DNA of 64,000 nucleotides from Catellatospora bangladeshensis (GTDB lineage Bacteria > Actinomycetota > Actinomycetes > Mycobacteriales > Micromonosporaceae): contig NZ_BONF01000014.1 of NCBI RefSeq assembly GCF_016862575.1, positions 62,001 to 126,000 on the forward strand. The letters run 5' to 3'. Numbering within the stretch: position 1 is the first letter of the stretch; every line of letters starts with the position of its first letter. Under the pieces are notes generated by a model. The model was not told where the DNA came from. It was given only the letters and a program-made list of their open reading frames with translations, and made no database searches. Made by a program: the position numbers and the translations under genes. Shown here one piece after another: positions 1 through 64,000 of the stretch.

Positions 1-1097
1 GCCAGCGCGGCGGCGCCCTGGATCGCGGCGAACAGGCCGTACGCGGTCGCGCGCCGGGGCGCGGGCACCAGGTCGGCGACGAGCGCCTTCACGGTGGAGT
101 CCTGGACCCCGACGGCGGCGCCCCACAGCACACTGCCCGCCACGATCGCGGCGGTGCCGGCCGCCAGCGCCAGGGCGGGCGCGGCCGCGCCGAGCACGGG
201 CAGGGCGTAGAGCACCCGGGCGCCCCAGCGGTCGTAGAGGTGCCCGCTGGCCAGGGCGGCGACCGCCCCGGCGGCCATCGCGGCGGAGTAGAGCAGGGGC
301 ACGGCGGCCAGTGGCACCTGCCCGGTCTGGCTGGCGTGATACGAGATGAGCCCGAAGGTGACCAGTCCCCCGGTGGCGGCCGCCGCGGCGGCGGCGAACC
401 GGTAGAACGGCCGGGGCAGACCACCGCCGAGCCACCCGCGCAGGCCCGGCGTCGCGGCCGGAACGGGATGGTCGGCCGGCGCGGGATCGGGCATCCGGAG
501 GCGCAGCCACAGCAGCAGCAGGATCGCCGCGACGCCGGGCACGGCCAGCACCGCGAGCGCGGGCCAGATCACGCCCGTCGCGGCGATCATCGCGGCGACC
601 ACCAGCGGGCCCGCGAACGCGCCCACCTGGTCGAGTGCCTTGTGGACGCCGAAGCCACGGCCGCGCCCCACCGTCGCGGCGGCCCGTGCGAGCAGCGTCG
701 ACTTGGCCGGGCTGCGCACCGCCTTGCCCGCCCGCTCGATCAGGATCAGCGCGCAGGCCACGGCCAGCCCGGCCGCGCCCAGCGCCGGGGTGACGGCCAG
801 CAGCGGCACGCACACCACGGTCAGCGCGTACCCGGCCAGGGTGAGGGTCCAGTAGCGGCCGGTGCGGTCGGCCATCGGCCCGAACGCCAGCCGCAGCAGC
901 AGGGACATGGCCTCCCCCGCCCCGGTCACCACGCCGACGACCAGCGCGGATGCGCCGAGCGCGCCGAGCAGCGGCCCGGTGATCGACCGGGCGCCCTCGT
1001 ACACCAGGTCCGCGAACAGGCTGACCAGCCCGAACACGACGACCGTCCGCCACGGGGACAGGGTGCGGTGTCTGGCGGCCGGGCTGTTGGCGGTCAT
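1..1097 (-). CDS. MFS transporter (C-terminus beyond window edge)
   Basis: This is a multi-pass membrane transporter of the major facilitator superfamily; the substrate is unknown. The reading frame starts at ATG 1097 (MTANSPAARHRTLSPW) and stays open to base 1, so the last part is cut off by the window. Visible are a first helix (TVVVFGLVSLFADLVYEGAR), the loop motif GPMADRTGR after TM2 that matches the MFS motif A (G-x3-D-R-x-G-R), and further alternating hydrophobic segments. A GGAGC Shine-Dalgarno lies just before the ATG, and a TAGCGT -10-like element lies about 40 bp upstream. It is divergent from the aldehyde dehydrogenase. The family call is firm; a drug-efflux role would only be a guess. 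Confidence 0.85.
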   Translation of the reverse strand, partial: MTANSPAARHRTLSPWRTVVVFGLVSLFADLVYEGARSITGPLLGALGASALVVGVVTGAGEAMSLLLRLAFGPMADRTGRYWTLTLAGYALTVVCVPLLAVTPALGAAGLAVACALILIERAGKAVRSPAKSTLLARAAATVGRGRGFGVHKALDQVGAFAGPLVVAAMIAATGVIWPALAVLAVPGVAAILLLLWLRLRMPDPAPADHPVPAATPGLRGWLGGGLPRPFYRFAAAAAAATGGLVTFGLISYHASQTGQVPLAAVPLLYSAAMAAGAVAALASGHLYDRWGARVLYALPVLGAAAPALALAAGTAAIVAGSVLWGAAVGVQDSTVKALVADLVPAPRRATAYGLFAAIQGAAAL

Positions 1098-1313
1098 CGG
1101 TGCTCCGTGGACGGTCGGGCGCGGGACAGACCGACGCTACTGGAGCCGGCCGGCGCACCGGCACCCGCCGCCGCGCCTGACCGTAGACGCCCGGATCGGG
1201 CCGCAGCCCCTGCGGGACGTTATCGCACCCAGCTTCACCTGCGCTGATAGTTTGGACCGGGCACTGGGGACGGCGGCCGCGTTCGTGTGCGCCGCACGGG
1301 GAAGGCACTGCCC

Positions 1314-2720
1314 ATGCACGAGGTCGAGCATCTGATCAACGGCAGCTGGGGCGCCGGCAGCGGGACCGGCGAGCTGGTCGTGCGGAGCCCGTTCGACGGC
1401 GAGCCGGTGACCCGGGTCCCGATCGCCTCCGAGGCGGACGTGGCGGCGGCGGTCACCGCTGCGCGGGCCGCGGCGCCCGGCTGGGCGCGTACCGCGGCCG
1501 GGGTGCGGGCGGCGGCGCTGCACGCGGCCGCGGACGCCGTGGCGGAGGCAGCCGACGAGCTGGCACGGACCATGTCGGCCGAGATGGGCAAGCCCGTCGA
1601 CGGCGCGCGGGAGTCGATCGGCGCGGGCGTCGGCACGTTGCGGCAGTACGCGGAGCTGGGTCCGGTCCATCGCGGCCGCGCGCTGGCCGGGGACGACCAG
1701 GCGGTCGACCTGATGGCGTACGGGCCGCGCGGCGTCGTCGCCGTGATCACGCCGTGGAACGACCCCGTCGCCGTCTCCTGCGGGCTGCTCGGCGCGGCCC
1801 TGGTCACCGGTAACACGGTGCTGTACAAGCCGAGCGAGCGCACCCCGGCCACCGGCTGGCGGCTCGCCCGGCTCATGGCGCCGCACTTCCCTGCGGCGGT
1901 GTTCTCGCTGCTGAACGGCGACGGCTCGGTGGGGGCGGCGCTGGCCGGGTCGGCGGTGGACGTGGTGGCGCAGGTCGGTTCGACCGCGACCGGCCGGTCG
2001 ATCGCGGCGGCGTGCGCCCGCACCGGCGCCAAGGCGCTGCTGGAGAACGGCGGCAGCGACCCGCTGATCGTGGACGCGGGCGTGGATCCGGTCTGGGCGG
2101 CGCGGCAGGCGGCGCTGGGCGCGTTCGCCAACTCGGGGCAGATCTGCGTGGCGGTGGAGCGCGTATACGTGCACCGTCAGGTGGCCGCGGAGTTCGTCGC
2201 GGCGCTGGCGGCCGAGGCGGGCACGTGGGCGGGCGAGGTCGGGCCGCTGGTCGACCGGCGGCTGCGCGACGCGGTGCACTCCCAGGTCGAGGACGCGGTG
2301 GCGGCCGGTGCGCGGCTGGTGTGCGGCGGGGTGGTCCCGGACGGGCCGGGTGCGCACTACCCGCCGACGGTGCTCGCCGAGTGCACCGACGACATGGCGG
2401 TGCTCCGCGAGGAGACGTTCGGGCCGGTCGCGCCGGTGGTGACCGTGGACTCCTTCGACGAGGGGCTGGCGCGGGCCGCCGACTCCCCGTACGGGCTGGC
2501 CGCGACCGTGCTGACCGGCTCGATGAGCAACGCCCAGCGGGCGTGGCGCGAGCTGCCCGTGGGCACGGTGAAGGTGAACGCCGTGTTCGGCGGGGCACCG
2601 GGCGGTGCGGCGCATCCCCGCCGGGGCAGCGGTCAGGGTTTCGGGTACGGGCCGGAGCTGCTCGACGAGATGACCGTGACGAAGGCCGTGCACCTCGAAG
2701 CCCCGCCGTCAGGCTGGTGA
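1314..2720 (+). CDS. Aldehyde dehydrogenase family protein
   Basis: NAD(P)+-dependent oxidation of an aldehyde to a carboxylate, cytoplasmic, 468 aa. The catalytic set is complete: PWND with Asn149, GST at 222-224 of the Rossmann fold, LLENGGSDP with general base Glu244, nucleophile Cys278 in NSGQIC, and EETFGP in the C-terminal half. The length is usual for the family (about 470-500). ATG 1314 is chosen because GGGGAAGG lies 9 bases before it; an in-frame GTG at 1287 has no ribosome site. The sequence resembles the succinate-semialdehyde/betaine-aldehyde branch, but specificity cannot be read from it. It converges on the kinase gene with a 6-bp gap and no hairpin. Confidence 0.92.
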   Translation: MHEVEHLINGSWGAGSGTGELVVRSPFDGEPVTRVPIASEADVAAAVTAARAAAPGWARTAAGVRAAALHAAADAVAEAADELARTMSAEMGKPVDGARESIGAGVGTLRQYAELGPVHRGRALAGDDQAVDLMAYGPRGVVAVITPWNDPVAVSCGLLGAALVTGNTVLYKPSERTPATGWRLARLMAPHFPAAVFSLLNGDGSVGAALAGSAVDVVAQVGSTATGRSIAAACARTGAKALLENGGSDPLIVDAGVDPVWAARQAALGAFANSGQICVAVERVYVHRQVAAEFVAALAAEAGTWAGEVGPLVDRRLRDAVHSQVEDAVAAGARLVCGGVVPDGPGAHYPPTVLAECTDDMAVLREETFGPVAPVVTVDSFDEGLARAADSPYGLAATVLTGSMSNAQRAWRELPVGTVKVNAVFGGAPGGAAHPRRGSGQGFGYGPELLDEMTVTKAVHLEAPPSGW

Positions 2721-2726
2721 CGTGGG

Positions 2727-3275
2727 CTACGTGACGGGTGTGGTGATGCAGACCCAGTCGCTCTGCGCGGACGGGGTGTACGCCGACACCCCTGCGGCGT
2801 TGTGGGCGCGGACCTTGAAACACATGTAGGTGCCGGCGTCCAGGCCGGTCCAGTCGTATCCGGTCACGTTGGCACCGACGTTGCGGGTCGTGTTGCCGTT
2901 GGTGATGGTGAAGCCGGTCTCGTCGCCGGCGTTGTCGGTCCAGCGCAGCCGGATCTGGTCGGGGCCGGGCGTGGTGGCCGTGAGGCCGGACGGCGCCGCC
3001 GGGCCCGCGCCGGGCAGGGTGGTCGCGCACACCCAGCTGTTCTGCGCGGCCGGGTGATACGCCGAGACGGCGGACGCGCCGTACGCGCGGACCTTGAAGC
3101 ATGCGTGGGTGTCGGCGGCCAGGCCGGTCCAGTCGTAGGTCGTCGTGTTCGGGCCGACGTCGCGTGAGGTGACGCCGTCGATGACGGTGAAGCCGCGTTC
3201 GGCCGACGACCGGTCCGTCCAGCGCAGGCGGACGGTGTCGTGGCTGATCGGGGTCGCGGTGAGGTTGGCGGGCGC
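2727..3275 (-). repeat. Tandem duplicated Fn3-like repeat inside the kinase
   Basis: The extracellular part of the kinase contains two copies of an approximately 87-aa unit (residues about 404-490 and 497-585). Aligned by eye they share RLRWTD, GFT-I-G, YDWTGL, CFKVRA and SAY-P-AQ-WVC at the same spacing, which indicates internal duplication. Confidence 0.7.
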
Positions 3276-4484
3276 GGCCAGCGGCGCGGTCGCGGCGCCC
3301 GCCTTCGGGCTGGTGGCAGCGGCGCTGGGGGCGGCGGTGACGGTGCCGGGGCTCGCTGCCGCCGTCGCGCTGGGGCGGACGGGCGGGCTGGGGACACCGG
3401 CGTCGCCGACCGGGCTCATCGGCACGGTGCCGGGGCTTTCGGAGAGCGTGTGCGGCTGCGGGTCGCCGGGGCGGCTGAGGATGATCCCCGCCGTCGCGAC
3501 GCCCGCGACGATCAGGCACGCCACGGCCGCGCCGAGCAGCCGCCCGCGCCGGTGCCCGCGGTTCGCCGGGCGTTCCGGTGTGCTCACCGGCATCGGCACG
3601 ACGGCCTGGCGCCGGGTCGGCACGGCCGCCGTCGCGGGCAGGTCGGGGACCGGCTCGGTGAGGGCGCGCCGCGCCTGGTCGGCGAGCGCGGCGGCGGACG
3701 GCCAGCGGTGCGCCGGGTCCTTCGCCATGGCCCGTTCCACGAGGGCCCGTACGCCGGGCGGCACGTCGGCGGGCAGCGGCGGGGGCGCGTCGTGCACGTG
3801 CCGCAGCGCCAGCTCGACCATGTTGTCGCCGGTGAACGGCGCGTGCCCGGCCAGGCAGCGGTAGGCCACGACGCCGAGCGCGTAGACGTCCGAGGCGGGT
3901 GTCGCGGGCTGTCCCAGCGCCCGTTCGGGTGCGATGTACCCGGCGGTGCCGGCCAGTGAACCGGTGGCGGTGTGGCCGGTGGCGTCGGCGGAGCGCGCGA
4001 TGCCGAAGTCGGTGACCAGAGTGCTGCCGTCCGGGCGCAGCAGCAGGTTGCCGGGCTTGATGTCGCGGTGGGTGACGCCCTTGCCGTGGGCGGCGTGCAG
4101 CGCCTCGGCGGCCTCCGCCACCAGCCGCATGGTCGCCGCCGCGCTCAGCCGCCCGGCGCGGGCCAGCACCTGCGACAGCGACTCGCCGTCGATGAACTTC
4201 ATGACGAGGTACACGCCGACGGCCGGGTCGTCGCCGAAGTCGTACACCTCGACCACGCCGGGGTGGCTGATGGTCGCCATGATGCGCGCCTCGGCCCGGA
4301 ACTGGCGTACGAAGGCCGGCTCGTCCGGCAGCCCGCCCAGCAGGCACTTGACCGCGACCTCGCGGCCCAGCACCTGGTCGGTGGCGCGCCACACCTCGCC
4401 CATGCCGCCGCTGCCGACGCGCTGTTCCAGCCGATACCGCTGTGCCAGCATCGTTCCCGGACGGAGCAACGCGACCACCTTCAC
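2727..4484 (-). CDS. Membrane Ser/Thr protein kinase with two fibronectin-like repeats
   Basis: A 585-aa Hanks-type kinase. The cytoplasmic kinase domain (about 14-275) has GSGGMGEV at 24-31, Lys46, HRDIKPGN with Asp141, and DFG at 159-161, so it should be active. A proline/alanine linker follows, then one membrane helix (about 316-337) and an Ala/Pro/Ser/Thr stalk. Outside the cell there are two similar fibronectin type III-like repeats (about 404-490 and 497-585). Both carry RLRWTD near the start, YDWTGL in the middle, and CFKVRA near the end. The usual PASTA sensor domains are absent. Start GTG 4484 is supported only weakly; ATG at 4451 is an alternative. Ligand and substrates are unknown. 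Confidence 0.9.
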   Translation of the reverse strand: MKVVALLRPGTMLAQRYRLEQRVGSGGMGEVWRATDQVLGREVAVKCLLGGLPDEPAFVRQFRAEARIMATISHPGVVEVYDFGDDPAVGVYLVMKFIDGESLSQVLARAGRLSAAATMRLVAEAAEALHAAHGKGVTHRDIKPGNLLLRPDGSTLVTDFGIARSADATGHTATGSLAGTAGYIAPERALGQPATPASDVYALGVVAYRCLAGHAPFTGDNMVELALRHVHDAPPPLPADVPPGVRALVERAMAKDPAHRWPSAAALADQARRALTEPVPDLPATAAVPTRRQAVVPMPVSTPERPANRGHRRGRLLGAAVACLIVAGVATAGIILSRPGDPQPHTLSESPGTVPMSPVGDAGVPSPPVRPSATAAASPGTVTAAPSAAATSPKAGAATAPLAAPANLTATPISHDTVRLRWTDRSSAERGFTVIDGVTSRDVGPNTTTYDWTGLAADTHACFKVRAYGASAVSAYHPAAQNSWVCATTLPGAGPAAPSGLTATTPGPDQIRLRWTDNAGDETGFTITNGNTTRNVGANVTGYDWTGLDAGTYMCFKVRAHNAAGVSAYTPSAQSDWVCITTPVT

Positions 4485-4583
4485 AGGCCGGATCCAGCAG
4501 AGTCACTTGCAACTCGGAGTAGGGTACGTCGCCTCGCGACGGCCCTCGGCGAGGGTGCCGGGCGATCTCATCCGGACGGACAG

Positions 4584-4623
4584 ACGCCGGGGCCGGGACG
4601 GCGAACCGTCCCGGCCCCGGCGT
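4584..4623 (-). terminator. Strong hairpin terminator after the GlsB-type gene
   Basis: A perfect 18-bp inverted repeat (4584-4601 with 4606-4623) closes a 4-base CGAA loop. It lies 12 bases past the stop of the 4636-4905 gene and before the kinase start. There is no U tract, as is common for actinobacterial hairpin terminators. Confidence 0.8.
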
Positions 4624-4635
4624 TCCAGGTGCCGG

Positions 4636-4905
4636 TCACACGGAGCTGCGCCCGCGGACACCGGTGAGCAGCGCGACACCCAGCGCGGCCAGACCCACCT
4701 GGAAGACCAGCTCGATCCAGTCGACGCCATCGGTCACGGCCACCCCGACGGCCTGCGCGAGCGCGGTGCCGATGAGGGCGGCGACGATGCCCACCACGAT
4801 GGTCAGCCAGATCGGCAGGCCCTGACGGCCGGGCACGACCAGCCGGCCGAGCGCGCCGATGATCAGACCAACGATGAGGGCCGAGATGATTCCGGCGACA
4901 GTCAT
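4636..4905 (-). CDS. GlsB/YeaQ/YmgE-family stress membrane protein
   Basis: An 89-aa inner-membrane protein of the transglycosylase-associated protein family. It has three hydrophobic segments (about 3-24, 32-54, 64-82) and the glycine-rich pattern GLIIGALGRLVVPGRQ typical of the family. Members are generally tied to envelope or general stress in Gram-positive and enteric bacteria; the biochemical role is unknown. A good ribosome site (AAGGAGAAGG) precedes ATG 4905. It is transcribed alone and ends at a strong hairpin. Confidence 0.88.
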   Translation of the reverse strand: MTVAGIISALIVGLIIGALGRLVVPGRQGLPIWLTIVVGIVAALIGTALAQAVGVAVTDGVDWIELVFQVGLAALGVALLTGVRGRSSV

Positions 4906-5072
4906 GACCTTCTCCTTTGCGCGTTATGAATGCCACCGCCCTTCTGCCCCCTGCCATGGGGCCGCAAACCATCTCCTGTTCCGCGTGTCCGTCCCCGGGC
5001 GGTGTTCGCCCGTGGCGTAGAAATACTGAAAGCGGCAATACCCGGCGAATCACCTGTACACTTCGAGGGTAA

Positions 5073-5093
5073 ACTTGAACTGTTCCAGATGAG
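5073..5093 (+). promoter_or_regulatory. Candidate FurA operator over the furA promoter
   Basis: An AT-richer stretch, ACTTGAACTGTTCCAGATGAG, sits 15-35 bases before furA. It resembles, from memory, the mycobacterial FurA operator core (CTTGA-n4-TTCCAG-n3-AG) and overlaps a TTGAAC -35-like hexamer (5075-5080). This fits autorepression of furA-katG relieved by peroxide. The comparison was made by eye only. Confidence 0.55.
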
Positions 5094-5107
5094 TTGCCTT
5101 TGATCTC

Positions 5108-7833
<2,726 letters not shown>

Positions 7834-7846
7834 CCCGCCGCTGACC

Positions 7847-7881
7847 GGGGCCCGGCCGATCGACGTGATCGGCCGGGCCCC
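7847..7881 (+). terminator. Hairpin terminator after katG
   Basis: A perfect 15-bp stem (7847-7861 with 7867-7881) closes the loop GACGT, 13 bases past the katG stop. No U run is present. Confidence 0.8.
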
Positions 7882-7966
7882 GCCGTCTCCGGGAAAACCC
7901 GTCATGCTCCGTCGGGGGTGGAAGGTAGCGTCAGCGCTCCCCACCCCGATCACGGAGGAAACACCG

Positions 7967-9757
7967 GTGTCGTACACCTTCCACGTGGACCTGCGCGGCA
8001 TCGTCGACCTGCTCAGCCACCACCTCTACGCCAGCCCGAGGGTCTACGTCCGCGAGCTGATGCAGAACGCCGTCGACGCGATCACCGCGGTGCGGGTGAC
8101 CCGTCCCGAGCACGCCGGGACGATCGAGATCCGCACCCCCGGGCAGCCCGGCGAGCCGCTGACCGTCACCGACAACGGCATCGGCCTGACCGAGCCGCAG
8201 GTGCACGAGCTGCTGGCCACGATCGGGCGCAGCTCCAAGCGCGATGATCTGGGCTTCGCACGCCACGAGTTCCTGGGCCAGTTCGGCATCGGCCTGCTGT
8301 CGTGCTTCCTCGTCGCCGACACCATCCAGGTGCGCACCCGCTGCGGCGACAACCCGACCGTGGAGTGGCTCGGCTCATCCGACGGCAGCTACCAGGTGCG
8401 GGTGCTCGACGGCGACGACGCGCTGGACACGCCGGGCACGGTGGTGACCCTGCGGCCGCGCCGCGGTGCCGAGGAGTGGCTGCTGCCGCAGACGGTCCGC
8501 GAGCTGGCCACGCTGTACGGCTCGATGCTGCCGTTCCCGGTGCGCGTCGACGGTGAGCCGGTGACGGCCGGGCTCGCCCCGTGGGAGACCGGCGAGGGCG
8601 AGGCGCCGGTGGCCCGGCGGGCGCGGCTGCTGTCGTACGCCGAGGAGGCCTTCGGCTTCACCCCGTTCGACGTGATCGACCTCGACGTGGCCGAGGCGGG
8701 CCTGCGCGGTGTCGCGTTCGTGCTGCCGATGCCGTCCAACCCGGCCGCCCGCGCGGCGCACCGGGTCTATCTCAAGCAGATGCTGCTCAGCGAGGGCGTG
8801 GAGGGGCTGCTGCCGGACTGGGCGTTCTTCGTGCGCTGTGTCATCGACACCAGCGAGCTGCGCCCGACCGCCAGCCGCGAGGCGCTCTACGACGACGCGC
8901 TGCTGGCGCAGGTGCGCGACGAGCTGGGCGACCGGCTGCGCGGCTGGATGACCCGGCTGGGCACGGTCGACGAGGCCCGCCTCGCGCAGTTCCTGCAGAT
9001 CCACTACCTGGGCGTGAAGGCCCTGGCGGTGCACGACGACGAGATGCTGCGCCTGGTCGAGCAGTGGTGGCCGTACGAGACCACGGTCGGCCCGATGTCG
9101 CTGGCCCAGTTCCGCGACACCTACGGCGTGGTGCGTTACGTGCCGTCGCTGGACGAGTTCCGCCAGATCGCCGCCGTCGCCTCGGCACAGGGCCTCGCGG
9201 TCGTCAACGCCGGCTACGTGTACGACGCGGAGCTGCTGGCGCGGCTGCCCTCACTCGACGAGAAGATCGCGGTCGAGGCGCTGTCGGCCAGCGACCTGTC
9301 GACCCGGCTGGAGGAGCTGCCACCCGGTGAGGAGCTGCGGCTGCGCTCGTTCCTGGTCGGCGCGCAGCGCATCATGGACCGCTTCGGCGTCGAGGTGCTG
9401 ATCCGCGCCTTCGACCCGGCCGGCCTGCCCGCGCTGTACCTGCTCGACGGCGACACCGCGCTGCACATCGACATGCAGCGCGGCCAGGAGCAGGTCGACG
9501 ACGTGTGGGCGTCGATCCTGGGCTCGTTCACCGCGGGCCGCACCGACCGGCCGCAGCTGGTGCTCAACCACCGCAACCCGCTGATCCGGCAGACCGTCAC
9601 GGTGACCGAGCCGGACCTGGCCGTGCTGGTCGTGGAGGGGCTCTACGTGCAGGCGCTGCTGCTGGGGCGGCAGCCGCTGCGGCCGGTGGACACCGCGGCG
9701 CTCAACCAGTCGTTCCTGGGCCTGCTCGGCCGGGCCATGCAGGGCGGTGCGGCATGA
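7967..9757 (+). CDS. HSP90-family molecular chaperone
   Basis: A 596-aa GHKL-type ATP-dependent chaperone related to HtpG. The ATP-binding domain shows VRELMQNAVDA (catalytic Glu30, Asn34), DNGIGLT with Asp69, GRSSK and GQFGIGLLSCF as the lid/P-loop region, followed by the middle and C-terminal domains. It is slightly shorter than HtpG (about 620-630) and represents the divergent actinobacterial HSP90 group. GTG 7967 is preceded by GGAGGAA at 6-base spacing; an upstream in-frame start at 7865 would run through the katG terminator and is rejected. Its stop overlaps the next gene by 4 bases (ATGA). Confidence 0.9.
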   Translation: MSYTFHVDLRGIVDLLSHHLYASPRVYVRELMQNAVDAITAVRVTRPEHAGTIEIRTPGQPGEPLTVTDNGIGLTEPQVHELLATIGRSSKRDDLGFARHEFLGQFGIGLLSCFLVADTIQVRTRCGDNPTVEWLGSSDGSYQVRVLDGDDALDTPGTVVTLRPRRGAEEWLLPQTVRELATLYGSMLPFPVRVDGEPVTAGLAPWETGEGEAPVARRARLLSYAEEAFGFTPFDVIDLDVAEAGLRGVAFVLPMPSNPAARAAHRVYLKQMLLSEGVEGLLPDWAFFVRCVIDTSELRPTASREALYDDALLAQVRDELGDRLRGWMTRLGTVDEARLAQFLQIHYLGVKALAVHDDEMLRLVEQWWPYETTVGPMSLAQFRDTYGVVRYVPSLDEFRQIAAVASAQGLAVVNAGYVYDAELLARLPSLDEKIAVEALSASDLSTRLEELPPGEELRLRSFLVGAQRIMDRFGVEVLIRAFDPAGLPALYLLDGDTALHIDMQRGQEQVDDVWASILGSFTAGRTDRPQLVLNHRNPLIRQTVTVTEPDLAVLVVEGLYVQALLLGRQPLRPVDTAALNQSFLGLLGRAMQGGAA

Positions 9758-11796
9758 CGACAAGTGAACAGGAGCTGCGGACGGCGTTCTCGGCGGCGAT
9801 GGCGATGCCGGACGGGGCCGCGCAGCACGCCGCGCTCGACGCGGCGATCCGGGCCGCCGACGCGGCCGGGCAGGACCGGCTGGCCTTCGAGTTCCGCGAC
9901 GACGCGATCGAGAAGTACGTGTTCGGCGGCGACGACCGGCGCGCCTTCCTGGCGTTCTCGCTGTCGCTGGCGGCGTACGACCGTGATCCGGAGATCGGCG
10001 GCCCCGGCACCGAGCACTCGCTGCTGTGGCAGTTCAAATGGATCGTCAACGCGCTGCCGGACTTCCCGGACATCCCGCTGGACCGCACGTACCGGGTGCT
10101 GGACGACATGCGCGCCCGCTACCTGCGCGGCGGGCACAGCCTGCACCCGGTGCACCAGGCCCGCTGGCAGATCGCGCTGCACGTGGGCGACTTCGACCAG
10201 GCGGCCGCGTCCTACCACGACATGGTCACGGCCAAGCGGGACAGCCTGTCCAACTGCTCGGTGTGCGTGCCGACGGCGCAGGCCGACTACCTGAACACGC
10301 TCGGCCGGCACACCGACGCGATCGCGGTGGCGGCTCCGCACCAGAACAGCTGGTGCCGCACCCAGCCGGCGCGGGTGCGCACCAGCCTGATGACGGCGTA
10401 CCTGCACACCGGCAAGCACCGCCGGGCGCTGGAGCTGCACCGCCTGGCGTACCGCACCATCCGGACCGAGCGGCTGCACCTGGCCTCGCTGGCCGTGCAC
10501 ATCGAGTTCCTCGCCCGCACCGGCAACGAGACCCGCGCGCTGGAGCTGGTGGAACGGCACCTGCCCTGGCTCGAAGCGCCGGTGTCGCCGGCCGACACGC
10601 TCAGCTTCCTCGGCCCGGCGGTGCTGGTGCTGCGCCGGCTGGGCGAGGCCGGGCACGGCGCCGCCACCGTGCAGGGTCCGACGGGCCCGGACGGCCGCCG
10701 CGCCGTGGTGACCGTCGACGTGCTGCGCGAGCGGTTGCAGGCGCAGGCCGAGGAGCTGGCCGCGCGGTTCGACGCGCGCAACGGCAACACGTACCAGAGC
10801 GAGCTGCTGCGGCAGCGGATCTCGGCCGAGCCGGTGCTGGCGAAGCTCGCGCTGAGCGTGCTGGACACCGTGGGCAGGCGGACCCGGCCGCTGATCGCGC
10901 AGGCGCAGGCGCGGGTGGCCGAGCACACGGCCGCCGGTGACGTCGCGGCGGCCGCGCTGGCCCGCCTCGACGCGGCATACCTGCTGCGCGAGCACAACGA
11001 CCGCGAGATCCGGCTGACCGCCGCGGAGGAGGCCGCGCTGGCCGTGGAGCGCGCCGGGCTGCCCGAGGCGCTGCTGCGGGCCCGCGAGCTGCTGTGGGAC
11101 CTCTACCGCGGGGCCGGGCAGCGCGACGACGCGCTCGCCGTGCTCGACCTGCTGCTGGCGGAGCCGTCCGTGCCGACCTCGCGCCGAGCGGAGCTGCTGG
11201 ACCAGGCCGCGCTGCTGTTCTGGGGCGAGCCGCGCGCCGAGCGCCGGGAGCAGGCGGCCGCGCTGCACCGCGAGGCGGGCGACCGGCTCGCCGAGCTGAG
11301 TTCGCTGCAGGACGCCGTGGTCTGCCTGTCCGGTGCCGCACCGGAGCGGGCCGTGGCGCTGCTGGAGAGAGCGGATGCCCGGCTCGCCGACCCGCCCGCC
11401 GGCATCGACACCGACGCGTGGGAATCGATGGGCGGCCGGCTGCACCTGACGGCGGCCCGCCTGCACGACGACCGGGACGACGAGCTGGCCCTGGCGCGGG
11501 CGGAGCAGGCGATGGGTTGCCGCGACGATGCCGTGCGCGTCGAGGCGGCCGTCTTCACCGCACGTCACCTGCTGCGCCGGGACCGGCCGGCCGAGGCCGA
11601 GCGGCTCGCCTGCGACGTCGTCGGCGACGCCGACCGGGCGAACGCGTACCGGCTGCACGTGGTGCGCGCGACCGCGCTGCGGGCGCTGGGCCGCGAGGAG
11701 GAGCAGGCGGCGGTGATGGCCGAGCATGACATCGAGACCTGGGAGCTCGACTACGGCGCTGACGATGACGACTACGAGGACGAGGACGACGACTGA
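9754..11796 (+). CDS. TPR-like helical repeat protein coupled to HSP90
   Basis: A 680-aa, Ala/Leu/Arg-rich helical protein that looks like degenerate tetratricopeptide repeats throughout (for example the HVGDFDQAAASYHDMV, LGRHTDAIAVA and TGKHRRALELHRLAY segments). It ends in an extreme acidic tail (DDDDYEDEDDD). No catalytic motif or membrane helix is seen. The start ATG 9754 overlaps the HSP90 stop, so the two proteins are translationally coupled. By analogy with TPR co-chaperones a role as an HSP90 partner is attractive, but this is inference. Function otherwise unknown. Confidence 0.8.
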   Translation: MTTSEQELRTAFSAAMAMPDGAAQHAALDAAIRAADAAGQDRLAFEFRDDAIEKYVFGGDDRRAFLAFSLSLAAYDRDPEIGGPGTEHSLLWQFKWIVNALPDFPDIPLDRTYRVLDDMRARYLRGGHSLHPVHQARWQIALHVGDFDQAAASYHDMVTAKRDSLSNCSVCVPTAQADYLNTLGRHTDAIAVAAPHQNSWCRTQPARVRTSLMTAYLHTGKHRRALELHRLAYRTIRTERLHLASLAVHIEFLARTGNETRALELVERHLPWLEAPVSPADTLSFLGPAVLVLRRLGEAGHGAATVQGPTGPDGRRAVVTVDVLRERLQAQAEELAARFDARNGNTYQSELLRQRISAEPVLAKLALSVLDTVGRRTRPLIAQAQARVAEHTAAGDVAAAALARLDAAYLLREHNDREIRLTAAEEAALAVERAGLPEALLRARELLWDLYRGAGQRDDALAVLDLLLAEPSVPTSRRAELLDQAALLFWGEPRAERREQAAALHREAGDRLAELSSLQDAVVCLSGAAPERAVALLERADARLADPPAGIDTDAWESMGGRLHLTAARLHDDRDDELALARAEQAMGCRDDAVRVEAAVFTARHLLRRDRPAEAERLACDVVGDADRANAYRLHVVRATALRALGREEEQAAVMAEHDIETWELDYGADDDDYEDEDDD

Positions 11797-11801
11797 ACGG
11801 C

Positions 11802-11837
11802 GACGCGGTGGCGGGCCCCTCAGCCCGCCACCGCGTC
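11802..11837. terminator. Bidirectional terminator between convergent genes
   Basis: A perfect 14-bp stem (11802-11815 with 11824-11837) closes an 8-base loop whose outer pair can also form. It sits between the TPR-like gene and the PRC-barrel gene, whose stops face each other, and can serve both. Confidence 0.8.
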
Positions 11838-11853
11838 CTACCCCCGGGTGTGG

Positions 11854-12237
11854 TCAGCGTGGCCAGATCTGGCCGTAGTACGAGCCCAGCGCGTCGCGGT
11901 ACACCGTGTCGTCGTGGCGTTCGGCGTCGTACTCGGGCGCGTCCTTGATCTCGTCCTTGGTGCAGTCGACGTAGACGCGCTCGTCGTCGAGGTCGATGTC
12001 CTTGATGAGCCCGGCAGGCAGCAGCACCTTGCTGCCGAAGATCCACGGGCCGGTGTCGACCACGACGTACCGCGAGCCGACCTCGCCGGTCTGCTCGTCG
12101 ATCTTGCCGATGCCGCCGTCGCTCGCCTCGACCCGGAAGCCGACGATGTCCTTCTCGCCGCCCTCGGCGACCGGCTTGTAATCGAGCACCGCTCGGTAGT
12201 TCCACGGGTCCCAGGGCTCGGTGTTCAGCTCCGTCAT
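11854..12237 (-). CDS. PRC-barrel domain protein
   Basis: A 127-aa acidic soluble protein with a PRC-barrel-type beta fold in its N-terminal two thirds (DIVGFRVEASDGGIGKIDE, YVVVDTGPWIFGSKVLLPAG, VYVDCTKDEIKDAPEYD). It belongs to the group of PRC-barrel proteins often seen near stress genes in actinobacteria; the molecular role is unknown. ATG 12237 is preferred because GAGGAGG lies 5 bases upstream. The ATG at 12258 lies before this site and would encode it. Monocistronic. Confidence 0.85.
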   Translation of the reverse strand: MTELNTEPWDPWNYRAVLDYKPVAEGGEKDIVGFRVEASDGGIGKIDEQTGEVGSRYVVVDTGPWIFGSKVLLPAGLIKDIDLDDERVYVDCTKDEIKDAPEYDAERHDDTVYRDALGSYYGQIWPR

Positions 12238-12314
12238 GCTGGCCTCCTCGCTCGTCATTGCTTCCCGGCCCGTCTACCCGGCCTGACCCGTGTTAATCCA
12301 GCACAGGCCCGCTT

Positions 12315-12370
12315 TCATGGTCGAAGCTCCCGCCACGCGGGCTCACCGCGGACGGGAGCTTCGACCATGA
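12315..12370 (-). terminator. Long hairpin after the DUF3618 gene
   Basis: A perfect 18-bp inverted repeat (12315-12332 with 12353-12370) encloses a smaller 5-bp stem (12336-12340 with 12346-12350). It begins 7 bases past the stop of the 12378-12635 gene, as expected for its terminator. The arms are less GC-rich than other hairpins here. Confidence 0.75.
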
Positions 12371-12377
12371 CCGGTGG

Positions 12378-12635
12378 TCAGGAGCGGCGGCGGGCCAGGA
12401 ACGCCATCGCGGCGACCACCAGCACCCCGGCCGCGAGCCAGGCCAGGTGCTGGTTACGCCGGTCCTGGATGGCGCTCAGGGCCTGGCCGGTGACCTCGGC
12501 GGTCCTGGCCTTGATCCGGCCGGCCACGTCGGCGCGTTCGGTGAGCTGCGCCAGGGTCTGGCTCAGCGCCGCACGTGCCGCCGTGGCGTGTGCGTCGATT
12601 CGTGCGATCTCGGCGGTCGTGTCACTCACGGTCAC
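12378..12635 (-). CDS. DUF3618-like small membrane protein
   Basis: An 85-aa protein. The N-terminal amphipathic helical part (IARIDAHATAARAALSQTLAQLTERADV) matches the DUF3618 pattern of a short coiled region, followed by one C-terminal membrane helix (LAWLAAGVLVVAAMAFLA) and a terminal Arg cluster. The GTG start at 12635 overlaps the stop of the upstream holin-like gene by 4 bases (GTGA); a GTG two codons later is also possible. DUF3618 genes commonly sit directly behind phage-holin-superfamily (PF07332) genes in actinobacteria. No enzymatic role is known. Confidence 0.75.
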   Translation of the reverse strand: MTVSDTTAEIARIDAHATAARAALSQTLAQLTERADVAGRIKARTAEVTGQALSAIQDRRNQHLAWLAAGVLVVAAMAFLARRRS

Positions 12636-13048
12636 ATCCGTTCCAGGTGCGCCGCGTCCGCGGCGGGATGGGTCAGCGTGGCGAGGTCGGCACGCAGCCC
12701 GCGCAGTGCCCGCTGCGGCACCGGCGAACCGGCGCGCCGCAGCCGCCACCGGCCGGCCAGCGCCAGCACGGCCGCGATCAGCAGCAGGCCCCCCGCGGTC
12801 GCCAGCGCGGCCAGCCACGCCGGCAGGACCAGCGCCAGCCCGAGCACCGCGGCGGCGGCCAGGGCGGCGCCCGCCCAGAACACGCTCACCCCGGCCGCGC
12901 CGAACAGGCCCGCGCTCACCGCGGTCTTGGCAGCCTTGTCCTGCAGCTCCGCCTTCGCCAGCGCCACCTCGGCGCGGACGAGTTCGGACAGCTGCTCCCC
13001 CGCCAGCTTGATCAGGTCTGCTGACGACTGCTGTGGCACGCCCGGCAT
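12632..13048 (-). CDS. Phage-holin-superfamily (PF07332-like) membrane protein
   Basis: A 138-aa protein. A short N-terminal amphipathic helix (SADLIKLAGEQLSELVRAEVALAKAEL) is the hallmark of the actinobacterial family called putative superfamily III holin. Two long membrane helices follow (about 45-70 and 74-98) and then a basic cytoplasmic tail. The name is historical: the family is chromosomal and not linked to prophage here. ATG 13048 follows GGAGGAGG at 5-base spacing, better than the upstream ATGs. It is the first gene of a two-gene operon. Confidence 0.78.
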   Translation of the reverse strand: MPGVPQQSSADLIKLAGEQLSELVRAEVALAKAELQDKAAKTAVSAGLFGAAGVSVFWAGAALAAAAVLGLALVLPAWLAALATAGGLLLIAAVLALAGRWRLRRAGSPVPQRALRGLRADLATLTHPAADAAHLERM

Positions 13049-13240
13049 GCTCGCCTCCTCCATGGTTGCGATCTGCATCCCCGGAACCGGCGGCGGCAAA
13101 CCCACGTGGACGGGCCTTGTTCACGGCGTCGCCGTGGTGAGCCCGCTCATGGACCCGCCCGACCGCCGTTTACCGGGCCGCCGCGGGGTAGCGTCGGCCG
13201 GGTGCGGTTTCGCGTCACGCTCTGAGCGCGGGTCGCCCCT

Positions 13241-13882
13241 TCACCGGGCGCGGCGGGCCTTGACCACCAGGTCGTGGAAGGTCTTCCGGGTCCCGCCGTG
13301 GTCGAGGTGCCGGGTCCGGGACTCGGCCGTCTCGACGCTCCACAGCGGTGCGGGCAGCGCGCCGGTGACGCTGTCGAGACCGATCGAGGCCTGTTCGGGG
13401 GCGTGCGCCGCCGAGTGCGCGTCGGCGTGGTCGTGCCCGACCACGAGCAGCGTGCCGCCCGGCGCGACGGCGTCGGCCAGGCGCGCCACGAACTCGCCGA
13501 AGGGTATGCCGGGGTGCACGTACTGGCTCACCACCAGGTCGTACCGCGCGGGCGGCGGCCAGGTCGCCAGATCGGCGGCGACCCAGGAGATGTTCGCGGC
13601 CACGTCACCGCCGGCTGCCGCGGCGAGCTGCTCGGCCTGGCCGATCGCCGTCGGCGAGACGTCGACCGCGGTCACCTGCCAGCCCCGGCGGGCTAGCCAC
13701 AGCGCGTCGGCGCCCCGGCCGCAGCCCGCGTCGAGCGCCGACCCGGCGGGCAGGTCCGCCACCTCGGCCACCAGCTGCGGGCTCGGCGCGCCGTGCCCGG
13801 CTCCGTGCTGCCGGTAGTGGTCCTCCCACCATTGCGGGCCGAACGCCTGCGGTTCCGGGTGCGGGTCGTGACGGTGGCTCAT
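13241..13882 (-). CDS. Class I SAM-dependent methyltransferase
   Basis: A 213-aa Rossmann-fold methyltransferase. SAM-binding motif I is ALDAGCGRGADALWLA, followed by the acidic end of beta-2 (VTAVDVSPTAI) and a motif-IV-like segment (YDLVVSQYVH). The His-rich ends (RHDPHP, VGHDHADAH) suggest metal contact but prove nothing. The family layout resembles TehB/thiopurine-like enzymes; the substrate is unknown. An AAGGGAT site lies before ATG 13882. It stands alone between the holin-like operon and the nitrate reductase. Confidence 0.85.
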   Translation of the reverse strand: MSHRHDPHPEPQAFGPQWWEDHYRQHGAGHGAPSPQLVAEVADLPAGSALDAGCGRGADALWLARRGWQVTAVDVSPTAIGQAEQLAAAAGGDVAANISWVAADLATWPPPARYDLVVSQYVHPGIPFGEFVARLADAVAPGGTLLVVGHDHADAHSAAHAPEQASIGLDSVTGALPAPLWSVETAESRTRHLDHGGTRKTFHDLVVKARRAR

Positions 13883-13998
13883 GCGCAGGGATCCCTTGAG
13901 GTCACGCGGCAGCCGGGACGGCCTCCGCTGAGCCCTCTACGGTAGGCGCGACCACGCGTACGGCAAGTATTGTTGCCATCTCGGCAAACCCGCGCCCG

Positions 13999-16900
13999 TC
14001 AGTAGACGTCGCGGACGTAGCGGCGGTCGGCCACGAGCTGCTCCAGGTACGCCGCGGTGCCGTCGGGGTCCAGGTGGCCGTGCGCGGCGACGACCTCGCG
14101 CAGCGCCCGGTCCACGTCCTTGGCCATCCGGCTGGCGTCCCCGCAGACGTAGAGGTGTGCCCCCTCGGCCAGCCACGACCACAGCTGCGCGCCGTGTTCG
14201 CGCATGTGGTCCTGCACGTACACCTTGCTGCGCTGGTCGCGGGAGAACGCCGTGTCCAGGCGGGTCAGCGTGCCGTGCCGGCGCAGCGCGGCCAGCTCCT
14301 CGGCGTAGTAGAAGTCGGTGGCGCGGCGCTGCTCGCCGAAGAACAGCCAGTTGCGCCCGGTCGCCCCGAGGGCGTGCCGCTGCTGGAGGAACCCGAGGAA
14401 CGGCGCGACGCCCGTGCCCGGCCCGACCATGACCATCGGCACGGCCGGATCCTCCGGCGGCCGGAAGTGCGGCGAACGCTGCACGAACACCTCCATCTCG
14501 GCGCCCGGCGCGGCGTCGGCGAGGTAGGTCGAGCAGACGCCCTTGCGGGTGTGGCCGGCCGGGTTGTGGTAGCGGACCACCGACACGGTCAGGCTGATCC
14601 GGTCGGGTTCGACCACCGGCGTCGAGGAGATGGAGTACAGCCTGGGCTGCAGCCGCCGCAGCACGTTCACCCACTCCTGCGCGGTGGCCCGCACCGGCCG
14701 GTGCGCGATGACGTCGACCGCCTGCCGCCCCCAGGTCCACTTGGCCAGCTCGCCGGTGTTGTCGGCGCGCTGCAGCGCGGCCAGCTGCGCGTCGTGGCCG
14801 CGGTCGGCGACCAGGCGCAGCAGATCCGGGGTGATCTTCGTGATCTCCAGGCGGCGGTGCAGCGCCTCGCCCAGCGGCAGCACACCGTGGCCGGGCACCT
14901 CGACGGGCTCCGCGGCGTCCAGCCCGGTGACGGCGAGCCACTCGGCGACCAGCTCGGGGCAGTTGACCGGCCACACGCCGAGGGCGTCGCCCGCCTCGTA
15001 CGCCAGCGCACCGCCGGTGTCGAAGGTGAACTGGCGCACCTCCTTCGCCGAGCCGGGCAGGCTGAGCAGCCGGTTGCCGGTCAGGGTGACCGTCAGCGGC
15101 GCGTCCTTGGTGGGCCGGGAGGCACGGCCGCCACCGGCCAGGGCGGCCGGCCCGGCCAGGGTGCCGAGGACCTGTTCCAGCCAGCCGCGGGCGGTGTGGT
15201 CGTAGTCGGGTTCGCAGTCGACGCGGGGCAGCAGCGCGGTGGCCCCGAGCTCGGCCAGGCGGGCGTCGAGGCGGCGGCCGTGGCCGCAGAAGTCGGCGTA
15301 GCTGGAGTCGCCGAAGGCGAGCACCGCATAGCGGCGCCCGTCCAGCCGTGGCGCGCTGTCGGCCCGCAGCGCCTGCCAGAAGCCGGTGCCGTTGTCGGGG
15401 GCGTCGCCGTCGCCGAACGTGCTGGTGATGAACAGCAGGTCGGCGCCGTCGGCGAGGACCTGCGGCAGCGCGGAACTCATCCGGTGCACGGCCGGCCGCC
15501 AGCCCGACTCGGCCAGCCGGCGGCCGACGGTGGTGGCGAACTCCTCGGCGTTGCCGGTCTGCGAGGCCCACAGGATGTGCACCGCGCGGGCCGCGGTGTC
15601 CGCCGAGCCGCCGTCGCGGTCGCGTGACGCGCGGGAGTACATCCCGGCGAGCAGCCCGTCGACCCACAGCGCCTCATCCGCGCTGAACGGCGCGGTCGCG
15701 GGCAGCACCGGCACCTGTCCCGGCCCCGGCGGGGCGGCCGAGAGGGCGTCGACGAAGCCGGCCAGGTAACGGCGCTGCACGTCGTCGGGCGTGAAGGCGA
15801 CGTCGTCACCCAGCGCGAGCACTCCCCGCAGCATGTCCGGCACCGCGCCGGGCGCGGTGGCGGGTTCGGCCGTGGGCAGCTCCGGCACGATCACGGCCGT
15901 CGGCGCCTCCCCCGGCACCGCGACCTTCGTCAGCGCCACCGCGCACACCTTCAGCTCGGGCTGCAGCGAGATCGGGTCCACGGCGTCGCTGGTCACCGCG
16001 TTGACGCTGACGTACTCCCCGAACAGGTCGTTCCAGTGGAACGGCGCGAAGCAGGCGCCGGGCGTGACCCGGTCGGTGACCGTGGCGGGCAGCACCGCCC
16101 GGCCGCGCCGGGACGCGACCTCGACCAGGTCGCCGTCGGCGACGCCGAGGTGCGCGGCATCGGCCGGGTTGACCTCGACGAACGGGCCGGGGTTGAGCCG
16201 GTTGAGCTTGGCGACCTTGCCGGTCTTGGTGAGGGTGTGCCACTGGTGCTGCACCCGCCCGGTGTTGAGCAGGTACGGGTACGCCTCGTCGGGCATCTCC
16301 GCCGGGGGCAGGTGCGGGCGCGGGTGGAACGCCGCGCGCCCGGTCGGGGTCGGGAACACCAGCCGCGGGCGGGTGCCGTCGGCGTGGACGAGCACGGGCT
16401 GGCTGACCCCGTCGTTGCGGTAGCGGACCGGGTTGCGGTCGGGGCCGTCCGGTGCGGCCGGCCACTGCACCGGACCTCCGGCGAGCCGTTCGTGGGTCAC
16501 GCCGCGCAGGTCGTAGCCGGTGGCCGGGTTGGTGAAGCGCTGGATCTCGGCGAAGACCTCGGCGGCGTCGGCGTAGGTGAAGTCGTCGGCGTAGCCCATC
16601 GCGGCCGCGACCCGCGCGATCAGCATCCAGTCCGGCAGCGCCTCCCCGGGTGCGTCGACGGCCTGCCGGGACAGGGTCAGGCCGCGCTCCGAGTTGACCA
16701 TCACGCCGTCGGTCTCGGCCCACATCGCGGCGGGCAGCATGATGTCGGCGTACGCGTTGGTCTCGGTGTCGGCGAACGCGTCCTGGGTGACGACCAGCTC
16801 GGCGGCCTCCAGGCCCTCGATGACGGTCCGGCGGTTGCCGACCGACGCGACGGGGTTGGTGCAGATGATCCAGCACGCCTTGATCTCGCCCGCGGCCATG

Positions 16901-18093
16901 CGCGCGAACATGTCCACGGTGCCGGTGCCCGCCTCGGCCCGCACGCTGCCCTCGGGCAGGCCCCAGACCTGTTCGGTGTACGCCCGGTCCCCCGCGGACA
17001 GGGCCGAGCGCTGCCCCGGCAGGCCCGGACCCATGTAGCCCATCTCGCGGCCGCCCATGGCGTTGGGCTGCCCGGTGAGCGAGAACGGCCCCGCCCCCGG
17101 CCGGCAGATCGCACCGGTGGCCAGATGCAGGTTGACCAGGGCGTTCGTGTTCCAGGTGCCGTGCGTGCTCTGGTTGAGCCCCATGGTCCAGCAGCTCATC
17201 CATGCCCCGGCCGCGCCGATCCAGCCGGCCGCGCGGCGCAGGTCGTCCTCGGCCAGGCCGGTCAGCTCGGCCACCCGCTGCGGCGGGTAGCCGTCCAGCA
17301 GCTCCGCCATCGCCGCCCAGCCCTCGGTGTGCTCGGCGATGAACGTCTCGTCGAGGCAGCCGTCGGCGGCCAGCAGATGCAGCAGCCCGTTCAGCAGGGC
17401 GAGGTCGGTGCCGGGGCGGATCTGCAGGAACAGGTCGGCCTTGTCGGCGGTGGCGGTGCGGCGGGGGTCGACGACGATCAGCTTCGCCCCGGCCTTGACC
17501 CGGTCCATCATGCGCAGGAACAGGATCGGATGGCAGTCGGCCATGTTCGACCCGATCACCAGGAACACGTCGGCGTGGTCGAAGTCGTCGTAGGAGCCGG
17601 GCGGGCCGTCGGCGCCCAGCGACAGCTTGTATCCCGATCCGGCGCTCGCCATGCACAGCCGCGAGTTCGACTCGATCCGGCTGGTCCGCACGAAGCCCTT
17701 GGCGAGCTTGTTCGCCAGGTACTGCGCCTCGATCGTCAGCTGCCCCGAGACGTAGAAGGCGAGCGCGTCCGGGCCGTGCTCGTCGACGATCGCGCGCAGC
17801 CGCCGGGCGGTCTCGGCCACGGCCGTGTCGAGGTCGGTCTCGACCGGGTCCGCGCCGCGCGCCGGGCGGATCCGGGCGGTGTCCAGCCGGCCCGGCGCGG
17901 CCAGCATCTCCGCGCTGGTCGCACCCTTGGTGCAGAGGCGGCCGCGGTTCGCCGGGTGGGTGCGGTCCCCGGCGACCTTGCGCACGACCCGGCGGCCGCC
18001 CGGCTCGCGGACGACGTCGAGGACCATGCCACAACCCACGCCGCAGTACGAGCACACGGTCCGGACCTGGCTCGCGGCCTCTGCCTCGGGCAC
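13999..18093 (-). CDS. Fused assimilatory nitrate reductase / NADPH-flavoprotein reductase
   Basis: A protein of about 1,364 aa that joins two enzymes. The N-terminal ~780 residues are a molybdopterin oxidoreductase of the assimilatory nitrate reductase group: [4Fe-4S] ligands in [10 protein letters not shown] and RGRLCTKG, then [21 protein letters not shown] and a C-terminal molybdopterin dinucleotide domain. The C-terminal ~520 residues are a CysJ/P450-reductase-like chain: flavodoxin ([27 protein letters not shown]), FAD domain (RLYSIS) and NADPH domain ([26 protein letters not shown]). It should carry electrons from NADPH to nitrate in one polypeptide. GTG 18093 has a GGAGAGG about 12 bases upstream; GTG 18153 is an alternative. 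No nitrite reductase is adjacent. Confidence 0.92.
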
Positions 18094-18170
18094 CTCGACG
18101 CACCACCCTCTCCTGCAGGGCCGGCGCCACGGTCGGCGACCGAGCCGCACCACGACGGTAGAAACGGCCG

Positions 18171-18186
18171 GTTACACGCCCGTCAC
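18171..18186 (-). promoter_or_regulatory. Candidate GlnR box upstream of nitrate reductase
   Basis: On the minus strand the sequence reads GTGAC-n6-GTAAC, one base from the actinobacterial GlnR half-pair GTNAC-n6-GAAAC, 78 bases before the chosen start of the fused nitrate reductase. Nitrogen control of nitrate assimilation by GlnR is known in Streptomyces. Only one pair of the usual two is clear. Confidence 0.4.
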
Positions 18187-18316
18187 ACCACCACGCCGAA
18201 GCCCGTTACAGCGCGCCCACAACATCCACTTCTCACCTGTGAACCGCCGCTCCAGCCCACCGCGACTCCCGTGCTCAGACAAGTACCCGAAACGACAGTT
18301 ACCGATGTCCCACCGA

Positions 18317-18604
18317 TTAATGGCGCCCGAGTTCGACCGTGCGTACCAGCACCGGCTCGGTGCCCGGGGCGGGCGCGGCTTCGGTGTAGACCAGCACCCG
18401 CAGCTCGCCGCGCAGGTCGTCGAGTTCGTCGGCACCGGCGGCGAGCAGCCCCTCGGCGAACTCGCCGACCGTGCCCAGCGCCAGCGACTCGTCCGGCACC
18501 CGCCGGGGCCCGTCGGGGCTCATGGGCGCGAACGACGGGTCGCCCTCAGGACGGAACCGCAGTTCGTACCAGTAGCTCTGCCAGGACTGCCGCCGCACGC
18601 GCAC
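18317..18604 (-). CDS. Hypothetical protein
   Basis: A 95-aa soluble protein that I do not recognise. It begins with a basic, Trp/Tyr-rich segment (RVRRQSWQSYWYELRFR), then an acidic middle (EGLLAAGADELDDLRGEL) and a beta-like end (RVLVYTEAAP, PVLVRTVELG). The coding call rests on strong third-position GC bias and on a leaderless promoter: TATAAC lies exactly 6 bases before GTG 18604 and no ribosome site is present. Its stop lies about 220 bases before the nitrate reductase start on the same strand; a functional link is not evident. Confidence 0.7.
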   Translation of the reverse strand: MRVRRQSWQSYWYELRFRPEGDPSFAPMSPDGPRRVPDESLALGTVGEFAEGLLAAGADELDDLRGELRVLVYTEAAPAPGTEPVLVRTVELGRH

Positions 18605-18610
18605 CGCACG

Positions 18611-18616
18611 GTTATA
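18611..18616 (-). promoter_or_regulatory. Leaderless -10 element (TATAAC)
   Basis: TATAAC on the minus strand, 6 bases before GTG 18604, places the transcript 5' end at the start codon. Confidence 0.6.
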
Positions 18617-18715
18617 TCAGCGCCGATGCGGCGCAGACGGACCCGTGGTCCGATCCGGACCGGCGCACCGTACGGGAGTCCGGCGCCGCGACCCCGCCGC
18701 CTGCCGGACCTGCGT

Positions 18716-19954
18716 TCAGACCAGCGCGGGTTCGAGCTGCACGGCGTGGGCGCGAGCGCGCCGCGCCCAGCGCACCGTGACCGGCACCGCCGCGCCGGCG
18801 GCGGCGTACACCACGCCGAACAGCACCCAGCCCGGCCAGCCCCAGCCGACCACCACGGTGGCCAGCAGGGCCGGGGCGATCACCCCGGCGACCGAGAAGC
18901 CGGTGCCGAACAGGCCCTGGTACTGGCCCTGGGCGTGATCGGGGGCGAGGCCGAACGAGATGCCCCACGAGCCCGCGGCCTGGCGCAGCTCGGCGAGCAC
19001 GTGCACACCGGCTGCGGCGAACAGGATCAGCGCGGCCGCCCAGCCGGGCAGCCCGGCGGCGAGGCTGTACAGCACGCACGCGCCGAGCAGCAGAAACCCC
19101 GAGACGCGCTGGGCGGCGGCGGCGCCCTCCACGGTGGCCGTGCCACGGCTGGCCCGGACCTGGAACAGCGCGACGACGATCGCGTTGAGCAGCGTCATCC
19201 CGGCGACCACCCAGGTCGGGGCGTCGGTGCGCTCGACCACCCACAGCGGCACGGCCACGTTCAGCATGCCGTAGTGGATGCACAGCACCCCGTTGAGCGC
19301 CGCCAGGGCGAGGTAGGGCCGGTCCCGCAGCACGACCAGCGCCGGGCCCGAGGCCGCCTTCGGCTGCGGCGCGACCGGCGGCACCCGCAGCACCAGGGTG
19401 CTGGCCAGCAGCGCGATCGCGACGCACACCACGATGATCACGGAGTACGCGGTCCGGGTGTCGAACTTCAGCCCCACGCCCGCGATCACCGCGCCGACCG
19501 CCCAGCCCACGTTCGTCACCGAGCGCAGCAGGGCACGCGTGCGCACCCGCTGCTCACCCGGGATCGATCCGGCGATGAGGGCGCCGTTCGCCGCGCTGAA
19601 CCCGGTCTCCAGCAGCTGCACCGCGCAGGCGACGGCGACGAAGCCGATGAAGCCGTCCACGACGAGGTAGCCGAGCATCAGCGCCGCGCGTGCGGCACCG
19701 AAGGTGACCATGACGCCGCGCGGGCCGATCCGGTCGGCCAGGTGCCCGGCGGGCACCCCGGCGAACAGGCTGACCACTGCCGCGATGGTGAGGCCGAGCC
19801 CGACCTCGGCGGCCGACAGCCCGACCGAGCGGGTGAAGAAGATGACGCTCACCGTGATGAACAGGCCGCGCGAGGTGGACCCGGCCAGGGTGCTCAGGAT
19901 CAGGGCACGGGTGGCCTGGTCGGCGGGCAGGCGGCTGATCAACCGGGTGAGCAT
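18716..19954 (-). CDS. MFS transporter
   Basis: A 412-aa major facilitator transporter with about twelve hydrophobic segments. The motif-A-like loop GHLADRIGPRGV lies after TM2, a conserved inter-domain loop lies near the centre, and a basic C-terminus (RWARRARAHAV) ends the protein. Length and layout fit small-molecule efflux of the drug:H+ antiporter type; the substrate is unknown. TAGCGT lies 7 bases before ATG 19954 with no Shine-Dalgarno, so translation is probably leaderless. It is divergent from the DUF1349 gene. Confidence 0.87.
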   Translation of the reverse strand: MLTRLISRLPADQATRALILSTLAGSTSRGLFITVSVIFFTRSVGLSAAEVGLGLTIAAVVSLFAGVPAGHLADRIGPRGVMVTFGAARAALMLGYLVVDGFIGFVAVACAVQLLETGFSAANGALIAGSIPGEQRVRTRALLRSVTNVGWAVGAVIAGVGLKFDTRTAYSVIIVVCVAIALLASTLVLRVPPVAPQPKAASGPALVVLRDRPYLALAALNGVLCIHYGMLNVAVPLWVVERTDAPTWVVAGMTLLNAIVVALFQVRASRGTATVEGAAAAQRVSGFLLLGACVLYSLAAGLPGWAAALILFAAAGVHVLAELRQAAGSWGISFGLAPDHAQGQYQGLFGTGFSVAGVIAPALLATVVVGWGWPGWVLFGVVYAAAGAAVPVTVRWARRARAHAVQLEPALV

Positions 19955-19961
19955 GACGGGG

Positions 19962-19967
19962 ACGCTA
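19962..19967 (-). promoter_or_regulatory. Leaderless -10 element (TAGCGT)
   Basis: TAGCGT on the minus strand, 7 bases before ATG 19954 of the MFS gene, with no ribosome site between. Confidence 0.55.
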
Positions 19968-20077
19968 GTCCTGGTCGCCGTCTCCGCGCCTGCCGGTTTC
20001 GGGTGTGTTGGCCCACATCATCCACCTTCGGCGATACGCTCCCCACCGGCCACGGCCGGGCGTGGTTTCATGGACGC

Positions 20078-20674
20078 ATGCCGGACGCCGTGACCATCAG
20101 CGGGATCCCCACGCCGCTCACCTGGGGCCTCGCCCCGGCCGCCTGGGCGTCCACGCCGACGGGCGTCGAGATCACCGCGGGTCCGCGCACCGACATGTTC
20201 GTCGACCCGGCGGGCGGGGCGCCCACCGTGAACGCCCCGCGGCTGACGATGCCGGCCGACGGCGACTTCCAGCTGTCGGCCAAGGTCACGGTGGGCTTCG
20301 CGGCCACCTACGACGCCGGCGTGCTGCTGCTCTTCGCCGGTGACACGCAGTGGGCCAAACTGTGCTTCGAGCTGTCGCCGCAGGCCAAGCCGATGATCGT
20401 CTCCGTGGTGACGCGCGGCGTGTCCGACGACGCCAACGCCTTCGCCGTCGAGGGCGACACCGCCTGGCTGCGGGTCTCGCGCACCGGGCGGGCGTACGCC
20501 TTCCACGCCTCCGCCGACGGCGGCTTCTGGCACTTCATCCGCTACTTCACCCTCGACGAGCCCGCGGCGGTGGGCTTCGAGGCACAATCCCCCACGGGCC
20601 AGGGCTGCGCCGCCGCCTTCAGCGAGGTCACGTTCAAGCCCGAGGGCCTCGCCGAGCTGCGCGACGGCTCGTGA
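20078..20674 (+). CDS. DUF1349 (concanavalin-like) protein
   Basis: A 198-aa soluble protein of the DUF1349 family, predicted to fold as a concanavalin A-like beta sandwich. Typical stretches are GPRTDMFVDPAGG near the N-terminus, LSAKVTVGFAATYDAGVLLLF, and WLRVSRTGRAYAFHAS followed by GGFWHFIRYF. Family members are sometimes labelled regulation of enolase protein 1, which is poorly founded; sugar binding is plausible. ATG 20078 begins the conserved region; a TACGCT -10 candidate lies at 20034. It converges on the GH76 gene. Confidence 0.85.
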   Translation: MPDAVTISGIPTPLTWGLAPAAWASTPTGVEITAGPRTDMFVDPAGGAPTVNAPRLTMPADGDFQLSAKVTVGFAATYDAGVLLLFAGDTQWAKLCFELSPQAKPMIVSVVTRGVSDDANAFAVEGDTAWLRVSRTGRAYAFHASADGGFWHFIRYFTLDEPAAVGFEAQSPTGQGCAAAFSEVTFKPEGLAELRDGS

Positions 20675-20681
20675 CCCGCTC

Positions 20682-20795
20682 TCACCGGCGGGACGCGGTG
20701 ACGTGCCAGGCGGCGAGCAGCCGCAGCTCGGCGGCGGCGTCCGAACCGGGCGCGGGGCAGAACGTGAAGCAGCTCGCCTCGCTGTGAGAGGGCAT
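20682..20795 (-). CDS. Possible 37-aa small protein downstream of GH76
   Basis: An ATG-TGA frame of 38 codons with 2 Cys (SCFTFC) that ends in AAWHVTASRR. Codon third positions are almost all G or C, like the true genes here. It is in the same frame as the GH76 gene, nine codons after its stop, and begins directly after the GH76 hairpin. No ribosome site was found. It may be a small gene, a readthrough tail or chance; unrecognised. Confidence 0.3.
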   Translation of the reverse strand: MPSHSEASCFTFCPAPGSDAAAELRLLAAWHVTASRR

Positions 20796-20816
20796 GGGCC
20801 GGCCCCGGGCCGGCCC
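20796..20816 (-). terminator. Hairpin after GH76
   Basis: GGGCCGGCC (20796-20804) pairs with GGCCGGCCC (20808-20816) across a 3-base loop, 6 bases past the GH76 stop. It is shorter than the other terminators in the window. Confidence 0.55.
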
Positions 20817-20822
20817 ACCCCG

Positions 20823-22817
20823 TCAGAGCCGCAGCCAGAGGGCCGGCACGTTCGGCGGTTCCCAGCCGACCTGCGACAGGTGCGGCTGGCGGCACTGCCA
20901 GCGCGCCCCGGCGTAGGTGACCACCGTGCCCGTCGCGTACGACACGTTCGGCGCCCAGGCTGCCTCGGTGGGCGGCGGGGGCGGGGGCGTCGCCGGGCCC
21001 GCGGTGGCGGCGAGCAGCGCACCGAGCCCGGAGGCCTGGGTCCGCCAGTCGCGCGCGTTCGGGGTGCCGCCCGCCCAGCGCAGGCCGATGCGGTTGAGGC
21101 TGTCGCGGTTGGACTGCCAGACGGCGTCCGCCTGCCGCTGCGCGTAGGTGCGGTACGCGGCCACGCCGGTGACGTCGGCGAGGTCCATCAGATACCGCAT
21201 GAAGATGCCCTTGAACTGCTTCTGGTTGTCGTCGCAGCTGTTGGCCGGGTCGCACGACTCGGTGAGCACCCCGGAGCGGGTCAGCACGGCCGAGTTCATC
21301 GCGGCGTCGGCCAGCTGCCGCGCCGAGGCCAGCAGCGACGCGTTGCTGGTGGCCCGCCACAGCTCGACTGCCGCACCGACGGCCAGGCCCTGGTTGTAAG
21401 TCCACACGGTCTGCCCGTTGTTGCCGCACCCGCTGGTGATCCCGTCGTTGACCAGCCCGGATCCGTTGATCATCCCGCTGGCCGCGAACCAGTTCCAGCC
21501 CGCGTTCGCCCGGCCGAGCCACAGGGTGTCACCGGGGATGCGGTTGTGCAGCGCGGCGGTGAGCCGGACGTACAGGCCGATGGTGACCGCGTTCTTGTAG
21601 GTGCGCTCGCGGTTCCACCAGACCCCGCCGCCGCAGACGCCGTCCCAGTAGGAATGCATGTAGTTGCCGATCGTCACGGCGGTGTTCAGGTACTTGGCGT
21701 CGCGGGTGAGGTCGTAGGCCTGGAGCCAGGCCAGCGCCCACCAGCCGGTGTCGTCGATCGCGCGGCTGATGAAGCTGCCCTCGATCGCGTCGGTGCTCTT
21801 CTGCCCGGCGGGCATCACGCCCTTGTTCAGCTCGTACGTCCGGTCGATCAGCCAGCGGTAGTCGGTGCGGCCGGTCCGGGCCGACCAGTCGCCGAGCGCG
21901 GTGACCGCGACGGCGGAGTTCCACCAGCTCGACGGCCACCACGCGGTGTCGGTGCGGTAGGCGTGGGCGAGGGCGTCGGCGGCGGCGGCCGCGCGATCGG
22001 CGGCCGGGCGCGCCCAGGCGGTGCAGCTGCCGTTGGCACCGCCGGTGGCCCGGCCGCAGGCACGCACCGCGCCGCCGTAGAGCAGCGACCGCGGATCCCG
22101 CGTGTTGATCATCGTGGTGCGTACGGAGGTCGCCCCGGCGGCGACGCTGACCCGGCCCAGCGACGAGCCACCCGGCCAGCTCGCACCCTCGTCCCAGGAG
22201 CGGTCGAGCCACACCTCGTCGCCCGCCTGGCCGGAGCCGAGCGTGGCCCAGGCCAGGCCGCGGGTGTCGATGTGCAGGTCGATGCGGCGGTTGCTGAGGA
22301 CGGTGCCGGGCACCGGCAGGCTGTCGCCGACGGCGGTCGCGGGGTCGGCGCCGTCGCAGACGGTGTCGCACACCTTGACGTACGCCCAGGCGGTGCAGGT
22401 GACCCCGCCCGCGTCGCCACAGGCGCGGACCATGCCGCGCCGGTGCGCGGCCGGGTCGGCGAAGTTGTACATCAGGGTGCGGGTGCCGGTCCAGGTGGCC
22501 GGGATGCTCGCCCTGCCGAGCAGGCCGTCCCAGCTGGATCCGTCGGTCCAGCTGCGGTCGAGCCACACGGAGTCGCCGAGCACGCCGTTGTCGATGCTGG
22601 CCCAGGCCATCCGGTCGGGGTCGGACACGTGCAGCACCAGGCGCCGCCCGTTGAGGTTGACCTCGGGCACGGGGAAGGTCTCCTGGCGGGCCAGCGAGGG
22701 GTCGCGGGTGTCGCAGTAGAGGGCGCACACGGGTGCCGCCGCGGCGGGCGGTGGCGCGATCACCGCTCCCGCGGTCGCGGCGAGCAGGGCTGTAAGGACG
22801 GCTGTCAGTCTGCGCAT
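20823..22817 (-). CDS. Secreted glycoside hydrolase family 76 protein (alpha-1,6-mannanase type)
   Basis: A 664-aa exported enzyme. Parts in order: signal peptide (1-28, MRRLTAVLTALLAATAGAV..AAAA); two similar ~118-aa beta modules (about 30-150 and 151-270) with VWLDRSW-x2-G-SW and matched Cys; a GH76 (alpha/alpha)6 catalytic domain (about 275-610) with the catalytic Asp pair 355/356 in AIDDTGWWALAW; a Pro-rich linker; and a C-terminal CBM5/12-like module (WAPNVSYATGTVVTYAGARW). GH76 enzymes cut alpha-1,6-mannan, found in fungal walls and actinobacterial lipomannan. ATG 22817 follows GAGGTGG. Likely saprophytic degradation outside the cell. Confidence 0.88.
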   Translation of the reverse strand: MRRLTAVLTALLAATAGAVIAPPPAAAAPVCALYCDTRDPSLARQETFPVPEVNLNGRRLVLHVSDPDRMAWASIDNGVLGDSVWLDRSWTDGSSWDGLLGRASIPATWTGTRTLMYNFADPAAHRRGMVRACGDAGGVTCTAWAYVKVCDTVCDGADPATAVGDSLPVPGTVLSNRRIDLHIDTRGLAWATLGSGQAGDEVWLDRSWDEGASWPGGSSLGRVSVAAGATSVRTTMINTRDPRSLLYGGAVRACGRATGGANGSCTAWARPAADRAAAAADALAHAYRTDTAWWPSSWWNSAVAVTALGDWSARTGRTDYRWLIDRTYELNKGVMPAGQKSTDAIEGSFISRAIDDTGWWALAWLQAYDLTRDAKYLNTAVTIGNYMHSYWDGVCGGGVWWNRERTYKNAVTIGLYVRLTAALHNRIPGDTLWLGRANAGWNWFAASGMINGSGLVNDGITSGCGNNGQTVWTYNQGLAVGAAVELWRATSNASLLASARQLADAAMNSAVLTRSGVLTESCDPANSCDDNQKQFKGIFMRYLMDLADVTGVAAYRTYAQRQADAVWQSNRDSLNRIGLRWAGGTPNARDWRTQASGLGALLAATAGPATPPPPPPTEAAWAPNVSYATGTVVTYAGARWQCRQPHLSQVGWEPPNVPALWLRL
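22008..22730 (-). repeat. Two tandem ~118-aa modules in the GH76 protein
   Basis: Residues about 30-150 and 151-270 are repeats of one module: Cys-rich start, NRR/NGRR-x-L-HV/I, AWA-x5-G, D-VWLDRSW, LGR-S, T-M-N..DP, VRACG and CTAW in the same order. It is probably a carbohydrate-binding unit; I do not recognise a named family. Confidence 0.7.
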
Positions 22818-22983
22818 CGGATCCACCTCGCTCCGGGCGGTCGGTGTTCGCACACGTTCCGGCACGCATCAACAGATGGACGTTGGTATCTGTCGATGTT
22901 TGGGGATCGAAGTTAACAAACTTAACGGTTGACTGTCCACGGCACGCTCGTGCCAACCTGGCGCGGCACGGGCGCGCGGCGGA

Positions 22984-23355
22984 TCAGCGGAAGCCGTCGA
23001 ACAGGCGGCGGAAGAACCCGCCCTCCATCGGCAGCGGAGCGGCCGGCGGCGGGGCCTCGCGGCGCTGCCGGGCGATCGGCTGGTCGTAGTCGGTGCGGGC
23101 GATCGCGTCCACGACCTGCTCCTCGGTGAAGTCCTCGGAGCCGGGGATGTGCGGCACGAAGCCGACCAGCATCCCGTCGCGCAGCACCTGCGCCTCCAGC
23201 CCGGCGGTGCCGTCGGTGTCCCACAGCGCCTCGCGGCCGTCGGTCAGCACGATCCGGATGCCCGCACGGCGGTGACCACCGGCGAGCGAGAGGTGCGCGG
23301 GAATGCCCCGCTCGCGCAGCACGTCCACCACCCGCCGGGCACGTTTGTCGTCCAT
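22984..23355 (-). CDS. Conserved-looking hypothetical protein
   Basis: A 123-aa cytoplasmic protein that I cannot name. The N-terminal ~75 residues look like a compact alpha/beta domain (RRVVDVLRERGIPAHLSLAG, IRIVLTDGREALWDTDG, RDGMLVGFVPHIPG), followed by a helix (TEEQVVDAIARTDY) and a proline/basic tail ending FFRRLFDGFR. TAACGT lies 6 bases before ATG 23355 and no ribosome site is close, which supports a leaderless start. It has no operon partner: GH76 starts 166 bases beyond its stop on the same strand. Confidence 0.72.
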   Translation of the reverse strand: MDDKRARRVVDVLRERGIPAHLSLAGGHRRAGIRIVLTDGREALWDTDGTAGLEAQVLRDGMLVGFVPHIPGSEDFTEEQVVDAIARTDYDQPIARQRREAPPPAAPLPMEGGFFRRLFDGFR

Positions 23356-23361
23356 GCGCCG

Positions 23362-23367
23362 ACGTTA
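23362..23367 (-). promoter_or_regulatory. Leaderless -10 element (TAACGT)
   Basis: TAACGT on the minus strand, 6 bases before ATG 23355. Confidence 0.5.
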
Positions 23368-23417
23368 GCCACTCCTCCTGTGCATGAGCTGGGAACATGC
23401 CGTAGGACGGCCGACTT

Positions 23418-23876
23418 TCACGGCAGCACCCGCAGCGGGCGCTCGAAGAAGGTCTCCAGCACCACGACGGTCTGGGTGCCGGTGACACCGTCCACGGCGA
23501 AGATCTGCCGCAGGGTGGCCTGCAGCTCCTCGGTGGTCGCGGCACGGACCCGTACCAGCAGTGAGGCGGCCCCGGCCACGATGTGCGCCTCCTCGATGCC
23601 GTCGATCGCGAGCAGCGCGTCCCGGGTGGGCGCGTCGCCCATCCACGCGTTCGCGTCCACCATCACGAAGGCGGACACGCCCCGGCCGACGGCGGCGGGG
23701 TCGACGTCGACCGTCGTCCGGCGGATCACGCCGCGTTCGCGCAGCTTGCGCACCCGGTCGTGGGCCGCGCCCGCGGACAGGCCGACCGCCCTGCCCAGCT
23801 CCGCATAGGACTGCGTGGCATCCTCCTGCAGGCGGGCCAGCAGTCTCCGATCGACATCATCCACCATGCGCGACAT
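23418..23876 (-). CDS. Lrp/AsnC-family transcriptional regulator
   Basis: A 152-aa regulator. The N-terminal AsnC-type helix-turn-helix reads VDRRLLARLQEDATQSYAELGRAVGLSAGAAHDRVRKL in outline, followed by the RAM ligand/oligomer domain (about 65-145, with the VVAGAASLLVRVRA-type strand). The family usually senses amino acids or related small molecules and acts as dimers to octamers. It is divergent from the SMP-30 lactonase gene over a 95-bp gap that holds an inverted repeat, so it probably regulates itself and that enzyme. Effector unknown. Confidence 0.9.
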   Translation of the reverse strand: MSRMVDDVDRRLLARLQEDATQSYAELGRAVGLSAGAAHDRVRKLRERGVIRRTTVDVDPAAVGRGVSAFVMVDANAWMGDAPTRDALLAIDGIEEAHIVAGAASLLVRVRAATTEELQATLRQIFAVDGVTGTQTVVVLETFFERPLRVLP

Positions 23877-23888
23877 CCTTGATGTGAT

Positions 23889-23908
23889 TCAACTGACTCG
23901 GGAGTTGA
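23889..23908. promoter_or_regulatory. Inverted repeat between Lrp gene and lactonase
   Basis: TCAACT-n8-AGTTGA, centred 22 bases from the Lrp start codon. The right arm overlaps TTGACC, a possible -35 for the lactonase (TAGGCT at 23930 as -10). A plausible operator of the divergent Lrp protein. Confidence 0.45.
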
Positions 23909-23971
23909 CCATACCAGATTCGGTACAGCTAGGCTCCTGTCATACACCGTTCAGATCTGGGAGGCACCACC

Positions 23972-24895
23972 GTGGCCGACACCATCCCCGCCGAGTTCAT
24001 CGTGCTCGACGAGCGGTTCCGTTACTGCGACGGCGACTTCGTCGTCGAGCGCCTGCACACCGGCGCCCGCAAGACCGAGGGTCCCGCCTACTTCCCCGCG
24101 GGCCGCTACCTGGTGTGGAGCGACATCCCCAACGACCGCATGCTGCGCTGGGACGAGACCACCGGCGCCGTCGGCGTGTTCCGGCACGGCTCCGGCTACG
24201 CCAACGGCAACACCGTCGACCGCCAGGGCCGCCTGATCACCTGCGAGCAGGGCAACCGCCGGGTCACCCGCACCGAACACGACGGCAGCGTCACCGTGCT
24301 GGTGGACCGCTACCAGGGCAGGCGCCTGAACAGCCCGAACGACGTCGCGGTGCGGGCCGACGGCACGATCTGGTTCACCGACCCGCCCTACGGCATCACC
24401 GGTGACTACGAAGGCAACCAGGCCGAGAGCGAGCTCGACGGCGCCTGCTACGTCTTCCGGCTGGACCCGGCCACGGGCGACCTGAGCGTCGTCGCCGACG
24501 ACTTCTGCCGGCCCAACGGGCTGGCCTTCTCCCCCGACGAGCAGCGGCTGTACATCGCCGACACCCGCCAGGAGCCGAGCCACATCCGCGTCTTCGACGT
24601 CACCGCCGACGGGCGGCTGACCGGCGGAGCGGTCTTCGGCACCTGCGACGCCGGGCGCTTCGACGGCCTGCGCGTCGACGCCGTGGGCCGGGTGTGGGCG
24701 GCGGCCTGGGACGGTGTGCACTGCTTCGCCACCGACGGCACCCTCATCGGCAAGCTCCTGCTGCCCGAGTCGGTCGCCAACCTCACCTTCGGCGGCCCGA
24801 AGCTCAACCACCTGTTCATCACCGCCGGGACCTCGGTGTACACCTTGCGCGTCACCTTCAACGGCGCCCGCTACCCCGATGCGCCGCCCCACTGA
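23972..24895 (+). CDS. SMP-30/gluconolactonase family hydrolase
   Basis: A 307-aa six-bladed beta-propeller lactonase. Metal-site residues of the family are in place: Glu36 (TEGPAYF), Asn123 (NSPNDVAV) and Asp in RFDGLRVDA; GNTVDRQGRLITCEQGNRR is also typical. It is likely to hydrolyse a sugar lactone or related ester in carbohydrate catabolism; exact substrate unknown. GTG 23972 follows GGGAGG at short spacing. It is divergent from the Lrp regulator, and its 3' end overlaps the TetR remnant on the other strand by 25 bases. Confidence 0.9.
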   Translation: MADTIPAEFIVLDERFRYCDGDFVVERLHTGARKTEGPAYFPAGRYLVWSDIPNDRMLRWDETTGAVGVFRHGSGYANGNTVDRQGRLITCEQGNRRVTRTEHDGSVTVLVDRYQGRRLNSPNDVAVRADGTIWFTDPPYGITGDYEGNQAESELDGACYVFRLDPATGDLSVVADDFCRPNGLAFSPDEQRLYIADTRQEPSHIRVFDVTADGRLTGGAVFGTCDAGRFDGLRVDAVGRVWAAAWDGVHCFATDGTLIGKLLLPESVANLTFGGPKLNHLFITAGTSVYTLRVTFNGARYPDAPPH

Positions 24896-25295
24896 GGTGG
24901 GCGCAGCAGGTGCTCCGCGGCGAGCGCGACCGCGTCGCGGGTGGTGCGTGCGGGGTGGTCGGCGGCGATGAAGTGGCGGCCGATGGCGAGCGCGAACATC
25001 AGGGTGCTGCGCGCCTCGACCTCGGCCGGGTCAGGGACGAAGGTCCCGAACGCCTGCCGCAGGAAGTCCATGCGCTCGTTGTCGATGCGCCGCAGCCGCG
25101 CCGCGACGGACTCGTCGTGCCGGGCCCACGCGCGGACGGCGAGGTCGATCCGGTGCAGGTCGTCCGAGGAGCTCAGCTGCCCGACGCGGCGGATGCGGTC
25201 GGCGGCGTCGCCGCCCTCGGCGTCGGCGCGGGCGATGACCTCCCGGGTGCAGCGGCGCTCCCACTCGTCGAGCAGCTCGGCCAGCAGCACGGGGC
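24871..25295 (-). pseudogene. TetR-family regulator remnant (C-terminal domain only)
   Basis: The frame encodes a helical TetR ligand-binding C-terminus (LLAELLDEWERRCTREVIARAD, then an ARSTLMFALAIGRHFIAAD-like helix and LAAEHLLRPP), but the N-terminal helix-turn-helix is missing. Immediately upstream, near 25296-25310, the sequence switches to an unrelated MFS fragment. No ribosome site or sensible start is present. I interpret this as the broken 3' part of a deleted regulator. Confidence 0.7.
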
Positions 25296-25460
25296 GGCCG
25301 CCCCGGCCTGCTGCGCGGTGCTGTTGACCCCGGAGGCCAGCCCCGCGCCGGCCGGTGCCACGTTCGACATCGCCCGCATGATCACCGCCGGGATCGTCAG
25401 GCCCGTGCCGAAGCCCTGGATGACCAGCGCGGGCGCCACGTGCAGCCAGTAGCCGCCGCC
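25296..25460 (-). pseudogene. MFS transporter remnant (internal fragment)
   Basis: About 50 codons encode a recognisable piece of a DHA2-type MFS exporter: YWLHVAPALVIQGFGTGL followed by IPAV and then a GAGLASGVNSTAQQAG segment, the loop and helix start that normally precedes the last helices. The frame is lost on both sides, running into TetR remnants. Not functional. Confidence 0.7.
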
Positions 25461-25586
25461 GACCTGCTGTACGCGCTGCTGAGCACGCAGCTCTACCTGC
25501 TGTTCACCCGCGACCGCGGATGGTCGCCGCTGCGGTGGGAGCAGTGGACCTGGCAGACCCTGCGCGCCCAGCTCTGCGCGCCCTGA
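25449..25586 (+). pseudogene. Second TetR remnant (last ~45 codons)
   Basis: On the plus strand the final ~45 codons of another TetR regulator are readable: ADLLYALLSTQLYLLFTRDR, then GWSPLRWEQW and TWQTLRAQL before TGA. This is the typical TetR C-terminal end (GWS...W...T). No upstream part exists; it abuts the MFS fragment on the opposite strand. Confidence 0.65.
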
Positions 25587-25590
25587 CCCG

Positions 25591-26751
25591 CTAGGCGGCC
25601 TTGACGGGCTGCCGCAGGATCGTCTTGAGCTTGGCGGGCTCGGTGCGGCGCGGGTCGCTGAGGTAGATCTCGTGGTGGTCGCCGTTGAAGGTCAGGCCGT
25701 GCTCGGGCAGGTAACGGTCATGCAGGCGCTTCAGGGTCGGCGCCTCGTCGTCGTAGGAGCCGACGTGCAGGATCTGCACGCACCTGCCCTCGGCCAGGCT
25801 GCGCAGCCGAAGCTCGGCCAGCGCCGGGTTCTGCTTCTTGGCGGCGACGGCGGCGACGGCGGCGCGGACCATGTCCTCGGTGACCCAGTCCGGCTGGCTG
25901 ATCATCATCGTCCACGACCAGGCGGTCTTGTCCCGGGTGAGGAACACCGATGGATCGTCCGCTCGCCACAGCCCCTCCAGCGGCCCGACCGTGAAGTCCC
26001 GCCCGCCGGCCTTCCTGCTCGCGAACTTCACCGCGTACGCCACCCCGTACAGCGCCTCGACGGCGTTCACGTACGCGGCGGACGTGTTCGGGTCACCGTG
26101 GCCGTCGACCGCGAGGTAGCGCAGCTCGGGGACGTCGACGACCGCGAAGTCCCGTGACGGGGGCGCGTACAGCTCACGGAAAGCCTTCTTGACGTCGTAC
26201 TTGTCCAACGGGGTCTCCTTGGTCAGGTCGGCGAGGGTCGCCTGGGTCCAGCCGGCGTCGGCGCGCAGCATGGCCTCGCAGTAGTCGAAGATCGCCGCGG
26301 CCGCGGCGGGCAGCGGCTCCTGCCGGGCCCTGGCGGCGTGCAGTTCGGCGAGCTGATCCCGCAGCGCGTCCAGCCGCGCGGCGAGTCCGGCGGCCACGTC
26401 CTCGTCCGGCAGACCCGGGCTGTTCGCCAGGCCGATGAGGACGCGCGAGCGCACCGGTGTCAGCGCCGCCAGCGCGTCCTTCGTGGCGGCTTCGCACAGC
26501 AGGCGGCCCGCCTCCGTCACCCGATACGTCGCGCGCGACCTGGCCGTCCGCCGCTCCCCGGCCGGGGTCGCGGCCGCCTCGATCAGGCCGCGCGCGGCGA
26601 GCTTGTCGAGCAGGTAGTAGATCGAGGAGAACCCGAGTGCCGTCCAGGCCCGCACGCCGCGCTCCTCGATGACGCGCTCCAGGTCATACCCGTGGCGCGG
26701 CTGCTCGAGAAGCAGCCCGAGCAGGGTCAGCTCGGCGTCGGTCAGCGTCAT
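25591..26751 (-). CDS. PadR-type regulator fused to a GyrI-like ligand domain
   Basis: A 386-aa fusion. Residues 1-~90 form a PadR winged helix (LTLLGLLLEQPRHGYDLERVI, SSIYYLLDKLAARGLIE, YRVTEAG) and ~95-175 its helical C-terminus. From ~180 there is a GyrI/SOUL-like small-molecule domain (RDFAVVDVPELRYLAVDGHGDP, FTVGPLEGLW, RCVQILHVGSYDDEAPTL, HEIYLSDPRR). This domain binds drug-like or peptide ligands in BmrR/Rob-type proteins, so a ligand-responsive repressor is likely. TAGAAT lies 6 bases before ATG 26751 inside a perfect palindrome, so the gene is leaderless and probably autoregulated. A divergent hydrolase is the likely target. Confidence 0.88.
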   Translation of the reverse strand: MTLTDAELTLLGLLLEQPRHGYDLERVIEERGVRAWTALGFSSIYYLLDKLAARGLIEAAATPAGERRTARSRATYRVTEAGRLLCEAATKDALAALTPVRSRVLIGLANSPGLPDEDVAAGLAARLDALRDQLAELHAARARQEPLPAAAAAIFDYCEAMLRADAGWTQATLADLTKETPLDKYDVKKAFRELYAPPSRDFAVVDVPELRYLAVDGHGDPNTSAAYVNAVEALYGVAYAVKFASRKAGGRDFTVGPLEGLWRADDPSVFLTRDKTAWSWTMMISQPDWVTEDMVRAAVAAVAAKKQNPALAELRLRSLAEGRCVQILHVGSYDDEAPTLKRLHDRYLPEHGLTFNGDHHEIYLSDPRRTEPAKLKTILRQPVKAA

Positions 26752-26757
26752 GACTTC

Positions 26758-26773
26758 ATTCTAGTACTAGAAT
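26758..26773. promoter_or_regulatory. 16-bp palindromic operator containing a leaderless -10
   Basis: ATTCTAGTACTAGAAT is a perfect 16-bp palindrome. On the minus strand its TAGAAT end is the -10 element, 6 bases before ATG 26751. Protein bound here would block the PadR-GyrI promoter directly. Confidence 0.7.
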
Positions 26774-26874
26774 ACGGCGACACGTCGCGTGAGTGTTTCC
26801 GTCGGCCGCGCTCCCGCTTCTAAACTGACCCACCCGGCATCCGGGCATCACCATCGATCGGCGAGGGAGCCACC

Positions 26875-27639
26875 ATGTCAGCCGTTGCCCTTCCCTACGA
26901 CGTCCACGGCTCCGGGCCGCACCGCGTCATCGCGCTGCACGGCTGGTTCGGTGACCGCCGCGCCTTCGCGAAGGTCGTGCCCTATCTCGACGGCGACGCC
27001 TTCACCTACGTGTTCCCCGACTACCGCGGCTACGGCCAGGCCCGCGACCTGACCGGCGAGTACGCCATCGCCGAGATCGCGGGCGACGTGACCGCCGTGG
27101 CCGACAAGCTCGGCTGGGACGACTTCTCGCTGATCGGCCACTCGATGGGCGGCAGCGTGATCCAGCGCGTCATGCTGGACGCGCCCGGCCGGGTCCGCAA
27201 GCTGGTCGGCGTCAACCCGGTGCCCGCCTCGGGCGTGCCGTTCGACGAGCAGGGCTGGGCGCTGTTCTCCGGCGCCGCCGACGAGCCGGGCAACCGGCGC
27301 GCGATCATCGACTTCACCACCGGCGGCCGGCTCCCCGCCGCCTGGCTGGACGAGATGGTCGCCGCGTCGCTCGGCAACTCCAACGTCGAGGCGTTCCGGG
27401 CCTACCTGACCGCCTGGGCCCGCACCGACTTCCACGCCGAGGTCGCCGGCAACACCACCCCGGCCCTGGTGATCGCGGGCGGGCAGGATCCGGCGCTGTC
27501 GGCCGACGTCATGCGCGCCACCTGGCTGCGGTGGTACCCGAACGCGGAGCTGTGCGTGCTCGCCGACGCGGGCCACTACCCGATGGAGGAGACTCCCCTG
27601 GCCCTGGTCGCGGCGATCGAGAAGTTCCTCAAGGCCTGA
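26875..27639 (+). CDS. Alpha/beta hydrolase
   Basis: A 254-aa alpha/beta-hydrolase-fold enzyme. The nucleophile elbow is GHSMGGS (Ser90), the acid is probably Asp205 (GGQDPALS) and the base His234 (DAGHYPMEE); the HGW oxyanion segment is LHGWFGDRR. A complete triad predicts esterase, lactonase or haloperoxidase-like activity; substrate unknown. A GAGGGAG ribosome site precedes ATG 26875 and TAAACT at 26821 is a likely -10. It is divergent from the PadR-GyrI regulator over 123 bp, suggesting ligand-dependent control by it. Confidence 0.9.
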   Translation: MSAVALPYDVHGSGPHRVIALHGWFGDRRAFAKVVPYLDGDAFTYVFPDYRGYGQARDLTGEYAIAEIAGDVTAVADKLGWDDFSLIGHSMGGSVIQRVMLDAPGRVRKLVGVNPVPASGVPFDEQGWALFSGAADEPGNRRAIIDFTTGGRLPAAWLDEMVAASLGNSNVEAFRAYLTAWARTDFHAEVAGNTTPALVIAGGQDPALSADVMRATWLRWYPNAELCVLADAGHYPMEETPLALVAAIEKFLKA

Positions 27640-27647
27640 GCCGCCTG

Positions 27648-27679
27648 CCGTGGCGCGGTCCGGCGGGACCGCGCCACGG
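27648..27679. terminator. Bidirectional hairpin terminator
   Basis: A perfect 14-bp stem (27648-27661 with 27666-27679) closes the loop GGCG between the convergent hydrolase and LuxR-type genes. Confidence 0.8.
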
Positions 27680-29023
27680 TCATGCCCCGGCCGGGCGGGT
27701 CAGGCTCGCCGCCAGCTCGGTCCGGTTGCGCACGGCCAGCTTGCGGAAGATGTTGGCAAGGTGGAACTCGACCGTCTTGGCGGACACGCCGAGCTGGTCG
27801 GCGGTCTCCCGGTTGCTCATCCCCACCGCCACCGACTGCGCCACCCGCAGCTCGGTGGGAGTGAGCGGCAGATCCTGGCGCGGCGACACCGGCACGGGGG
27901 CCGCCACCCGGTCCAGCGCCACGCTGACCCGGGTCAGCGGGCCGCCCGCGCCCATCGCGGCGTACCCGCTGGCGGCCGTCTCCAGCAGGCGGATGGCGTC
28001 GGCGCGGCGGCCCAGCCAGGCGTGGCGCTCGCCGAGCAGCCAGGCCATCCGGGCTCGGGACAGGCGCTCGGCCGGGCGGTTCAGCCCGGTGAGGGAGCGC
28101 TCGAACCGGGCCATCGTCTCCGGGTCGTCCGGGTCGGTGATCCACGCGCGCCAGGCGGGCAGCGCGGGCGCCCCCGGCCACTCCAGCGGCGGGTCCGGGA
28201 TGGCCGCGAGCAGCCGCAGCGCCTGCGCCCGGTCGCCGTGCAGCGCGTGGTGGGTGGCCAGCTCCCAGCGATGCTCGTAGAACAGCCCCGAGTTCGCCCC
28301 GACTGCGGTGCCGACCAGGAACTCCAGCACCCCCACCCAGGCCTGCACGTCACCGTTGACCAGGTGCAGTGGTGCGGCGCACTCGGCGAGGTGGGCCGCG
28401 ACCCAGCTCGACGCCGCCCGCGCGGCCAGGCCGCGGGCCTCGCTCAGGTGCTCGCTCGCGGCGGCCGTGTCGCCGCGCAGCGCCTCGACCTTGGCCAGGA
28501 ACGAGGTCGCCTCGGCCTGGATGTCCACCCGGCCCGCCTCGATCGCCAGCGCTCGCGCCCGCGACAGTGCGGCCTGGCCCCGGGCCACGTCGCCGGACCA
28601 CGCGTCGCCCAGCCCGATCATCGTGAGCAGCCGGGCCAGCCGGGCGGGCGGCGCATCGAGCCGGTCCACCAGGTGCGCGAACCGGGCGCGGGCCTCGTGC
28701 GGCCGGATCGCGCTGAGCGCGCACAGCAGCGCGCACTCCAGGTACAGCTCGTCCTGGCCGAACCGGTCCGGGTCGAACAGCCGCAGCGCGGTGTCGAGGT
28801 GCCTGCTCGCGTACGGCTGGCGGGTGCGGACCCCGACCACCCCGGCCGCGGTGTGGAACAGCAGCTCGACCTCGTCGTCCGGCGACCGCCCGCGCAGCTC
28901 CTCCAGGCGCCGCACCACCGCTCGCAGCGTGACCGGATCTGCGGTGCGGGCGTCGTCCAGAAACGACTCGGCGAGGGATCGTGCCGCCGTCACCCGTTCG
29001 CCCATCGTGGAATCCGTCGGCAC
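27680..29023 (-). CDS. LuxR-family regulator with TPR-like N-terminus
   Basis: A 447-aa regulator. Roughly the first 370 residues are helical TPR-like repeats with no Walker A motif, so it is not a full LAL/MalT ATPase. The C-terminal LuxR helix-turn-helix (about 385-440) reads LTPTELRVAQSVAVGMSNRE then ADQLGVSAKTVEFHLANIFR. GTG 29023 is preferred: TAGAAT sits 8 bases before it with no ribosome site. A longer start at 29113 would include poorly biased sequence. It is divergent from the iron-uptake operon but its target is unknown. Confidence 0.82.
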   Translation of the reverse strand: MPTDSTMGERVTAARSLAESFLDDARTADPVTLRAVVRRLEELRGRSPDDEVELLFHTAAGVVGVRTRQPYASRHLDTALRLFDPDRFGQDELYLECALLCALSAIRPHEARARFAHLVDRLDAPPARLARLLTMIGLGDAWSGDVARGQAALSRARALAIEAGRVDIQAEATSFLAKVEALRGDTAAASEHLSEARGLAARAASSWVAAHLAECAAPLHLVNGDVQAWVGVLEFLVGTAVGANSGLFYEHRWELATHHALHGDRAQALRLLAAIPDPPLEWPGAPALPAWRAWITDPDDPETMARFERSLTGLNRPAERLSRARMAWLLGERHAWLGRRADAIRLLETAASGYAAMGAGGPLTRVSVALDRVAAPVPVSPRQDLPLTPTELRVAQSVAVGMSNRETADQLGVSAKTVEFHLANIFRKLAVRNRTELAASLTRPAGA

Positions 29024-29031
29024 GATCGCCG

Positions 29032-29037
29032 ATTCTA
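29032..29037 (-). promoter_or_regulatory. Leaderless -10 element (TAGAAT)
   Basis: TAGAAT on the minus strand, 8 bases before GTG 29023. Confidence 0.5.
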
Positions 29038-29127
29038 TGGGCTGGCCGCCACGGCTCCGGCAGCCCGGTGCAGCCGCTCGGACCTGCCCGATCACGGCTG
29101 AGGCGTGCATCACCCCGGGTCGACATC

Positions 29128-29146
29128 TAAGGGCTGCCTTACCTAA
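29128..29146 (+). promoter_or_regulatory. Iron box (IdeR/DmdR1-type operator)
   Basis: The 19-bp site, read on the minus strand, is TTAGGTAAGGCAGCCCTTA. It matches the IdeR/DmdR consensus TTAGGTTAGGCTAACCTAA at 15 of 19 positions and keeps the palindromic form. It overlaps a promoter with TCGACA (29120-29125), an 18-bp spacer and TAAGCT (29144-29149). Fe2+-loaded repressor should switch off the downstream siderophore uptake operon. Confidence 0.82.
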
Positions 29147-29179
29147 GCTCGCGGATCGTCAGTGATCTAGGGAGCGGTC

Positions 29180-30181
29180 ATGCGCGGTGCGGCGAAGCGG
29201 GGCGGATACCTCCTGCTCGGCGTGCTCGTGCTGCTGGCCGCCGTCGCCGCCAGCCTCACCATCGGCAGCCGCCCGATCCCGCTCGGCGAGGCGCTCGACG
29301 CCTTGCTCCACCCGTCGGCCGGCGAGGCGGCGCTGATCGTCCGCGAGCTGCGGGTGCCGCGTACCCTCGTCGGGCTCGAAGTCGGGGCCGCGCTCGCGGT
29401 CGCGGGCGTGCTCATGCAGGCGCTGACCCGCAATCCGCTGGCCGAGGCCCGGGTGCTGGGCATCTCGGCGGGCGCCGCGACCGGCGTGGTGGCGGCCATC
29501 GCGTTCTTCGGCGTGGCGAGCCTGGCCGGCTGGATCTGGTTCGGCCTGGCCGGGGCCGCGCTCGCCGGGGCCCTGGTGTTCCTGGTCGCCGCGCGCACCC
29601 GCGACGGGTCCGGCCCGGTCAGCCTGGCGCTGTCCGGGGCCGCGATCGACGCCGGGCTCGGCGCCGTCATCTACGGCATCCTCAGCATCGACGCGGCCAC
29701 CTTCGAGCAGTACCGCTTCTGGGTCGTCGGCTCGATCGCCGGGCGCACCCCGGCCATGGCCGGGCAGATGGCCCCGTTCCTGGCGATCGGGCTGGTGCTG
29801 GCCGTGGTGACGGCGCGCGGCCTGGACGCGCTGGCCCTCGGCGACGACGCCGCGCGCGGCCTCGGCCACCGCATCCAGCGGGTACGCCTGCTCGCCGCGG
29901 TCGCCGCGATCGTGCTCACCGGAGCCGCGGTCGCGCTGGCCGGGCCGATCGCGTTCGTCGGCCTCGCCGTGCCGCACGCCGCGCGGGCGCTGGTCGGCGC
30001 CGCGCACCGCTGGGTGCTGCCGCTGTCCGCGCTGCTGGGCGCGGCGCTGCTGCTGCTGGCCGACGTGCTCGGCCGGGTGATCAGCCCGCCCGGCGAGGTC
30101 GCCGCGGGCGTGGTCACCGCGCTGGTCGGCGCGCCGGTGCTGCTGTGGCTGGTCCGCCGGGCCCGGACGGTCACCGCATGA
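29180..30181 (+). CDS. Iron-siderophore ABC transporter permease (FecCD family)
   Basis: A 333-aa polytopic membrane protein of the BtuC/FecCD family with about nine to ten helices. Family marks are RVPRTLVGLEVGAALAVAG, MQALTRNPLAEARVLGIS, GAAIDAGLGAV, and FVGLAVPHAARALVG near the C-terminus, where the coupling helix contacts the ATPase. It is the first gene of a four-gene uptake operon behind an iron box. GGAG precedes ATG 29180. It pairs with the next permease as a heterodimer. Confidence 0.93.
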   Translation: MRGAAKRGGYLLLGVLVLLAAVAASLTIGSRPIPLGEALDALLHPSAGEAALIVRELRVPRTLVGLEVGAALAVAGVLMQALTRNPLAEARVLGISAGAATGVVAAIAFFGVASLAGWIWFGLAGAALAGALVFLVAARTRDGSGPVSLALSGAAIDAGLGAVIYGILSIDAATFEQYRFWVVGSIAGRTPAMAGQMAPFLAIGLVLAVVTARGLDALALGDDAARGLGHRIQRVRLLAAVAAIVLTGAAVALAGPIAFVGLAVPHAARALVGAAHRWVLPLSALLGAALLLLADVLGRVISPPGEVAAGVVTALVGAPVLLWLVRRARTVTA

Positions 30182-31182
30182 TCATCAGAGTCGGCCCGGC
30201 GAGCTTCGTGCTGCACCGGCGTACCCTGCTGGTCACCATCGGCCTGGCCGCCCTCCTGGTCGCGGCGGTGGTGGTGGCGGCGGGCATCGGCACCCGCACC
30301 GTCCCTCCGCTGGAGGTCGTCCGCGCCCTGCTGACCGGCGGCACCGAACACGACGTGATCGTGCGGGAGCTGCGCTTCCCCCGGGTGGTGCTCGGCGTGG
30401 TCTGCGGGGTCGCGTTCGGCCTCGGCGGCGCGCTGATCCAGTCGGTGGCCCGCAACCCGCTGTCCAGCCCCGACGTCATCGGCGTCACCCAGGGCGCCGG
30501 GCTGGCGGCGACGATCGCGCTGACCTCCGGCCTGGCCTACGAGCTGGTCGCGCCGAGCGCGCTGGCCGGCGGCCTGCTCGCGGCGGTGGCGGTGTTCGCG
30601 TTCGGGGCGCGCAGCGGCTTCGCCGCGCACCGGTTCGTGCTGGCCGGGGTCGCCGTGGCGTTCGCGTTGCGGGCCGGCATCGAGGTCGTGATGAGCTCGG
30701 CGGAGAGCATCGACGCGCTGCGCGCGCAGATCTGGCTCATCGGCTCCCTCAACGGCCGCGGTTACGAGGAGGCCGGGGCGATCGGCCTGGTGCTGCTGCT
30801 CGCCCTGCCCGCGCTGCTGTGGGCGGCGCGCGCGCTGCGGACCAGCGCCCTGGACGACGACACCGCGCGCGCCCTCGGCGTACGGCCCGCCGCCCGGCGG
30901 CTCGGCGCCGGTGCGCTGGGCGTGGTGCTCGCCGCGGCGGCCACCGCCCAGGTGGGCGCGGTCGACTTCGTGGCGCTGGTCGCCCCGCAGGTCGCGCGGC
31001 GGCTCACGGGCGCGGAGCGGCCGCCCCTGGTCGCCTCCGCGCTGGCCGGGGCGGTGCTGGTGGTGCTGGCCGACCTGGCCGCGCGGATGCTGCTGGCCCC
31101 GACCCAGCTGCCCGTGGGCGTGCTCACCGCCGGCATCGGCGGCCCCTACCTGGTCTACCTGCTCATCCGGAGGCGTCGATGA
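30178..31182 (+). CDS. Iron-siderophore ABC transporter permease (FecCD family)
   Basis: A 334-aa second permease of the siderophore importer. FecCD signatures are LRFPRVVLGVVCGVAFGLGG, IQSVARNPLSSPDVIGVTQGAG, and VDFVALVAPQVARRLTG. The ATG at 30178 overlaps the previous stop by 4 bases and its own stop overlaps the ATPase start, so the three proteins are translationally coupled. An upstream in-frame codon at 30145 lies inside the preceding gene and is not used. Confidence 0.93.
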   Translation: MIIRVGPASFVLHRRTLLVTIGLAALLVAAVVVAAGIGTRTVPPLEVVRALLTGGTEHDVIVRELRFPRVVLGVVCGVAFGLGGALIQSVARNPLSSPDVIGVTQGAGLAATIALTSGLAYELVAPSALAGGLLAAVAVFAFGARSGFAAHRFVLAGVAVAFALRAGIEVVMSSAESIDALRAQIWLIGSLNGRGYEEAGAIGLVLLLALPALLWAARALRTSALDDDTARALGVRPAARRLGAGALGVVLAAAATAQVGAVDFVALVAPQVARRLTGAERPPLVASALAGAVLVVLADLAARMLLAPTQLPVGVLTAGIGGPYLVYLLIRRRR

Positions 31183-31949
31183 GACTCGAAGGGCGCGACC
31201 TGGTCGCGGGCTACGAGGAGCGGACCGTCCTCGACGGGCTGTCGGTCGCCGTCCCACCCGGCCGGTTCACCGTCATCATCGGGCCCAACGCCTGCGGCAA
31301 GTCGACGCTGCTGCGTACCCTCGGCCGGCTCTTGAAACCGCGCGGCGGCAGCGTGCTGCTCGACGGCGCGGTGCTGCACGACCTGCCCCCGCGCGAGGTC
31401 GCCCAGCGGCTCGGCGTGCTGCCGCAGGCGCCGCTGGTCCCCGAGGGCGTCACCGTCGCCGACCTGGTCGCCCGGGGCCGCCAGCCGCACCAGCGCTGGT
31501 GGCAGCAGTGGAGCCCCGGCGACCAGGCGGCGGTCGCGGCGGCGCTCGCCGACGCCGACATCGCCGAGCTGGCCGCCCGGCCCGTGGAAGAGCTGTCCGG
31601 CGGGCAGCGCCAGCGGGTGTGGATCGCGATGGCGCTGGCGCAGCAGACGGAGGCGCTGCTGCTCGACGAGCCCACCACCTACCTGGACCTGGCCCACCAG
31701 GTCGAGGTGCTGCGGCTGCTGGAGCGGCTGCGCGACGGCGGGCGCACCGTCGTCGCGGTGCTGCACGAGCTGAACCAGGCGGCCCGGCACGCCGACCACG
31801 TGATCGCGATGAAGGACGGCCGCGTCGTCGCGACCGGCGCGCCGCACGAGGTCGTCACCGAGCAGCTGATGACCGACGTGTTCGGCCTGGCCTGCGCCGT
31901 CGTGACGTGCCCGCTGACCGGCGCGCCGCTGGTCATCCCCCGACCCTGA
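31179..31949 (+). CDS. Siderophore ABC transporter ATP-binding protein
   Basis: A 256-aa FepC/FhuC-type ATPase that energises ferri-siderophore import. Walker A GPNACGKST (about 35-43), Q-loop GVLPQAP, signature LSGGQRQRVWIAMAL, Walker B ALLLDEPTTYLD, and switch His in AVLHELNQA are all present. The ATG overlaps the preceding permease stop (ATGA). Family and operon position are unambiguous; the siderophore type is unknown. Confidence 0.94.
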   Translation: MRLEGRDLVAGYEERTVLDGLSVAVPPGRFTVIIGPNACGKSTLLRTLGRLLKPRGGSVLLDGAVLHDLPPREVAQRLGVLPQAPLVPEGVTVADLVARGRQPHQRWWQQWSPGDQAAVAAALADADIAELAARPVEELSGGQRQRVWIAMALAQQTEALLLDEPTTYLDLAHQVEVLRLLERLRDGGRTVVAVLHELNQAARHADHVIAMKDGRVVATGAPHEVVTEQLMTDVFGLACAVVTCPLTGAPLVIPRP

Positions 31950-31975
31950 GTAACGACCCGAAAGGAAGTGACGCT

Positions 31976-32914
31976 GTGCACAGGCGTCTTCTGCTCACGG
32001 CCGCGATCGCGGCCGGGCTGGCCCTGACCGGCTGCGGCAACACCGCCGACGGCGGCGACAAGGACACCGCGGCCACCGTCGAGATCGTCCACGCGATGGG
32101 CACCAGCAAGGTCCCGGCCGCCCCGCAGCGCGTGGTCGTGCTGGACACCGACAAGGTCGACACCGCGCTCACGCTGGGCGTCAAGCCGGTGGGCGCGGCC
32201 CGCGCCGGTGAGCTGACCGGCTGGCCGACCTACTTCGGCGCCGGTGCGACCGACGGCATCACCGAGGTCGGCGTGCTCACCGAGCCCGACCTGGAGGCCA
32301 TCGCGGGGCTCAAGCCCGACCTGATCCTGGGCAGCAAGTTCCGCCAGGAGAAGTTCTACGCCGAGCTGTCGAAGATCGCGCCGACCGTGTTCACCGAGAA
32401 CGTCGGCAAGACCTGGAAGGAGAACTTCCTCCTCGACGGCAGGGCGCTGGGCAAGGAGCAGCAGGCCAAGGACCTGCTCGCCGCCTACGAGAAGCGGGCG
32501 GACGAGGTCGGCGCGGCCATCCCGAACGCCGCCGCGCTGAAGATCTCGATCGTGCGGTTCATGCCCGACCATATCCGCGTGTACGGTCCGGAGTCGTTCT
32601 CGGGCATCGTGCTCGGCGACGCGGGGCTCGGCCGGCCCGAGCGGCAGCTGCTGGCCGGCAAGGACGACAAGCGCTTCGACAAGGTCAGCGCCGAGCGCGT
32701 CACCGAGGTGGACGGCGACTTCGTGTTCGTCGCCGCGTACGGCGAGAAGGCCGCCGCCGAGCAGCAGAAGATCACCGCCGGTCCGCTGTGGGCGGGGCTG
32801 GGCGCGGTGAAGGCCGGCAAGACGCAGGTCGTCGCGGACGAGACCTGGATGACCGGCATCGGCGTCACCGCCGCCAACAAGATCCTCGACGACCTGGCCA
32901 AGTACCTGGGCTGA
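31976..32914 (+). CDS. Siderophore-binding lipoprotein of ABC transporter
   Basis: A 312-aa class III (FepB/FhuD-like) substrate-binding lipoprotein. The signal peptide ends in the lipobox LALTGC, with Cys19 as the lipid anchor. The two-lobed periplasmic-binding domain shows PQRVVVLDTDKVDTALTLGV, EPDLEAIAGLKPDLILGS and a long connecting helix. It captures a ferric siderophore outside the membrane and hands it to the FecCD permeases. GTG 31976 is preceded by AAAGGAAG at 7-base spacing. Last gene of the operon; a hairpin follows. Confidence 0.92.
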   Translation: MHRRLLLTAAIAAGLALTGCGNTADGGDKDTAATVEIVHAMGTSKVPAAPQRVVVLDTDKVDTALTLGVKPVGAARAGELTGWPTYFGAGATDGITEVGVLTEPDLEAIAGLKPDLILGSKFRQEKFYAELSKIAPTVFTENVGKTWKENFLLDGRALGKEQQAKDLLAAYEKRADEVGAAIPNAAALKISIVRFMPDHIRVYGPESFSGIVLGDAGLGRPERQLLAGKDDKRFDKVSAERVTEVDGDFVFVAAYGEKAAAEQQKITAGPLWAGLGAVKAGKTQVVADETWMTGIGVTAANKILDDLAKYLG

Positions 32915-32921
32915 TCGCCGA

Positions 32922-32961
32922 CGAAGGGGCCGGACCCGCGTGAGCGGATCCGGCCCCTTCG
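32922..32961. terminator. Bidirectional terminator
   Basis: A 13-bp perfect stem (32922-32934 with 32949-32961), extended by two pairs past one mismatch, lies between the lipoprotein gene and the convergent ABC permease gene. Confidence 0.75.
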
Positions 32962-32972
32962 CTGTACCCGGC

Positions 32973-35156
32973 TCACTCGTTGCGGGCCACCTCCGGGCCG
33001 GTGATGCGACGCAGCAGCGGCAGCGTCGAGGCGATGATGCCGAGCGACACGGCCAGACCCGCGCCGACCATGAAATAGAAGGACGGTCCCGGCGCCAGCA
33101 GCTCGTATCCGAGCTGCGCCCGCAGGAACAGGTGCGAGGCGAGCAGGCCCATGCCGATCGCGACGACCGACGCGGCCGCCAGCGGCACCACGCTCTCCAG
33201 TGCGACGACCCCGCGCAGCGTGTTCAGCTGCACCCCGGTCAGGCGCAGCATGCTGAACGGCCGCCTGCGGTCGCTCAGCCCGCCCGCGATGCTGACCGCG
33301 AGGCTGCACCCGGCTACCGGCAGGCTGGCCAGCATGATCACGTTGGCCAGCTGCTGGAACTGGACCAGCTGCCGGGCGTTGTTCGCCTCCCACTCCGCCA
33401 CGCTGGCCGGGAATCGCCCGGCCGGGAACGCCAGCTCCAGCATCGTGCGGGCCTGCTCGAACGCGGACCGGCTGGTGGTGTCGACGACCACGGACAGGAT
33501 CGGCTGGGCCTCGGCCACGGCCGGGGTCGCGGTCGAGGCCGCCCACACGTGCTCGTCCTTGGTCAGGTCGCGCCGGCCGAGCAGGTCACTCGACACGGCC
33601 GCGGTCTGCGCCCCGGGCGGGCAGGTCCCGAACCGGGCCAGGCGGGCGAGCTCCGCGCAGGTGACGACGCCCTGCCACCCCTCCGGGTCGGGGTTGACGT
33701 GCACCAGGGTCACGCTCCGCACGCCGGGGATCGCCGCGAGCCCGGCCGGGATCTGGCTGAGCGCCGGTCCCGCGCCGTCCTCCTGCCAGAACGTCTTGGA
33801 CAGACTCGTCGCGGCGACCGAGTCGGTGCGGGGCGCGCCCCGGTTGGCCACGAACGTGGTGATCGTGCCGGTCGCGACGCTGGTCACGAACAGCGCGACG
33901 ATCAGCCCGCTGACCGCCCGGAACCCGGCTCGCGGATCGTCGGACAACCGCCGCCCGGCGATGAGCGCGGCGGGGCGGCTCGCCCGCCCGGCCAGCACCC
34001 GGGCGCCCGCCATCGTCAGCCACGGCCCGGCCAGCACCAGCCCGATGAGGATCAGCACGAACCCGGACAGGTACGCGGTCAGCTGCGCGTTGGTGCCGTC
34101 CGGCCGGCGGCCGATGAACCACGCCAGCTCCACCAGTCCGCCGACCAGCGGGATGAGCCGCCAGGCCCCGGGCGGCCGGGGCGTGACCCGGCGACTGACC
34201 CCCAGCGGCGAGATCCGCACCCGCCGCAGCGCCAGCAGCGCCGCCACCACCGCGCCGAGCGGGATCCCGAACGCCACCACCAGCACGTCGACCGGGTCGA
34301 GGGACAGGTCGGCGGCGAAGAACGGCTCACCGGTGAACGGGATCGCGGCGAGCACCGGCCGCATGCCGAGGAACACCCCGAACCCGGCGAGGGTGCCGAC
34401 GGCCGCCGCCAGCGTGGACTCCACCGCCGCGATGACCGAGATCTGCCGCGGGGTGGCCCCGATCAGCCGCATCGCGGCGAAGCGCTGCTCGCGGCGGGTC
34501 GTGGCGAGCCGGGTCGCGGTGCCGATGAAGATGAGCACCGGGAACAGCAGCGCCGCCGCCACGACGGACAGCACCAGCGTCATCGCGTCGCCGTTGAGCC
34601 CGATGAAGCACCCGTCGCAGCCGGCCGACTCGGCGGCCATCATCTGCGTGATCTGCCTGCCGCCGAGCTGCTCGACCTCGGCCGGGGTCCGTCCGATGAC
34701 GATGAGCAGCGAGTCCGGCGACGGCAGTCCCTCGTCGGCGATGACGCCAACCTGCCGGCCCGGGAAACGGTCGCCCAGCTCCGCGGGGGGCGTGCTGCCC
34801 AGCAGGTCCACCAGGGCCGGGGAGGCGTAGTACTCCCCTGCCGCGGGCACCCGCGGCAGGCCCGGCGGGACGGGGGCGTCCGGTCCCAGCGCGGCGACCT
34901 CGACGCGGCCGATGGACCGGGCGTGGAAGTAGTCCTCCCGGACCGTCCACCACATCGGGTCGTGCTCGGCCGACTGCGGCGCGATGGCGCTGTTGAGCCA
35001 GGCGTAGCGCTGGTTCTGCGCGCCGACGGCGTTCATGCCGGCCACGGACGCGAGCAGCATGCCGACGCCGAGCGCCACGGCCGCCGCGATGACGGCGAGC
35101 CGCGTCGCGGCTTCCCGGCCGCCCGCCAGCGACATCCGGATCCCGAACCGGATCAT
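32973..35156 (-). CDS. FtsX-like ABC transporter permease
   Basis: A 727-aa membrane protein of the FtsX/MacB-like permease family. It has an N-terminal helix (LAVIAAAVALGVGMLLASVAG), a large external domain, two clusters of helices each starting with a FtsX-type core (FAAMRLIGATPRQISVIAAVES; FSMLRLTGVQLNTLRGVVALES), and a C-terminal helix pair. Such permeases work with an LolD/MacB-type ATPase in lipid, peptide or drug movement across the membrane. The ATG overlaps the ATPase stop by 4 bases. Last gene of a regulator-ATPase-permease operon. Confidence 0.88.
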   Translation of the reverse strand: MIRFGIRMSLAGGREAATRLAVIAAAVALGVGMLLASVAGMNAVGAQNQRYAWLNSAIAPQSAEHDPMWWTVREDYFHARSIGRVEVAALGPDAPVPPGLPRVPAAGEYYASPALVDLLGSTPPAELGDRFPGRQVGVIADEGLPSPDSLLIVIGRTPAEVEQLGGRQITQMMAAESAGCDGCFIGLNGDAMTLVLSVVAAALLFPVLIFIGTATRLATTRREQRFAAMRLIGATPRQISVIAAVESTLAAAVGTLAGFGVFLGMRPVLAAIPFTGEPFFAADLSLDPVDVLVVAFGIPLGAVVAALLALRRVRISPLGVSRRVTPRPPGAWRLIPLVGGLVELAWFIGRRPDGTNAQLTAYLSGFVLILIGLVLAGPWLTMAGARVLAGRASRPAALIAGRRLSDDPRAGFRAVSGLIVALFVTSVATGTITTFVANRGAPRTDSVAATSLSKTFWQEDGAGPALSQIPAGLAAIPGVRSVTLVHVNPDPEGWQGVVTCAELARLARFGTCPPGAQTAAVSSDLLGRRDLTKDEHVWAASTATPAVAEAQPILSVVVDTTSRSAFEQARTMLELAFPAGRFPASVAEWEANNARQLVQFQQLANVIMLASLPVAGCSLAVSIAGGLSDRRRPFSMLRLTGVQLNTLRGVVALESVVPLAAASVVAIGMGLLASHLFLRAQLGYELLAPGPSFYFMVGAGLAVSLGIIASTLPLLRRITGPEVARNE

Positions 35157-35824
35157 GCCGTCACCAGCGCGTTCACCTTGCCGTCGCGGACGACGACCTG
35201 CCGGTCCGCGTACGCCGCGACCCGCGCCTCGTGCGTCACCACGACGACGGTCGTGCCCTGCTCCCGGGCGGAGGACACCAGCAGGTCCATCACCTGCTCG
35301 CCGGTCAGCGTGTCGAGGGCGCCGGTCGGCTCGTCGGCGAACAGCACGCCCGGCTCGGCGACCAGCCCTCGGGCCAGTGCCACGCGCTGCGCCTGCCCGC
35401 CGGACAGCTCGCCGGAGCGCCGCCGCTCCAGCCCGGCCAGGCCGAGCCGCTCGAACCAGGGCCGGGCCCGCCGCAGCGCGGCCGGTCGGCGTACGCCGCC
35501 GAGCAGCAGCGGCAGCGCAACGTTCTCCTCCGCGGTCAGCTCGGGCACGAGCTGGCCGAACTGGAAGACGAACCCGAACCGGTCGCGGCGCAGCAGGCTG
35601 CGCCGGCTCTCGTTCATGGTGTCGATGCGCTGCCCGTCGAACCAGATCTCGCCCTGGTCGGGCACCAGGATCCCGGCCAGGCAGTGCAGCAGGGTCGACT
35701 TGCCGGAGCCGCTGGGCCCCATGATGGCGACGATCTCGCCGGGCTGCGCCGACAGCGTCGCGCCGCGCAGCGCCGGGGTCTGGCCGAAGGACAGGGCCAC
35801 GTCTCGTGCTTCGAGCAGCGTCAT
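35153..35824 (-). CDS. ABC transporter ATP-binding protein (LolD/MacB type)
   Basis: A 223-aa ATPase. Walker A GPSGSGKST, Q-loop FVFQFGQLVPELTAEENV, signature LSGGQAQRVALARGL, Walker B VLFADEPTGALD and switch His VVVTHEARV are all intact. The FADEPTGALD form marks the LolD/MacB/FtsE group that pairs with FtsX-like permeases, encoded next. ATG 35824 overlaps the PadR regulator stop (ATGA) and its stop overlaps the permease start, giving a coupled three-gene operon. Confidence 0.93.
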   Translation of the reverse strand: MTLLEARDVALSFGQTPALRGATLSAQPGEIVAIMGPSGSGKSTLLHCLAGILVPDQGEIWFDGQRIDTMNESRRSLLRRDRFGFVFQFGQLVPELTAEENVALPLLLGGVRRPAALRRARPWFERLGLAGLERRRSGELSGGQAQRVALARGLVAEPGVLFADEPTGALDTLTGEQVMDLLVSSAREQGTTVVVVTHEARVAAYADRQVVVRDGKVNALVTA

Positions 35825-36345
35825 GCGCGCACCACCTGGCGCAGCGCGTCGAGGCGGGCCACGGTGACGTCGATCCAGTGCAGATCGGCCTCGAGGTGGA
35901 ACAGGCCGTGGTCGGCCAGCATCGCGTCGACCAGGGTTCCGGTCCGCTTGAGCTCGGTGAGTTCCTTCATCCGCCGCAGGTGCACGCCGCGCTGGGTATC
36001 CAGGTAGTCCTCCGCGGGGCGGTCCAGCATCAGGGCGAGGACGACCTTGGTGAACAGCACCGCCTGCAGGTGGGGTTCGGCCTCGACCGGCTCGGTGAGC
36101 CACGTGTCGACCTCGGTGGCGCCCGCATCGGTGATGACGTAGCGCTTGCGGTCCGGGCCGACGCCGGGCTCGACGTCGCCGATCACGACCTTGCCGTCGC
36201 GGGCCAGCCGGCCGAGCGTGGCGTACACCTGCCCGAAGGGCAGCGGCTTGCCGCGGCTGAAGAACGTGTCGTAGTCGCGTTTGAGGTCGTAGCCGTGGCC
36301 GGGTTTGCGTTCCAGCAGCCCGAGGAGGGTTAGGGGGACACTCAT
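35821..36345 (-). CDS. PadR-family transcriptional regulator
   Basis: A 174-aa PadR regulator with an N-terminal winged helix (PLTLLGLLERKPGHGYDLKRD, FGQVYATLGRLARDGKV) and a helical C-terminal dimer domain. It is the first gene of the ABC transporter operon and, by family precedent, represses it until a toxic ligand is bound. TAGGGT lies 7 bases before ATG 36345 with no ribosome site, so translation should be leaderless. An AT-rich repeat just upstream is the likely operator. Confidence 0.9.
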   Translation of the reverse strand: MSVPLTLLGLLERKPGHGYDLKRDYDTFFSRGKPLPFGQVYATLGRLARDGKVVIGDVEPGVGPDRKRYVITDAGATEVDTWLTEPVEAEPHLQAVLFTKVVLALMLDRPAEDYLDTQRGVHLRRMKELTELKRTGTLVDAMLADHGLFHLEADLHWIDVTVARLDALRQVVRA

Positions 36346-36352
36346 GCCGAGT

Positions 36353-36358
36353 ACCCTA
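36353..36358 (-). promoter_or_regulatory. Leaderless -10 element (TAGGGT)
   Basis: TAGGGT on the minus strand, 7 bases before ATG 36345 of the PadR gene. Confidence 0.5.
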
Positions 36359-36364
36359 CCCCGA

Positions 36365-36400
36365 GAGTATACACCGCGTATATACCCTCAGAGTATATCG
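36365..36400. promoter_or_regulatory. AT-rich repeat, probable PadR operator
   Basis: GAGTATA occurs twice as a direct repeat (36365-36371 and 36391-36397), with an inverted TATATAC copy between, in otherwise very GC-rich DNA. It lies just upstream of the PadR -10 element, where it would overlap the -35 region. Confidence 0.55.
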
Positions 36401-36442
36401 ACGGGCATGGCTGATCCGGGGCGGGTCTTGAGCCAGTGAGGA

Positions 36443-36874
36443 CTATCGGGCAAGCTGCCCGCGCAGCCACCCGGGATCGGGGTTGACGTGCGGCTCGCCG
36501 CCCAGCACCACGGTCGGTACCGTCTCGTCGCCGCCGGTGATCGCGCGCACCGCCGCGGCGCCCTCCGGGTCGCGCCAGATGTCGACCCAGTGCGCCCGGC
36601 GCGCGACGGCGCCGAGCCGGATCCGCAGGCGCATGCAGTACTGGCAGCCGGGCCGCCAGTAGATGACGGGGCCGCCGTCTGCGGCGCTACGGCGCTGCGC
36701 CTCGGCCGCGGCTAGGGACGCAGGGAAGGCCAGCGGCGACAGCAGCACCGCCAGCACGCCGAAGACCAGCGCGAGCACCACCGCGGCGACCGGAGAGCCG
36801 GTCCTGGCCTGGTGAACGGCGATCGCGGCGCCACCGGCCGCGAGCAGTGCGGGAAACAGCCATCGGCGTGCCAT
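36443..36874 (-). CDS. Membrane-anchored glutaredoxin-like protein
   Basis: A 143-aa protein with two short N-terminal hydrophobic segments (about 4-19 and 28-53) and a C-terminal glutaredoxin/mycoredoxin-like domain: VIYWRPGCQYCMRLRIRL with the active CxxC, the cis-Pro segment VPTVVLG, and a GDETVPT loop. It should reduce disulfides or mixed thiols at the membrane; in actinobacteria the usual partner is mycothiol. TAGCGT 7 bases before ATG 36874 supports this leaderless start over the ATG at 36907. Divergent from the FMN reductase gene. Confidence 0.83.
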   Translation of the reverse strand: MARRWLFPALLAAGGAAIAVHQARTGSPVAAVVLALVFGVLAVLLSPLAFPASLAAAEAQRRSAADGGPVIYWRPGCQYCMRLRIRLGAVARRAHWVDIWRDPEGAAAVRAITGGDETVPTVVLGGEPHVNPDPGWLRGQLAR

Positions 36875-36881
36875 GGCCGCG

Positions 36882-36887
36882 ACGCTA
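36882..36887 (-). promoter_or_regulatory. Leaderless -10 element (TAGCGT)
   Basis: TAGCGT on the minus strand, 7 bases before ATG 36874. Confidence 0.55.
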
Positions 36888-37022
36888 CCAAGCGTGCCAC
36901 CGGACACCGGCCCCGGTCGCCGCCGTCCTAAGCCCTACGCGGAACCCCCCGAACCGGCGTACAGCGGGCACCGGAGGGAGAAGCATGCAGACGAAGGAGA
37001 AGCCGCCAGGAAGGGCAGCGCC

Positions 37023-37613
37023 ATGACCACCTACAAGGTCGGATACTTCGTCGGCAGTCTTTCGTCGACGTCCGTCAACCGGGAACTAGCCAAGGTGCTG
37101 ATCCGGCTCGCGCCCGAGGAGCTGGAGTTCACCGAGATCCCGATCGGCAATCTGCCGCTGTACAGCCCGGACCACGACGCGAGCTATCCGCCGGAGGCGG
37201 TCGCGCTCAAGGACGCCATCCACCGGTCCCAGGCGATCCTGTTCGTCACGCCCGAGTACAACCGGTCGATCCCCGGCGCGCTGAAGAACGCCATCGACTG
37301 GGCGTCGCGGCCGTGGGGGCAGAACGCGTTCGACCACATCCCCGCGGCGGTCATCGGCGCCTCCATCGGCCAGATCGGCACGGCGCTCGCCCAGCAGGCG
37401 CTGCGCGGCGTGCTCAGCTTCTGCAACGCCCGGCAGATGACCGCGCCCGAGGCGTACATCCAGTTCAACGACACGCTGTTCCCCGGCGACGGCCAGGTCA
37501 CCGACGAGTCCACGAGGGCGTTCCTCGCCGGCTACATGGCCGAGTTCCGCGACCACATCGTGCGGGTGCTGACGGTCCTGCCCCGCGAGGGGTCGGGCGC
37601 CGCGTCGCGATAG
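37023..37613 (+). CDS. NADPH-dependent FMN reductase
   Basis: A 196-aa flavodoxin-fold quinone/azo reductase of the NADPH-dependent FMN reductase family. The FMN phosphate loop is GSLSSTSVNRELAK and the second flavin motif TPEYNRSIPGALKNAIDW is characteristic. It transfers electrons from NAD(P)H to FMN, quinones or metals in the cytoplasm. AGGAAGG precedes ATG 37023 at 9 bases; the longer upstream frame is untranslated. It is followed, 47 bases later, by a methyltransferase on the same strand. Confidence 0.9.
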   Translation: MTTYKVGYFVGSLSSTSVNRELAKVLIRLAPEELEFTEIPIGNLPLYSPDHDASYPPEAVALKDAIHRSQAILFVTPEYNRSIPGALKNAIDWASRPWGQNAFDHIPAAVIGASIGQIGTALAQQALRGVLSFCNARQMTAPEAYIQFNDTLFPGDGQVTDESTRAFLAGYMAEFRDHIVRVLTVLPREGSGAASR

Positions 37614-37660
37614 GCCGCAGGTCGCCGCCGGTTCGCCCGGCCGTCGTATCGTGGATCGTC

Positions 37661-38320
37661 ATGACGGGCTCGGCAGCATCACCGGCGGGTGAGAACGCGA
37701 CCTCACGGCAACGGCGGGTGTGGGACAGGGCCGCGCCCGCGTACGACAGGCAGATGTCCTTCTTCGAGAAGGCCTGGTTCCCGGGCGCCCGCGAGTGGCT
37801 CGGGCGGCGCGCGCACGGCCGGGTGCTGGAGATCGCGGTCGGCACCGGCCGCAACCTGCCCCACTACCGGCCCGGAGTCACCGTCACCGGTGTGGACCTG
37901 AGCACCGCGATGCTCGCCATCGCCCGGCAGCGGGCCGCGGACCTCGGCCTGGCGGCTGAGCTGCGGGAAGCCGACGCCGAGCGGCTGCCCTTCGCCGACG
38001 CGTCGTTCGACACGGTGGTGTGCGCGCTCTCGCTGTGCTCCATTCCGCGCCCTGACACGGCCATCGCCGAGATGTTCCGCGTCCTGGTGCCCGGTGGCCA
38101 GGTGCTGCTCGTCGACCACGTGGCCAGCACGTGGCTGCCGCTGCGGGCCGCCCAGCGGCTGTTCGAGCAGATCACCGTACGCACCGCCGGGGAGCACTTC
38201 ACCCGCCGCCAGCTGCCCCTGGTCCAGGCCGCGGGCTTCCGGATCGAGGAGGCCGAGCGCCTCAAGGCCGGCACGGTCGAGCGCATCCGCGCCCGCAAAC
38301 CCGCAGCAGGCGGTGCGTGA
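37661..38320 (+). CDS. Class I SAM-dependent methyltransferase (UbiE-like)
   Basis: A 219-aa methyltransferase. An N-terminal YDRQMSFFEKAWF helix is typical of UbiE/phospholipid methyltransferase-like proteins. SAM motif I is VLEIAVGTGRNL, motif II VTGVDLSTAMLAIA, and a motif-IV-like segment reads FDTVVCALSLCSIP. Probable substrates are quinone or lipid precursors, but none can be assigned. TATCGT lies 8 bases before ATG 37661, again a possible leaderless start. Confidence 0.85.
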   Translation: MTGSAASPAGENATSRQRRVWDRAAPAYDRQMSFFEKAWFPGAREWLGRRAHGRVLEIAVGTGRNLPHYRPGVTVTGVDLSTAMLAIARQRAADLGLAAELREADAERLPFADASFDTVVCALSLCSIPRPDTAIAEMFRVLVPGGQVLLVDHVASTWLPLRAAQRLFEQITVRTAGEHFTRRQLPLVQAAGFRIEEAERLKAGTVERIRARKPAAGGA

Positions 38321-38448
38321 CCGCCACGGGCATGCGCGAGTTGCCCGGAACCCCGGAACGGGCCGCCGTACCCGCATAAAGTGAGCAGGTCGCACCGGCA
38401 TCCGACACGGCCGGCGCCGCCGCGCCCGGCCGGGGAAGGCGGGACCCG

Positions 38449-40812
38449 ATGGCACCGACTCCGAACCCGGCAGACGACGCCGAACAGCTCATGATGGGCG
38501 CCGTGCCCGGCGTCGCCGCGCTCGGCCGCGGACCGGTCCCCGACGGCGACCACTCCCGCCACGAGTACCACCACCCCGCCGCGGGCTGGGGCGCGGCGCG
38601 CAGCGTCGGCAAGGTGCTGCTGCGCTCGCCGGAGCCGGTCGAGGGCATCCGGGCGATCCTGAACATGAACCAGGAGGACGGCGGTTTCGACTGCCCCGGC
38701 TGCGCCTGGCCGGACGACCCGACCGGCCTGCGCCTGGACATCTGCGAGAACGGCGTCAAACACGTCACCTGGGAGATGGCCCCCGCCCACGCGGACCGGG
38801 AGTTCTTCGCGGCCCATCCGGTCGCCGAGCTGGCCGGGTGGACCGACCACGACCTGGAGGCGGTGGGCCGGCTCGCCGAGCCGATGAGCTACGACCCGGA
38901 CACCGACCACTATGTGCCGATCTCCTGGGACGACGCGTACGCCATGGTGGGCCAGGCGCTGCGCGGGCTGGCGAGCCCCGACGAGGCGGCGTTCTACACC
39001 TCCGGGCGGCTGAGCAACGAGGCGACGTTCCTCTATCAGCTGTGGGTACGCGAGTTCGGCACCAACAACCTGCCCGACTGCTCCAACATGTGCCACGAGG
39101 CCAGCGGCCGGGCGCTGACGGCGGCGATCGGCTCCGGCAAGGGCACCACCGACCTGGAGGACTGGGAGCTGGCCGACGCGATCTGGCTGATGGGCGACAA
39201 CGCGGCCACCAACGCGCCGCGCATGCTGACCTGGCTGGCCGAGGCCGACCGGCGCGGGGCGGCGCTGGTGCACATCAACCCGCTGATCGAGGCGGCGTCG
39301 CGGCGCACCATCGTGCCGCACGAGTTCGCCGACATGGCGACCTTCCGCACCACCCGCACCGGCACCATGAACGTGCAGGTCCGCATCGGCGGCGACCTGG
39401 CGCTGATGCGCGGCGTCGGCAAGGCCCTGCTGGAGGCGGCCGAGACCGACCCGGCCGCGCTCGACCGCGAGTTCATCGAGCAGCACACGAACGGCTTCGA
39501 CGCGTATCGGGCCGCGGTCACGGCGACGTCCTGGGACGACATCGTGCGGGGCGCGGGCATCGCCGAGGCCGACATCCGGCGCCTGGCGGGCAGCTACCTG
39601 AGGTCGCAGCGCCTGATCATCGCGTGGTGCCTGGGCCTGACCCAGCACGAGCACGGCGTGGACACGGTCCGCGAGATCATGAACGTGCTGCTGCTGCGCG
39701 GCAGCATCGGCCGCGAGGGCGCGGGACCGGCGCCGGTGCGCGGGCACAGCAACGTGCAGGGCAACCGGACCTGCGGCATCGACCACCGGCCCACCCCCGC
39801 GTTCCTGGACCGGCTCGCGCAGGTGTGCGGCATCGACCCGCCTCGCGAGCACGGCCTGGGCACGGTCGCCGCGATCGAGGCGATGCAGCGCCGCGACGTG
39901 AAGGTGTTCGTGGCGCTGGGCGGCAACTTCGCGCTGGCCGCGCCGGACCTGCCGCGCACGTTCGAGGCGCTGCGCAACTGCGACCTGACCGTGCAGGTGA
40001 GCACCAAGCTCAACCGCAGCCACGTCGTGCACGGCAGGCGTGCGCTGATCCTGCCGTGCCTGGGCCGCTCGGAACGCGACCGGCAGGCCGGCGGCGAGCA
40101 GGGCGTCACCGTCGAGGACTCGATGGCGATGGTGCACATCTCGTACGGCATGAAGGATCCCGCGTCGCCGCAGCTGCGCTCGGAGTGCGCGATCTTAGGC
40201 GGGCTCGCGCGGGCCACGCTGCCGGACAGCGGCACACCCTGGCAGGCGTACGTCGACGACTACGACCGCATCCGCGACGTCATGGCGCGGGTCCTGGACG
40301 GGTTCGACGACTTCAACGCCAAGGCCCGCCGCCCGCACGGGTTCCGCCTCCCGCAGCCGGCCCGCGAGCGGGTGTGGCTGACGCCATCGGGGCGGGCGGA
40401 GTTCTGGGCCGGGCCGCTGCCCGACGACGTCGATCCCGGCCAGGGACGCCTGATGCTGACCACGGTCCGCTCGCACGACCAGTTCAACACGACGATCTAC
40501 TCCAACGACGACCGCTACCGGGGTCTGACCGGGCTGCGCACGGTGATCTTCATGAACGCCGGCGACATGCGCGAGCGGGGTCTGTCCGAGTTCGACCTGA
40601 TCGACGTGACCAGCTTCTCCCGTGACGGCACCCGGCGCACGGTGTACGGCTACCGCGCGGTCGCGTACGACATCCCGCGGGGTAACGCGGCGGGGTACAT
40701 GCCGGAGCTGAACGTGCTGTGCGGCCTGGCCGACGTGAGCAGCCAGAGCGAGCAGCCGGTGACCAAGCACCTCGTCGTCGAGGTGACACCGCAGCCGTCC
40801 GGCCGAAGCTGA
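38449..40812 (+). CDS. FdhF/YdeP-family molybdopterin oxidoreductase
   Basis: A 787-aa cytoplasmic molybdoenzyme of the YdeP/FdhF-like group. An N-terminal CPGCAWPD replaces a classic four-Cys cluster site. The core shows SGRLSNEATFLYQLW, DCSNMCHEASGRAL (Cys near the molybdenum site), WLMGDNAATNAPRM, VRGHSNVQGNRTCGI and a C-terminal MopB-type barrel (RSHDQFNTTIYSN). Escherichia coli YdeP is tied to acid resistance, but the substrate of the family is unknown. GGAAGGCGGG lies before ATG 38449; a TAAAGT-like -10 is near 38378. Single gene. Confidence 0.9.
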   Translation: MAPTPNPADDAEQLMMGAVPGVAALGRGPVPDGDHSRHEYHHPAAGWGAARSVGKVLLRSPEPVEGIRAILNMNQEDGGFDCPGCAWPDDPTGLRLDICENGVKHVTWEMAPAHADREFFAAHPVAELAGWTDHDLEAVGRLAEPMSYDPDTDHYVPISWDDAYAMVGQALRGLASPDEAAFYTSGRLSNEATFLYQLWVREFGTNNLPDCSNMCHEASGRALTAAIGSGKGTTDLEDWELADAIWLMGDNAATNAPRMLTWLAEADRRGAALVHINPLIEAASRRTIVPHEFADMATFRTTRTGTMNVQVRIGGDLALMRGVGKALLEAAETDPAALDREFIEQHTNGFDAYRAAVTATSWDDIVRGAGIAEADIRRLAGSYLRSQRLIIAWCLGLTQHEHGVDTVREIMNVLLLRGSIGREGAGPAPVRGHSNVQGNRTCGIDHRPTPAFLDRLAQVCGIDPPREHGLGTVAAIEAMQRRDVKVFVALGGNFALAAPDLPRTFEALRNCDLTVQVSTKLNRSHVVHGRRALILPCLGRSERDRQAGGEQGVTVEDSMAMVHISYGMKDPASPQLRSECAILGGLARATLPDSGTPWQAYVDDYDRIRDVMARVLDGFDDFNAKARRPHGFRLPQPARERVWLTPSGRAEFWAGPLPDDVDPGQGRLMLTTVRSHDQFNTTIYSNDDRYRGLTGLRTVIFMNAGDMRERGLSEFDLIDVTSFSRDGTRRTVYGYRAVAYDIPRGNAAGYMPELNVLCGLADVSSQSEQPVTKHLVVEVTPQPSGRS

Positions 40813-40828
40813 GCAGCCCGGCGGGCGT

Positions 40829-41635
40829 TCAGCGCGAGTGCAGGCCCAGTCGCTCCAGGACCTCCCGGAGCCGGTGCCGCCCGGCCATCGACTCCGGGCC
40901 CCGGAGCCGTTCGAGCACGCGGTCGCTCCAGTTGCCCGAGAGCCCGAACCGGCCGTTGTACGCCGACAGCCGCTCGTCGTACGCGGCGATGTGCGCGTCG
41001 GCGGCGACGTCGTACTGCTCCCGGTGCAGGACCGCGCCCTGCGGCAGCCGCGGCTTCACCCCGGCCTGCTCGGCGGGGTCCGGGGTGCCGACGGCCAGCC
41101 CGAACGCCGCCACCGTGTGCGGCGGCAGCCGCAGCTCGGCGGCGACCTCCTCTGGGCGGTTGCGGATCGCGCCGACGAACACCGAGCCCAGCCCGAGCGA
41201 CTGCGCGGCGAGCACCGCGTTCTGCGCGGCCAGCGCGGTGTCGACGAAGCCGATGACGGTGGTCTCCAGGTAGTCCACGGCCCCGGCCCGCGTGTTCGCG
41301 CGTTCGGCCAGGCGGCTGGCGCGGCCCAGGTCGGCGACCCAGACCAGGAACAGCGGCGCCTGCGCGATGAACGCCTGGCCGGCGGCGAGCGCGGCCAGGC
41401 GTGCCTTGCGATCCGGGTCGCGGACGGCCACCACGCTCCACGGCTGCAGGTTGGACGACGTCGGCGCGGACTGTGCGGCCGCGATCAGCGCGGTCAGCTC
41501 GTCGTCGGTGACCTCGCGCGGGCCGAACCGGCGCACCGACCGGTGCGCGAGCTGCAGGCTCAGGACCTCGCTGTGCACGCCGAGGACGGCGGCCGGGTCG
41601 CCGTAGCGGTCGGCGGCGGTGTGCGCACGGGACAT
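40829..41635 (-). CDS. Nitroreductase family protein (NfsA/Frp-like)
   Basis: A 268-aa FMN-dependent NAD(P)H oxidoreductase. The N-terminal FMN-contact segment HRSVRRFGPREV, the SAPTSSNLQPWSVVAV stretch and the C-terminal RERL-like flavin loop region (KPRLPQGAVLHREQY) are those of the NfsA/Frp branch. It should reduce nitroaromatics, quinones or flavins. AAGGAAG lies 4 bases before ATG 41635. Upstream, 41675-41715 is strikingly AT-rich with a TATGAT -10 candidate. It faces the YdeP gene with a 16-bp gap. Confidence 0.9.
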   Translation of the reverse strand: MSRAHTAADRYGDPAAVLGVHSEVLSLQLAHRSVRRFGPREVTDDELTALIAAAQSAPTSSNLQPWSVVAVRDPDRKARLAALAAGQAFIAQAPLFLVWVADLGRASRLAERANTRAGAVDYLETTVIGFVDTALAAQNAVLAAQSLGLGSVFVGAIRNRPEEVAAELRLPPHTVAAFGLAVGTPDPAEQAGVKPRLPQGAVLHREQYDVAADAHIAAYDERLSAYNGRFGLSGNWSDRVLERLRGPESMAGRHRLREVLERLGLHSR

Positions 41636-41754
41636 TCGACTTCCTTCGCACTCGGAACGGAGAAGCAGCCGAAGCCTAAATCATATAAAACCCATAGGCT
41701 AGATAGAATATTCGATCGACGTCGACACCGCACCGCCCGCGGCGGCGTCGATCT

Positions 41755-42213
41755 CTACGCGTGCCGGTGATCGGCGCCCTCCTGCGCCTTGCCGCAGACC
41801 CGCAGCGCGGCGTCGCGGAACCCTCGGTTCTCGGTGCGGACCGCTCGCCGCATCAGCGCGCCGAACACCAGCCAGAACATCCCCGCGCCGCGGCCGTGCA
41901 CCTCGATGCCCAAAGTGTTGCGGCAGCCGTCACCGACCTGCGCCAGCCGGTGTGAGCCGATCATGGTCAGGCCCAGCAACCGGGTCTGCCAGCTGAAGCC
42001 GCGGCCCTCGGTCAGCTCGGTGACCGTCCACACCGCCTCGGCCTGGCCGGGCTGCTTGATCCGCGCCCGGCTGCCGACCCGCAGCGGCCCGTCGTCGAGG
42101 CGGGTCACCCGGGTCATCGTCGGCGTGAGGTCGGGCCACCGCTGCACGTCGGCCGTCAGACTCCAGAGCACGTCCACCGGCGCGTCGATCACGAGTGTGT
42201 CTTCCCATCGCAT
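41755..42213 (-). CDS. SRPBCC (START-like) family protein
   Basis: A 152-aa helix-grip protein (polyketide cyclase/SRPBCC superfamily): MRWEDTLVIDAPVDVLWSLTADVQRWPDL at the start in outline, then GSRARIKQPGQAEAVWTVTE and a C-terminal helix. Such proteins bind hydrophobic ligands; some are cyclases. No catalytic motif is clear. It is divergent from the TetR gene with only 23 bp between the start codons. TACATT lies 6 bases before ATG 42213, so both genes start leaderlessly from overlapping promoters. Confidence 0.83.
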   Translation of the reverse strand: MRWEDTLVIDAPVDVLWSLTADVQRWPDLTPTMTRVTRLDDGPLRVGSRARIKQPGQAEAVWTVTELTEGRGFSWQTRLLGLTMIGSHRLAQVGDGCRNTLGIEVHGRGAGMFWLVFGALMRRAVRTENRGFRDAALRVCGKAQEGADHRHA

Positions 42214-42220
42214 ACCTCGA

Positions 42221-42238
42221 ATGTACCATCTGGTACAT
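42221..42238. promoter_or_regulatory. Palindromic operator covering two overlapping divergent -10 elements
   Basis: ATGTACCA-TC-TGGTACAT is a perfect 8+8 inverted repeat. It contains the TetR -10 (TACCAT, 42224-42229, plus strand, 7 bases before ATG 42237) and overlaps the SRPBCC -10 (TACATT on the minus strand, 42220-42225, 6 bases before ATG 42213). Its end even includes the TetR start codon. One bound TetR dimer would silence both genes. Confidence 0.75.
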
Positions 42239-42809
42239 GAACGCTTCCGCCAGCCGCCAGGAGATGCTCGGACGTGTGGTCGCGTACGCGGCCGCCGAGG
42301 GCCTGACCGGCAGGAGCCTGCGCGAGATCGCCGCCGGGGTGGGCACCAGCCACCGGATGCTCATCTACCACTTCGGCTCCCGCGAGGGCCTGCTCGCGGC
42401 GATCGTCGCCCTGATCGAGCAGCAGCAGCGCGACCTGCTCGGCACGCTGGCCGACCGGCTCGCGGCGGCCGGCGGCTCGGCCGGTCAGCTCATGCTGCTG
42501 CTCTGGCAGCAGGTCTCCGATCCCGCGCTGCGGCCGTACGTCCGGCTGTTCTTCGAGGTCGCCGGGGTGGCCGTGCACGGCACGCCCGGCACCGAGGGGT
42601 TCCTCGACAAGCTGACCGAGCCATGGCTCGACGCGGGCGAGGCGGCGGCAGGGCAGCTCGGCCTGCCCGTCGACCGCGACGCCCTCCGCCTTGGCGTCGC
42701 CGCCAGCCGCGGCCTGCTCCTGGACCTGCTCGCGGGCGCCGACCCGGCCGCCGCCGACGCCTCGTACCGCCTGTTCGTCCGACTCTGGGAGCAGCAGGCC
42801 GAAGGCTGA
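42237..42809 (+). CDS. TetR/AcrR-family transcriptional regulator
   Basis: A 190-aa repressor. The N-terminal helix-turn-helix reads RSLREIAAGVGTSHRMLIYHFGSREGLLAAI, followed by an all-helical ligand domain. ATG 42237 lies within its presumed operator and is preceded by TACCAT at leaderless spacing; an upstream start at 42195 would overlap the divergent SRPBCC gene and is rejected. It likely represses itself and the SRPBCC gene. The ligand may be the hydrophobic molecule bound by the SRPBCC protein, which is inference. Confidence 0.9.
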   Translation: MNASASRQEMLGRVVAYAAAEGLTGRSLREIAAGVGTSHRMLIYHFGSREGLLAAIVALIEQQQRDLLGTLADRLAAAGGSAGQLMLLLWQQVSDPALRPYVRLFFEVAGVAVHGTPGTEGFLDKLTEPWLDAGEAAAGQLGLPVDRDALRLGVAASRGLLLDLLAGADPAAADASYRLFVRLWEQQAEG

Positions 42810-42829
42810 CCCCCTGCCGGCGAGAAGGT

Positions 42830-43369
42830 TCAGCCCGTGACGACGGCCTGCTCGCGGGCCCGGCCCGGCCCGGAGGCGCTGAACCCGAGCAGGACGAATC
42901 CCGCCAGCACCCCGGTCCACGCCGCGGCCGTCGCGCCGAGGGCCAGGCTCAGCACCGCCCCGGCGACCGCCACGGCGGTCAGCACCCAGCCGAGCCTGGC
43001 GAACACCGGCGCCTCGAACGCGCTCGCGAACGGCAGGAAGTGCAGGCCCACCGCGAGCACGACCCAGGGCACGGTCAGCTCCGGCCGGTGCAGCACATTG
43101 TTGATCAGGCCGGCGCCGACGGGGATGGCGAGCGCCATCGCGGTCACCGACGTGCCGTAGACGCGGATCGCCCGGCGGGACGGGGGTCCGTCGGGTGATC
43201 CGCCGGGCCGCGGCCTGACCACCGTTAGCCACACCACGGCGGCGAACGCCAGCCCGCCGAGCACCCGCAGCACCGTGTCCAGCGGTGCTGCCAGCGAGCC
43301 CGCGTTGATCAGAATGAACACCAGACCGCCGATGGAGCCGATGAGGCTGCCGATACGTGCACCGCGCAT
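42830..43369 (-). CDS. Hypothetical membrane protein
   Basis: A 179-aa protein with five or six membrane helices (for example IGSIGGLVFILINAGSLAA, VLRVLGGLAFAAVVWLTVV, VTAMALAIPVGAGLINNVL, VPWVVLAVGLHFLPFA, VLTAVAVAGAVLSLALGA). A polar loop with PRPGGSPDGPPSRR separates the first pair. I do not recognise the family; it looks like small actinobacterial integral membrane proteins of unknown role. It converges on the TetR gene and is divergent from secA2. Confidence 0.75.
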   Translation of the reverse strand: MRGARIGSLIGSIGGLVFILINAGSLAAPLDTVLRVLGGLAFAAVVWLTVVRPRPGGSPDGPPSRRAIRVYGTSVTAMALAIPVGAGLINNVLHRPELTVPWVVLAVGLHFLPFASAFEAPVFARLGWVLTAVAVAGAVLSLALGATAAAWTGVLAGFVLLGFSASGPGRAREQAVVTG

Positions 43370-43469
43370 CCGATCATCAGAACATGATCACGGATCGCGT
43401 TCGTGATCGCCCCGGAGCGTCACAGCCCGGACGGATGGGAGCCGGGCCGCCATATCGCCGCGGACGACG

Positions 43470-43475
43470 TACCTT
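43470..43475 (+). promoter_or_regulatory. Leaderless -10 element of secA2 (TACCTT)
   Basis: TACCTT, 6 bases before ATG 43482, with no ribosome site between. Confidence 0.55.
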
Positions 43476-43481
43476 TGCGGC

Positions 43482-45932
43482 ATGGGTTTGGCTGATCGCT
43501 TGAAGATGAAGCTGCGCACATTCATGCAGCGCCCCGGTACGACGGTCAGTCTTGACCGTTTTGAGGCGATCCTGCCGCGGATCCTGGAGCTGGAGGACGA
43601 GCTCACCGCGCTGACCGACGCGGAGTTCACCGCGCGCGCCATAGAGCTGCGCGAGATCATCAGCAAGCCCCGCGACGGGCAGGCGCCCCTGGCCGAGCCG
43701 CTGCCCATCGACGCGGAGGACCTGGCCGACATCTGCGCGACGGGCCGCGAGGCCGGCCGCCGCGCCCTCGGCGAGCGCGCCTTCGACGTGCAGCTGCTCG
43801 GGGCGATGGCGATGCTGCAGGGCAACGTCGTGGAGATGGCCACCGGCGAGGGCAAGACGCTGGCCGCGGTCATCGCCGCCTACGGGTACGTCGTGCGCGG
43901 CTCCCAGGTCCAGGTGCTGACCGCCAACGACTACCTCGCCGACCGCGACGCGCGCTGGATGGGCCCGGTGTACCGGATGCTCGGCCTCTCCGTGGGCTCG
44001 GTCGGCGAAGGCTGCACGCACGACGAGCGCGCGGCGGCGTACCGCTGCGACGTCACCTACGTGTCGGTGAGCGAGGCGGGCTTCGACTTCCTGCGCGACC
44101 AGCAGGTGCTGCGGGCCGAGGACACGGTCATGCCCGGCCTGTACACCGTGATCGTCGACGAGGCGGACTCGATCCTGATCGACGAGGCCCGGGTCCCGCT
44201 GGTGGTGGCCGGCAGCCTGGCCGACGCCACGTCGGACGCCAGCGCGGCGGCGACGCTGGTCGCGGCGATGCGACCGGGCCGGGACTTCGAGGTGATCGAC
44301 GACGGCCGCAACGTGCAGCTCACCGACGTCGGGGCGGCGCTGGTCGAGCGGGCCTGGGGCGGCATCCACCTCTACGCGCCGGAGAACCTGCACCGGCTGA
44401 CCGCGGTCAACCTGGCCCTGCACGCCCGCACGCTGCTGTCCGTGGACGTGGACTACATCGTCAAGGACGGCCGGATCGCGCTGGTCGACGAGTTCCGGGG
44501 CCGGGTCGCCCGGCGCCGCCGCTGGCCCGACGGGCTGCAGGCGGCGGTCGAGGCGAAGGAGGGCCTGGCGGCGACCGACGAGGGCGAGATCCTCGCGACG
44601 ATCACCGTGCAGGCGTTCATCGCCCTCTACCCCACCGTCGCGGGCATGACGGGCACGGCCGCGACCGTCGGTGACGAGCTGCGCGAGTTCTACCGCCTGG
44701 AGGTCGCGGTCATCCCGCCGAACACGCCCAACGTCCGGGTCGACGAGCCGGACCGGGTGTACGCGACCATCGAGGAGAAGGAGGAGGCGCTGGCCGCCGA
44801 GGTGGCCGCGGCGCACGAGACGGGCCGGCCGGTGCTGGTCGGCACGCTGGACGTGGCCGAGTCCGAGCGGCTCGCGGCACTGCTGCAGGACCGCGGCATC
44901 GCGTGCACAGTGCTCAACGCCAAGAACGACGCGCACGAGGCCGCGGTGATCGCCGAGGCCGGCGGGCGGGGCGCGGTCACCGTGTCCACGCAGATGGCGG
45001 GCCGGGGCACCGACATCCGGCTGGGCGGCAGCGACGGTGCGGACCGCGCGGCGGTGGCCGAGCTGGGCGGCCTCTACGTCATCGGCGCGGGCCGCCACGA
45101 CAGCCGCCGGGTCGACGACCAGCTGCGCGGCCGGGCCGGGCGCCAGGGCGACCCGGGCGGCTCGGTGTTCTTCGTCAGCCGCGAGGACGAGCTGATCGTC
45201 CGGCACGGCGACGGTATCGGCGGCACCACCGCCGGGGACGGCCGGGTGACCGGCCCGCACGTGGACTGGGCGGTCGGGCACGCGCAGCGCGTCGCCGAGG
45301 GCGTCGACTTCGAGATCCACCGCAACACGTGGCGCTACGGCGTCCTGATCGAGCGGCAGCGGCAGGTGCTCGCGCGGCGCCGCACCGCCCTGCTGACCAC
45401 CGACGCGGCGGCGGAGCTGCTGCGCGAGGGCAAGGCGCGGTTCCCCGCTGACCGGAGCCTGGTCGCCGCCGGTCAGTGGACCGATGAGGACGGCGAGCCG
45501 GACGGCGGCCTGGAGACGGTCACCGTCGCGGAGCGGTACGCCGAGGTCGTGGCCGCGATCGGCGAGGAGGCGGCCGAGGAGGTGGCGCGGCAGATCGCGC
45601 TGCACCACCTGGACCGCGGCTGGGCCGACCACCTGGGCATGCTGGCCAACGTGCGCGACGGGGTGCACCTGCGCGCGCTGGGCCGGCAGGACCCGCTGGA
45701 CGAGTTCCACCGGGTCGCGGTGCCCGCCTTCCAGCAGATGCTGGACGAGGCCGACGCGGACACGGCGGAGACGTTCATGGCGGCACGGATCGAGCGGCCG
45801 GACTGGACGCCCGCCGACGCGGGCCTGGAGCGCCCGAGCGCGACGTGGACGTACATGGTGCACGACAACCCGTTCGGGTCGGAGATCGAGCGCCTGTTCG
45901 GCAGGATGGCCAAGGCGCTCCTGGGGCGCTGA
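43482..45932 (+). CDS. secA2: Accessory Sec system ATPase SecA2
   Basis: An 816-aa SecA-family protein-export motor. Walker A is MATGEGKT (Lys125), DEAD-like box VIVDEADSILIDEA, preprotein cross-linking region between, and motif VI-like MAGRGTDIRLGG plus QLRGRAGRQGDPG in the second RecA domain. It is shorter than SecA1 (about 900 or more) and lacks the C-terminal Cys-rich zinc tail, which fits SecA2 of actinobacteria (about 780-830). No SecY2 or accessory Asp genes are near, so it should use the housekeeping SecYEG channel for a subset of proteins. Leaderless start from TACCTT. Confidence 0.9.
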   Translation: MGLADRLKMKLRTFMQRPGTTVSLDRFEAILPRILELEDELTALTDAEFTARAIELREIISKPRDGQAPLAEPLPIDAEDLADICATGREAGRRALGERAFDVQLLGAMAMLQGNVVEMATGEGKTLAAVIAAYGYVVRGSQVQVLTANDYLADRDARWMGPVYRMLGLSVGSVGEGCTHDERAAAYRCDVTYVSVSEAGFDFLRDQQVLRAEDTVMPGLYTVIVDEADSILIDEARVPLVVAGSLADATSDASAAATLVAAMRPGRDFEVIDDGRNVQLTDVGAALVERAWGGIHLYAPENLHRLTAVNLALHARTLLSVDVDYIVKDGRIALVDEFRGRVARRRRWPDGLQAAVEAKEGLAATDEGEILATITVQAFIALYPTVAGMTGTAATVGDELREFYRLEVAVIPPNTPNVRVDEPDRVYATIEEKEEALAAEVAAAHETGRPVLVGTLDVAESERLAALLQDRGIACTVLNAKNDAHEAAVIAEAGGRGAVTVSTQMAGRGTDIRLGGSDGADRAAVAELGGLYVIGAGRHDSRRVDDQLRGRAGRQGDPGGSVFFVSREDELIVRHGDGIGGTTAGDGRVTGPHVDWAVGHAQRVAEGVDFEIHRNTWRYGVLIERQRQVLARRRTALLTTDAAAELLREGKARFPADRSLVAAGQWTDEDGEPDGGLETVTVAERYAEVVAAIGEEAAEEVARQIALHHLDRGWADHLGMLANVRDGVHLRALGRQDPLDEFHRVAVPAFQQMLDEADADTAETFMAARIERPDWTPADAGLERPSATWTYMVHDNPFGSEIERLFGRMAKALLGR

Positions 45933-45940
45933 CCGCGGAC

Positions 45941-45970
45941 GGGCGCGGCCGTCTCGCGGCGGCCGCGCCC
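45941..45970 (+). terminator. Hairpin terminator after secA2
   Basis: A perfect 11-bp stem (45941-45951 with 45960-45970) with an 8-base loop, 8 bases past the secA2 stop. Confidence 0.7.
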
Positions 45971-45994
45971 GCTGCCCGTAAGCTCGTCTGAGGT

Positions 45995-47758
45995 ATGGAA
46001 CTGCTGCTCATCGCGGTGACCGCGGTCGTCGCCATCGTCGTCGTCAACTCCCTGGCCAGCCGCACCGGCGTGGCCGCGCCACTGCTGCTGGTCGCCGTCG
46101 GCATCGCCGTCAGCTTCCTGCCGTTCGTCCCGGCCGTCGAGGTCGGACCCGAGGTGATCCTCGCCGGGGTGCTGCCCCCGCTGCTGTACTCCGCCGCGGT
46201 CTCGCTGCCCACGATGGACTTCCGGCGTGACTTCACCGCGATCAGCGGCCTGTCGGTCGTCCTCGTCGTCCTGACGTCACTGCTGCTCGGCCTGCTGTTC
46301 TGGGCGCTGATCCCCGGTCTCGGCCTCGCGGGCGGGATCGCCGTGGGCGCCATCGTCAGCCCCACCGACGCCGTGGCGACCGCGATCGCCAAACGGCTCG
46401 GCGCACCGTCGCGCGTCATCACGGTGCTCGAAGGCGAAGGGCTGCTCAACGACGCGTCCGCACTGGTCCTGCTCCGCTCGGCGGTCGCCGCCACGGCCGC
46501 GGCCGTCAGCGTGTGGCACGTCATCGGCGACTTCCTCTGGGCGGTGGCCGCCGCCGCGGCGTGCGGCGCCCTCGTCGGCTGGCTCGGGCTGCTCGCCCGC
46601 CGCCGCGCGGGCGGAGCGACGCTGTCGACCGCGCTGTCGTTCGTGATCCCGTTCCTGGCCTACCTGCCCGCCGAGCACCTGCACGCCTCCGGGCTGGTCG
46701 CCGTCGTCACCGCGGGCCTGGTGACCGGAGCCGGGTCGGCCCGCTACCTCGGCCCGCAGGACCGGCTGTCCGAACGCTCCAACTGGCACACCGTCGAGAC
46801 ACTGCTCGAAGGCGGCGTGTTCCTGCTCATGGGCCTGGAACTGTTCGGCCTGGTCGAGGACGTGAAGGCCGAACGGGACAGCGTGTGGACCGCGGTCGCG
46901 CTCGGCGCCCTGGCCGCCGTCGCGGTGCTGGCCGTCCGCGCCGCCTACCTTGCGCCGCTGCTGGTCTCGCTGGCCCGGCGCGCCCGGCGCGCCGCGGCAC
47001 GGCGCGACGCCGTCCAGTCCTGGCACGAGTCCGTCGGCAGGCAGGCCGCCCAGGCCGGCGACGACGGCAAGGTCGTCATCACCGGCCCGCGCGGGACGCG
47101 CGCGTTCCCGGTCGCGCAGGCCGAACGGCTGGGGCAGGCCATCGTGCGCCGCATCGCCGACATCGACTACCTCACCAGCAGGCCGCTGCGACAGCCGGAG
47201 GGGGTCCTGCTGGTCTGGGCCGGGATGCGGGGCGTGGTCACCCTGGCCGCCGCCCAGTCGCTGCCGGTCGACTTCCCGCACCGCTCGTTCGTCGTGCTGG
47301 TCGCCTTCACCGTGGCGGCCGGGACCCTGCTCGTGCAGGGCGGCACGCTGCCCTGGCTGCTCCGCCGCCTGAACCTGAGCGATCCGTCGCCCCAGGAGGG
47401 CGCCGACCTGGCGGCGCTGCGGCGCACCGGCCAGGACGCCGCCCGCGACGTGCTCGACGACACCGGGCTGGCCCGCGCCGACGGCGGCGCGTACGACCCG
47501 CAGGTGCTGGCCCGGGTCCGGGCCGACGTGGTCCGCGACGAGGCCGGCCACGACATCGACGTGCTCGCGAAGGCGCGGCTGGTCCGGCAGTATCGCGAGC
47601 TGCGGCTGCGCGTCATCGACAACCAGCGCTCGGCGCTGCTGGCGGCACGGTCCACCGGCCGCTACGACGCACGCGAGCTGGAACTCGCCCTCGACACGCT
47701 CGACGCGGAGCAGATCATGGTGGAGATGCGGACCGCCTCCCCCGGCGACGAGCATTGA
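45995..47758 (+). CDS. Na+/H+ antiporter (CPA1 family)
   Basis: A 587-aa cation/proton antiporter with about twelve helices followed by a ~110-aa helical cytoplasmic tail. The CPA1 hallmark GAIVSPTDAVATAIAKRLG and the EGEGLLNDASALVL segment, carrying the ion-binding acidic residues, are intact; LLVWAGMRGVVTLAAAQSLP is the conserved late helix. A ~50-aa charged loop (about 325-375) interrupts the second half. It should exchange Na+ or K+ for protons for pH and salt balance. TGAGGT lies directly before ATG 45995. Confidence 0.92.
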   Translation: MELLLIAVTAVVAIVVVNSLASRTGVAAPLLLVAVGIAVSFLPFVPAVEVGPEVILAGVLPPLLYSAAVSLPTMDFRRDFTAISGLSVVLVVLTSLLLGLLFWALIPGLGLAGGIAVGAIVSPTDAVATAIAKRLGAPSRVITVLEGEGLLNDASALVLLRSAVAATAAAVSVWHVIGDFLWAVAAAAACGALVGWLGLLARRRAGGATLSTALSFVIPFLAYLPAEHLHASGLVAVVTAGLVTGAGSARYLGPQDRLSERSNWHTVETLLEGGVFLLMGLELFGLVEDVKAERDSVWTAVALGALAAVAVLAVRAAYLAPLLVSLARRARRAAARRDAVQSWHESVGRQAAQAGDDGKVVITGPRGTRAFPVAQAERLGQAIVRRIADIDYLTSRPLRQPEGVLLVWAGMRGVVTLAAAQSLPVDFPHRSFVVLVAFTVAAGTLLVQGGTLPWLLRRLNLSDPSPQEGADLAALRRTGQDAARDVLDDTGLARADGGAYDPQVLARVRADVVRDEAGHDIDVLAKARLVRQYRELRLRVIDNQRSALLAARSTGRYDARELELALDTLDAEQIMVEMRTASPGDEH

Positions 47759-47762
47759 TCGG

Positions 47763-48503
47763 CTACGCCAGGGTGCTGACCAGCCGGTAGCCGACGTCGG
47801 CCGCGCCCGCCTCCCCCGGCGTGCCGTGGCGCTCCTGCCAGCGCCCGCTGTCCAGGTCGTCGCTCAGGCGCCGCATCGCCGCGGCGACCCGGGCCGGGTC
47901 GAGCCTGGCCAGCGAGGAGATCGAGGCGCGCACCGCCGGGTCGAGGTAGGCGCGCGGCCGGTTCCAGTACGCGGCCAGGAACCCGTCGGTGCAGTCGTGC
48001 GGGACCGGCACCTCGGTCACGCGTACCGGCGCCAGCTGCTCGCTGACGAAGTCGCACGTGGGCAGGGCCGCCTCGGCAGCGGCGATCTCCGGCAGGTAGT
48101 CGGCCACCAGCCAGAACCGCGCCACCACCACGGGATCCCAGGTGAGCACCACCTGGCGGCGCGAGACGCGGCGCAGCTCGGCCAGCCCGCGTACCGGATC
48201 GGTCCAGTGATGGACGGTGAGGACGGCCAAGCCGACGTCGAAGCTCTTATCGGCCAGCGGCAGCCGCTCCGCGACGGCACGCACCACGGGCGCGCTGCCC
48301 GGCGGCCGCTGCGCGATCATCACCGGTGACGGCTCGACGGCGAGCACCCGACGGCCCACCGGCTCGTACGAGCCCGCTCCGGCGCCGACGTTGACCACCG
48401 TGCGCGCCTCGCCGAGCGCCTGCTCGATGAGCTCCGCCACGCGCGGATCGGGTCTGCGCTGCTGCGCGTAGCCGGTGCCCAGCGTCCGATACGGATCAGT
48501 CAC
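47763..48503 (-). CDS. Class I SAM-dependent methyltransferase
   Basis: A 246-aa methyltransferase. SAM motif I is TVVNVGAGAGSYEPVG, the acidic strand-2 end VLAVEPSPVMIA, and motif IV FDVGLAVLTVHHW, typical of the methyltransferase type 11 group. The C-terminal half is helical and variable. GTG 48503 begins the conserved sequence (TDPYRTLGTGYAQQRRPDPR); upstream codons to 48569 are poorly supported. Substrate unknown. It faces the antiporter gene with a 4-bp gap. Confidence 0.85.
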   Translation of the reverse strand: MTDPYRTLGTGYAQQRRPDPRVAELIEQALGEARTVVNVGAGAGSYEPVGRRVLAVEPSPVMIAQRPPGSAPVVRAVAERLPLADKSFDVGLAVLTVHHWTDPVRGLAELRRVSRRQVVLTWDPVVVARFWLVADYLPEIAAAEAALPTCDFVSEQLAPVRVTEVPVPHDCTDGFLAAYWNRPRAYLDPAVRASISSLARLDPARVAAAMRRLSDDLDSGRWQERHGTPGEAGAADVGYRLVSTLA

Positions 48504-48677
48504 CGCGCCAGTCTCGCACCGCCGTGCCGGGGCCGCTGCCCTGAAGCCCAGCAGGTTCGAGGCGGTCACGGCCCGGTGGCTCGGCCTCTGCTTCTCGGAC
48601 TGAGGCCCCGGATGGAGCGACTCGGACGGCCACGCAGCTGTCGGTCCCCGTGCCTATGCTCCGCGGCGGAGGACGAC

Positions 48678-50756
48678 ATGATCGATGACACGACGCTGTT
48701 CGCGGGGCTGGACACGATCCCGTGGGGCCGGATGCGGCATGCCTACGGGCGGGCGGGCGAGGTGCCCGCGCTGATCCGCGGGCTGGCCGACCCCGATCCG
48801 GCCGCCCGCGAGGAAGCGCTCGACGCGATGTACGGCGCCGTGCACCACCAGGGCGACGTCTACCGCTGCACCGTCGAGGCGATCCCGTTCCTGCTGCGGA
48901 TCTGTGGCTCAGGCCGGGCGGGCGCCGGCCAGGTCGTCGAACTCGTCGCGAGCATCGGCGGCGGCGACCACGACGGCCGCCTGAAAGGACCCGCCGCGCA
49001 GGCTCGTGATCTGGTCACCGCCCAGTTCCCCTTCTGGTGCGCGCTGGCGGCCGACGACGAGCCCGCGGTGCGCGCCGCCGCGGTGAAGGCGCTGCGCGCC
49101 TGCCGCTCCCGCGGCTCCGACGCCGCCTCGTTCCTGCGGGCCCGCTACGCCGAGGAGGCCGATCCGGCGGTGCGCGCCGCGATCGTCGCGGCCGTCGCCG
49201 ACCTCGGCCGGGCACGCCACGCGGCCGGCGTCGCGGGGTGGGTGGCCGACCTGCTGGCGAGCGAACCCGACACCCGGGTCCGGCTGACACTGTTCGCCGA
49301 GCTCAACACGCTGCCCGCGGCGGCCGGCCGACTCACCCTGGACGCCGCCCTCGACCTGCTCGACGCCGGGTACGCCGAGCACGGCGAGCCGCCCACCCCG
49401 GCCGGTTTCCACACCGCGACGCTCATCGGGGCGGTTCGGGAGCGGCAGGAAGCCGCCGACCGCCTTCGCAGCCGGGCCGCGCTGGACACGCTGGTCCGCG
49501 CCGTCGTGAACTCCTTCGGCGACCGCGTCGCCGAGCGCACCGCGCTGGTGACGCACCTGCTCGCCGCCGACGACTGGGAACGGCGCCTCGACGCCATGTA
49601 TCCGACCCTCCACCTCGCACAGGGCTGGCGCGGGTCGTATCAGGACGTGGCCGCGCTCGCAGGCCGGCAGCTCGCGAGCCCGCACGACGAGCTGCGCCGC
49701 CGGGCGGTGCGGGTCCTGGACGGCCTCGGCAGCCTGGCCGCGCCGGCCGCCGACGCGCTGGCCGAGACGCTCGCGAACGGCGTGCGGGAAGCGTCCTGGA
49801 ACGACGACGACCAGCAGACGGCCTGGACGGTGCGCTGGGCGCACGGCCTGCCCACGCTCGGCCCGGTCCCGGCCAGGCTCGCCCAGCTCGGCGATGTTCG
49901 CGTACTCCCGGTCCTGGCCTGGGCGCTGGAGCAGGAGGAGATGCCACGCAACACCGGTTATCTGCTCGCCGGGCTCGGCGAACGAGCCGCCGAGCTGGTG
50001 CCGGTCATCCGGCGGCGGGTTGCCGGCCTGAGCGACGGCGACGAGCGGATGGTCTCGCTGGCGTTCGCGCTGAAGTCCCTCGGCCCGCGCGGTGCCGAGG
50101 CGCTGCCCGAGCTGCTCGCGAAGGCGCCCGAGCGGTGGACGCTCGCCGCGATCGGGTCGTTCGGCCCGGCGGCCGCCGCCGCCCTGCCGCTGCTGCGCCG
50201 GGTCGCCGCCGCCGGGGACCCGCGGCTCGCCCCTGCCGCCGCGGTCGCGTCGTATCAGGTCGGCGGGGACGCGGCAGAGGCGGCCGCGCTGCTGACCCCG
50301 TTGCTGACCGGGGAGGCCGGCGCCGTCCGCGACGCCGCAGGCGCACTCGCGGAGATCGGCACTGCCGCGCCCGCCGCCCTCAGCGCGCTGCGACGTGTGC
50401 TGCGCCGCCGGGACACCCCCGCCGGCTGGCTGCACGTGGACGTGGCACGAGCCCTGTGGGCAGTCACCGGTGACGCCGGCGCTGTTCAGCCGGTCCTCAC
50501 CCGGCAGTGGCAGGCGCATCCGCTCACCCGCCCCACGATCGTCGGGGTGTGGGCGGAGATGGGCCCGGCCGCCGCGGACTGCCTGCCGCTGCTGCGCGAA
50601 GAGCTGGCCGAGGTTCGCCGCCTCTCCGCCCGCCAGGGCATCCACCAGGGCGATCCGTGCAGCCCCGACGAGAAGTTCCTTGCGGACGTCCGGGCCGCCG
50701 CGCGCGGGGTGGCTCAGTCGGGGCCCGGGGCCGATCCGTCGCCCGGGGAGAGCTGA
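48678..50756 (+). CDS. HEAT-repeat protein
   Basis: A 692-aa soluble protein built of HEAT/PBS-lyase-like helical repeats: PAAREEALDAMYGAV, EPAVRAAAVKALRAC, DPAVRAAIVAAVADLGRA, HDELRRRAVRVLDGLGSLA and, later, EAGAVRDAAGALAEIG with regular ~30-35-aa spacing. Such proteins are scaffolds for protein contacts; no catalytic motif is seen. ATG 48678 follows GCGGAGGAC at good spacing and a TATGCT -10 candidate lies at 48656. The last 43 bases overlap the convergent K+ channel gene. Confidence 0.85.
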   Translation: MIDDTTLFAGLDTIPWGRMRHAYGRAGEVPALIRGLADPDPAAREEALDAMYGAVHHQGDVYRCTVEAIPFLLRICGSGRAGAGQVVELVASIGGGDHDGRLKGPAAQARDLVTAQFPFWCALAADDEPAVRAAAVKALRACRSRGSDAASFLRARYAEEADPAVRAAIVAAVADLGRARHAAGVAGWVADLLASEPDTRVRLTLFAELNTLPAAAGRLTLDAALDLLDAGYAEHGEPPTPAGFHTATLIGAVRERQEAADRLRSRAALDTLVRAVVNSFGDRVAERTALVTHLLAADDWERRLDAMYPTLHLAQGWRGSYQDVAALAGRQLASPHDELRRRAVRVLDGLGSLAAPAADALAETLANGVREASWNDDDQQTAWTVRWAHGLPTLGPVPARLAQLGDVRVLPVLAWALEQEEMPRNTGYLLAGLGERAAELVPVIRRRVAGLSDGDERMVSLAFALKSLGPRGAEALPELLAKAPERWTLAAIGSFGPAAAAALPLLRRVAAAGDPRLAPAAAVASYQVGGDAAEAAALLTPLLTGEAGAVRDAAGALAEIGTAAPAALSALRRVLRRRDTPAGWLHVDVARALWAVTGDAGAVQPVLTRQWQAHPLTRPTIVGVWAEMGPAAADCLPLLREELAEVRRLSARQGIHQGDPCSPDEKFLADVRAAARGVAQSGPGADPSPGES

Positions 50757-51553
50757 CGGGTGAGCACGGCCAGCTGTTCCCGCAGGGCGTTGAGTTCCTG
50801 GACCTCGGCCCGGAGACGGGCGAGTTCGGCGAGCACCGGATCGTTCGAGGGCTCCGGACCGGTGCCGTTCGGCTTGGGTTCGAGGCCGAAGAAGCTGGCG
50901 AGCGAACCGGCGAGCAGGCCGAGCAGCGCGACACCCATGATCATGATCGCGGCGCCGTCGACCCGGCCCGCGGTCGTGATCGGCACGATGTCGCCGTACC
51001 CGACGGTGGTCAGGGTGACCGTCGCCCACCAGACGGCGTCGCCGAAGGTGGCGAACTCGGGGTTGACGGGGCGCTCGGCGTAGAACGCCATCGCCGCGCC
51101 CACGAACAGGACCGCCCCCGCGACGATCGCGACCCGCCCCAGCCGGGCGAACAGGTGCCGGACGCCCTTGGTCGCGATCAGCAGCCGCCCGAGCCTGGCC
51201 AGCCGCAGGACCACCACGATGCCGCCGCCGTGCGCCCCGGAGAGCAGGAACCACGGCGCGGTGAGCAGCACGATCGCGAGGTCGAACCTGCCCAGGCGGG
51301 TGCCCAGGTAGTCCACGAACAGCCGCTGGTGCACGAGGAAGTCGGCGACGAACACGAACCACGAGACGACGTTGATCAGGACGGCGATCCAGTTGCCCTG
51401 CTCCGGGACCACGATCAGCGGCAGCACGGCGGACAGGATGATCGGGATCCGGGCCCGGCGGTCGTACTTCGCCAGGGCCGCCGCAGCGGCCGCGTCCCGC
51501 GGTTGTCCACGTCGCGGACCTGCTGCGGCGGCTTCCCCGCCCGTCGTGTTCAC
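50714..51553 (-). CDS. Voltage-gated-like K+ channel
   Basis: A 279-aa potassium channel. Six membrane segments are suggested, with an S4-like segment of regularly spaced Arg (VLRLARLGRLLIATKGVRHL), then the pore with the selectivity filter TLTTVGYGD and the last helix. A C-terminal coiled-coil-like tail follows (LAELARLRAEVQELNALREQL), as in tetrameric bacterial Kv channels. It should conduct K+ across the cell membrane in response to voltage. GTG 51553 start is weakly supported. Confidence 0.9.
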   Translation of the reverse strand: MNTTGGEAAAAGPRRGQPRDAAAAAALAKYDRRARIPIILSAVLPLIVVPEQGNWIAVLINVVSWFVFVADFLVHQRLFVDYLGTRLGRFDLAIVLLTAPWFLLSGAHGGGIVVVLRLARLGRLLIATKGVRHLFARLGRVAIVAGAVLFVGAAMAFYAERPVNPEFATFGDAVWWATVTLTTVGYGDIVPITTAGRVDGAAIMIMGVALLGLLAGSLASFFGLEPKPNGTGPEPSNDPVLAELARLRAEVQELNALREQLAVLTRQLSPGDGSAPGPD

Positions 51554-51625
51554 ACGACGAATCCTGCCAATCCCGGCTCATCGCCGCCGGGAACCGGGCC
51601 TGGACTCGCCGTCACAGCCGGCCCT

Positions 51626-53263
51626 TCAGGACACCGTGCAGGTGACGTCGTTGAGCGTGAACGTAGCCGGCCTCGGGTTCGTGCCGGTGTGCGCGCCGCT
51701 GAAGCCGACGGCCGTCGACGCGCCCGGTGCGATGGTGGCGTTCCAGCTCAGATTCGCGGCCGTGACGTCGGTCCCGGTCTGGGCCCAGGCGGCGTTCCAG
51801 CCCTGCACTACGCGCTGCCCGGCGGGGTAGGCGAAGCGCAGCGTCCAGCCGGAGACGGCGGTGGTCCCGGTGTTGGTGATGGTCAGGTTCGCGGTGAAGC
51901 CGGAGCCGTTGCCCCAGTCCGAGACGGCGTACGCCACCTTGCACGTGCTGGGCGGCGCCGAGGTGGTGAACGCCGCCGTGGGCGACGGGGCCGACAGGAC
52001 CCCGCCGGTGTCGCGGGCGCGCACCCGGAACGCGTAGGAGGCGCCCGGGGTCAGCCCGGTCAGGGTCGCGGTCGTCGTCGTGGCGTTGGGGGTGACCGAG
52101 ACCGCCGTCTCCGTGGCGCCGTCGAGGCGGTAGACCACGTATCCGGCCAGCGGGGCCGTGCCCGCCGTCGACGGCGTCCAGGTGAGGGTGGCGCCGGTGG
52201 CGGTGATCCCGGAGACCACGGGTCCGCTCGGCGGCGTGGGCGGGGTCGCCGCGGGTGTGCACACCACGATGGTGGCCGCGGCGCCGGTGAGCCCCGCGGT
52301 GTCCACCGCCCGCACCGAGAACGCATAGCTGGTCGCCGGTGACAGGCCGGAGACCAGGCACCCCAGCGGGTTCACCCCGACACAGGTGTAGCGGTATCCG
52401 TCGACCAGCACCTCGTACCCGCTGATCGGCCTGCTCCCGGGCGTGGCCGCGGTCCAGGACAGCGAGACGCTGCCCGGCCTGACGTCGGTCGCGGTCAGGT
52501 TCCCGGGCTGGCCCGGCGGGACGGCGACGCCGGTCACGGTGCACGGGTGGTCGTTGATGGCGTATTCGGTCGGCGGCGCATTGGTGCCGGTGTAGGTGCC
52601 CGCGAACGTCGTCGATCTGGTGCCGCCGGGTTGCAGCGGCCCGGCACCGCTCGACCACAGCCAGACGAAGGTCTGGCTCCAGCGCGTGCCGTTCTGCCGG
52701 AAGCCCCACTCAGGCCGGATCTGCTGGCCGGGCGCGAGTGTGAAGGCGAGCGTCCACTCCTGCCACGGGCCCTCGGTCAGGTTGGTCATGTCGACCTGCG
52801 CGAAGAACGACCCGCTGCCCGAACTCATCGGCCGGTAGGTCACCGAGCACATCGTCCCCGCGGTGTAGCGCAGGGTGCGCACACTCGCCGCGGGCGAGGC
52901 CGCCGACGTGTTGCCGGCCGCGTCGGTGGCGAGAATGGCGAACGTGTACTCGTTGTTCGGGGTGAGGTCCCGGATCGTGATCGTGTTGGTGGTGCCGGGC
53001 GTGCCGTCGGTCCACGTGCCGCCGGTGGGCAGGGTCCGCCGGACGAGATATTCACTGACCCCGACGTCGTCGGTCGAGGGTGTCCAGGTCAGGGTCACCG
53101 CGAACGCGGTCACCTGGGTGAAGGTCGGCGTGCCGGGCGCGGTCGGCGCCGCGGTGTCGGCGGCCGCAAGGGCCGCGGGCGCCGCCGCCAGCAGCATCGC
53201 GGCCGCGGCGGCGAGCGCGAGGAGGGCACGCAGCGGCCGGGACAGCAGGTCGGAGATGGGCAT
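51626..53263 (-). CDS. Secreted Fn3/CBM2 carbohydrate-binding protein without catalytic domain
   Basis: A 545-aa exported protein. Domain order: signal peptide (about 1-34), fibronectin III (~38-125), a CBM2-like cellulose-binding module (~132-245, TMCSVTYRPMSSGSGSFFAQ ... CTVT), two more fibronectin III domains (~250-345, ~350-432), and a C-terminal CBM2 (~437-545, CKVAYAVSDWGNGSGFTANL ... CTVS) with the paired Cys and exposed Trp typical of CBM2a. No hydrolase domain is present. It probably binds cellulose or chitin surfaces, as an adhesin or helper of other enzymes. A GGAG lies 10 bases before ATG 53263. Confidence 0.87.
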   Translation of the reverse strand: MPISDLLSRPLRALLALAAAAAMLLAAAPAALAAADTAAPTAPGTPTFTQVTAFAVTLTWTPSTDDVGVSEYLVRRTLPTGGTWTDGTPGTTNTITIRDLTPNNEYTFAILATDAAGNTSAASPAASVRTLRYTAGTMCSVTYRPMSSGSGSFFAQVDMTNLTEGPWQEWTLAFTLAPGQQIRPEWGFRQNGTRWSQTFVWLWSSGAGPLQPGGTRSTTFAGTYTGTNAPPTEYAINDHPCTVTGVAVPPGQPGNLTATDVRPGSVSLSWTAATPGSRPISGYEVLVDGYRYTCVGVNPLGCLVSGLSPATSYAFSVRAVDTAGLTGAAATIVVCTPAATPPTPPSGPVVSGITATGATLTWTPSTAGTAPLAGYVVYRLDGATETAVSVTPNATTTTATLTGLTPGASYAFRVRARDTGGVLSAPSPTAAFTTSAPPSTCKVAYAVSDWGNGSGFTANLTITNTGTTAVSGWTLRFAYPAGQRVVQGWNAAWAQTGTDVTAANLSWNATIAPGASTAVGFSGAHTGTNPRPATFTLNDVTCTVS

Positions 53264-53405
53264 GGCAGACGTCTCCAGCAGTGTGAGGAGTAACCGGTAC
53301 CGATCACACGCCCAACGGCTCGCCCTGTGGGCAGCATAGGCCAAGACGGCGCGAATTACATCGACCGTCGCCACTCCCACCTGTCCGCCGGACGGGCCGA
53401 TCGAT

Positions 53406-53442
53406 GGTGCGGGCGGGGTCCGCGACGGACCCCGCCCGCACC
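53406..53442 (-). terminator. Hairpin terminator
   Basis: A perfect 16-bp stem (53406-53421 with 53427-53442) with loop GCGAC, 8 bases past the stop of the 53451-53966 gene. Confidence 0.8.
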
Positions 53443-53450
53443 GGCACGGC

Positions 53451-53966
53451 TCAGTACGGGTTGTAGAGGACCCGGTCCTGGCTCTTGACCACGTAGGACT
53501 GCCCCTCGAACGTGCTGCCGTACACCAGGAACTCGACGTTGCTGAAGTTCGCCGAGGTGAACTCGCCGGAGGCGGTGCCGGTCGAGGAGTAGCACGGCTG
53601 GCCGGTCGCGTTGCCGGTGTAGTTCGGGTAGACGTTCGTGACGAAGGTGGAGTACTTGCGCCCGCCCGCGTAGTACATGTTCACGTTGATCGTCAGGTAC
53701 GGCAGCATGTAGCTGGACTGCCGGCAGACCGTCAGGTTGTAGCGCAGCGCGCTGCCGCCGTCGTCGAACTGGACGGTGCCCTCGACCCAGCCGAGCTGCA
53801 CGCTGGCGCCGGTCGGGTAGTAGTGGCGGATCTGCATGGTCACCGGCTGCGCCGGGCCCCACGCCGCGTGCGCGGGCGTGGCGGCGGCGGGCAGCACCAG
53901 GGCGCCCACCGTGGCCAGCGCCACCAGCAGCGACCTTGCCGCCGAGCGCCTCAGGAACGATCTCAT
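53451..53966 (-). CDS. Hypothetical secreted protein
   Basis: A 171-aa protein with a clear signal peptide (MRSFLRRSAARSLLVALATV, cleavage likely after AHA near residue 33). The mature part is Tyr/Asn/Ser/Thr-rich and mostly beta (TMQIRHYYPTGASVQLGWVE, LPYLTINVNMYYAGGRKY), with two Cys (VCRQSS and QPCYSS) that may form a disulfide. I do not recognise the family. GAGGAGA lies 7 bases before ATG 53966. It is followed on the same strand by the secreted CBM2/Fn3 protein, but a terminator separates them. Confidence 0.78.
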   Translation of the reverse strand: MRSFLRRSAARSLLVALATVGALVLPAAATPAHAAWGPAQPVTMQIRHYYPTGASVQLGWVEGTVQFDDGGSALRYNLTVCRQSSYMLPYLTINVNMYYAGGRKYSTFVTNVYPNYTGNATGQPCYSSTGTASGEFTSANFSNVEFLVYGSTFEGQSYVVKSQDRVLYNPY

Positions 53967-54122
53967 CGATGCTCTCCTCTGCATGTCCGGAGGGGACGCA
54001 CAGCCGCGGCCCGGCCGGGAGCTGCTCCCGCACGGCGATGCCGGTCGAGTCCCGATCCTGGCACCCCGGACTGGACCGCGACTGAACCGCGACTGGACGC
54101 CGCAGGCCACCGGCCCCGGCGG

Positions 54123-56909
54123 TCAGCGCCGCGTGCCGACCCGGTCGCCGGCCAGCCTCGCCCGGACCTGCGCCGCCTCAGGTGGGTCGCGGTCGTCGAG
54201 CAGCGCCAGCGCCTGCTGCCATGCCGTACGGGCGGCCGTGCCGTCACCGGCCGCGGCGAGGGCGTCGCCGAGGTGGCTGAGCACGAGCCCTTCCAGGTGG
54301 CCGTCGCCCAGCTCGTGATAGATGCCCCGGGCCTGCCGGAACGCTGCCGCGGCCCGCTCGTGCTCGCCCAGGTGGTGGTGGGCGTAGCCGATGCTGTCCA
54401 GCGTCGAGGCGATGCCGCTGCGGTCGCCCAGCTCCTCCAGCCCGGCCAGCGCCGCGCGGCAGTGCTCCAGCGCCGCGACATGATCACCCTGCAGCGCGTG
54501 GCACCAGCCGACCGCGTTGCGGGCCCGCGCCACCCCGTGCGCGTCACCGGCGGCGACCAGGATCTCCAGGCCCCGCCGGGCGTGCTCCAGCGCCTGCCCG
54601 AACCCGCCCCGCCGCTCCCACATCAGCGACAGGTCCAGCTCGACCCGGCTCTGCCCGGTCAGGTCGCCCGCCTCTCGGTAGAGGACGCCGGCCTGCCGCA
54701 GCTCGGCCTGCGCCTCGTCCATGCGGCGCAGCCGGATGTACGCGCGGGCGAGCGACCGGTGCGCCACCGCCCGGGCCCGGGGCATGCCGTCCTGCCGCGC
54801 CGCCGCCACGGCGAGCTGCTGGACCGTGGCCAGGTCGGCCCAGTGCCCACGGCGGTCCAGATAGGTCGCCAGGGTCCGGGCCAGCCGCCACGCGCGCCCG
54901 GGTGACACGTCGGCGGCTCGCTCGACGGCGGCGACGAGGACGGCCCGCTCGGCGTCCAGCCAGGCCAGCGCCTGCTCGGCGTCGGTGACCTCGGCCGGGG
55001 CGGCGGCCGCCGGGGAGGGCTCCGCCAGCGGATCGTCCGGACGCGGCTGGGTGAGCTGCTCGGCGGCGTACGCCGTGTGCAGGTAGTGGTCGAGCATCCG
55101 CAGCACGGCGGCGCGGCGGCCGCGGGCGGGTTCGAGCCGGGCGACCTCCGCGGCGTAGGCGCGTACGAGGTCGTGCAGCGTGTACCGGCCCGCCACCGGC
55201 TCGTCCGCCAGGCCCGCCCGCACCAGCTCGGCGAGCTGCCTCCTGGCCTCGGTGACCGAGGCGGCCAGCAGGCTCGCCGCCGCCGGGGCCGTCACCTCCG
55301 GCCCCGGATGCAGTCCGAGCAGCCGGAACAGCCGTCCCGCCGCCGGGGCCAGGGCGTGATACGACCACGAGAACACGGCTCGCAGGTCGGTCTCCGGGTC
55401 GCCGGTCGTGAGCGCGTCGAGCCGCCCGTCGCCGCGCAGCTCCCCCGCGACGGCCGCCAGCGGCAGGCGGCGGTTCAGCGCCGCACGGGCCGCGAGGATC
55501 ACCAGGGCCAGCGGCAGCCCGCCGCAGCGGTCGAGCATCTCGGCCACCGCGGCCGGCTCGGCGGCCAGCCGCGCGGCGCCCACCCGCCGGGTCAGCAGCA
55601 GGCGGGCATCCTCCGGGGCGAGCGGTTCGAGCGGGAGCGGGTGCGCACCGTCGGCCGCCACCAGCCCGGCGAGCTGATCGCGGGACGTGACCAGCAGCAG
55701 GCAGCCGGGCGTGCCGGGCAGCAGCGGCCGCACGTGCGCCGGGTCGCGGGCGTTGTCCAGCACGATCAGCAGACGGCGCCCGGCGACCACGCTGCGGTAC
55801 TGCGCGGCCTGGGCGTCCAGAGTGGGCGGCAGCCGCTCGGCGGGCACGCCCAGCGCGTCCAGCGCGCGGCGGACCGCGTCGGCCGGTGCCATGGCGACGC
55901 CGCCCGGATCGAATCCGCGCAGGTTCAGGTGGAGCTGACCGTCGGGGAACCGGGGCGCGATCCGGTGGGCCCAGTGCACCGCGAGCGCGGTCTTGCCCAC
56001 CCCCGGCGCCCCGGACACGACGATCGCGGGCACGCCGGCCGGTGCGTCGAGCAGCCGGTCGAGCTGCGCCAGCTCGGCCGTGCGGCCCGTGAAGGCGTGG
56101 GTGTCCGCGGGCAGCTGCGCCGGGACCGTGGCCGCGCTGCGCGGCGCCCGCTCCGCGTGCAGCAGGGCGGCGTGCGCGGCGGCCAGTTCGGCGCCGGGGT
56201 CGACACCGAGTTCCTCGGCCAGCCGCCGGCGTACGTCGTGGTAGACGGCGAACGCCTGGCCGCGCCGGCCGGCGGCCTGATACGCGATAATGAGCCTGGC
56301 GTGCCACGCCTCGTTGAGCGGCTGCCCCGCCACCGCCTCCTCCAGCGCGGGCAGCCCGTCGGCGGGACTGCCCGCGGCGACGGCCAGCTCCCCGTAGCGG
56401 GCCAGCGCCTCCTGCCGCTCGGCGGTCAGCGCCACGACGCCGGGATGCTCGGCGAGCACCGGGACGTCCGCCAGCGGCGCGCCCTGCCACTGCCGCAGCG
56501 CCTCGGCCAGCGCGGCCGCGGCGTCGCCGTATCGGCCAAGCTGCTGCGCCGATACGGCCGCGGTGACGTGATCGCGGAAGCGCAGCAGGTCCACTGCGGC
56601 GGTGGGCAGGCACAGGCGGTAGCCGTCGCCGGCCTTGCGCAGCACCGTGCTCGGGGCTCGGGCGGACCGCCCGGGTTCCAGCAACCTGCGCAGCCGCAGC
56701 ACGTAGGTCTGGATCACGTTGGTCGCGCTCGGCGGCGGCGGCCGGTCCGGCCACAGCCCGGCGACGAGGTCCTCGCGGCGCAGCAGCTGGCCGCAGTGCA
56801 ACGCCAGCAGCCCGAACACGGCGCGCTGACCGGCCGGGCCGACGTCGACCGGCTCCCCGCCGCGCCAGGCGCCGACCGGGCCGAGCACCTGAATACGCAC
56901 GTCCGTCAT
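54123..56909 (-). CDS. SARP/AfsR-like regulator (wHTH-BTAD-NTPase-TPR)
   Basis: A 928-aa transcription factor. Parts: OmpR-like winged helix (about 1-95, VRIQVLGPVGAWRGGEPVDV, AVFGLLALHCGQLLRREDL), bacterial transcriptional activation domain (~100-245, including LRRLLEPGR and EAVAGQPLNEAWHARLI), NB-ARC/STAND ATPase (~265-540, Walker A SGAPGVGKTALAV, Walker B RRLLIVLDNA), then winged-helix and TPR repeats (~600-910). This is the AfsR/SARP layout that controls secondary metabolism or development, switched by ATP and ligand binding to the TPRs. ATG 56909 has TAGCTT 11 bases upstream and no ribosome site. No biosynthetic cluster is adjacent. Confidence 0.92.
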   Translation of the reverse strand: MTDVRIQVLGPVGAWRGGEPVDVGPAGQRAVFGLLALHCGQLLRREDLVAGLWPDRPPPPSATNVIQTYVLRLRRLLEPGRSARAPSTVLRKAGDGYRLCLPTAAVDLLRFRDHVTAAVSAQQLGRYGDAAAALAEALRQWQGAPLADVPVLAEHPGVVALTAERQEALARYGELAVAAGSPADGLPALEEAVAGQPLNEAWHARLIIAYQAAGRRGQAFAVYHDVRRRLAEELGVDPGAELAAAHAALLHAERAPRSAATVPAQLPADTHAFTGRTAELAQLDRLLDAPAGVPAIVVSGAPGVGKTALAVHWAHRIAPRFPDGQLHLNLRGFDPGGVAMAPADAVRRALDALGVPAERLPPTLDAQAAQYRSVVAGRRLLIVLDNARDPAHVRPLLPGTPGCLLLVTSRDQLAGLVAADGAHPLPLEPLAPEDARLLLTRRVGAARLAAEPAAVAEMLDRCGGLPLALVILAARAALNRRLPLAAVAGELRGDGRLDALTTGDPETDLRAVFSWSYHALAPAAGRLFRLLGLHPGPEVTAPAAASLLAASVTEARRQLAELVRAGLADEPVAGRYTLHDLVRAYAAEVARLEPARGRRAAVLRMLDHYLHTAYAAEQLTQPRPDDPLAEPSPAAAAPAEVTDAEQALAWLDAERAVLVAAVERAADVSPGRAWRLARTLATYLDRRGHWADLATVQQLAVAAARQDGMPRARAVAHRSLARAYIRLRRMDEAQAELRQAGVLYREAGDLTGQSRVELDLSLMWERRGGFGQALEHARRGLEILVAAGDAHGVARARNAVGWCHALQGDHVAALEHCRAALAGLEELGDRSGIASTLDSIGYAHHHLGEHERAAAAFRQARGIYHELGDGHLEGLVLSHLGDALAAAGDGTAARTAWQQALALLDDRDPPEAAQVRARLAGDRVGTRR

Positions 56910-57081
56910 GGCCGCAGTCGAAGCTATGGCGTGATCGTCGATGCCGCAACGCGGCGCCCATCCAGCAGGACGGGCCGGGGCCGGGTGCGGATGGTGTCCG
57001 CGCCCGGCCCCGGCGAGCGGTGTGTTCACCCTCGGCCGCACTCCGATGTGGCGTGACGGCCTGGGTGTGGTGATCAGCTGA

Positions 57082-57564
57082 TCAGCAGGGATCGGTGGGG
57101 CGGACCCACCGGTGCGAGCGCAGGGTCCAGCCGGTGGCGTCGGTCAGCCCATAGCCCTGGGCGACCCAGACCTGCGCGTTCGAGTAGTTGGCGCCCTGAT
57201 ACAGGCACACGCCGTCATAGGTCGTGCTGGTGCCGTTGTTGACGATCGCCTTGACCCGCTGTGACGACGTCCAGGAGCAGACGACCGGCGTGACGCGCCA
57301 GTCGTTGTCGGCGTTCACCCAGGTGCACCGGCCGCTGCTGCCGTCGGTGTTGGGCCAGACGCAGAGCATGCCGGAGGGACAGGACAGGGCCAGGACCCCG
57401 AGGTCCGAGGCCGGGACGGGCTTCGCTGCGGTGGCGGCGGGCCTTGCCACTGCCGCCTGCGACACGGACTGGTCCGGTGCGGCGTTCGCCGCGGGGGCGG
57501 CGCTCAGCACCAGTGCTCCGCTCACCGCCAGCGCGCAGATGGCACGCCGAAGGACACGGTTCAT
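57082..57564 (-). CDS. Secreted protein, peptidase inhibitor I36-like
   Basis: A 160-aa exported protein. Signal peptide MNRVLRRAICALAVSGALVL ... ANA (about 1-30), then a linker and a beta-gamma-crystallin-like C-terminal domain with four to six Cys: CPSGMLCVWPN, GRCTWVN, VVCSWT, then VKAIVNNGTS and DGVCLYQGANYS. The pattern C-x5-C, the internal NNGTS and LY-x3-NY fit the Streptomyces metalloprotease inhibitor family I36 (SMPI-like), though identity appears low. GGGGAACC lies before ATG 57564. Divergent from the TPR/CHAT operon. Confidence 0.65.
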   Translation of the reverse strand: MNRVLRRAICALAVSGALVLSAAPAANAAPDQSVSQAAVARPAATAAKPVPASDLGVLALSCPSGMLCVWPNTDGSSGRCTWVNADNDWRVTPVVCSWTSSQRVKAIVNNGTSTTYDGVCLYQGANYSNAQVWVAQGYGLTDATGWTLRSHRWVRPTDPC

Positions 57565-57567
57565 CGT

Positions 57568-57818
57568 TGGTTCCCCGTTTCGTCGGGCGGATGTTTCGGG
57601 ATTTGTCGGAGAGGCCCCTGCGACGCCTCCAACGTAAGCCGACAACGACCCCGTTCGCCAACGATTCCTGGAAGTTTATCTATCTCTTAGCAACGGTTTG
57701 GCAGCCTGCAAGGAGCGCCGCCGATCGAGGCCGAGGACCTGCGAAAATGCACTGTCGTATGCGGACACGAGCCGGGCGGAGGAGGCCGGTTCGACAACGC
57801 CTGTGCGATGCTCGCCCT
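57568..57818. other. Divergent intergenic region
   Basis: About 250 bases separate the I36-like gene and the TPR/CHAT operon. The stretch near 57670-57700 is AT-rich (TTTATCTATCTC on the plus strand) and could hold the promoter of the I36-like gene (TAGATA or TAAACT on the minus strand). I see no clear promoter, ribosome site or operator for the rightward operon and no further gene. Confidence 0.4.
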
Positions 57819-57820
57819 TG

Positions 57821-58579
57821 ATGACGCGGTTTCTTTTACTGCTGCTGTACGTGTGCTCGTACCCGTCGCGGCGGGCGCGGCTGGTGGCGTTGGTGCTGCG
57901 GCGCAGGGCCCAATGGCGGCGGATACTGCGCGCCGGGCGGCCCGGTCCGCGGGCCCTGCACCCCCTGGTCCGGATCAGCCGAAAGCTCGCCGAGGTCAGC
58001 GAGCATGTCAACGACCTGCACCTGGGCTCCGGCCGGTGGGGCACCCTGCTCAGCCCCCGGACCGAACTGTGCCTGTGCTGGCTGATCACCGACCTGCTGG
58101 CCCGCGCCGCCTGCCACGACCGGGCCGCCCACACGACCGCCGCGCGCGCCGACGTGGCCGACGCACTGGCCGCGCTGCGCCGCTGCATCCGGCTGCGCCG
58201 CACCGCGTCGACCCGACGGCTGCGGCTGGCCCACGACCTCACGACGTCGCTGTCCGACGGCGGCGGCCTCGACGGAGGACGGCTGCTGGCCGAAACCGCG
58301 GCCCGGCTCGCCACCGCAATCACCGCCAGCGGCCAGGAGGCCCGGTCCGGCCTGCTGGAACTGTTCTTCGCCGTGCAGCGGGCCCGTATGGACGTGGCCG
58401 GCCGGCAGCTGGTTGGCCTGGACGCGCTCGACGCCATCGTCGGCCTCAGCCACCGCGTCCACCACGGCAACCGCGACCAGCCCGAAGCCGAGTTCCGCTG
58501 CGCCCGGCACCTGAGCGCGATCCTGGACGACCACTTCCAGCTGAGCGGCGACCCCGCCCGCCGCGACGAGTCGGCGTGA
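57821..58579 (+). CDS. TPR-like protein, N-terminal part (ends at in-frame TGA)
   Basis: 252 codons from ATG 57821 to TGA 58577-58579. A short hydrophobic start (MTRFLLLLLYVCSY) is followed by an Arg-rich segment and then a long helical, Ala/Arg/Leu-rich region like a degenerate TPR array (LAEVSEHVNDLHLGSGRWGT, ADALAALRRCIRLRRTASTR). The frame continues past the stop without a break to 59500, and the text on both sides is of one style. So the TGA interrupts what looks like a single ~559-aa gene: probably TGG to TGA, leaving DESA-stop-HRRWLREQ. It may be a pseudogene, a readthrough gene or two proteins. No ribosome site is visible. Confidence 0.6.
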   Translation: MTRFLLLLLYVCSYPSRRARLVALVLRRRAQWRRILRAGRPGPRALHPLVRISRKLAEVSEHVNDLHLGSGRWGTLLSPRTELCLCWLITDLLARAACHDRAAHTTAARADVADALAALRRCIRLRRTASTRRLRLAHDLTTSLSDGGGLDGGRLLAETAARLATAITASGQEARSGLLELFFAVQRARMDVAGRQLVGLDALDAIVGLSHRVHHGNRDQPEAEFRCARHLSAILDDHFQLSGDPARRDESA

Positions 58580-58621
58580 CACCGCCGGTGGCTGCGCGAG
58601 CAGGACACACCGTTCCAGGCG

Positions 58622-59500
58622 GTGGAGGCCGACGACCTCTGGATCGAGTACGTCGCCGTGGCCACGGACCCGGTAGAGCGCCGCGTCGACGCCGCCGCCG
58701 TGGAACAGGGCCAAGCCGATTTCGGCGGCCTCGTACGGCGCATGCCGTCGCAGCACCCGCTGCGGGCCGTGCACCTGGCGGCCTACGTGGACACCCGGCT
58801 CGCGATGTACGAGGCCGACCCGCAGCGATCCGATCTGCTCACCGAGGCGCTGCTCGCGGCCCACGACTCCGTCCGCAGCCAGCACCGGCCGGCCCAGCGC
58901 GCCGTGGCCGAGCTGAGACTGTCCCGCGTGCTGCGCGTCCACGCCGACGCGCAACGCCGAACCGACCCCCGCACCGCCGCGCGGACACTGGACAGAGCGG
59001 TGTCGACCGCCGCCCGTGCCGCCGCCCGAATCCGGCCGGACAGCCTCGACCACGCGCTGGGCCAGCACCTTCACGGACTGGCCCTGGAGCAGCGGTTCCA
59101 TACCACCGGCCGGCCCGCGGACCGGGACCTGGCCATCGCCGCCCTGCGACGAAGCCTCGACGGCCCCGGCCTGCCCGCGGTGTGTATCGCCGCCGGGCGG
59201 GCACTCGCCGACATCCACGCTGACCAGCTCGACTGGGACAGCACGGCGGCCGCCCTCGGCCGCGCCGTCAAGCTACTGGACGGGTTTGCGCCAGCACGAA
59301 TGTCCCACCGCAGCCGCGAACGTATCCTCGAGAACGTCAAAGCGCTGGCATCCGACGCCGCAGCGGCCGAACTCAACCGCGGTTCGGCGGCCCATGCCCT
59401 GGCCGTGCTGGAACAGGGGAGATGCGTGATCTTCGCGCAGACACTGCAGGAAGCGCACGACAACGCCGGAGCAGCGCATGCCGAACCCGCCGCACTCTGA
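58622..59500 (+). CDS. TPR-like protein, C-terminal part (CHAT-partner type)
   Basis: About 292 codons in the same frame as the gene fragment before it; GTG 58622 is the first possible start and has only CCAGGCG before it. The content is TPR-like (DLLTEALLAAHDSVR, DPRTAARTLDRAVSTAAR, ALGQHLHGLALEQRFHTTGR, ALGRAVKLLDGFAPAR). It ends in the segment that in full-length CHAT proteins comes right before the protease: AAELNRGSAAHALAVLEQGR then FAQTLQEA. Here the protease is instead a separate gene 775 bases downstream. It overlaps the next gene by 23 bases, so translation is coupled. Confidence 0.65.
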   Translation: MEADDLWIEYVAVATDPVERRVDAAAVEQGQADFGGLVRRMPSQHPLRAVHLAAYVDTRLAMYEADPQRSDLLTEALLAAHDSVRSQHRPAQRAVAELRLSRVLRVHADAQRRTDPRTAARTLDRAVSTAARAAARIRPDSLDHALGQHLHGLALEQRFHTTGRPADRDLAIAALRRSLDGPGLPAVCIAAGRALADIHADQLDWDSTAAALGRAVKLLDGFAPARMSHRSRERILENVKALASDAAAAELNRGSAAHALAVLEQGRCVIFAQTLQEAHDNAGAAHAEPAAL

Positions 59501-60275
59501 CGAGCAGGACCCCGCCGGCCCCGGCGGCTGGAACACCGCCCCACCGCCACCGCCCGGCGGCATCCCGCTGCGACCGCTGACCGCCGGTGAGATCGTCAGC
59601 GCGGCGGCCCTGCTCGCCTGGCGAAACCGGGTGACCTGCACCGTCCTGGCAGTGGCCGGCAACGCCGCCGCCGCCGGCTGCCTGCTGGTGCTGGCAGATC
59701 TCCTCCCGCATACCACCACGGCGGAATGGCTGCTGTTCCTGTCCCCCGCCGCCGCGATCCTCCTCGTCACGGGATACGCCCTGGTCGCCGCCACAGGCCG
59801 GTCGATCCAGGGGGAGCAGATCGGCGCGCTCGGCGCGCTGCGCGACTGCCGGCCCGGCCGCCTCCTGCTCACCGCGCTGCTCGCCGCGGCATCCGTCATC
59901 GCCGTATGGTTCGCGGCCGACGCGCTCGGCCATACCGCCGCGCTGGCGGCCACGGTGCTGGCTGCGGTCCCGGTCGTCACCACGACCGCGGTCACCCTGT
60001 GCGTGCAGGCCGTGGAAGGCCTCCGCCCCGCCGCCGCCCTGCGCCGGTCATGGACGCTGCTCGGCTCGAACCTCTGGCGTGCCTTCGGCTACCTGATCCT
60101 GCTCACGCTGCTCGCCACGGCGATCTTCCTGCTGGTGGGCTGCCTGTTCGTGATGTGGCCGCCGCTGCAGGGCGTGGCCGCGTTCCTCACCTCGGTGCTG
60201 TCCACGATCCTGGCCGCCGGGGTGCTGGCCCTGCTGCACAGCGATCTGCGAGCGCGCCACGAAGGGCGGCCGTGA
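59478..60275 (+). CDS. Six-TM membrane protein (glycerophosphodiesterase membrane-domain-like)
   Basis: A 265-aa integral membrane protein with a Pro-rich cytoplasmic N-terminus (GGWNTAPPPPPGGIPLRPL) and six hydrophobic segments. The segment GLRPAAALRRSWTLLGSNLW followed by RAFGYLILLTLL is like the membrane domain found in front of some glycerophosphodiester phosphodiesterases (PF10110-like), a poorly understood family common in actinobacteria. Placed between the TPR-like and CHAT genes and overlapping both (23 bases and 1 base), it is likely the membrane partner or target of that pair. No catalytic residues were recognised. Confidence 0.7.
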   Translation: MPNPPHSDEQDPAGPGGWNTAPPPPPGGIPLRPLTAGEIVSAAALLAWRNRVTCTVLAVAGNAAAAGCLLVLADLLPHTTTAEWLLFLSPAAAILLVTGYALVAATGRSIQGEQIGALGALRDCRPGRLLLTALLAAASVIAVWFAADALGHTAALAATVLAAVPVVTTTAVTLCVQAVEGLRPAAALRRSWTLLGSNLWRAFGYLILLTLLATAIFLLVGCLFVMWPPLQGVAAFLTSVLSTILAAGVLALLHSDLRARHEGRP

Positions 60276-61492
60276 TGACGCCCCCGCCCACCGAACAGCA
60301 CGAGCCGGACGACTACACCGCCGTGGCGGCTGACGGTCCGGTGGTGGTGGTCAACGTCAGCAAGTGGCGCAGCGACGCCGTCGTCGTGCTGCCCACCGGC
60401 ATCGAGGTCGTCCCGCTCCGCGCGATGACCACAGACGCGGTCGAGAAGAACAGGCAACGGCTTGACCACGCGCAGCAGTCGGTCGAGCAGGCCTACGCCA
60501 GGGAGAAAGCCGCGTATCAACGGCGGATGCTCGCCGAGGCTCAGCCGCAGGAAGTCCCAGGCGGCATCCCTGCCGCGCTTCAGGCGCTGGACGTAGCGTC
60601 CAAGGCCTACAAGGAGGCGTCAGCGCTGCTGGACAAGAGGCTGATCGAGATCACCGAATGGCTCTGGGACGCGTTGGCCGCACCGGTCCTGGACATGCTC
60701 GGCATCGGACCCGCCACGGACGGAGTCGCGCCCCGGTTGTGGTGGTGCCCGACCGGCCTGCTCACGCTGCTGCCGCTGCACGCCGCCGGCTACCACCGGT
60801 CCGGCAGGCAGGACGATCGCGTCATGGCGCACGTCGTGTCGTCGTACACGCCCACGCTCGACGCGCTGACCCGGGCCAGGAAGCATCGACCGTCGGCCGC
60901 CGAGAGGAAGATGCTCCTGGTGGCCTTGGGCGACAAACCCGGCGCGACCCGGCTCCTCAGCGCCGAGAAGGTGGAGCGGCTGCTCGTGAAGACGTTCGCC
61001 GCACGATGCACCGTGCTGTCCGGCGAGGACGCCACCGCGGCAGCGGTGCGCGCCGGGCTGCGCGAGCACGACTGGGTGCACTTCAGCTGCCACGCCGACC
61101 AGGACCTCACCGACCCGTTCCAGGGCGGCCCGATCCTGTACGACACCACCCTGAGCATCGCCGACATCAGCCGGGCGCCGCACGGAGTCGGCGAATTCGC
61201 CTTCCTCGGGGCGTGCAAGACCAACGTCGGCGGCACCACGGCGCCCGACGAGGTGATCACGCTGGCCAGCGCGCTGCACCACGCCGGATTCCGCCACGTC
61301 GTCGGCACGATGTGGTCCATCGAAGACCACGTGACGGCACCGCTCGTGGAGCACTTCTACGCGCAGCTGGCCCGCCCGGCGTTCACCCCCGATCAGGCCG
61401 CCCGCGCATTGCACCACGCTGTCGACGCGCTGCGGCTCGACGAGAAGAACTCCCTGAGCGTCTGGGCCCCGTTCACCCACACCGGGCCCTGA
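60275..61492 (+). CDS. CHAT-domain (caspase-like) protease
   Basis: A 405-aa protein with a CHAT peptidase domain (about 120-405). The catalytic dyad of clan CD is present: His273 in VHFSCHADQD and Cys314 in FAFLGACKTN. LWWCPTGLLTLLPLHAAGY and the VVGTMWSIEDH segment are standard CHAT motifs. The N-terminal ~50 residues (VVVVNVSKWRSDAVVVLP) are the region that in most CHAT proteins is fused to an upstream TPR sensor; here it follows a short new start, and a coiled helix (~55-125) bridges to the protease. TGATG overlap with the membrane gene. A proteolytic effector is the likely role. Confidence 0.88.
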   Translation: MTPPPTEQHEPDDYTAVAADGPVVVVNVSKWRSDAVVVLPTGIEVVPLRAMTTDAVEKNRQRLDHAQQSVEQAYAREKAAYQRRMLAEAQPQEVPGGIPAALQALDVASKAYKEASALLDKRLIEITEWLWDALAAPVLDMLGIGPATDGVAPRLWWCPTGLLTLLPLHAAGYHRSGRQDDRVMAHVVSSYTPTLDALTRARKHRPSAAERKMLLVALGDKPGATRLLSAEKVERLLVKTFAARCTVLSGEDATAAAVRAGLREHDWVHFSCHADQDLTDPFQGGPILYDTTLSIADISRAPHGVGEFAFLGACKTNVGGTTAPDEVITLASALHHAGFRHVVGTMWSIEDHVTAPLVEHFYAQLARPAFTPDQAARALHHAVDALRLDEKNSLSVWAPFTHTGP

Positions 61493-61513
61493 GGCCCACC
61501 GACGAGGAGCGAG

Positions 61514-61864
61514 ATGACGACCAGCCCACCGCCCGCGCCGCACGACCCGTCGCCGTACCAGGAGCGGACCGACGGCTCCTACGCCAACACGGCGGCCGAG
61601 ACGTTCACCACCGCCGAGGCCAGGCACGGCATCGTGCTGGTCACCGGCCCGTGCCCGCAGTGCCGGGGGGAAATGGAGATCGTCCTGGTGAACACGGTGT
61701 TCGCCGGTCGCGACGACGGGCCGGCCCCGCCGCCTCCCGACGGCTCGTCCGACCCGTCGTCGCGGCTGTTCATATGCACGTGTCCCCTGGAGCACGCGGG
61801 CCGGCCGGAGGGGTACAGCGGCTGCGGGGCCTACTGGAAGATGATCGTCGAGGTGGCGGCCTGA
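61514..61864 (+). CDS. Small Cys-rich (zinc-ribbon-like) protein
   Basis: A 116-aa protein with a flexible polar start (TSPPPAPHDPSPYQERTDGS) and a Cys-containing core: TGPCPQCRGEMEIVLV, later FICTCPLEHAGRPEGYSGCG. The CPQC and CTC ... GC spacing suggests a treble-clef or ribbon metal site. I know of no named family. GAGGAGCG lies before ATG 61514, 21 bases after the CHAT stop, and its own stop overlaps the next ATG by one base (TGATG). It belongs to the same operon; role unknown. Confidence 0.7.
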   Translation: MTTSPPPAPHDPSPYQERTDGSYANTAAETFTTAEARHGIVLVTGPCPQCRGEMEIVLVNTVFAGRDDGPAPPPPDGSSDPSSRLFICTCPLEHAGRPEGYSGCGAYWKMIVEVAA

Positions 61865-62466
61865 TGAGTCCTGTACTGCGGCCCGGGCCCGCCGCCACCG
61901 TGCACGAACTGCACACCGCGCAGGCCTTGGACGCCCTGCGTCGCACGGAACTCGCCCGGGTCAGAGCGGCGGCGGCCTCCTGGCGCAACGGCATCGGCGG
62001 GCTGCTGGCGGCCGTTGCCGGGTTCGGCATCGTGAAGGGGCGCTCCGACATCGGTGAGCTGACGCCGCCGTGGGCACGGGCGGTCGGCGTGCTGCTGCTG
62101 TTGGCGCTCGTGATCGGGACCGCAGGCGCGCTGTCGCTGATCCGAGCCGCGACGGGCTGGCTGCGGCTGCTGCCCATGGACGAGTTCCACTCCCCCGCGT
62201 ACCACGAGCATGTCGAGGCCTTGCTGTCGGTGCGGGCGCTGCGGCGCGGCATCGCGCTGGCCCTGGCCGGGGCGGCACTGCTGGTCGCCGCGGTCGCCGC
62301 GACCTGGTACGGGCCGGCCCGGCCGGCCGGGTCAGCGGCTGAACCAGCTCGTGTCCCACAGATGCACGTGCTCGTAGTCGTAGGTCTCGGACACGGCGCT
62401 GAAGATCAGCGTGTGGCCGTCCGGGGAGAACAGCAGATCGGTGACGAATCTCAGGCGCGCGGGTAG
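61864..62466 (+). CDS. Small membrane protein, last gene of CHAT operon
   Basis: A 200-aa protein. Residues ~1-165 contain a cytoplasmic helical start (ELHTAQALDALRRTELARVR) and three membrane segments (about 43-55, 75-98 and 138-158); WRNGIGGLLAAVAGFGIVKG and ARAVGVLLLLALVIGTAGAL are clear. The last ~45 residues run antiparallel through the WD40 gene (135-bp overlap) and look unlike a protein tail, so the true stop may have been lost. The ATG overlaps the previous stop. No known family; likely a membrane component of the system. Confidence 0.65.
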   Translation: MSPVLRPGPAATVHELHTAQALDALRRTELARVRAAAASWRNGIGGLLAAVAGFGIVKGRSDIGELTPPWARAVGVLLLLALVIGTAGALSLIRAATGWLRLLPMDEFHSPAYHEHVEALLSVRALRRGIALALAGAALLVAAVAATWYGPARPAGSAAEPARVPQMHVLVVVGLGHGAEDQRVAVRGEQQIGDESQARG

Positions 62467-64000
62467 CGTGCCCAGGCGCTTGCCGTCGGCGAACTCCCAG
62501 AACACGATCGTGTCGGTGCCGTCGGAGGAGACCAGCGTCCTGCCGTCAGGGCTGAAGCCCAGCGCCCGCACGGGGGCGGACTCCGAGCCCGGGAGCGTGG
62601 CCATCGTCCGGCCCCTGGACCGGTCCCACAACCGGATCCCGCCCGTGGGCTCGCCGGCCGCGAGGATCGCGCCGTCACGGCTGAAGGCGATCGTGGGCTG
62701 CCACCCTCCCGCGAAGGTGCTTGGCTCGGCCAGCCTGGCCACGATCGTGGCCTTGCGCGGATCCCACAGCAGCACACTGCCGTCGAGGTAGCCGGCGGCG
62801 AGCGTCGCGCCGCCCGGGTTGAAGGCGATGGCTTGCACGCCGACCAGCCGCGCGTTGAGAACCGGATCGGGAAGCTGCGCCACGATCTTCGCGGCCTTGA
62901 CGTCCCAGAGCCGGATGCTGCCGTCACTCATCGCCGCTGCCAGGAGCGTTCCGTCGGGGCTGAACGCCACCTCCGTCATGGTGGAGCTGTTCTCCTGTTC
63001 CATGATCATGGTGGATTCGCCGGTGGCCAGGTCCCAGAGCACGACCTCACCCGAACCGGCGCCGCCCGCCAGCATCCGGCCGTCGGGGCTGAAGTCCACG
63101 TTGTTCAGATTGCTGGTCGACGAGGTCAGCTCGGTGCGCCGGCCCGTGGCGAGATGCCACACGTAGGCCCGGCCGTCCGAGCTGCCGCCCGCGACCATGG
63201 AGCCGTCCGGGCTCAGCGCGATCCCCATGGCCCCCCGGTACTGCGGCAGGCTCAGCACCAGCCGGGGCGTCTGCGGCAGCCCCACGTACGGCGGCTCGGG
63301 CTCGAACCATACCGCCGCGAACAGCACGACGCCCGCGACCGCGGCGACGGCCGCGACCCGCTGCACGAGCGTGCCCGGACGGCTGACCCGCGCCCGGGCG
63401 GCGGCGGTCGGCGGCGGCGGCCCGGGGGTCCAGGACAGGACCGGGTCGATACCGACGCAGCTCACCTGCCGGGTCCCGTCGGCGGCGAGGTCCACGACGA
63501 TCATGTCGGCCGGGTCGAGCGCGCCCAGCAGCCGGGCGTCGGCCACCTGCCGGACAGGGACGGGCCAGGGCGGCGCGGCGGTCCCGGGCCCCGGTGCGGC
63601 GGCACCGCCGAGCAGCGGCCCGACCTCGACGGCGACCGGCCCGATGAACCCGGCGGCCAGCTCGGCCTTGCTCTGCTCGCGTACTCGCAGGAACCCGGTG
63701 GTCGCCGCTGTGGACGCGGCCAGTTTCAGCGTCTCCGAGTCGGGCTGGGCAAACAGCAGTATCAGCCCGGCTTGGGCTGCGCGAGCCGCCAGCAGCGACC
63801 GCACATGCTCCGGCGCGAGCCGTCCCGCGTCCGCCACGACGAGCCAGGATCCGGCTGCGGCGTGACCGGTCAGGGCCGTCGCCGCGTCATCGGGCACGGA
63901 AGCCAGGTCGACGATCTCCAGTTGCGGACCGTTTCCGGTGGCCCCGGCCCGCGGTTCCGGGCCGCTGTGGCGTACGGATACCCCACGTGCGGCCGCGAGT
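62332..64000 (-). CDS. Membrane-anchored WD40-repeat protein (N-terminus beyond window)
   Basis: At least 555 aa; the frame is open to the window edge, so the start is missing. The visible N-terminal part (~210 residues) is an alpha/beta domain I do not recognise (SWLVVADAGRLAPEHVRSLL, LILLFAQPDSETLKLAAS). One membrane helix follows (near 63304-63363, VAAVAAVAGVVLFAAVWF) and then about seven WD40 blades. The blades are plain from repeated SPDG-x4-AGG/S-SDG-x-W motifs (LSPDGSMVAGGSSDGRAYVW, FSPDGTLLAAAMSDGSIRLW). The propeller is a protein-contact platform. It converges on the CHAT operon; in actinobacteria WD40, TPR and CHAT modules often occur in the same signalling or conflict systems. Confidence 0.85.
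   Translation of the reverse strand, partial: LAAARGVSVRHSGPEPRAGATGNGPQLEIVDLASVPDDAATALTGHAAAGSWLVVADAGRLAPEHVRSLLAARAAQAGLILLFAQPDSETLKLAASTAATTGFLRVREQSKAELAAGFIGPVAVEVGPLLGGAAAPGPGTAAPPWPVPVRQVADARLLGALDPADMIVVDLAADGTRQVSCVGIDPVLSWTPGPPPPTAAARARVSRPGTLVQRVAAVAAVAGVVLFAAVWFEPEPPYVGLPQTPRLVLSLPQYRGAMGIALSPDGSMVAGGSSDGRAYVWHLATGRRTELTSSTSNLNNVDFSPDGRMLAGGAGSGEVVLWDLATGESTMIMEQENSSTMTEVAFSPDGTLLAAAMSDGSIRLWDVKAAKIVAQLPDPVLNARLVGVQAIAFNPGGATLAAGYLDGSVLLWDPRKATIVARLAEPSTFAGGWQPTIAFSRDGAILAAGEPTGGIRLWDRSRGRTMATLPGSESAPVRALGFSPDGRTLVSSDGTDTIVFWEFADGKRLGTLPARLRFVTDLLFSPDGHTLIFSAVSETYDYEHVHLWDTSWFSR

Follow-up and report, generated by a model that had tools for sequence, protein, structure and literature searches.

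Caspase-like proteases are common to bacterial and animal cell death, and to our knowledge few membrane partners of the bacterial enzymes have been described.

Among the bacterial systems built around such enzymes, the CATRA ternary systems are described as combining a caspase-superfamily peptidase with a TPR protein and a third protein (PMC8195603, citing Kaur 2020 and Burroughs and Aravind 2020; PMC12657218). EACC1-caspase is presented as a two-gene, membrane-associated conflict system in which EACC1, with one transmembrane (TM) helix, is encoded 5' of the caspase gene (PMC7159879). Of published ideas these two, as the sources describe them, come closest to the locus considered here. PMC9729208 describes the cutting of Csx30 by a TPR-CHAT protease and names TPR-CHAT as an activator of bacterial gasdermin; CHAT proteins are given as about 17% of fungal gasdermin-linked proteases (PMC10989679).

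Results

The window, a stretch of 64,000 nucleotides, comprises positions 62,001-126,000 of contig NZ_BONF01000014.1 of Catellatospora bangladeshensis (8.83-Mb genome, draft of 115 contigs). Its plus strand carries between 57821 and 62466, in this order, a TPR-like frame and the genes of TM6, CHAT, the Cys protein and TM3, with a WD40 gene opposed to them:

57821..58579, + strand: TPR-like sensor gene, first piece, ending at an in-frame TGA (58577-58579), with codon use typical of coding sequence before and after the stop
58622..59500, + strand: TPR-like sensor gene, second piece, in the same frame as the first, ending ...LEQGRCVIFAQTLQEA... and without the post-LEQGR junction segment of relatives
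59478..60275, + strand: TM6, a six-TM protein of 265 amino acids, divergent relative of the actinobacterial IPLRPL..GEIL membrane family
60275..61492, + strand: CHAT peptidase, 405 amino acids, unfused, with the dyad His273/Cys314 and without the N-terminal DRRMALAREWDELV...FEDFLRPP segment of other unfused CHATs
61514..61864, + strand: Cys protein, 116 amino acids, CxxC...CxC...H...C of zinc-ribbon type, for which no named family was found
61864..62466, + strand: TM3, a small TM protein, conserved up to about 62317 and without the usual C-terminal two-cysteine tail
62332..64000, - strand: WD40 membrane protein, 3' part

The gene content and order that the first-pass annotation had reported, from a TPR-like frame ending near LEQGR to the converging WD40 gene, are indeed present. 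That all genes are coupled by stop/start overlaps, as it also stated, is true of TPR/TM6, where TM6 starts 20 bases ahead of the TPR stop codon, and of TM6/CHAT and Cys/TM3, each of which shares a TGATG, and untrue of CHAT and Cys, which lie 21 bases apart. The complete WD40 gene, retrieved from beyond the window as had been proposed, extends from 62332 to 65193 in window numbering and encodes a membrane-anchored protein of 953 amino acids convergent with the other genes. Judged by the conservation of its parts in relatives, the locus is more than a chance assembly.

The sensor gene and the peptidase

The TPR half had been taken for one intact frame, and the TGA at 58577-58579 that cuts it in two had been overlooked. 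G or C is the last base in 13 of the 14 codons that separate this TGA from the next in-frame start (11 and 7 of 14 in the other two frames), in 30 of 30 codons of the TPR frame before the TGA and in 28 of 30 beyond the start. The 14 codons look coding, and the TGA may be a nonsense mutation of recent date, an error in the draft or a read-through stop. Pfam yields no TPR model in either piece, and for the first piece no match at all; we use the label TPR because tblastn aligns the second piece with the TPR regions of four fused TPR-CHAT proteins (E 1.6e-7 to 1.1e-4).

On its matches the window CHAT is a genuine CHAT-family peptidase: it scores 138.5 bits with Pfam PF12770 (E 4e-40, cut-off 24) and matches solved TPR-CHAT chains in the PDB at E 5e-5 to 6e-4. 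The His273 and Cys314 previously named were correctly placed, and both are invariant in all 62 aligned CHAT rows, 59 of which differ from one another. CHAT matches number 13 in the genome, and the window CHAT itself is matched in 9 of 11 genomes of the genus, its own counted.

The separation of TPR and CHAT into two genes is real and recurs in many relatives, and the unfused state is common in the CHAT clade of the window rather than unusual, as it had first been thought. CHAT is unfused in 12 of the 45 CHAT-containing loci of a scan started from TM3 (see below), and of the 39 CHAT matches in the family that reach E 1e-60 or better, not counting the window, at least 21 have an open frame of less than 530 residues, with up to six candidates scored per genome and with one short frame (G036) that has an internal stop. 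Of the 12 unfused loci, eight have a separate TPR gene after TM3 in the same orientation, one has it upstream and one on the other strand, and in two it was not found; in 15 of 20 contexts of near CHAT relatives an unfused CHAT likewise has a separate TPR gene close by, with varying gene order.

The tree of the 62 CHAT rows places the window in a clade of 17 split and nine fused rows (support 88/94, not starred), and its nearest rows by path (L148, L109, L113 and L110) are all split. The drawn tree groups it with L089 (split) and L103 (fused), with support of 80/77, on a long branch whose exact placement is unsure. Changes between the fused and the split state number at least five on this tree, or two if starred branches alone are counted. 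The scenario of fused relatives with a randomly inserted middle gene, which had been named as contrary to the original proposal, is half right: the relatives are both fused and split, with the nearest ones split, and the middle gene is a lineage-specific arrival.

The junction between the two halves is where the window departs from its relatives. By eye, all 16 other unfused CHATs inspected begin with the DRRMALAREWDELV...FEDFLRPP-type segment (diverged in L130 and L132), and 13 of 14 separate TPR proteins end with the counterpart segment that follows LEQGR (L136 is without it). The window CHAT lacks the former and the window TPR protein the latter, and TM6 occupies the exact place of the TPR-CHAT junction segment.

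TM6 and the WD40 protein

The six-TM protein had been regarded as a core part of the system, and the WD40 protein as a member. Comparison bears out neither: TM6 stands beside CHAT in none of 104 comparison loci, and the WD40 protein has no match in any of these 104. At E 1e-3 a TM6 match exists in three genomes out of 300 in the family and in 23 out of 296 in the class, both counts including the window's own genome. It scores 16.1 bits with PF10110 (GPDPase_memb), under the Pfam cut-off of 29.6, and is distantly like the IPLRPL..GEIL family, nine inspected relatives of which have open frames of 356-581 codons from stop to stop. CHAT, C14, Cys and TM3 have no match in 12 loci around weak TM6 relatives, most of them covered for about 1.5 kb on each side. 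By these distributions TM6 and the WD40 protein are newcomers at this place and stand outside the conserved system; we infer that they mark sites of local rebuilding.

The Cys-TM3 pair and its partners

Of 300 family genomes, 43 have a relative of the Cys protein, the window's own among them, and none of ten other members of the genus has one. In 29 family loci with Cys, TM3 is the next gene in all 29, accompanied within the flanking DNA examined by CHAT in 21, by a C14 caspase in four and by neither in four; the last comprise L075, where the contig ends at TM3, L092, where it ends 2.4 kb after TM3, and L086 and L093, which have wide context and yet no CHAT or C14 match. Another locus, L234, has Cys-TM3 with no CHAT or C14 match.

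Since the family search had begun from Cys, a second scan was seeded with TM3 alone. It comprises 49 loci from Micromonospora and Verrucosispora, Streptomyces, Actinomadura, Actinoallomurus, Nonomuraea, Lentzea, Actinomycetospora and Blastococcus. In all 49, Cys is the gene immediately ahead of TM3 on the same strand (48 by strict spacing; L122 has a longer gap in the match), and in 47 a candidate TM3 start codon, taken as the one closest to the Cys stop, overlaps that stop by four bases. CHAT is present in the examined flanking DNA of 45 of the 49 loci, and in the remaining four (L139, L142, L146 and L149) the match lies less than 3 kb from a contig end; given the 13 CHAT genes per 8.83 Mb in the window genome, about 3% of 20-kb stretches would be expected to contain CHAT by chance. 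The 45 loci divide into 12 with unfused CHAT-Cys-TM3, four with long CHAT-Cys-TM3, ten divergent and 19 convergent, the last including the cut or broken L119, L143 and L150. On this gene-neighbourhood evidence Cys and TM3 are a fixed two-gene unit, and the conserved core of the locus is CHAT with the Cys protein and TM3, a set that occurs in many actinobacteria; the original view that the protease goes together with the Cys and TM proteins is thereby upheld. The Cys-TM3 pair is present in just one (L191) of the 20 contexts of near CHAT relatives and absent from the other 19, so the association is strong from the side of TM3 and loose from that of CHAT.

CHAT is not the only peptidase in this position. 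Large Peptidase_C14/iHD-CE/wHTH proteins adjoin Cys-TM3 in several genomes of the family genera g18 and g29 (L085, L087 and L097) and in three genomes of another family (L226-L228), and in L087 and L226-L228 the C14 gene has the same order relative to Cys-TM3 as in CHAT-Cys-TM3. The ten divergent Streptomyces loci show no TPR match in the long part before CHAT (by Pfam in L117, by blastp in the rest). In these ten a RES-domain gene is the second gene beyond the long CHAT protein, identified by Pfam PF08808 in L117 (E 3.5e-16) and in the other nine by a local model that four of them were used to build. Toxins of the RES type act on NAD.

In the Cys protein the pattern C47-P-x-C50 ... C88-x-C90 ... 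H94 ... G-C104-G is invariant or nearly so, which suggests a zinc ribbon that probably binds metal. Its predicted model is of good quality (pLDDT 86.6) and has no clear relative among 715 PDB chains. The few Cys and TM3 proteins tested had no Pfam, NCBIfam or PADLOC match above cut-off, and for the 14 proteins compared with PADLOC matches were confined to the C14 protein of L085 (E 2e-9) and, weakly, TM6 (E 0.02). By eye, the N-terminal stretch of TM3 is basic; its earlier description as a three-TM protein stands for two clear hydrophobic segments, and a possible third at about residues 43-58 is below the threshold used. Its C-terminal tail, which we guess from the topology to be on the outer side, has at least 40 residues and two cysteines in 30 of 42 rows and fewer than 40 residues in 11. 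The window TM3 is without this cysteine tail, as are short Micromonospora forms; its homology to relatives stops at about 62317, some 15 bases short of the WD40 gene, and its last 45 codons are antisense to the 3' end of that gene.

Discussion

We put it at about an even chance that this is one remodelled, local copy of a module which is widespread in actinobacteria and in which a sensor, often TPR, CHAT, Cys and TM3 would act together as a protease switch. The gene composition of this module is observed, and of it we are highly confident; the mechanism is put forward more tentatively, at somewhat short of an even chance. The TPR half would sense a trigger and restrain CHAT, the existence of fused relatives suggesting that both work as a single unit. 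Once a trigger arrives, CHAT would be freed to cleave a partner at the membrane, most likely the co-encoded Cys protein or TM3, with cell harm or growth stop of the abortive-infection kind as the outcome. That such genes may form a protease switch located at the membrane, with the TM or the Cys protein as its target, as first proposed, is a fair inference, and the set is perhaps a cell-death or defence switch. In the window, TM6 would have replaced the sensor-protease junction and TM3 would have lost its tail at the WD40 gene; together with the stop in the TPR gene, this means that the window copy may be re-wired or failing.

The copy might have failed altogether and be a decaying remnant beside which TM6 and the WD40 gene arrived by chance. 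The in-frame TGA, the loss of the junction segment on both sides where nearly all relatives keep it, the end of TM3 homology just ahead of the WD40 gene and the lack of TM6 or WD40 beside CHAT in the comparison loci would all fit decay. Nevertheless we find it rather unlikely, as the CHAT, Cys and TM6 frames are intact with dyad and Cys pattern kept, the tight stop/start coupling of TM6/CHAT and Cys/TM3 would be odd for rubble, and the TGA may be a recent change or an error in the 115-contig draft. The exact replacement of the junction segment by TM6, coupled on both sides, could also be read as the gain of a functional middle component that anchors TPR and CHAT at the membrane or is cut by CHAT. 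This we consider improbable, seeing that TM6 has this place in no comparison locus and that its weak relatives keep no company with CHAT, C14, Cys or TM3 in the 12 loci searched.

A serious rival makes TM3 the input rather than the output: its tail, taken as outside, would sense the state of the envelope, Cys would relay the signal, and the peptidase would act on another target, for instance of RES type, which would put Cys-TM3 upstream of the peptidase and not among its substrates. The two-cysteine tail of most TM3 sequences and the separate likely effector, RES, of the Streptomyces loci would agree with such a role, and a shared input could serve two unlike peptidases as the one Cys-TM3 unit does. 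Against this, the tail is short in 11 of the 42 rows and cysteine-free in the window, and the TPR part already resembles a variable sensor, and we regard TM3 as sensor as doubtful, preferring the protease switch with Cys or TM3 as its target.

That Cys-TM3 stays constant when the peptidase switches from CHAT to C14 points to a common partner or substrate. A further conjecture, which we offer as possible and would not call likely, is that Cys-TM3 may be a so far unnamed membrane unit common to CHAT-TPR and C14 (HD-CE/Hsp90-like chassis) peptidases, a protease-gated effector gasdermin-like in its working and built differently. The natural fused and split forms, for their part, provide ready constructs for how the TPR part restrains CHAT.

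Comparison with known systems

Like Csx29 of type III-E CRISPR (Craspase), the window has a CHAT domain with a His/Cys dyad, but its TPR and CHAT are separate chains; as Csx29 itself it was rejected, with a model score of 49.2 bits against a cut-off of 300. A further likeness is to gasdermin-protease operons, where a protease activates a membrane-acting protein; as differences from those operons, TM3 has hydrophobic helices and the Cys protein is of zinc-ribbon type. No gasdermin model of Pfam matches the two TPR pieces, TM6, CHAT, Cys or TM3 at E 0.1, and for the WD40 protein all matches listed (the best 25 of 51, and for the full length the best 25 of 41) are propeller models. With EACC1-caspase the locus shares a small membrane protein gene paired with the gene of a caspase-superfamily peptidase. 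Whereas EACC1 has one TM helix and lies 5', here Cys is followed by a protein with two to three TM segments, usually 3' of the peptidase where the genes are co-directional; Pfam, which may or may not include an EACC1 model, has no match for the window Cys and TM3.

CATRA systems, as described in the sources above, resemble the window-type loci in that a caspase-superfamily peptidase and a TPR protein occur with a third protein, and differ in that at the window locus Cys-TM3 takes the place of the third component. Membership of the window locus in CATRA was rejected, there being no CATRA-N match in the window genome. CATRA-like genes with hydrophobic segments adjoin the near CHAT relatives L189 and L190 (Pfam-confirmed in L189), and L103 has Cys-TM3 plus a CATRA-like gene (E 1.7e-11, by local search only), from which it follows that Cys-TM3 may be an alternative third component. 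We file the locus with the caspase/TPR conflict-type systems.

Upstream of the TPR gene, the sensor-like gene of the window, lie two further genes:

54123-57041, - strand: large regulator-type protein, judged by eye to be a SARP that includes NB-ARC and TPR parts
57082-57645: small protein that looks secreted and contains several cysteines, adjoining the TPR gene

In a same-genus genome (L088:7721-15002) two genes, which by eye resemble a phosphotransferase and a kinase, stand between the TPR and CHAT genes, and after them comes a gene that, again by eye, appears to be caspase-like.

The pair formed by the Cys protein and the small TM protein is adjoined at six comparison loci (L226-L228, L085, L087 and L097) by giant Peptidase_C14/iHD-CE/wHTH proteins, and at L084 the C14 part is spread over two frames. 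At L086 and L093 the pair is present and no CHAT or C14 match was found nearby in the wide context examined. Ten Streptomyces loci (L117, L118, L133, L134, L137, L138, L140, L141, L147 and L151) carry a long CHAT protein followed by a RES-type gene and a helical gene, the CHAT-side genes being divergent from the pair.

Finally, two genomes of the family encode membrane proteins resembling CATRA, the third protein of published caspase/TPR ternary systems, next to TPR genes and unfused CHAT genes; the Pfam search covered L189 only:

L189:7337-8857: CATRA-like membrane protein
L190:11048-12532: CATRA-like membrane protein
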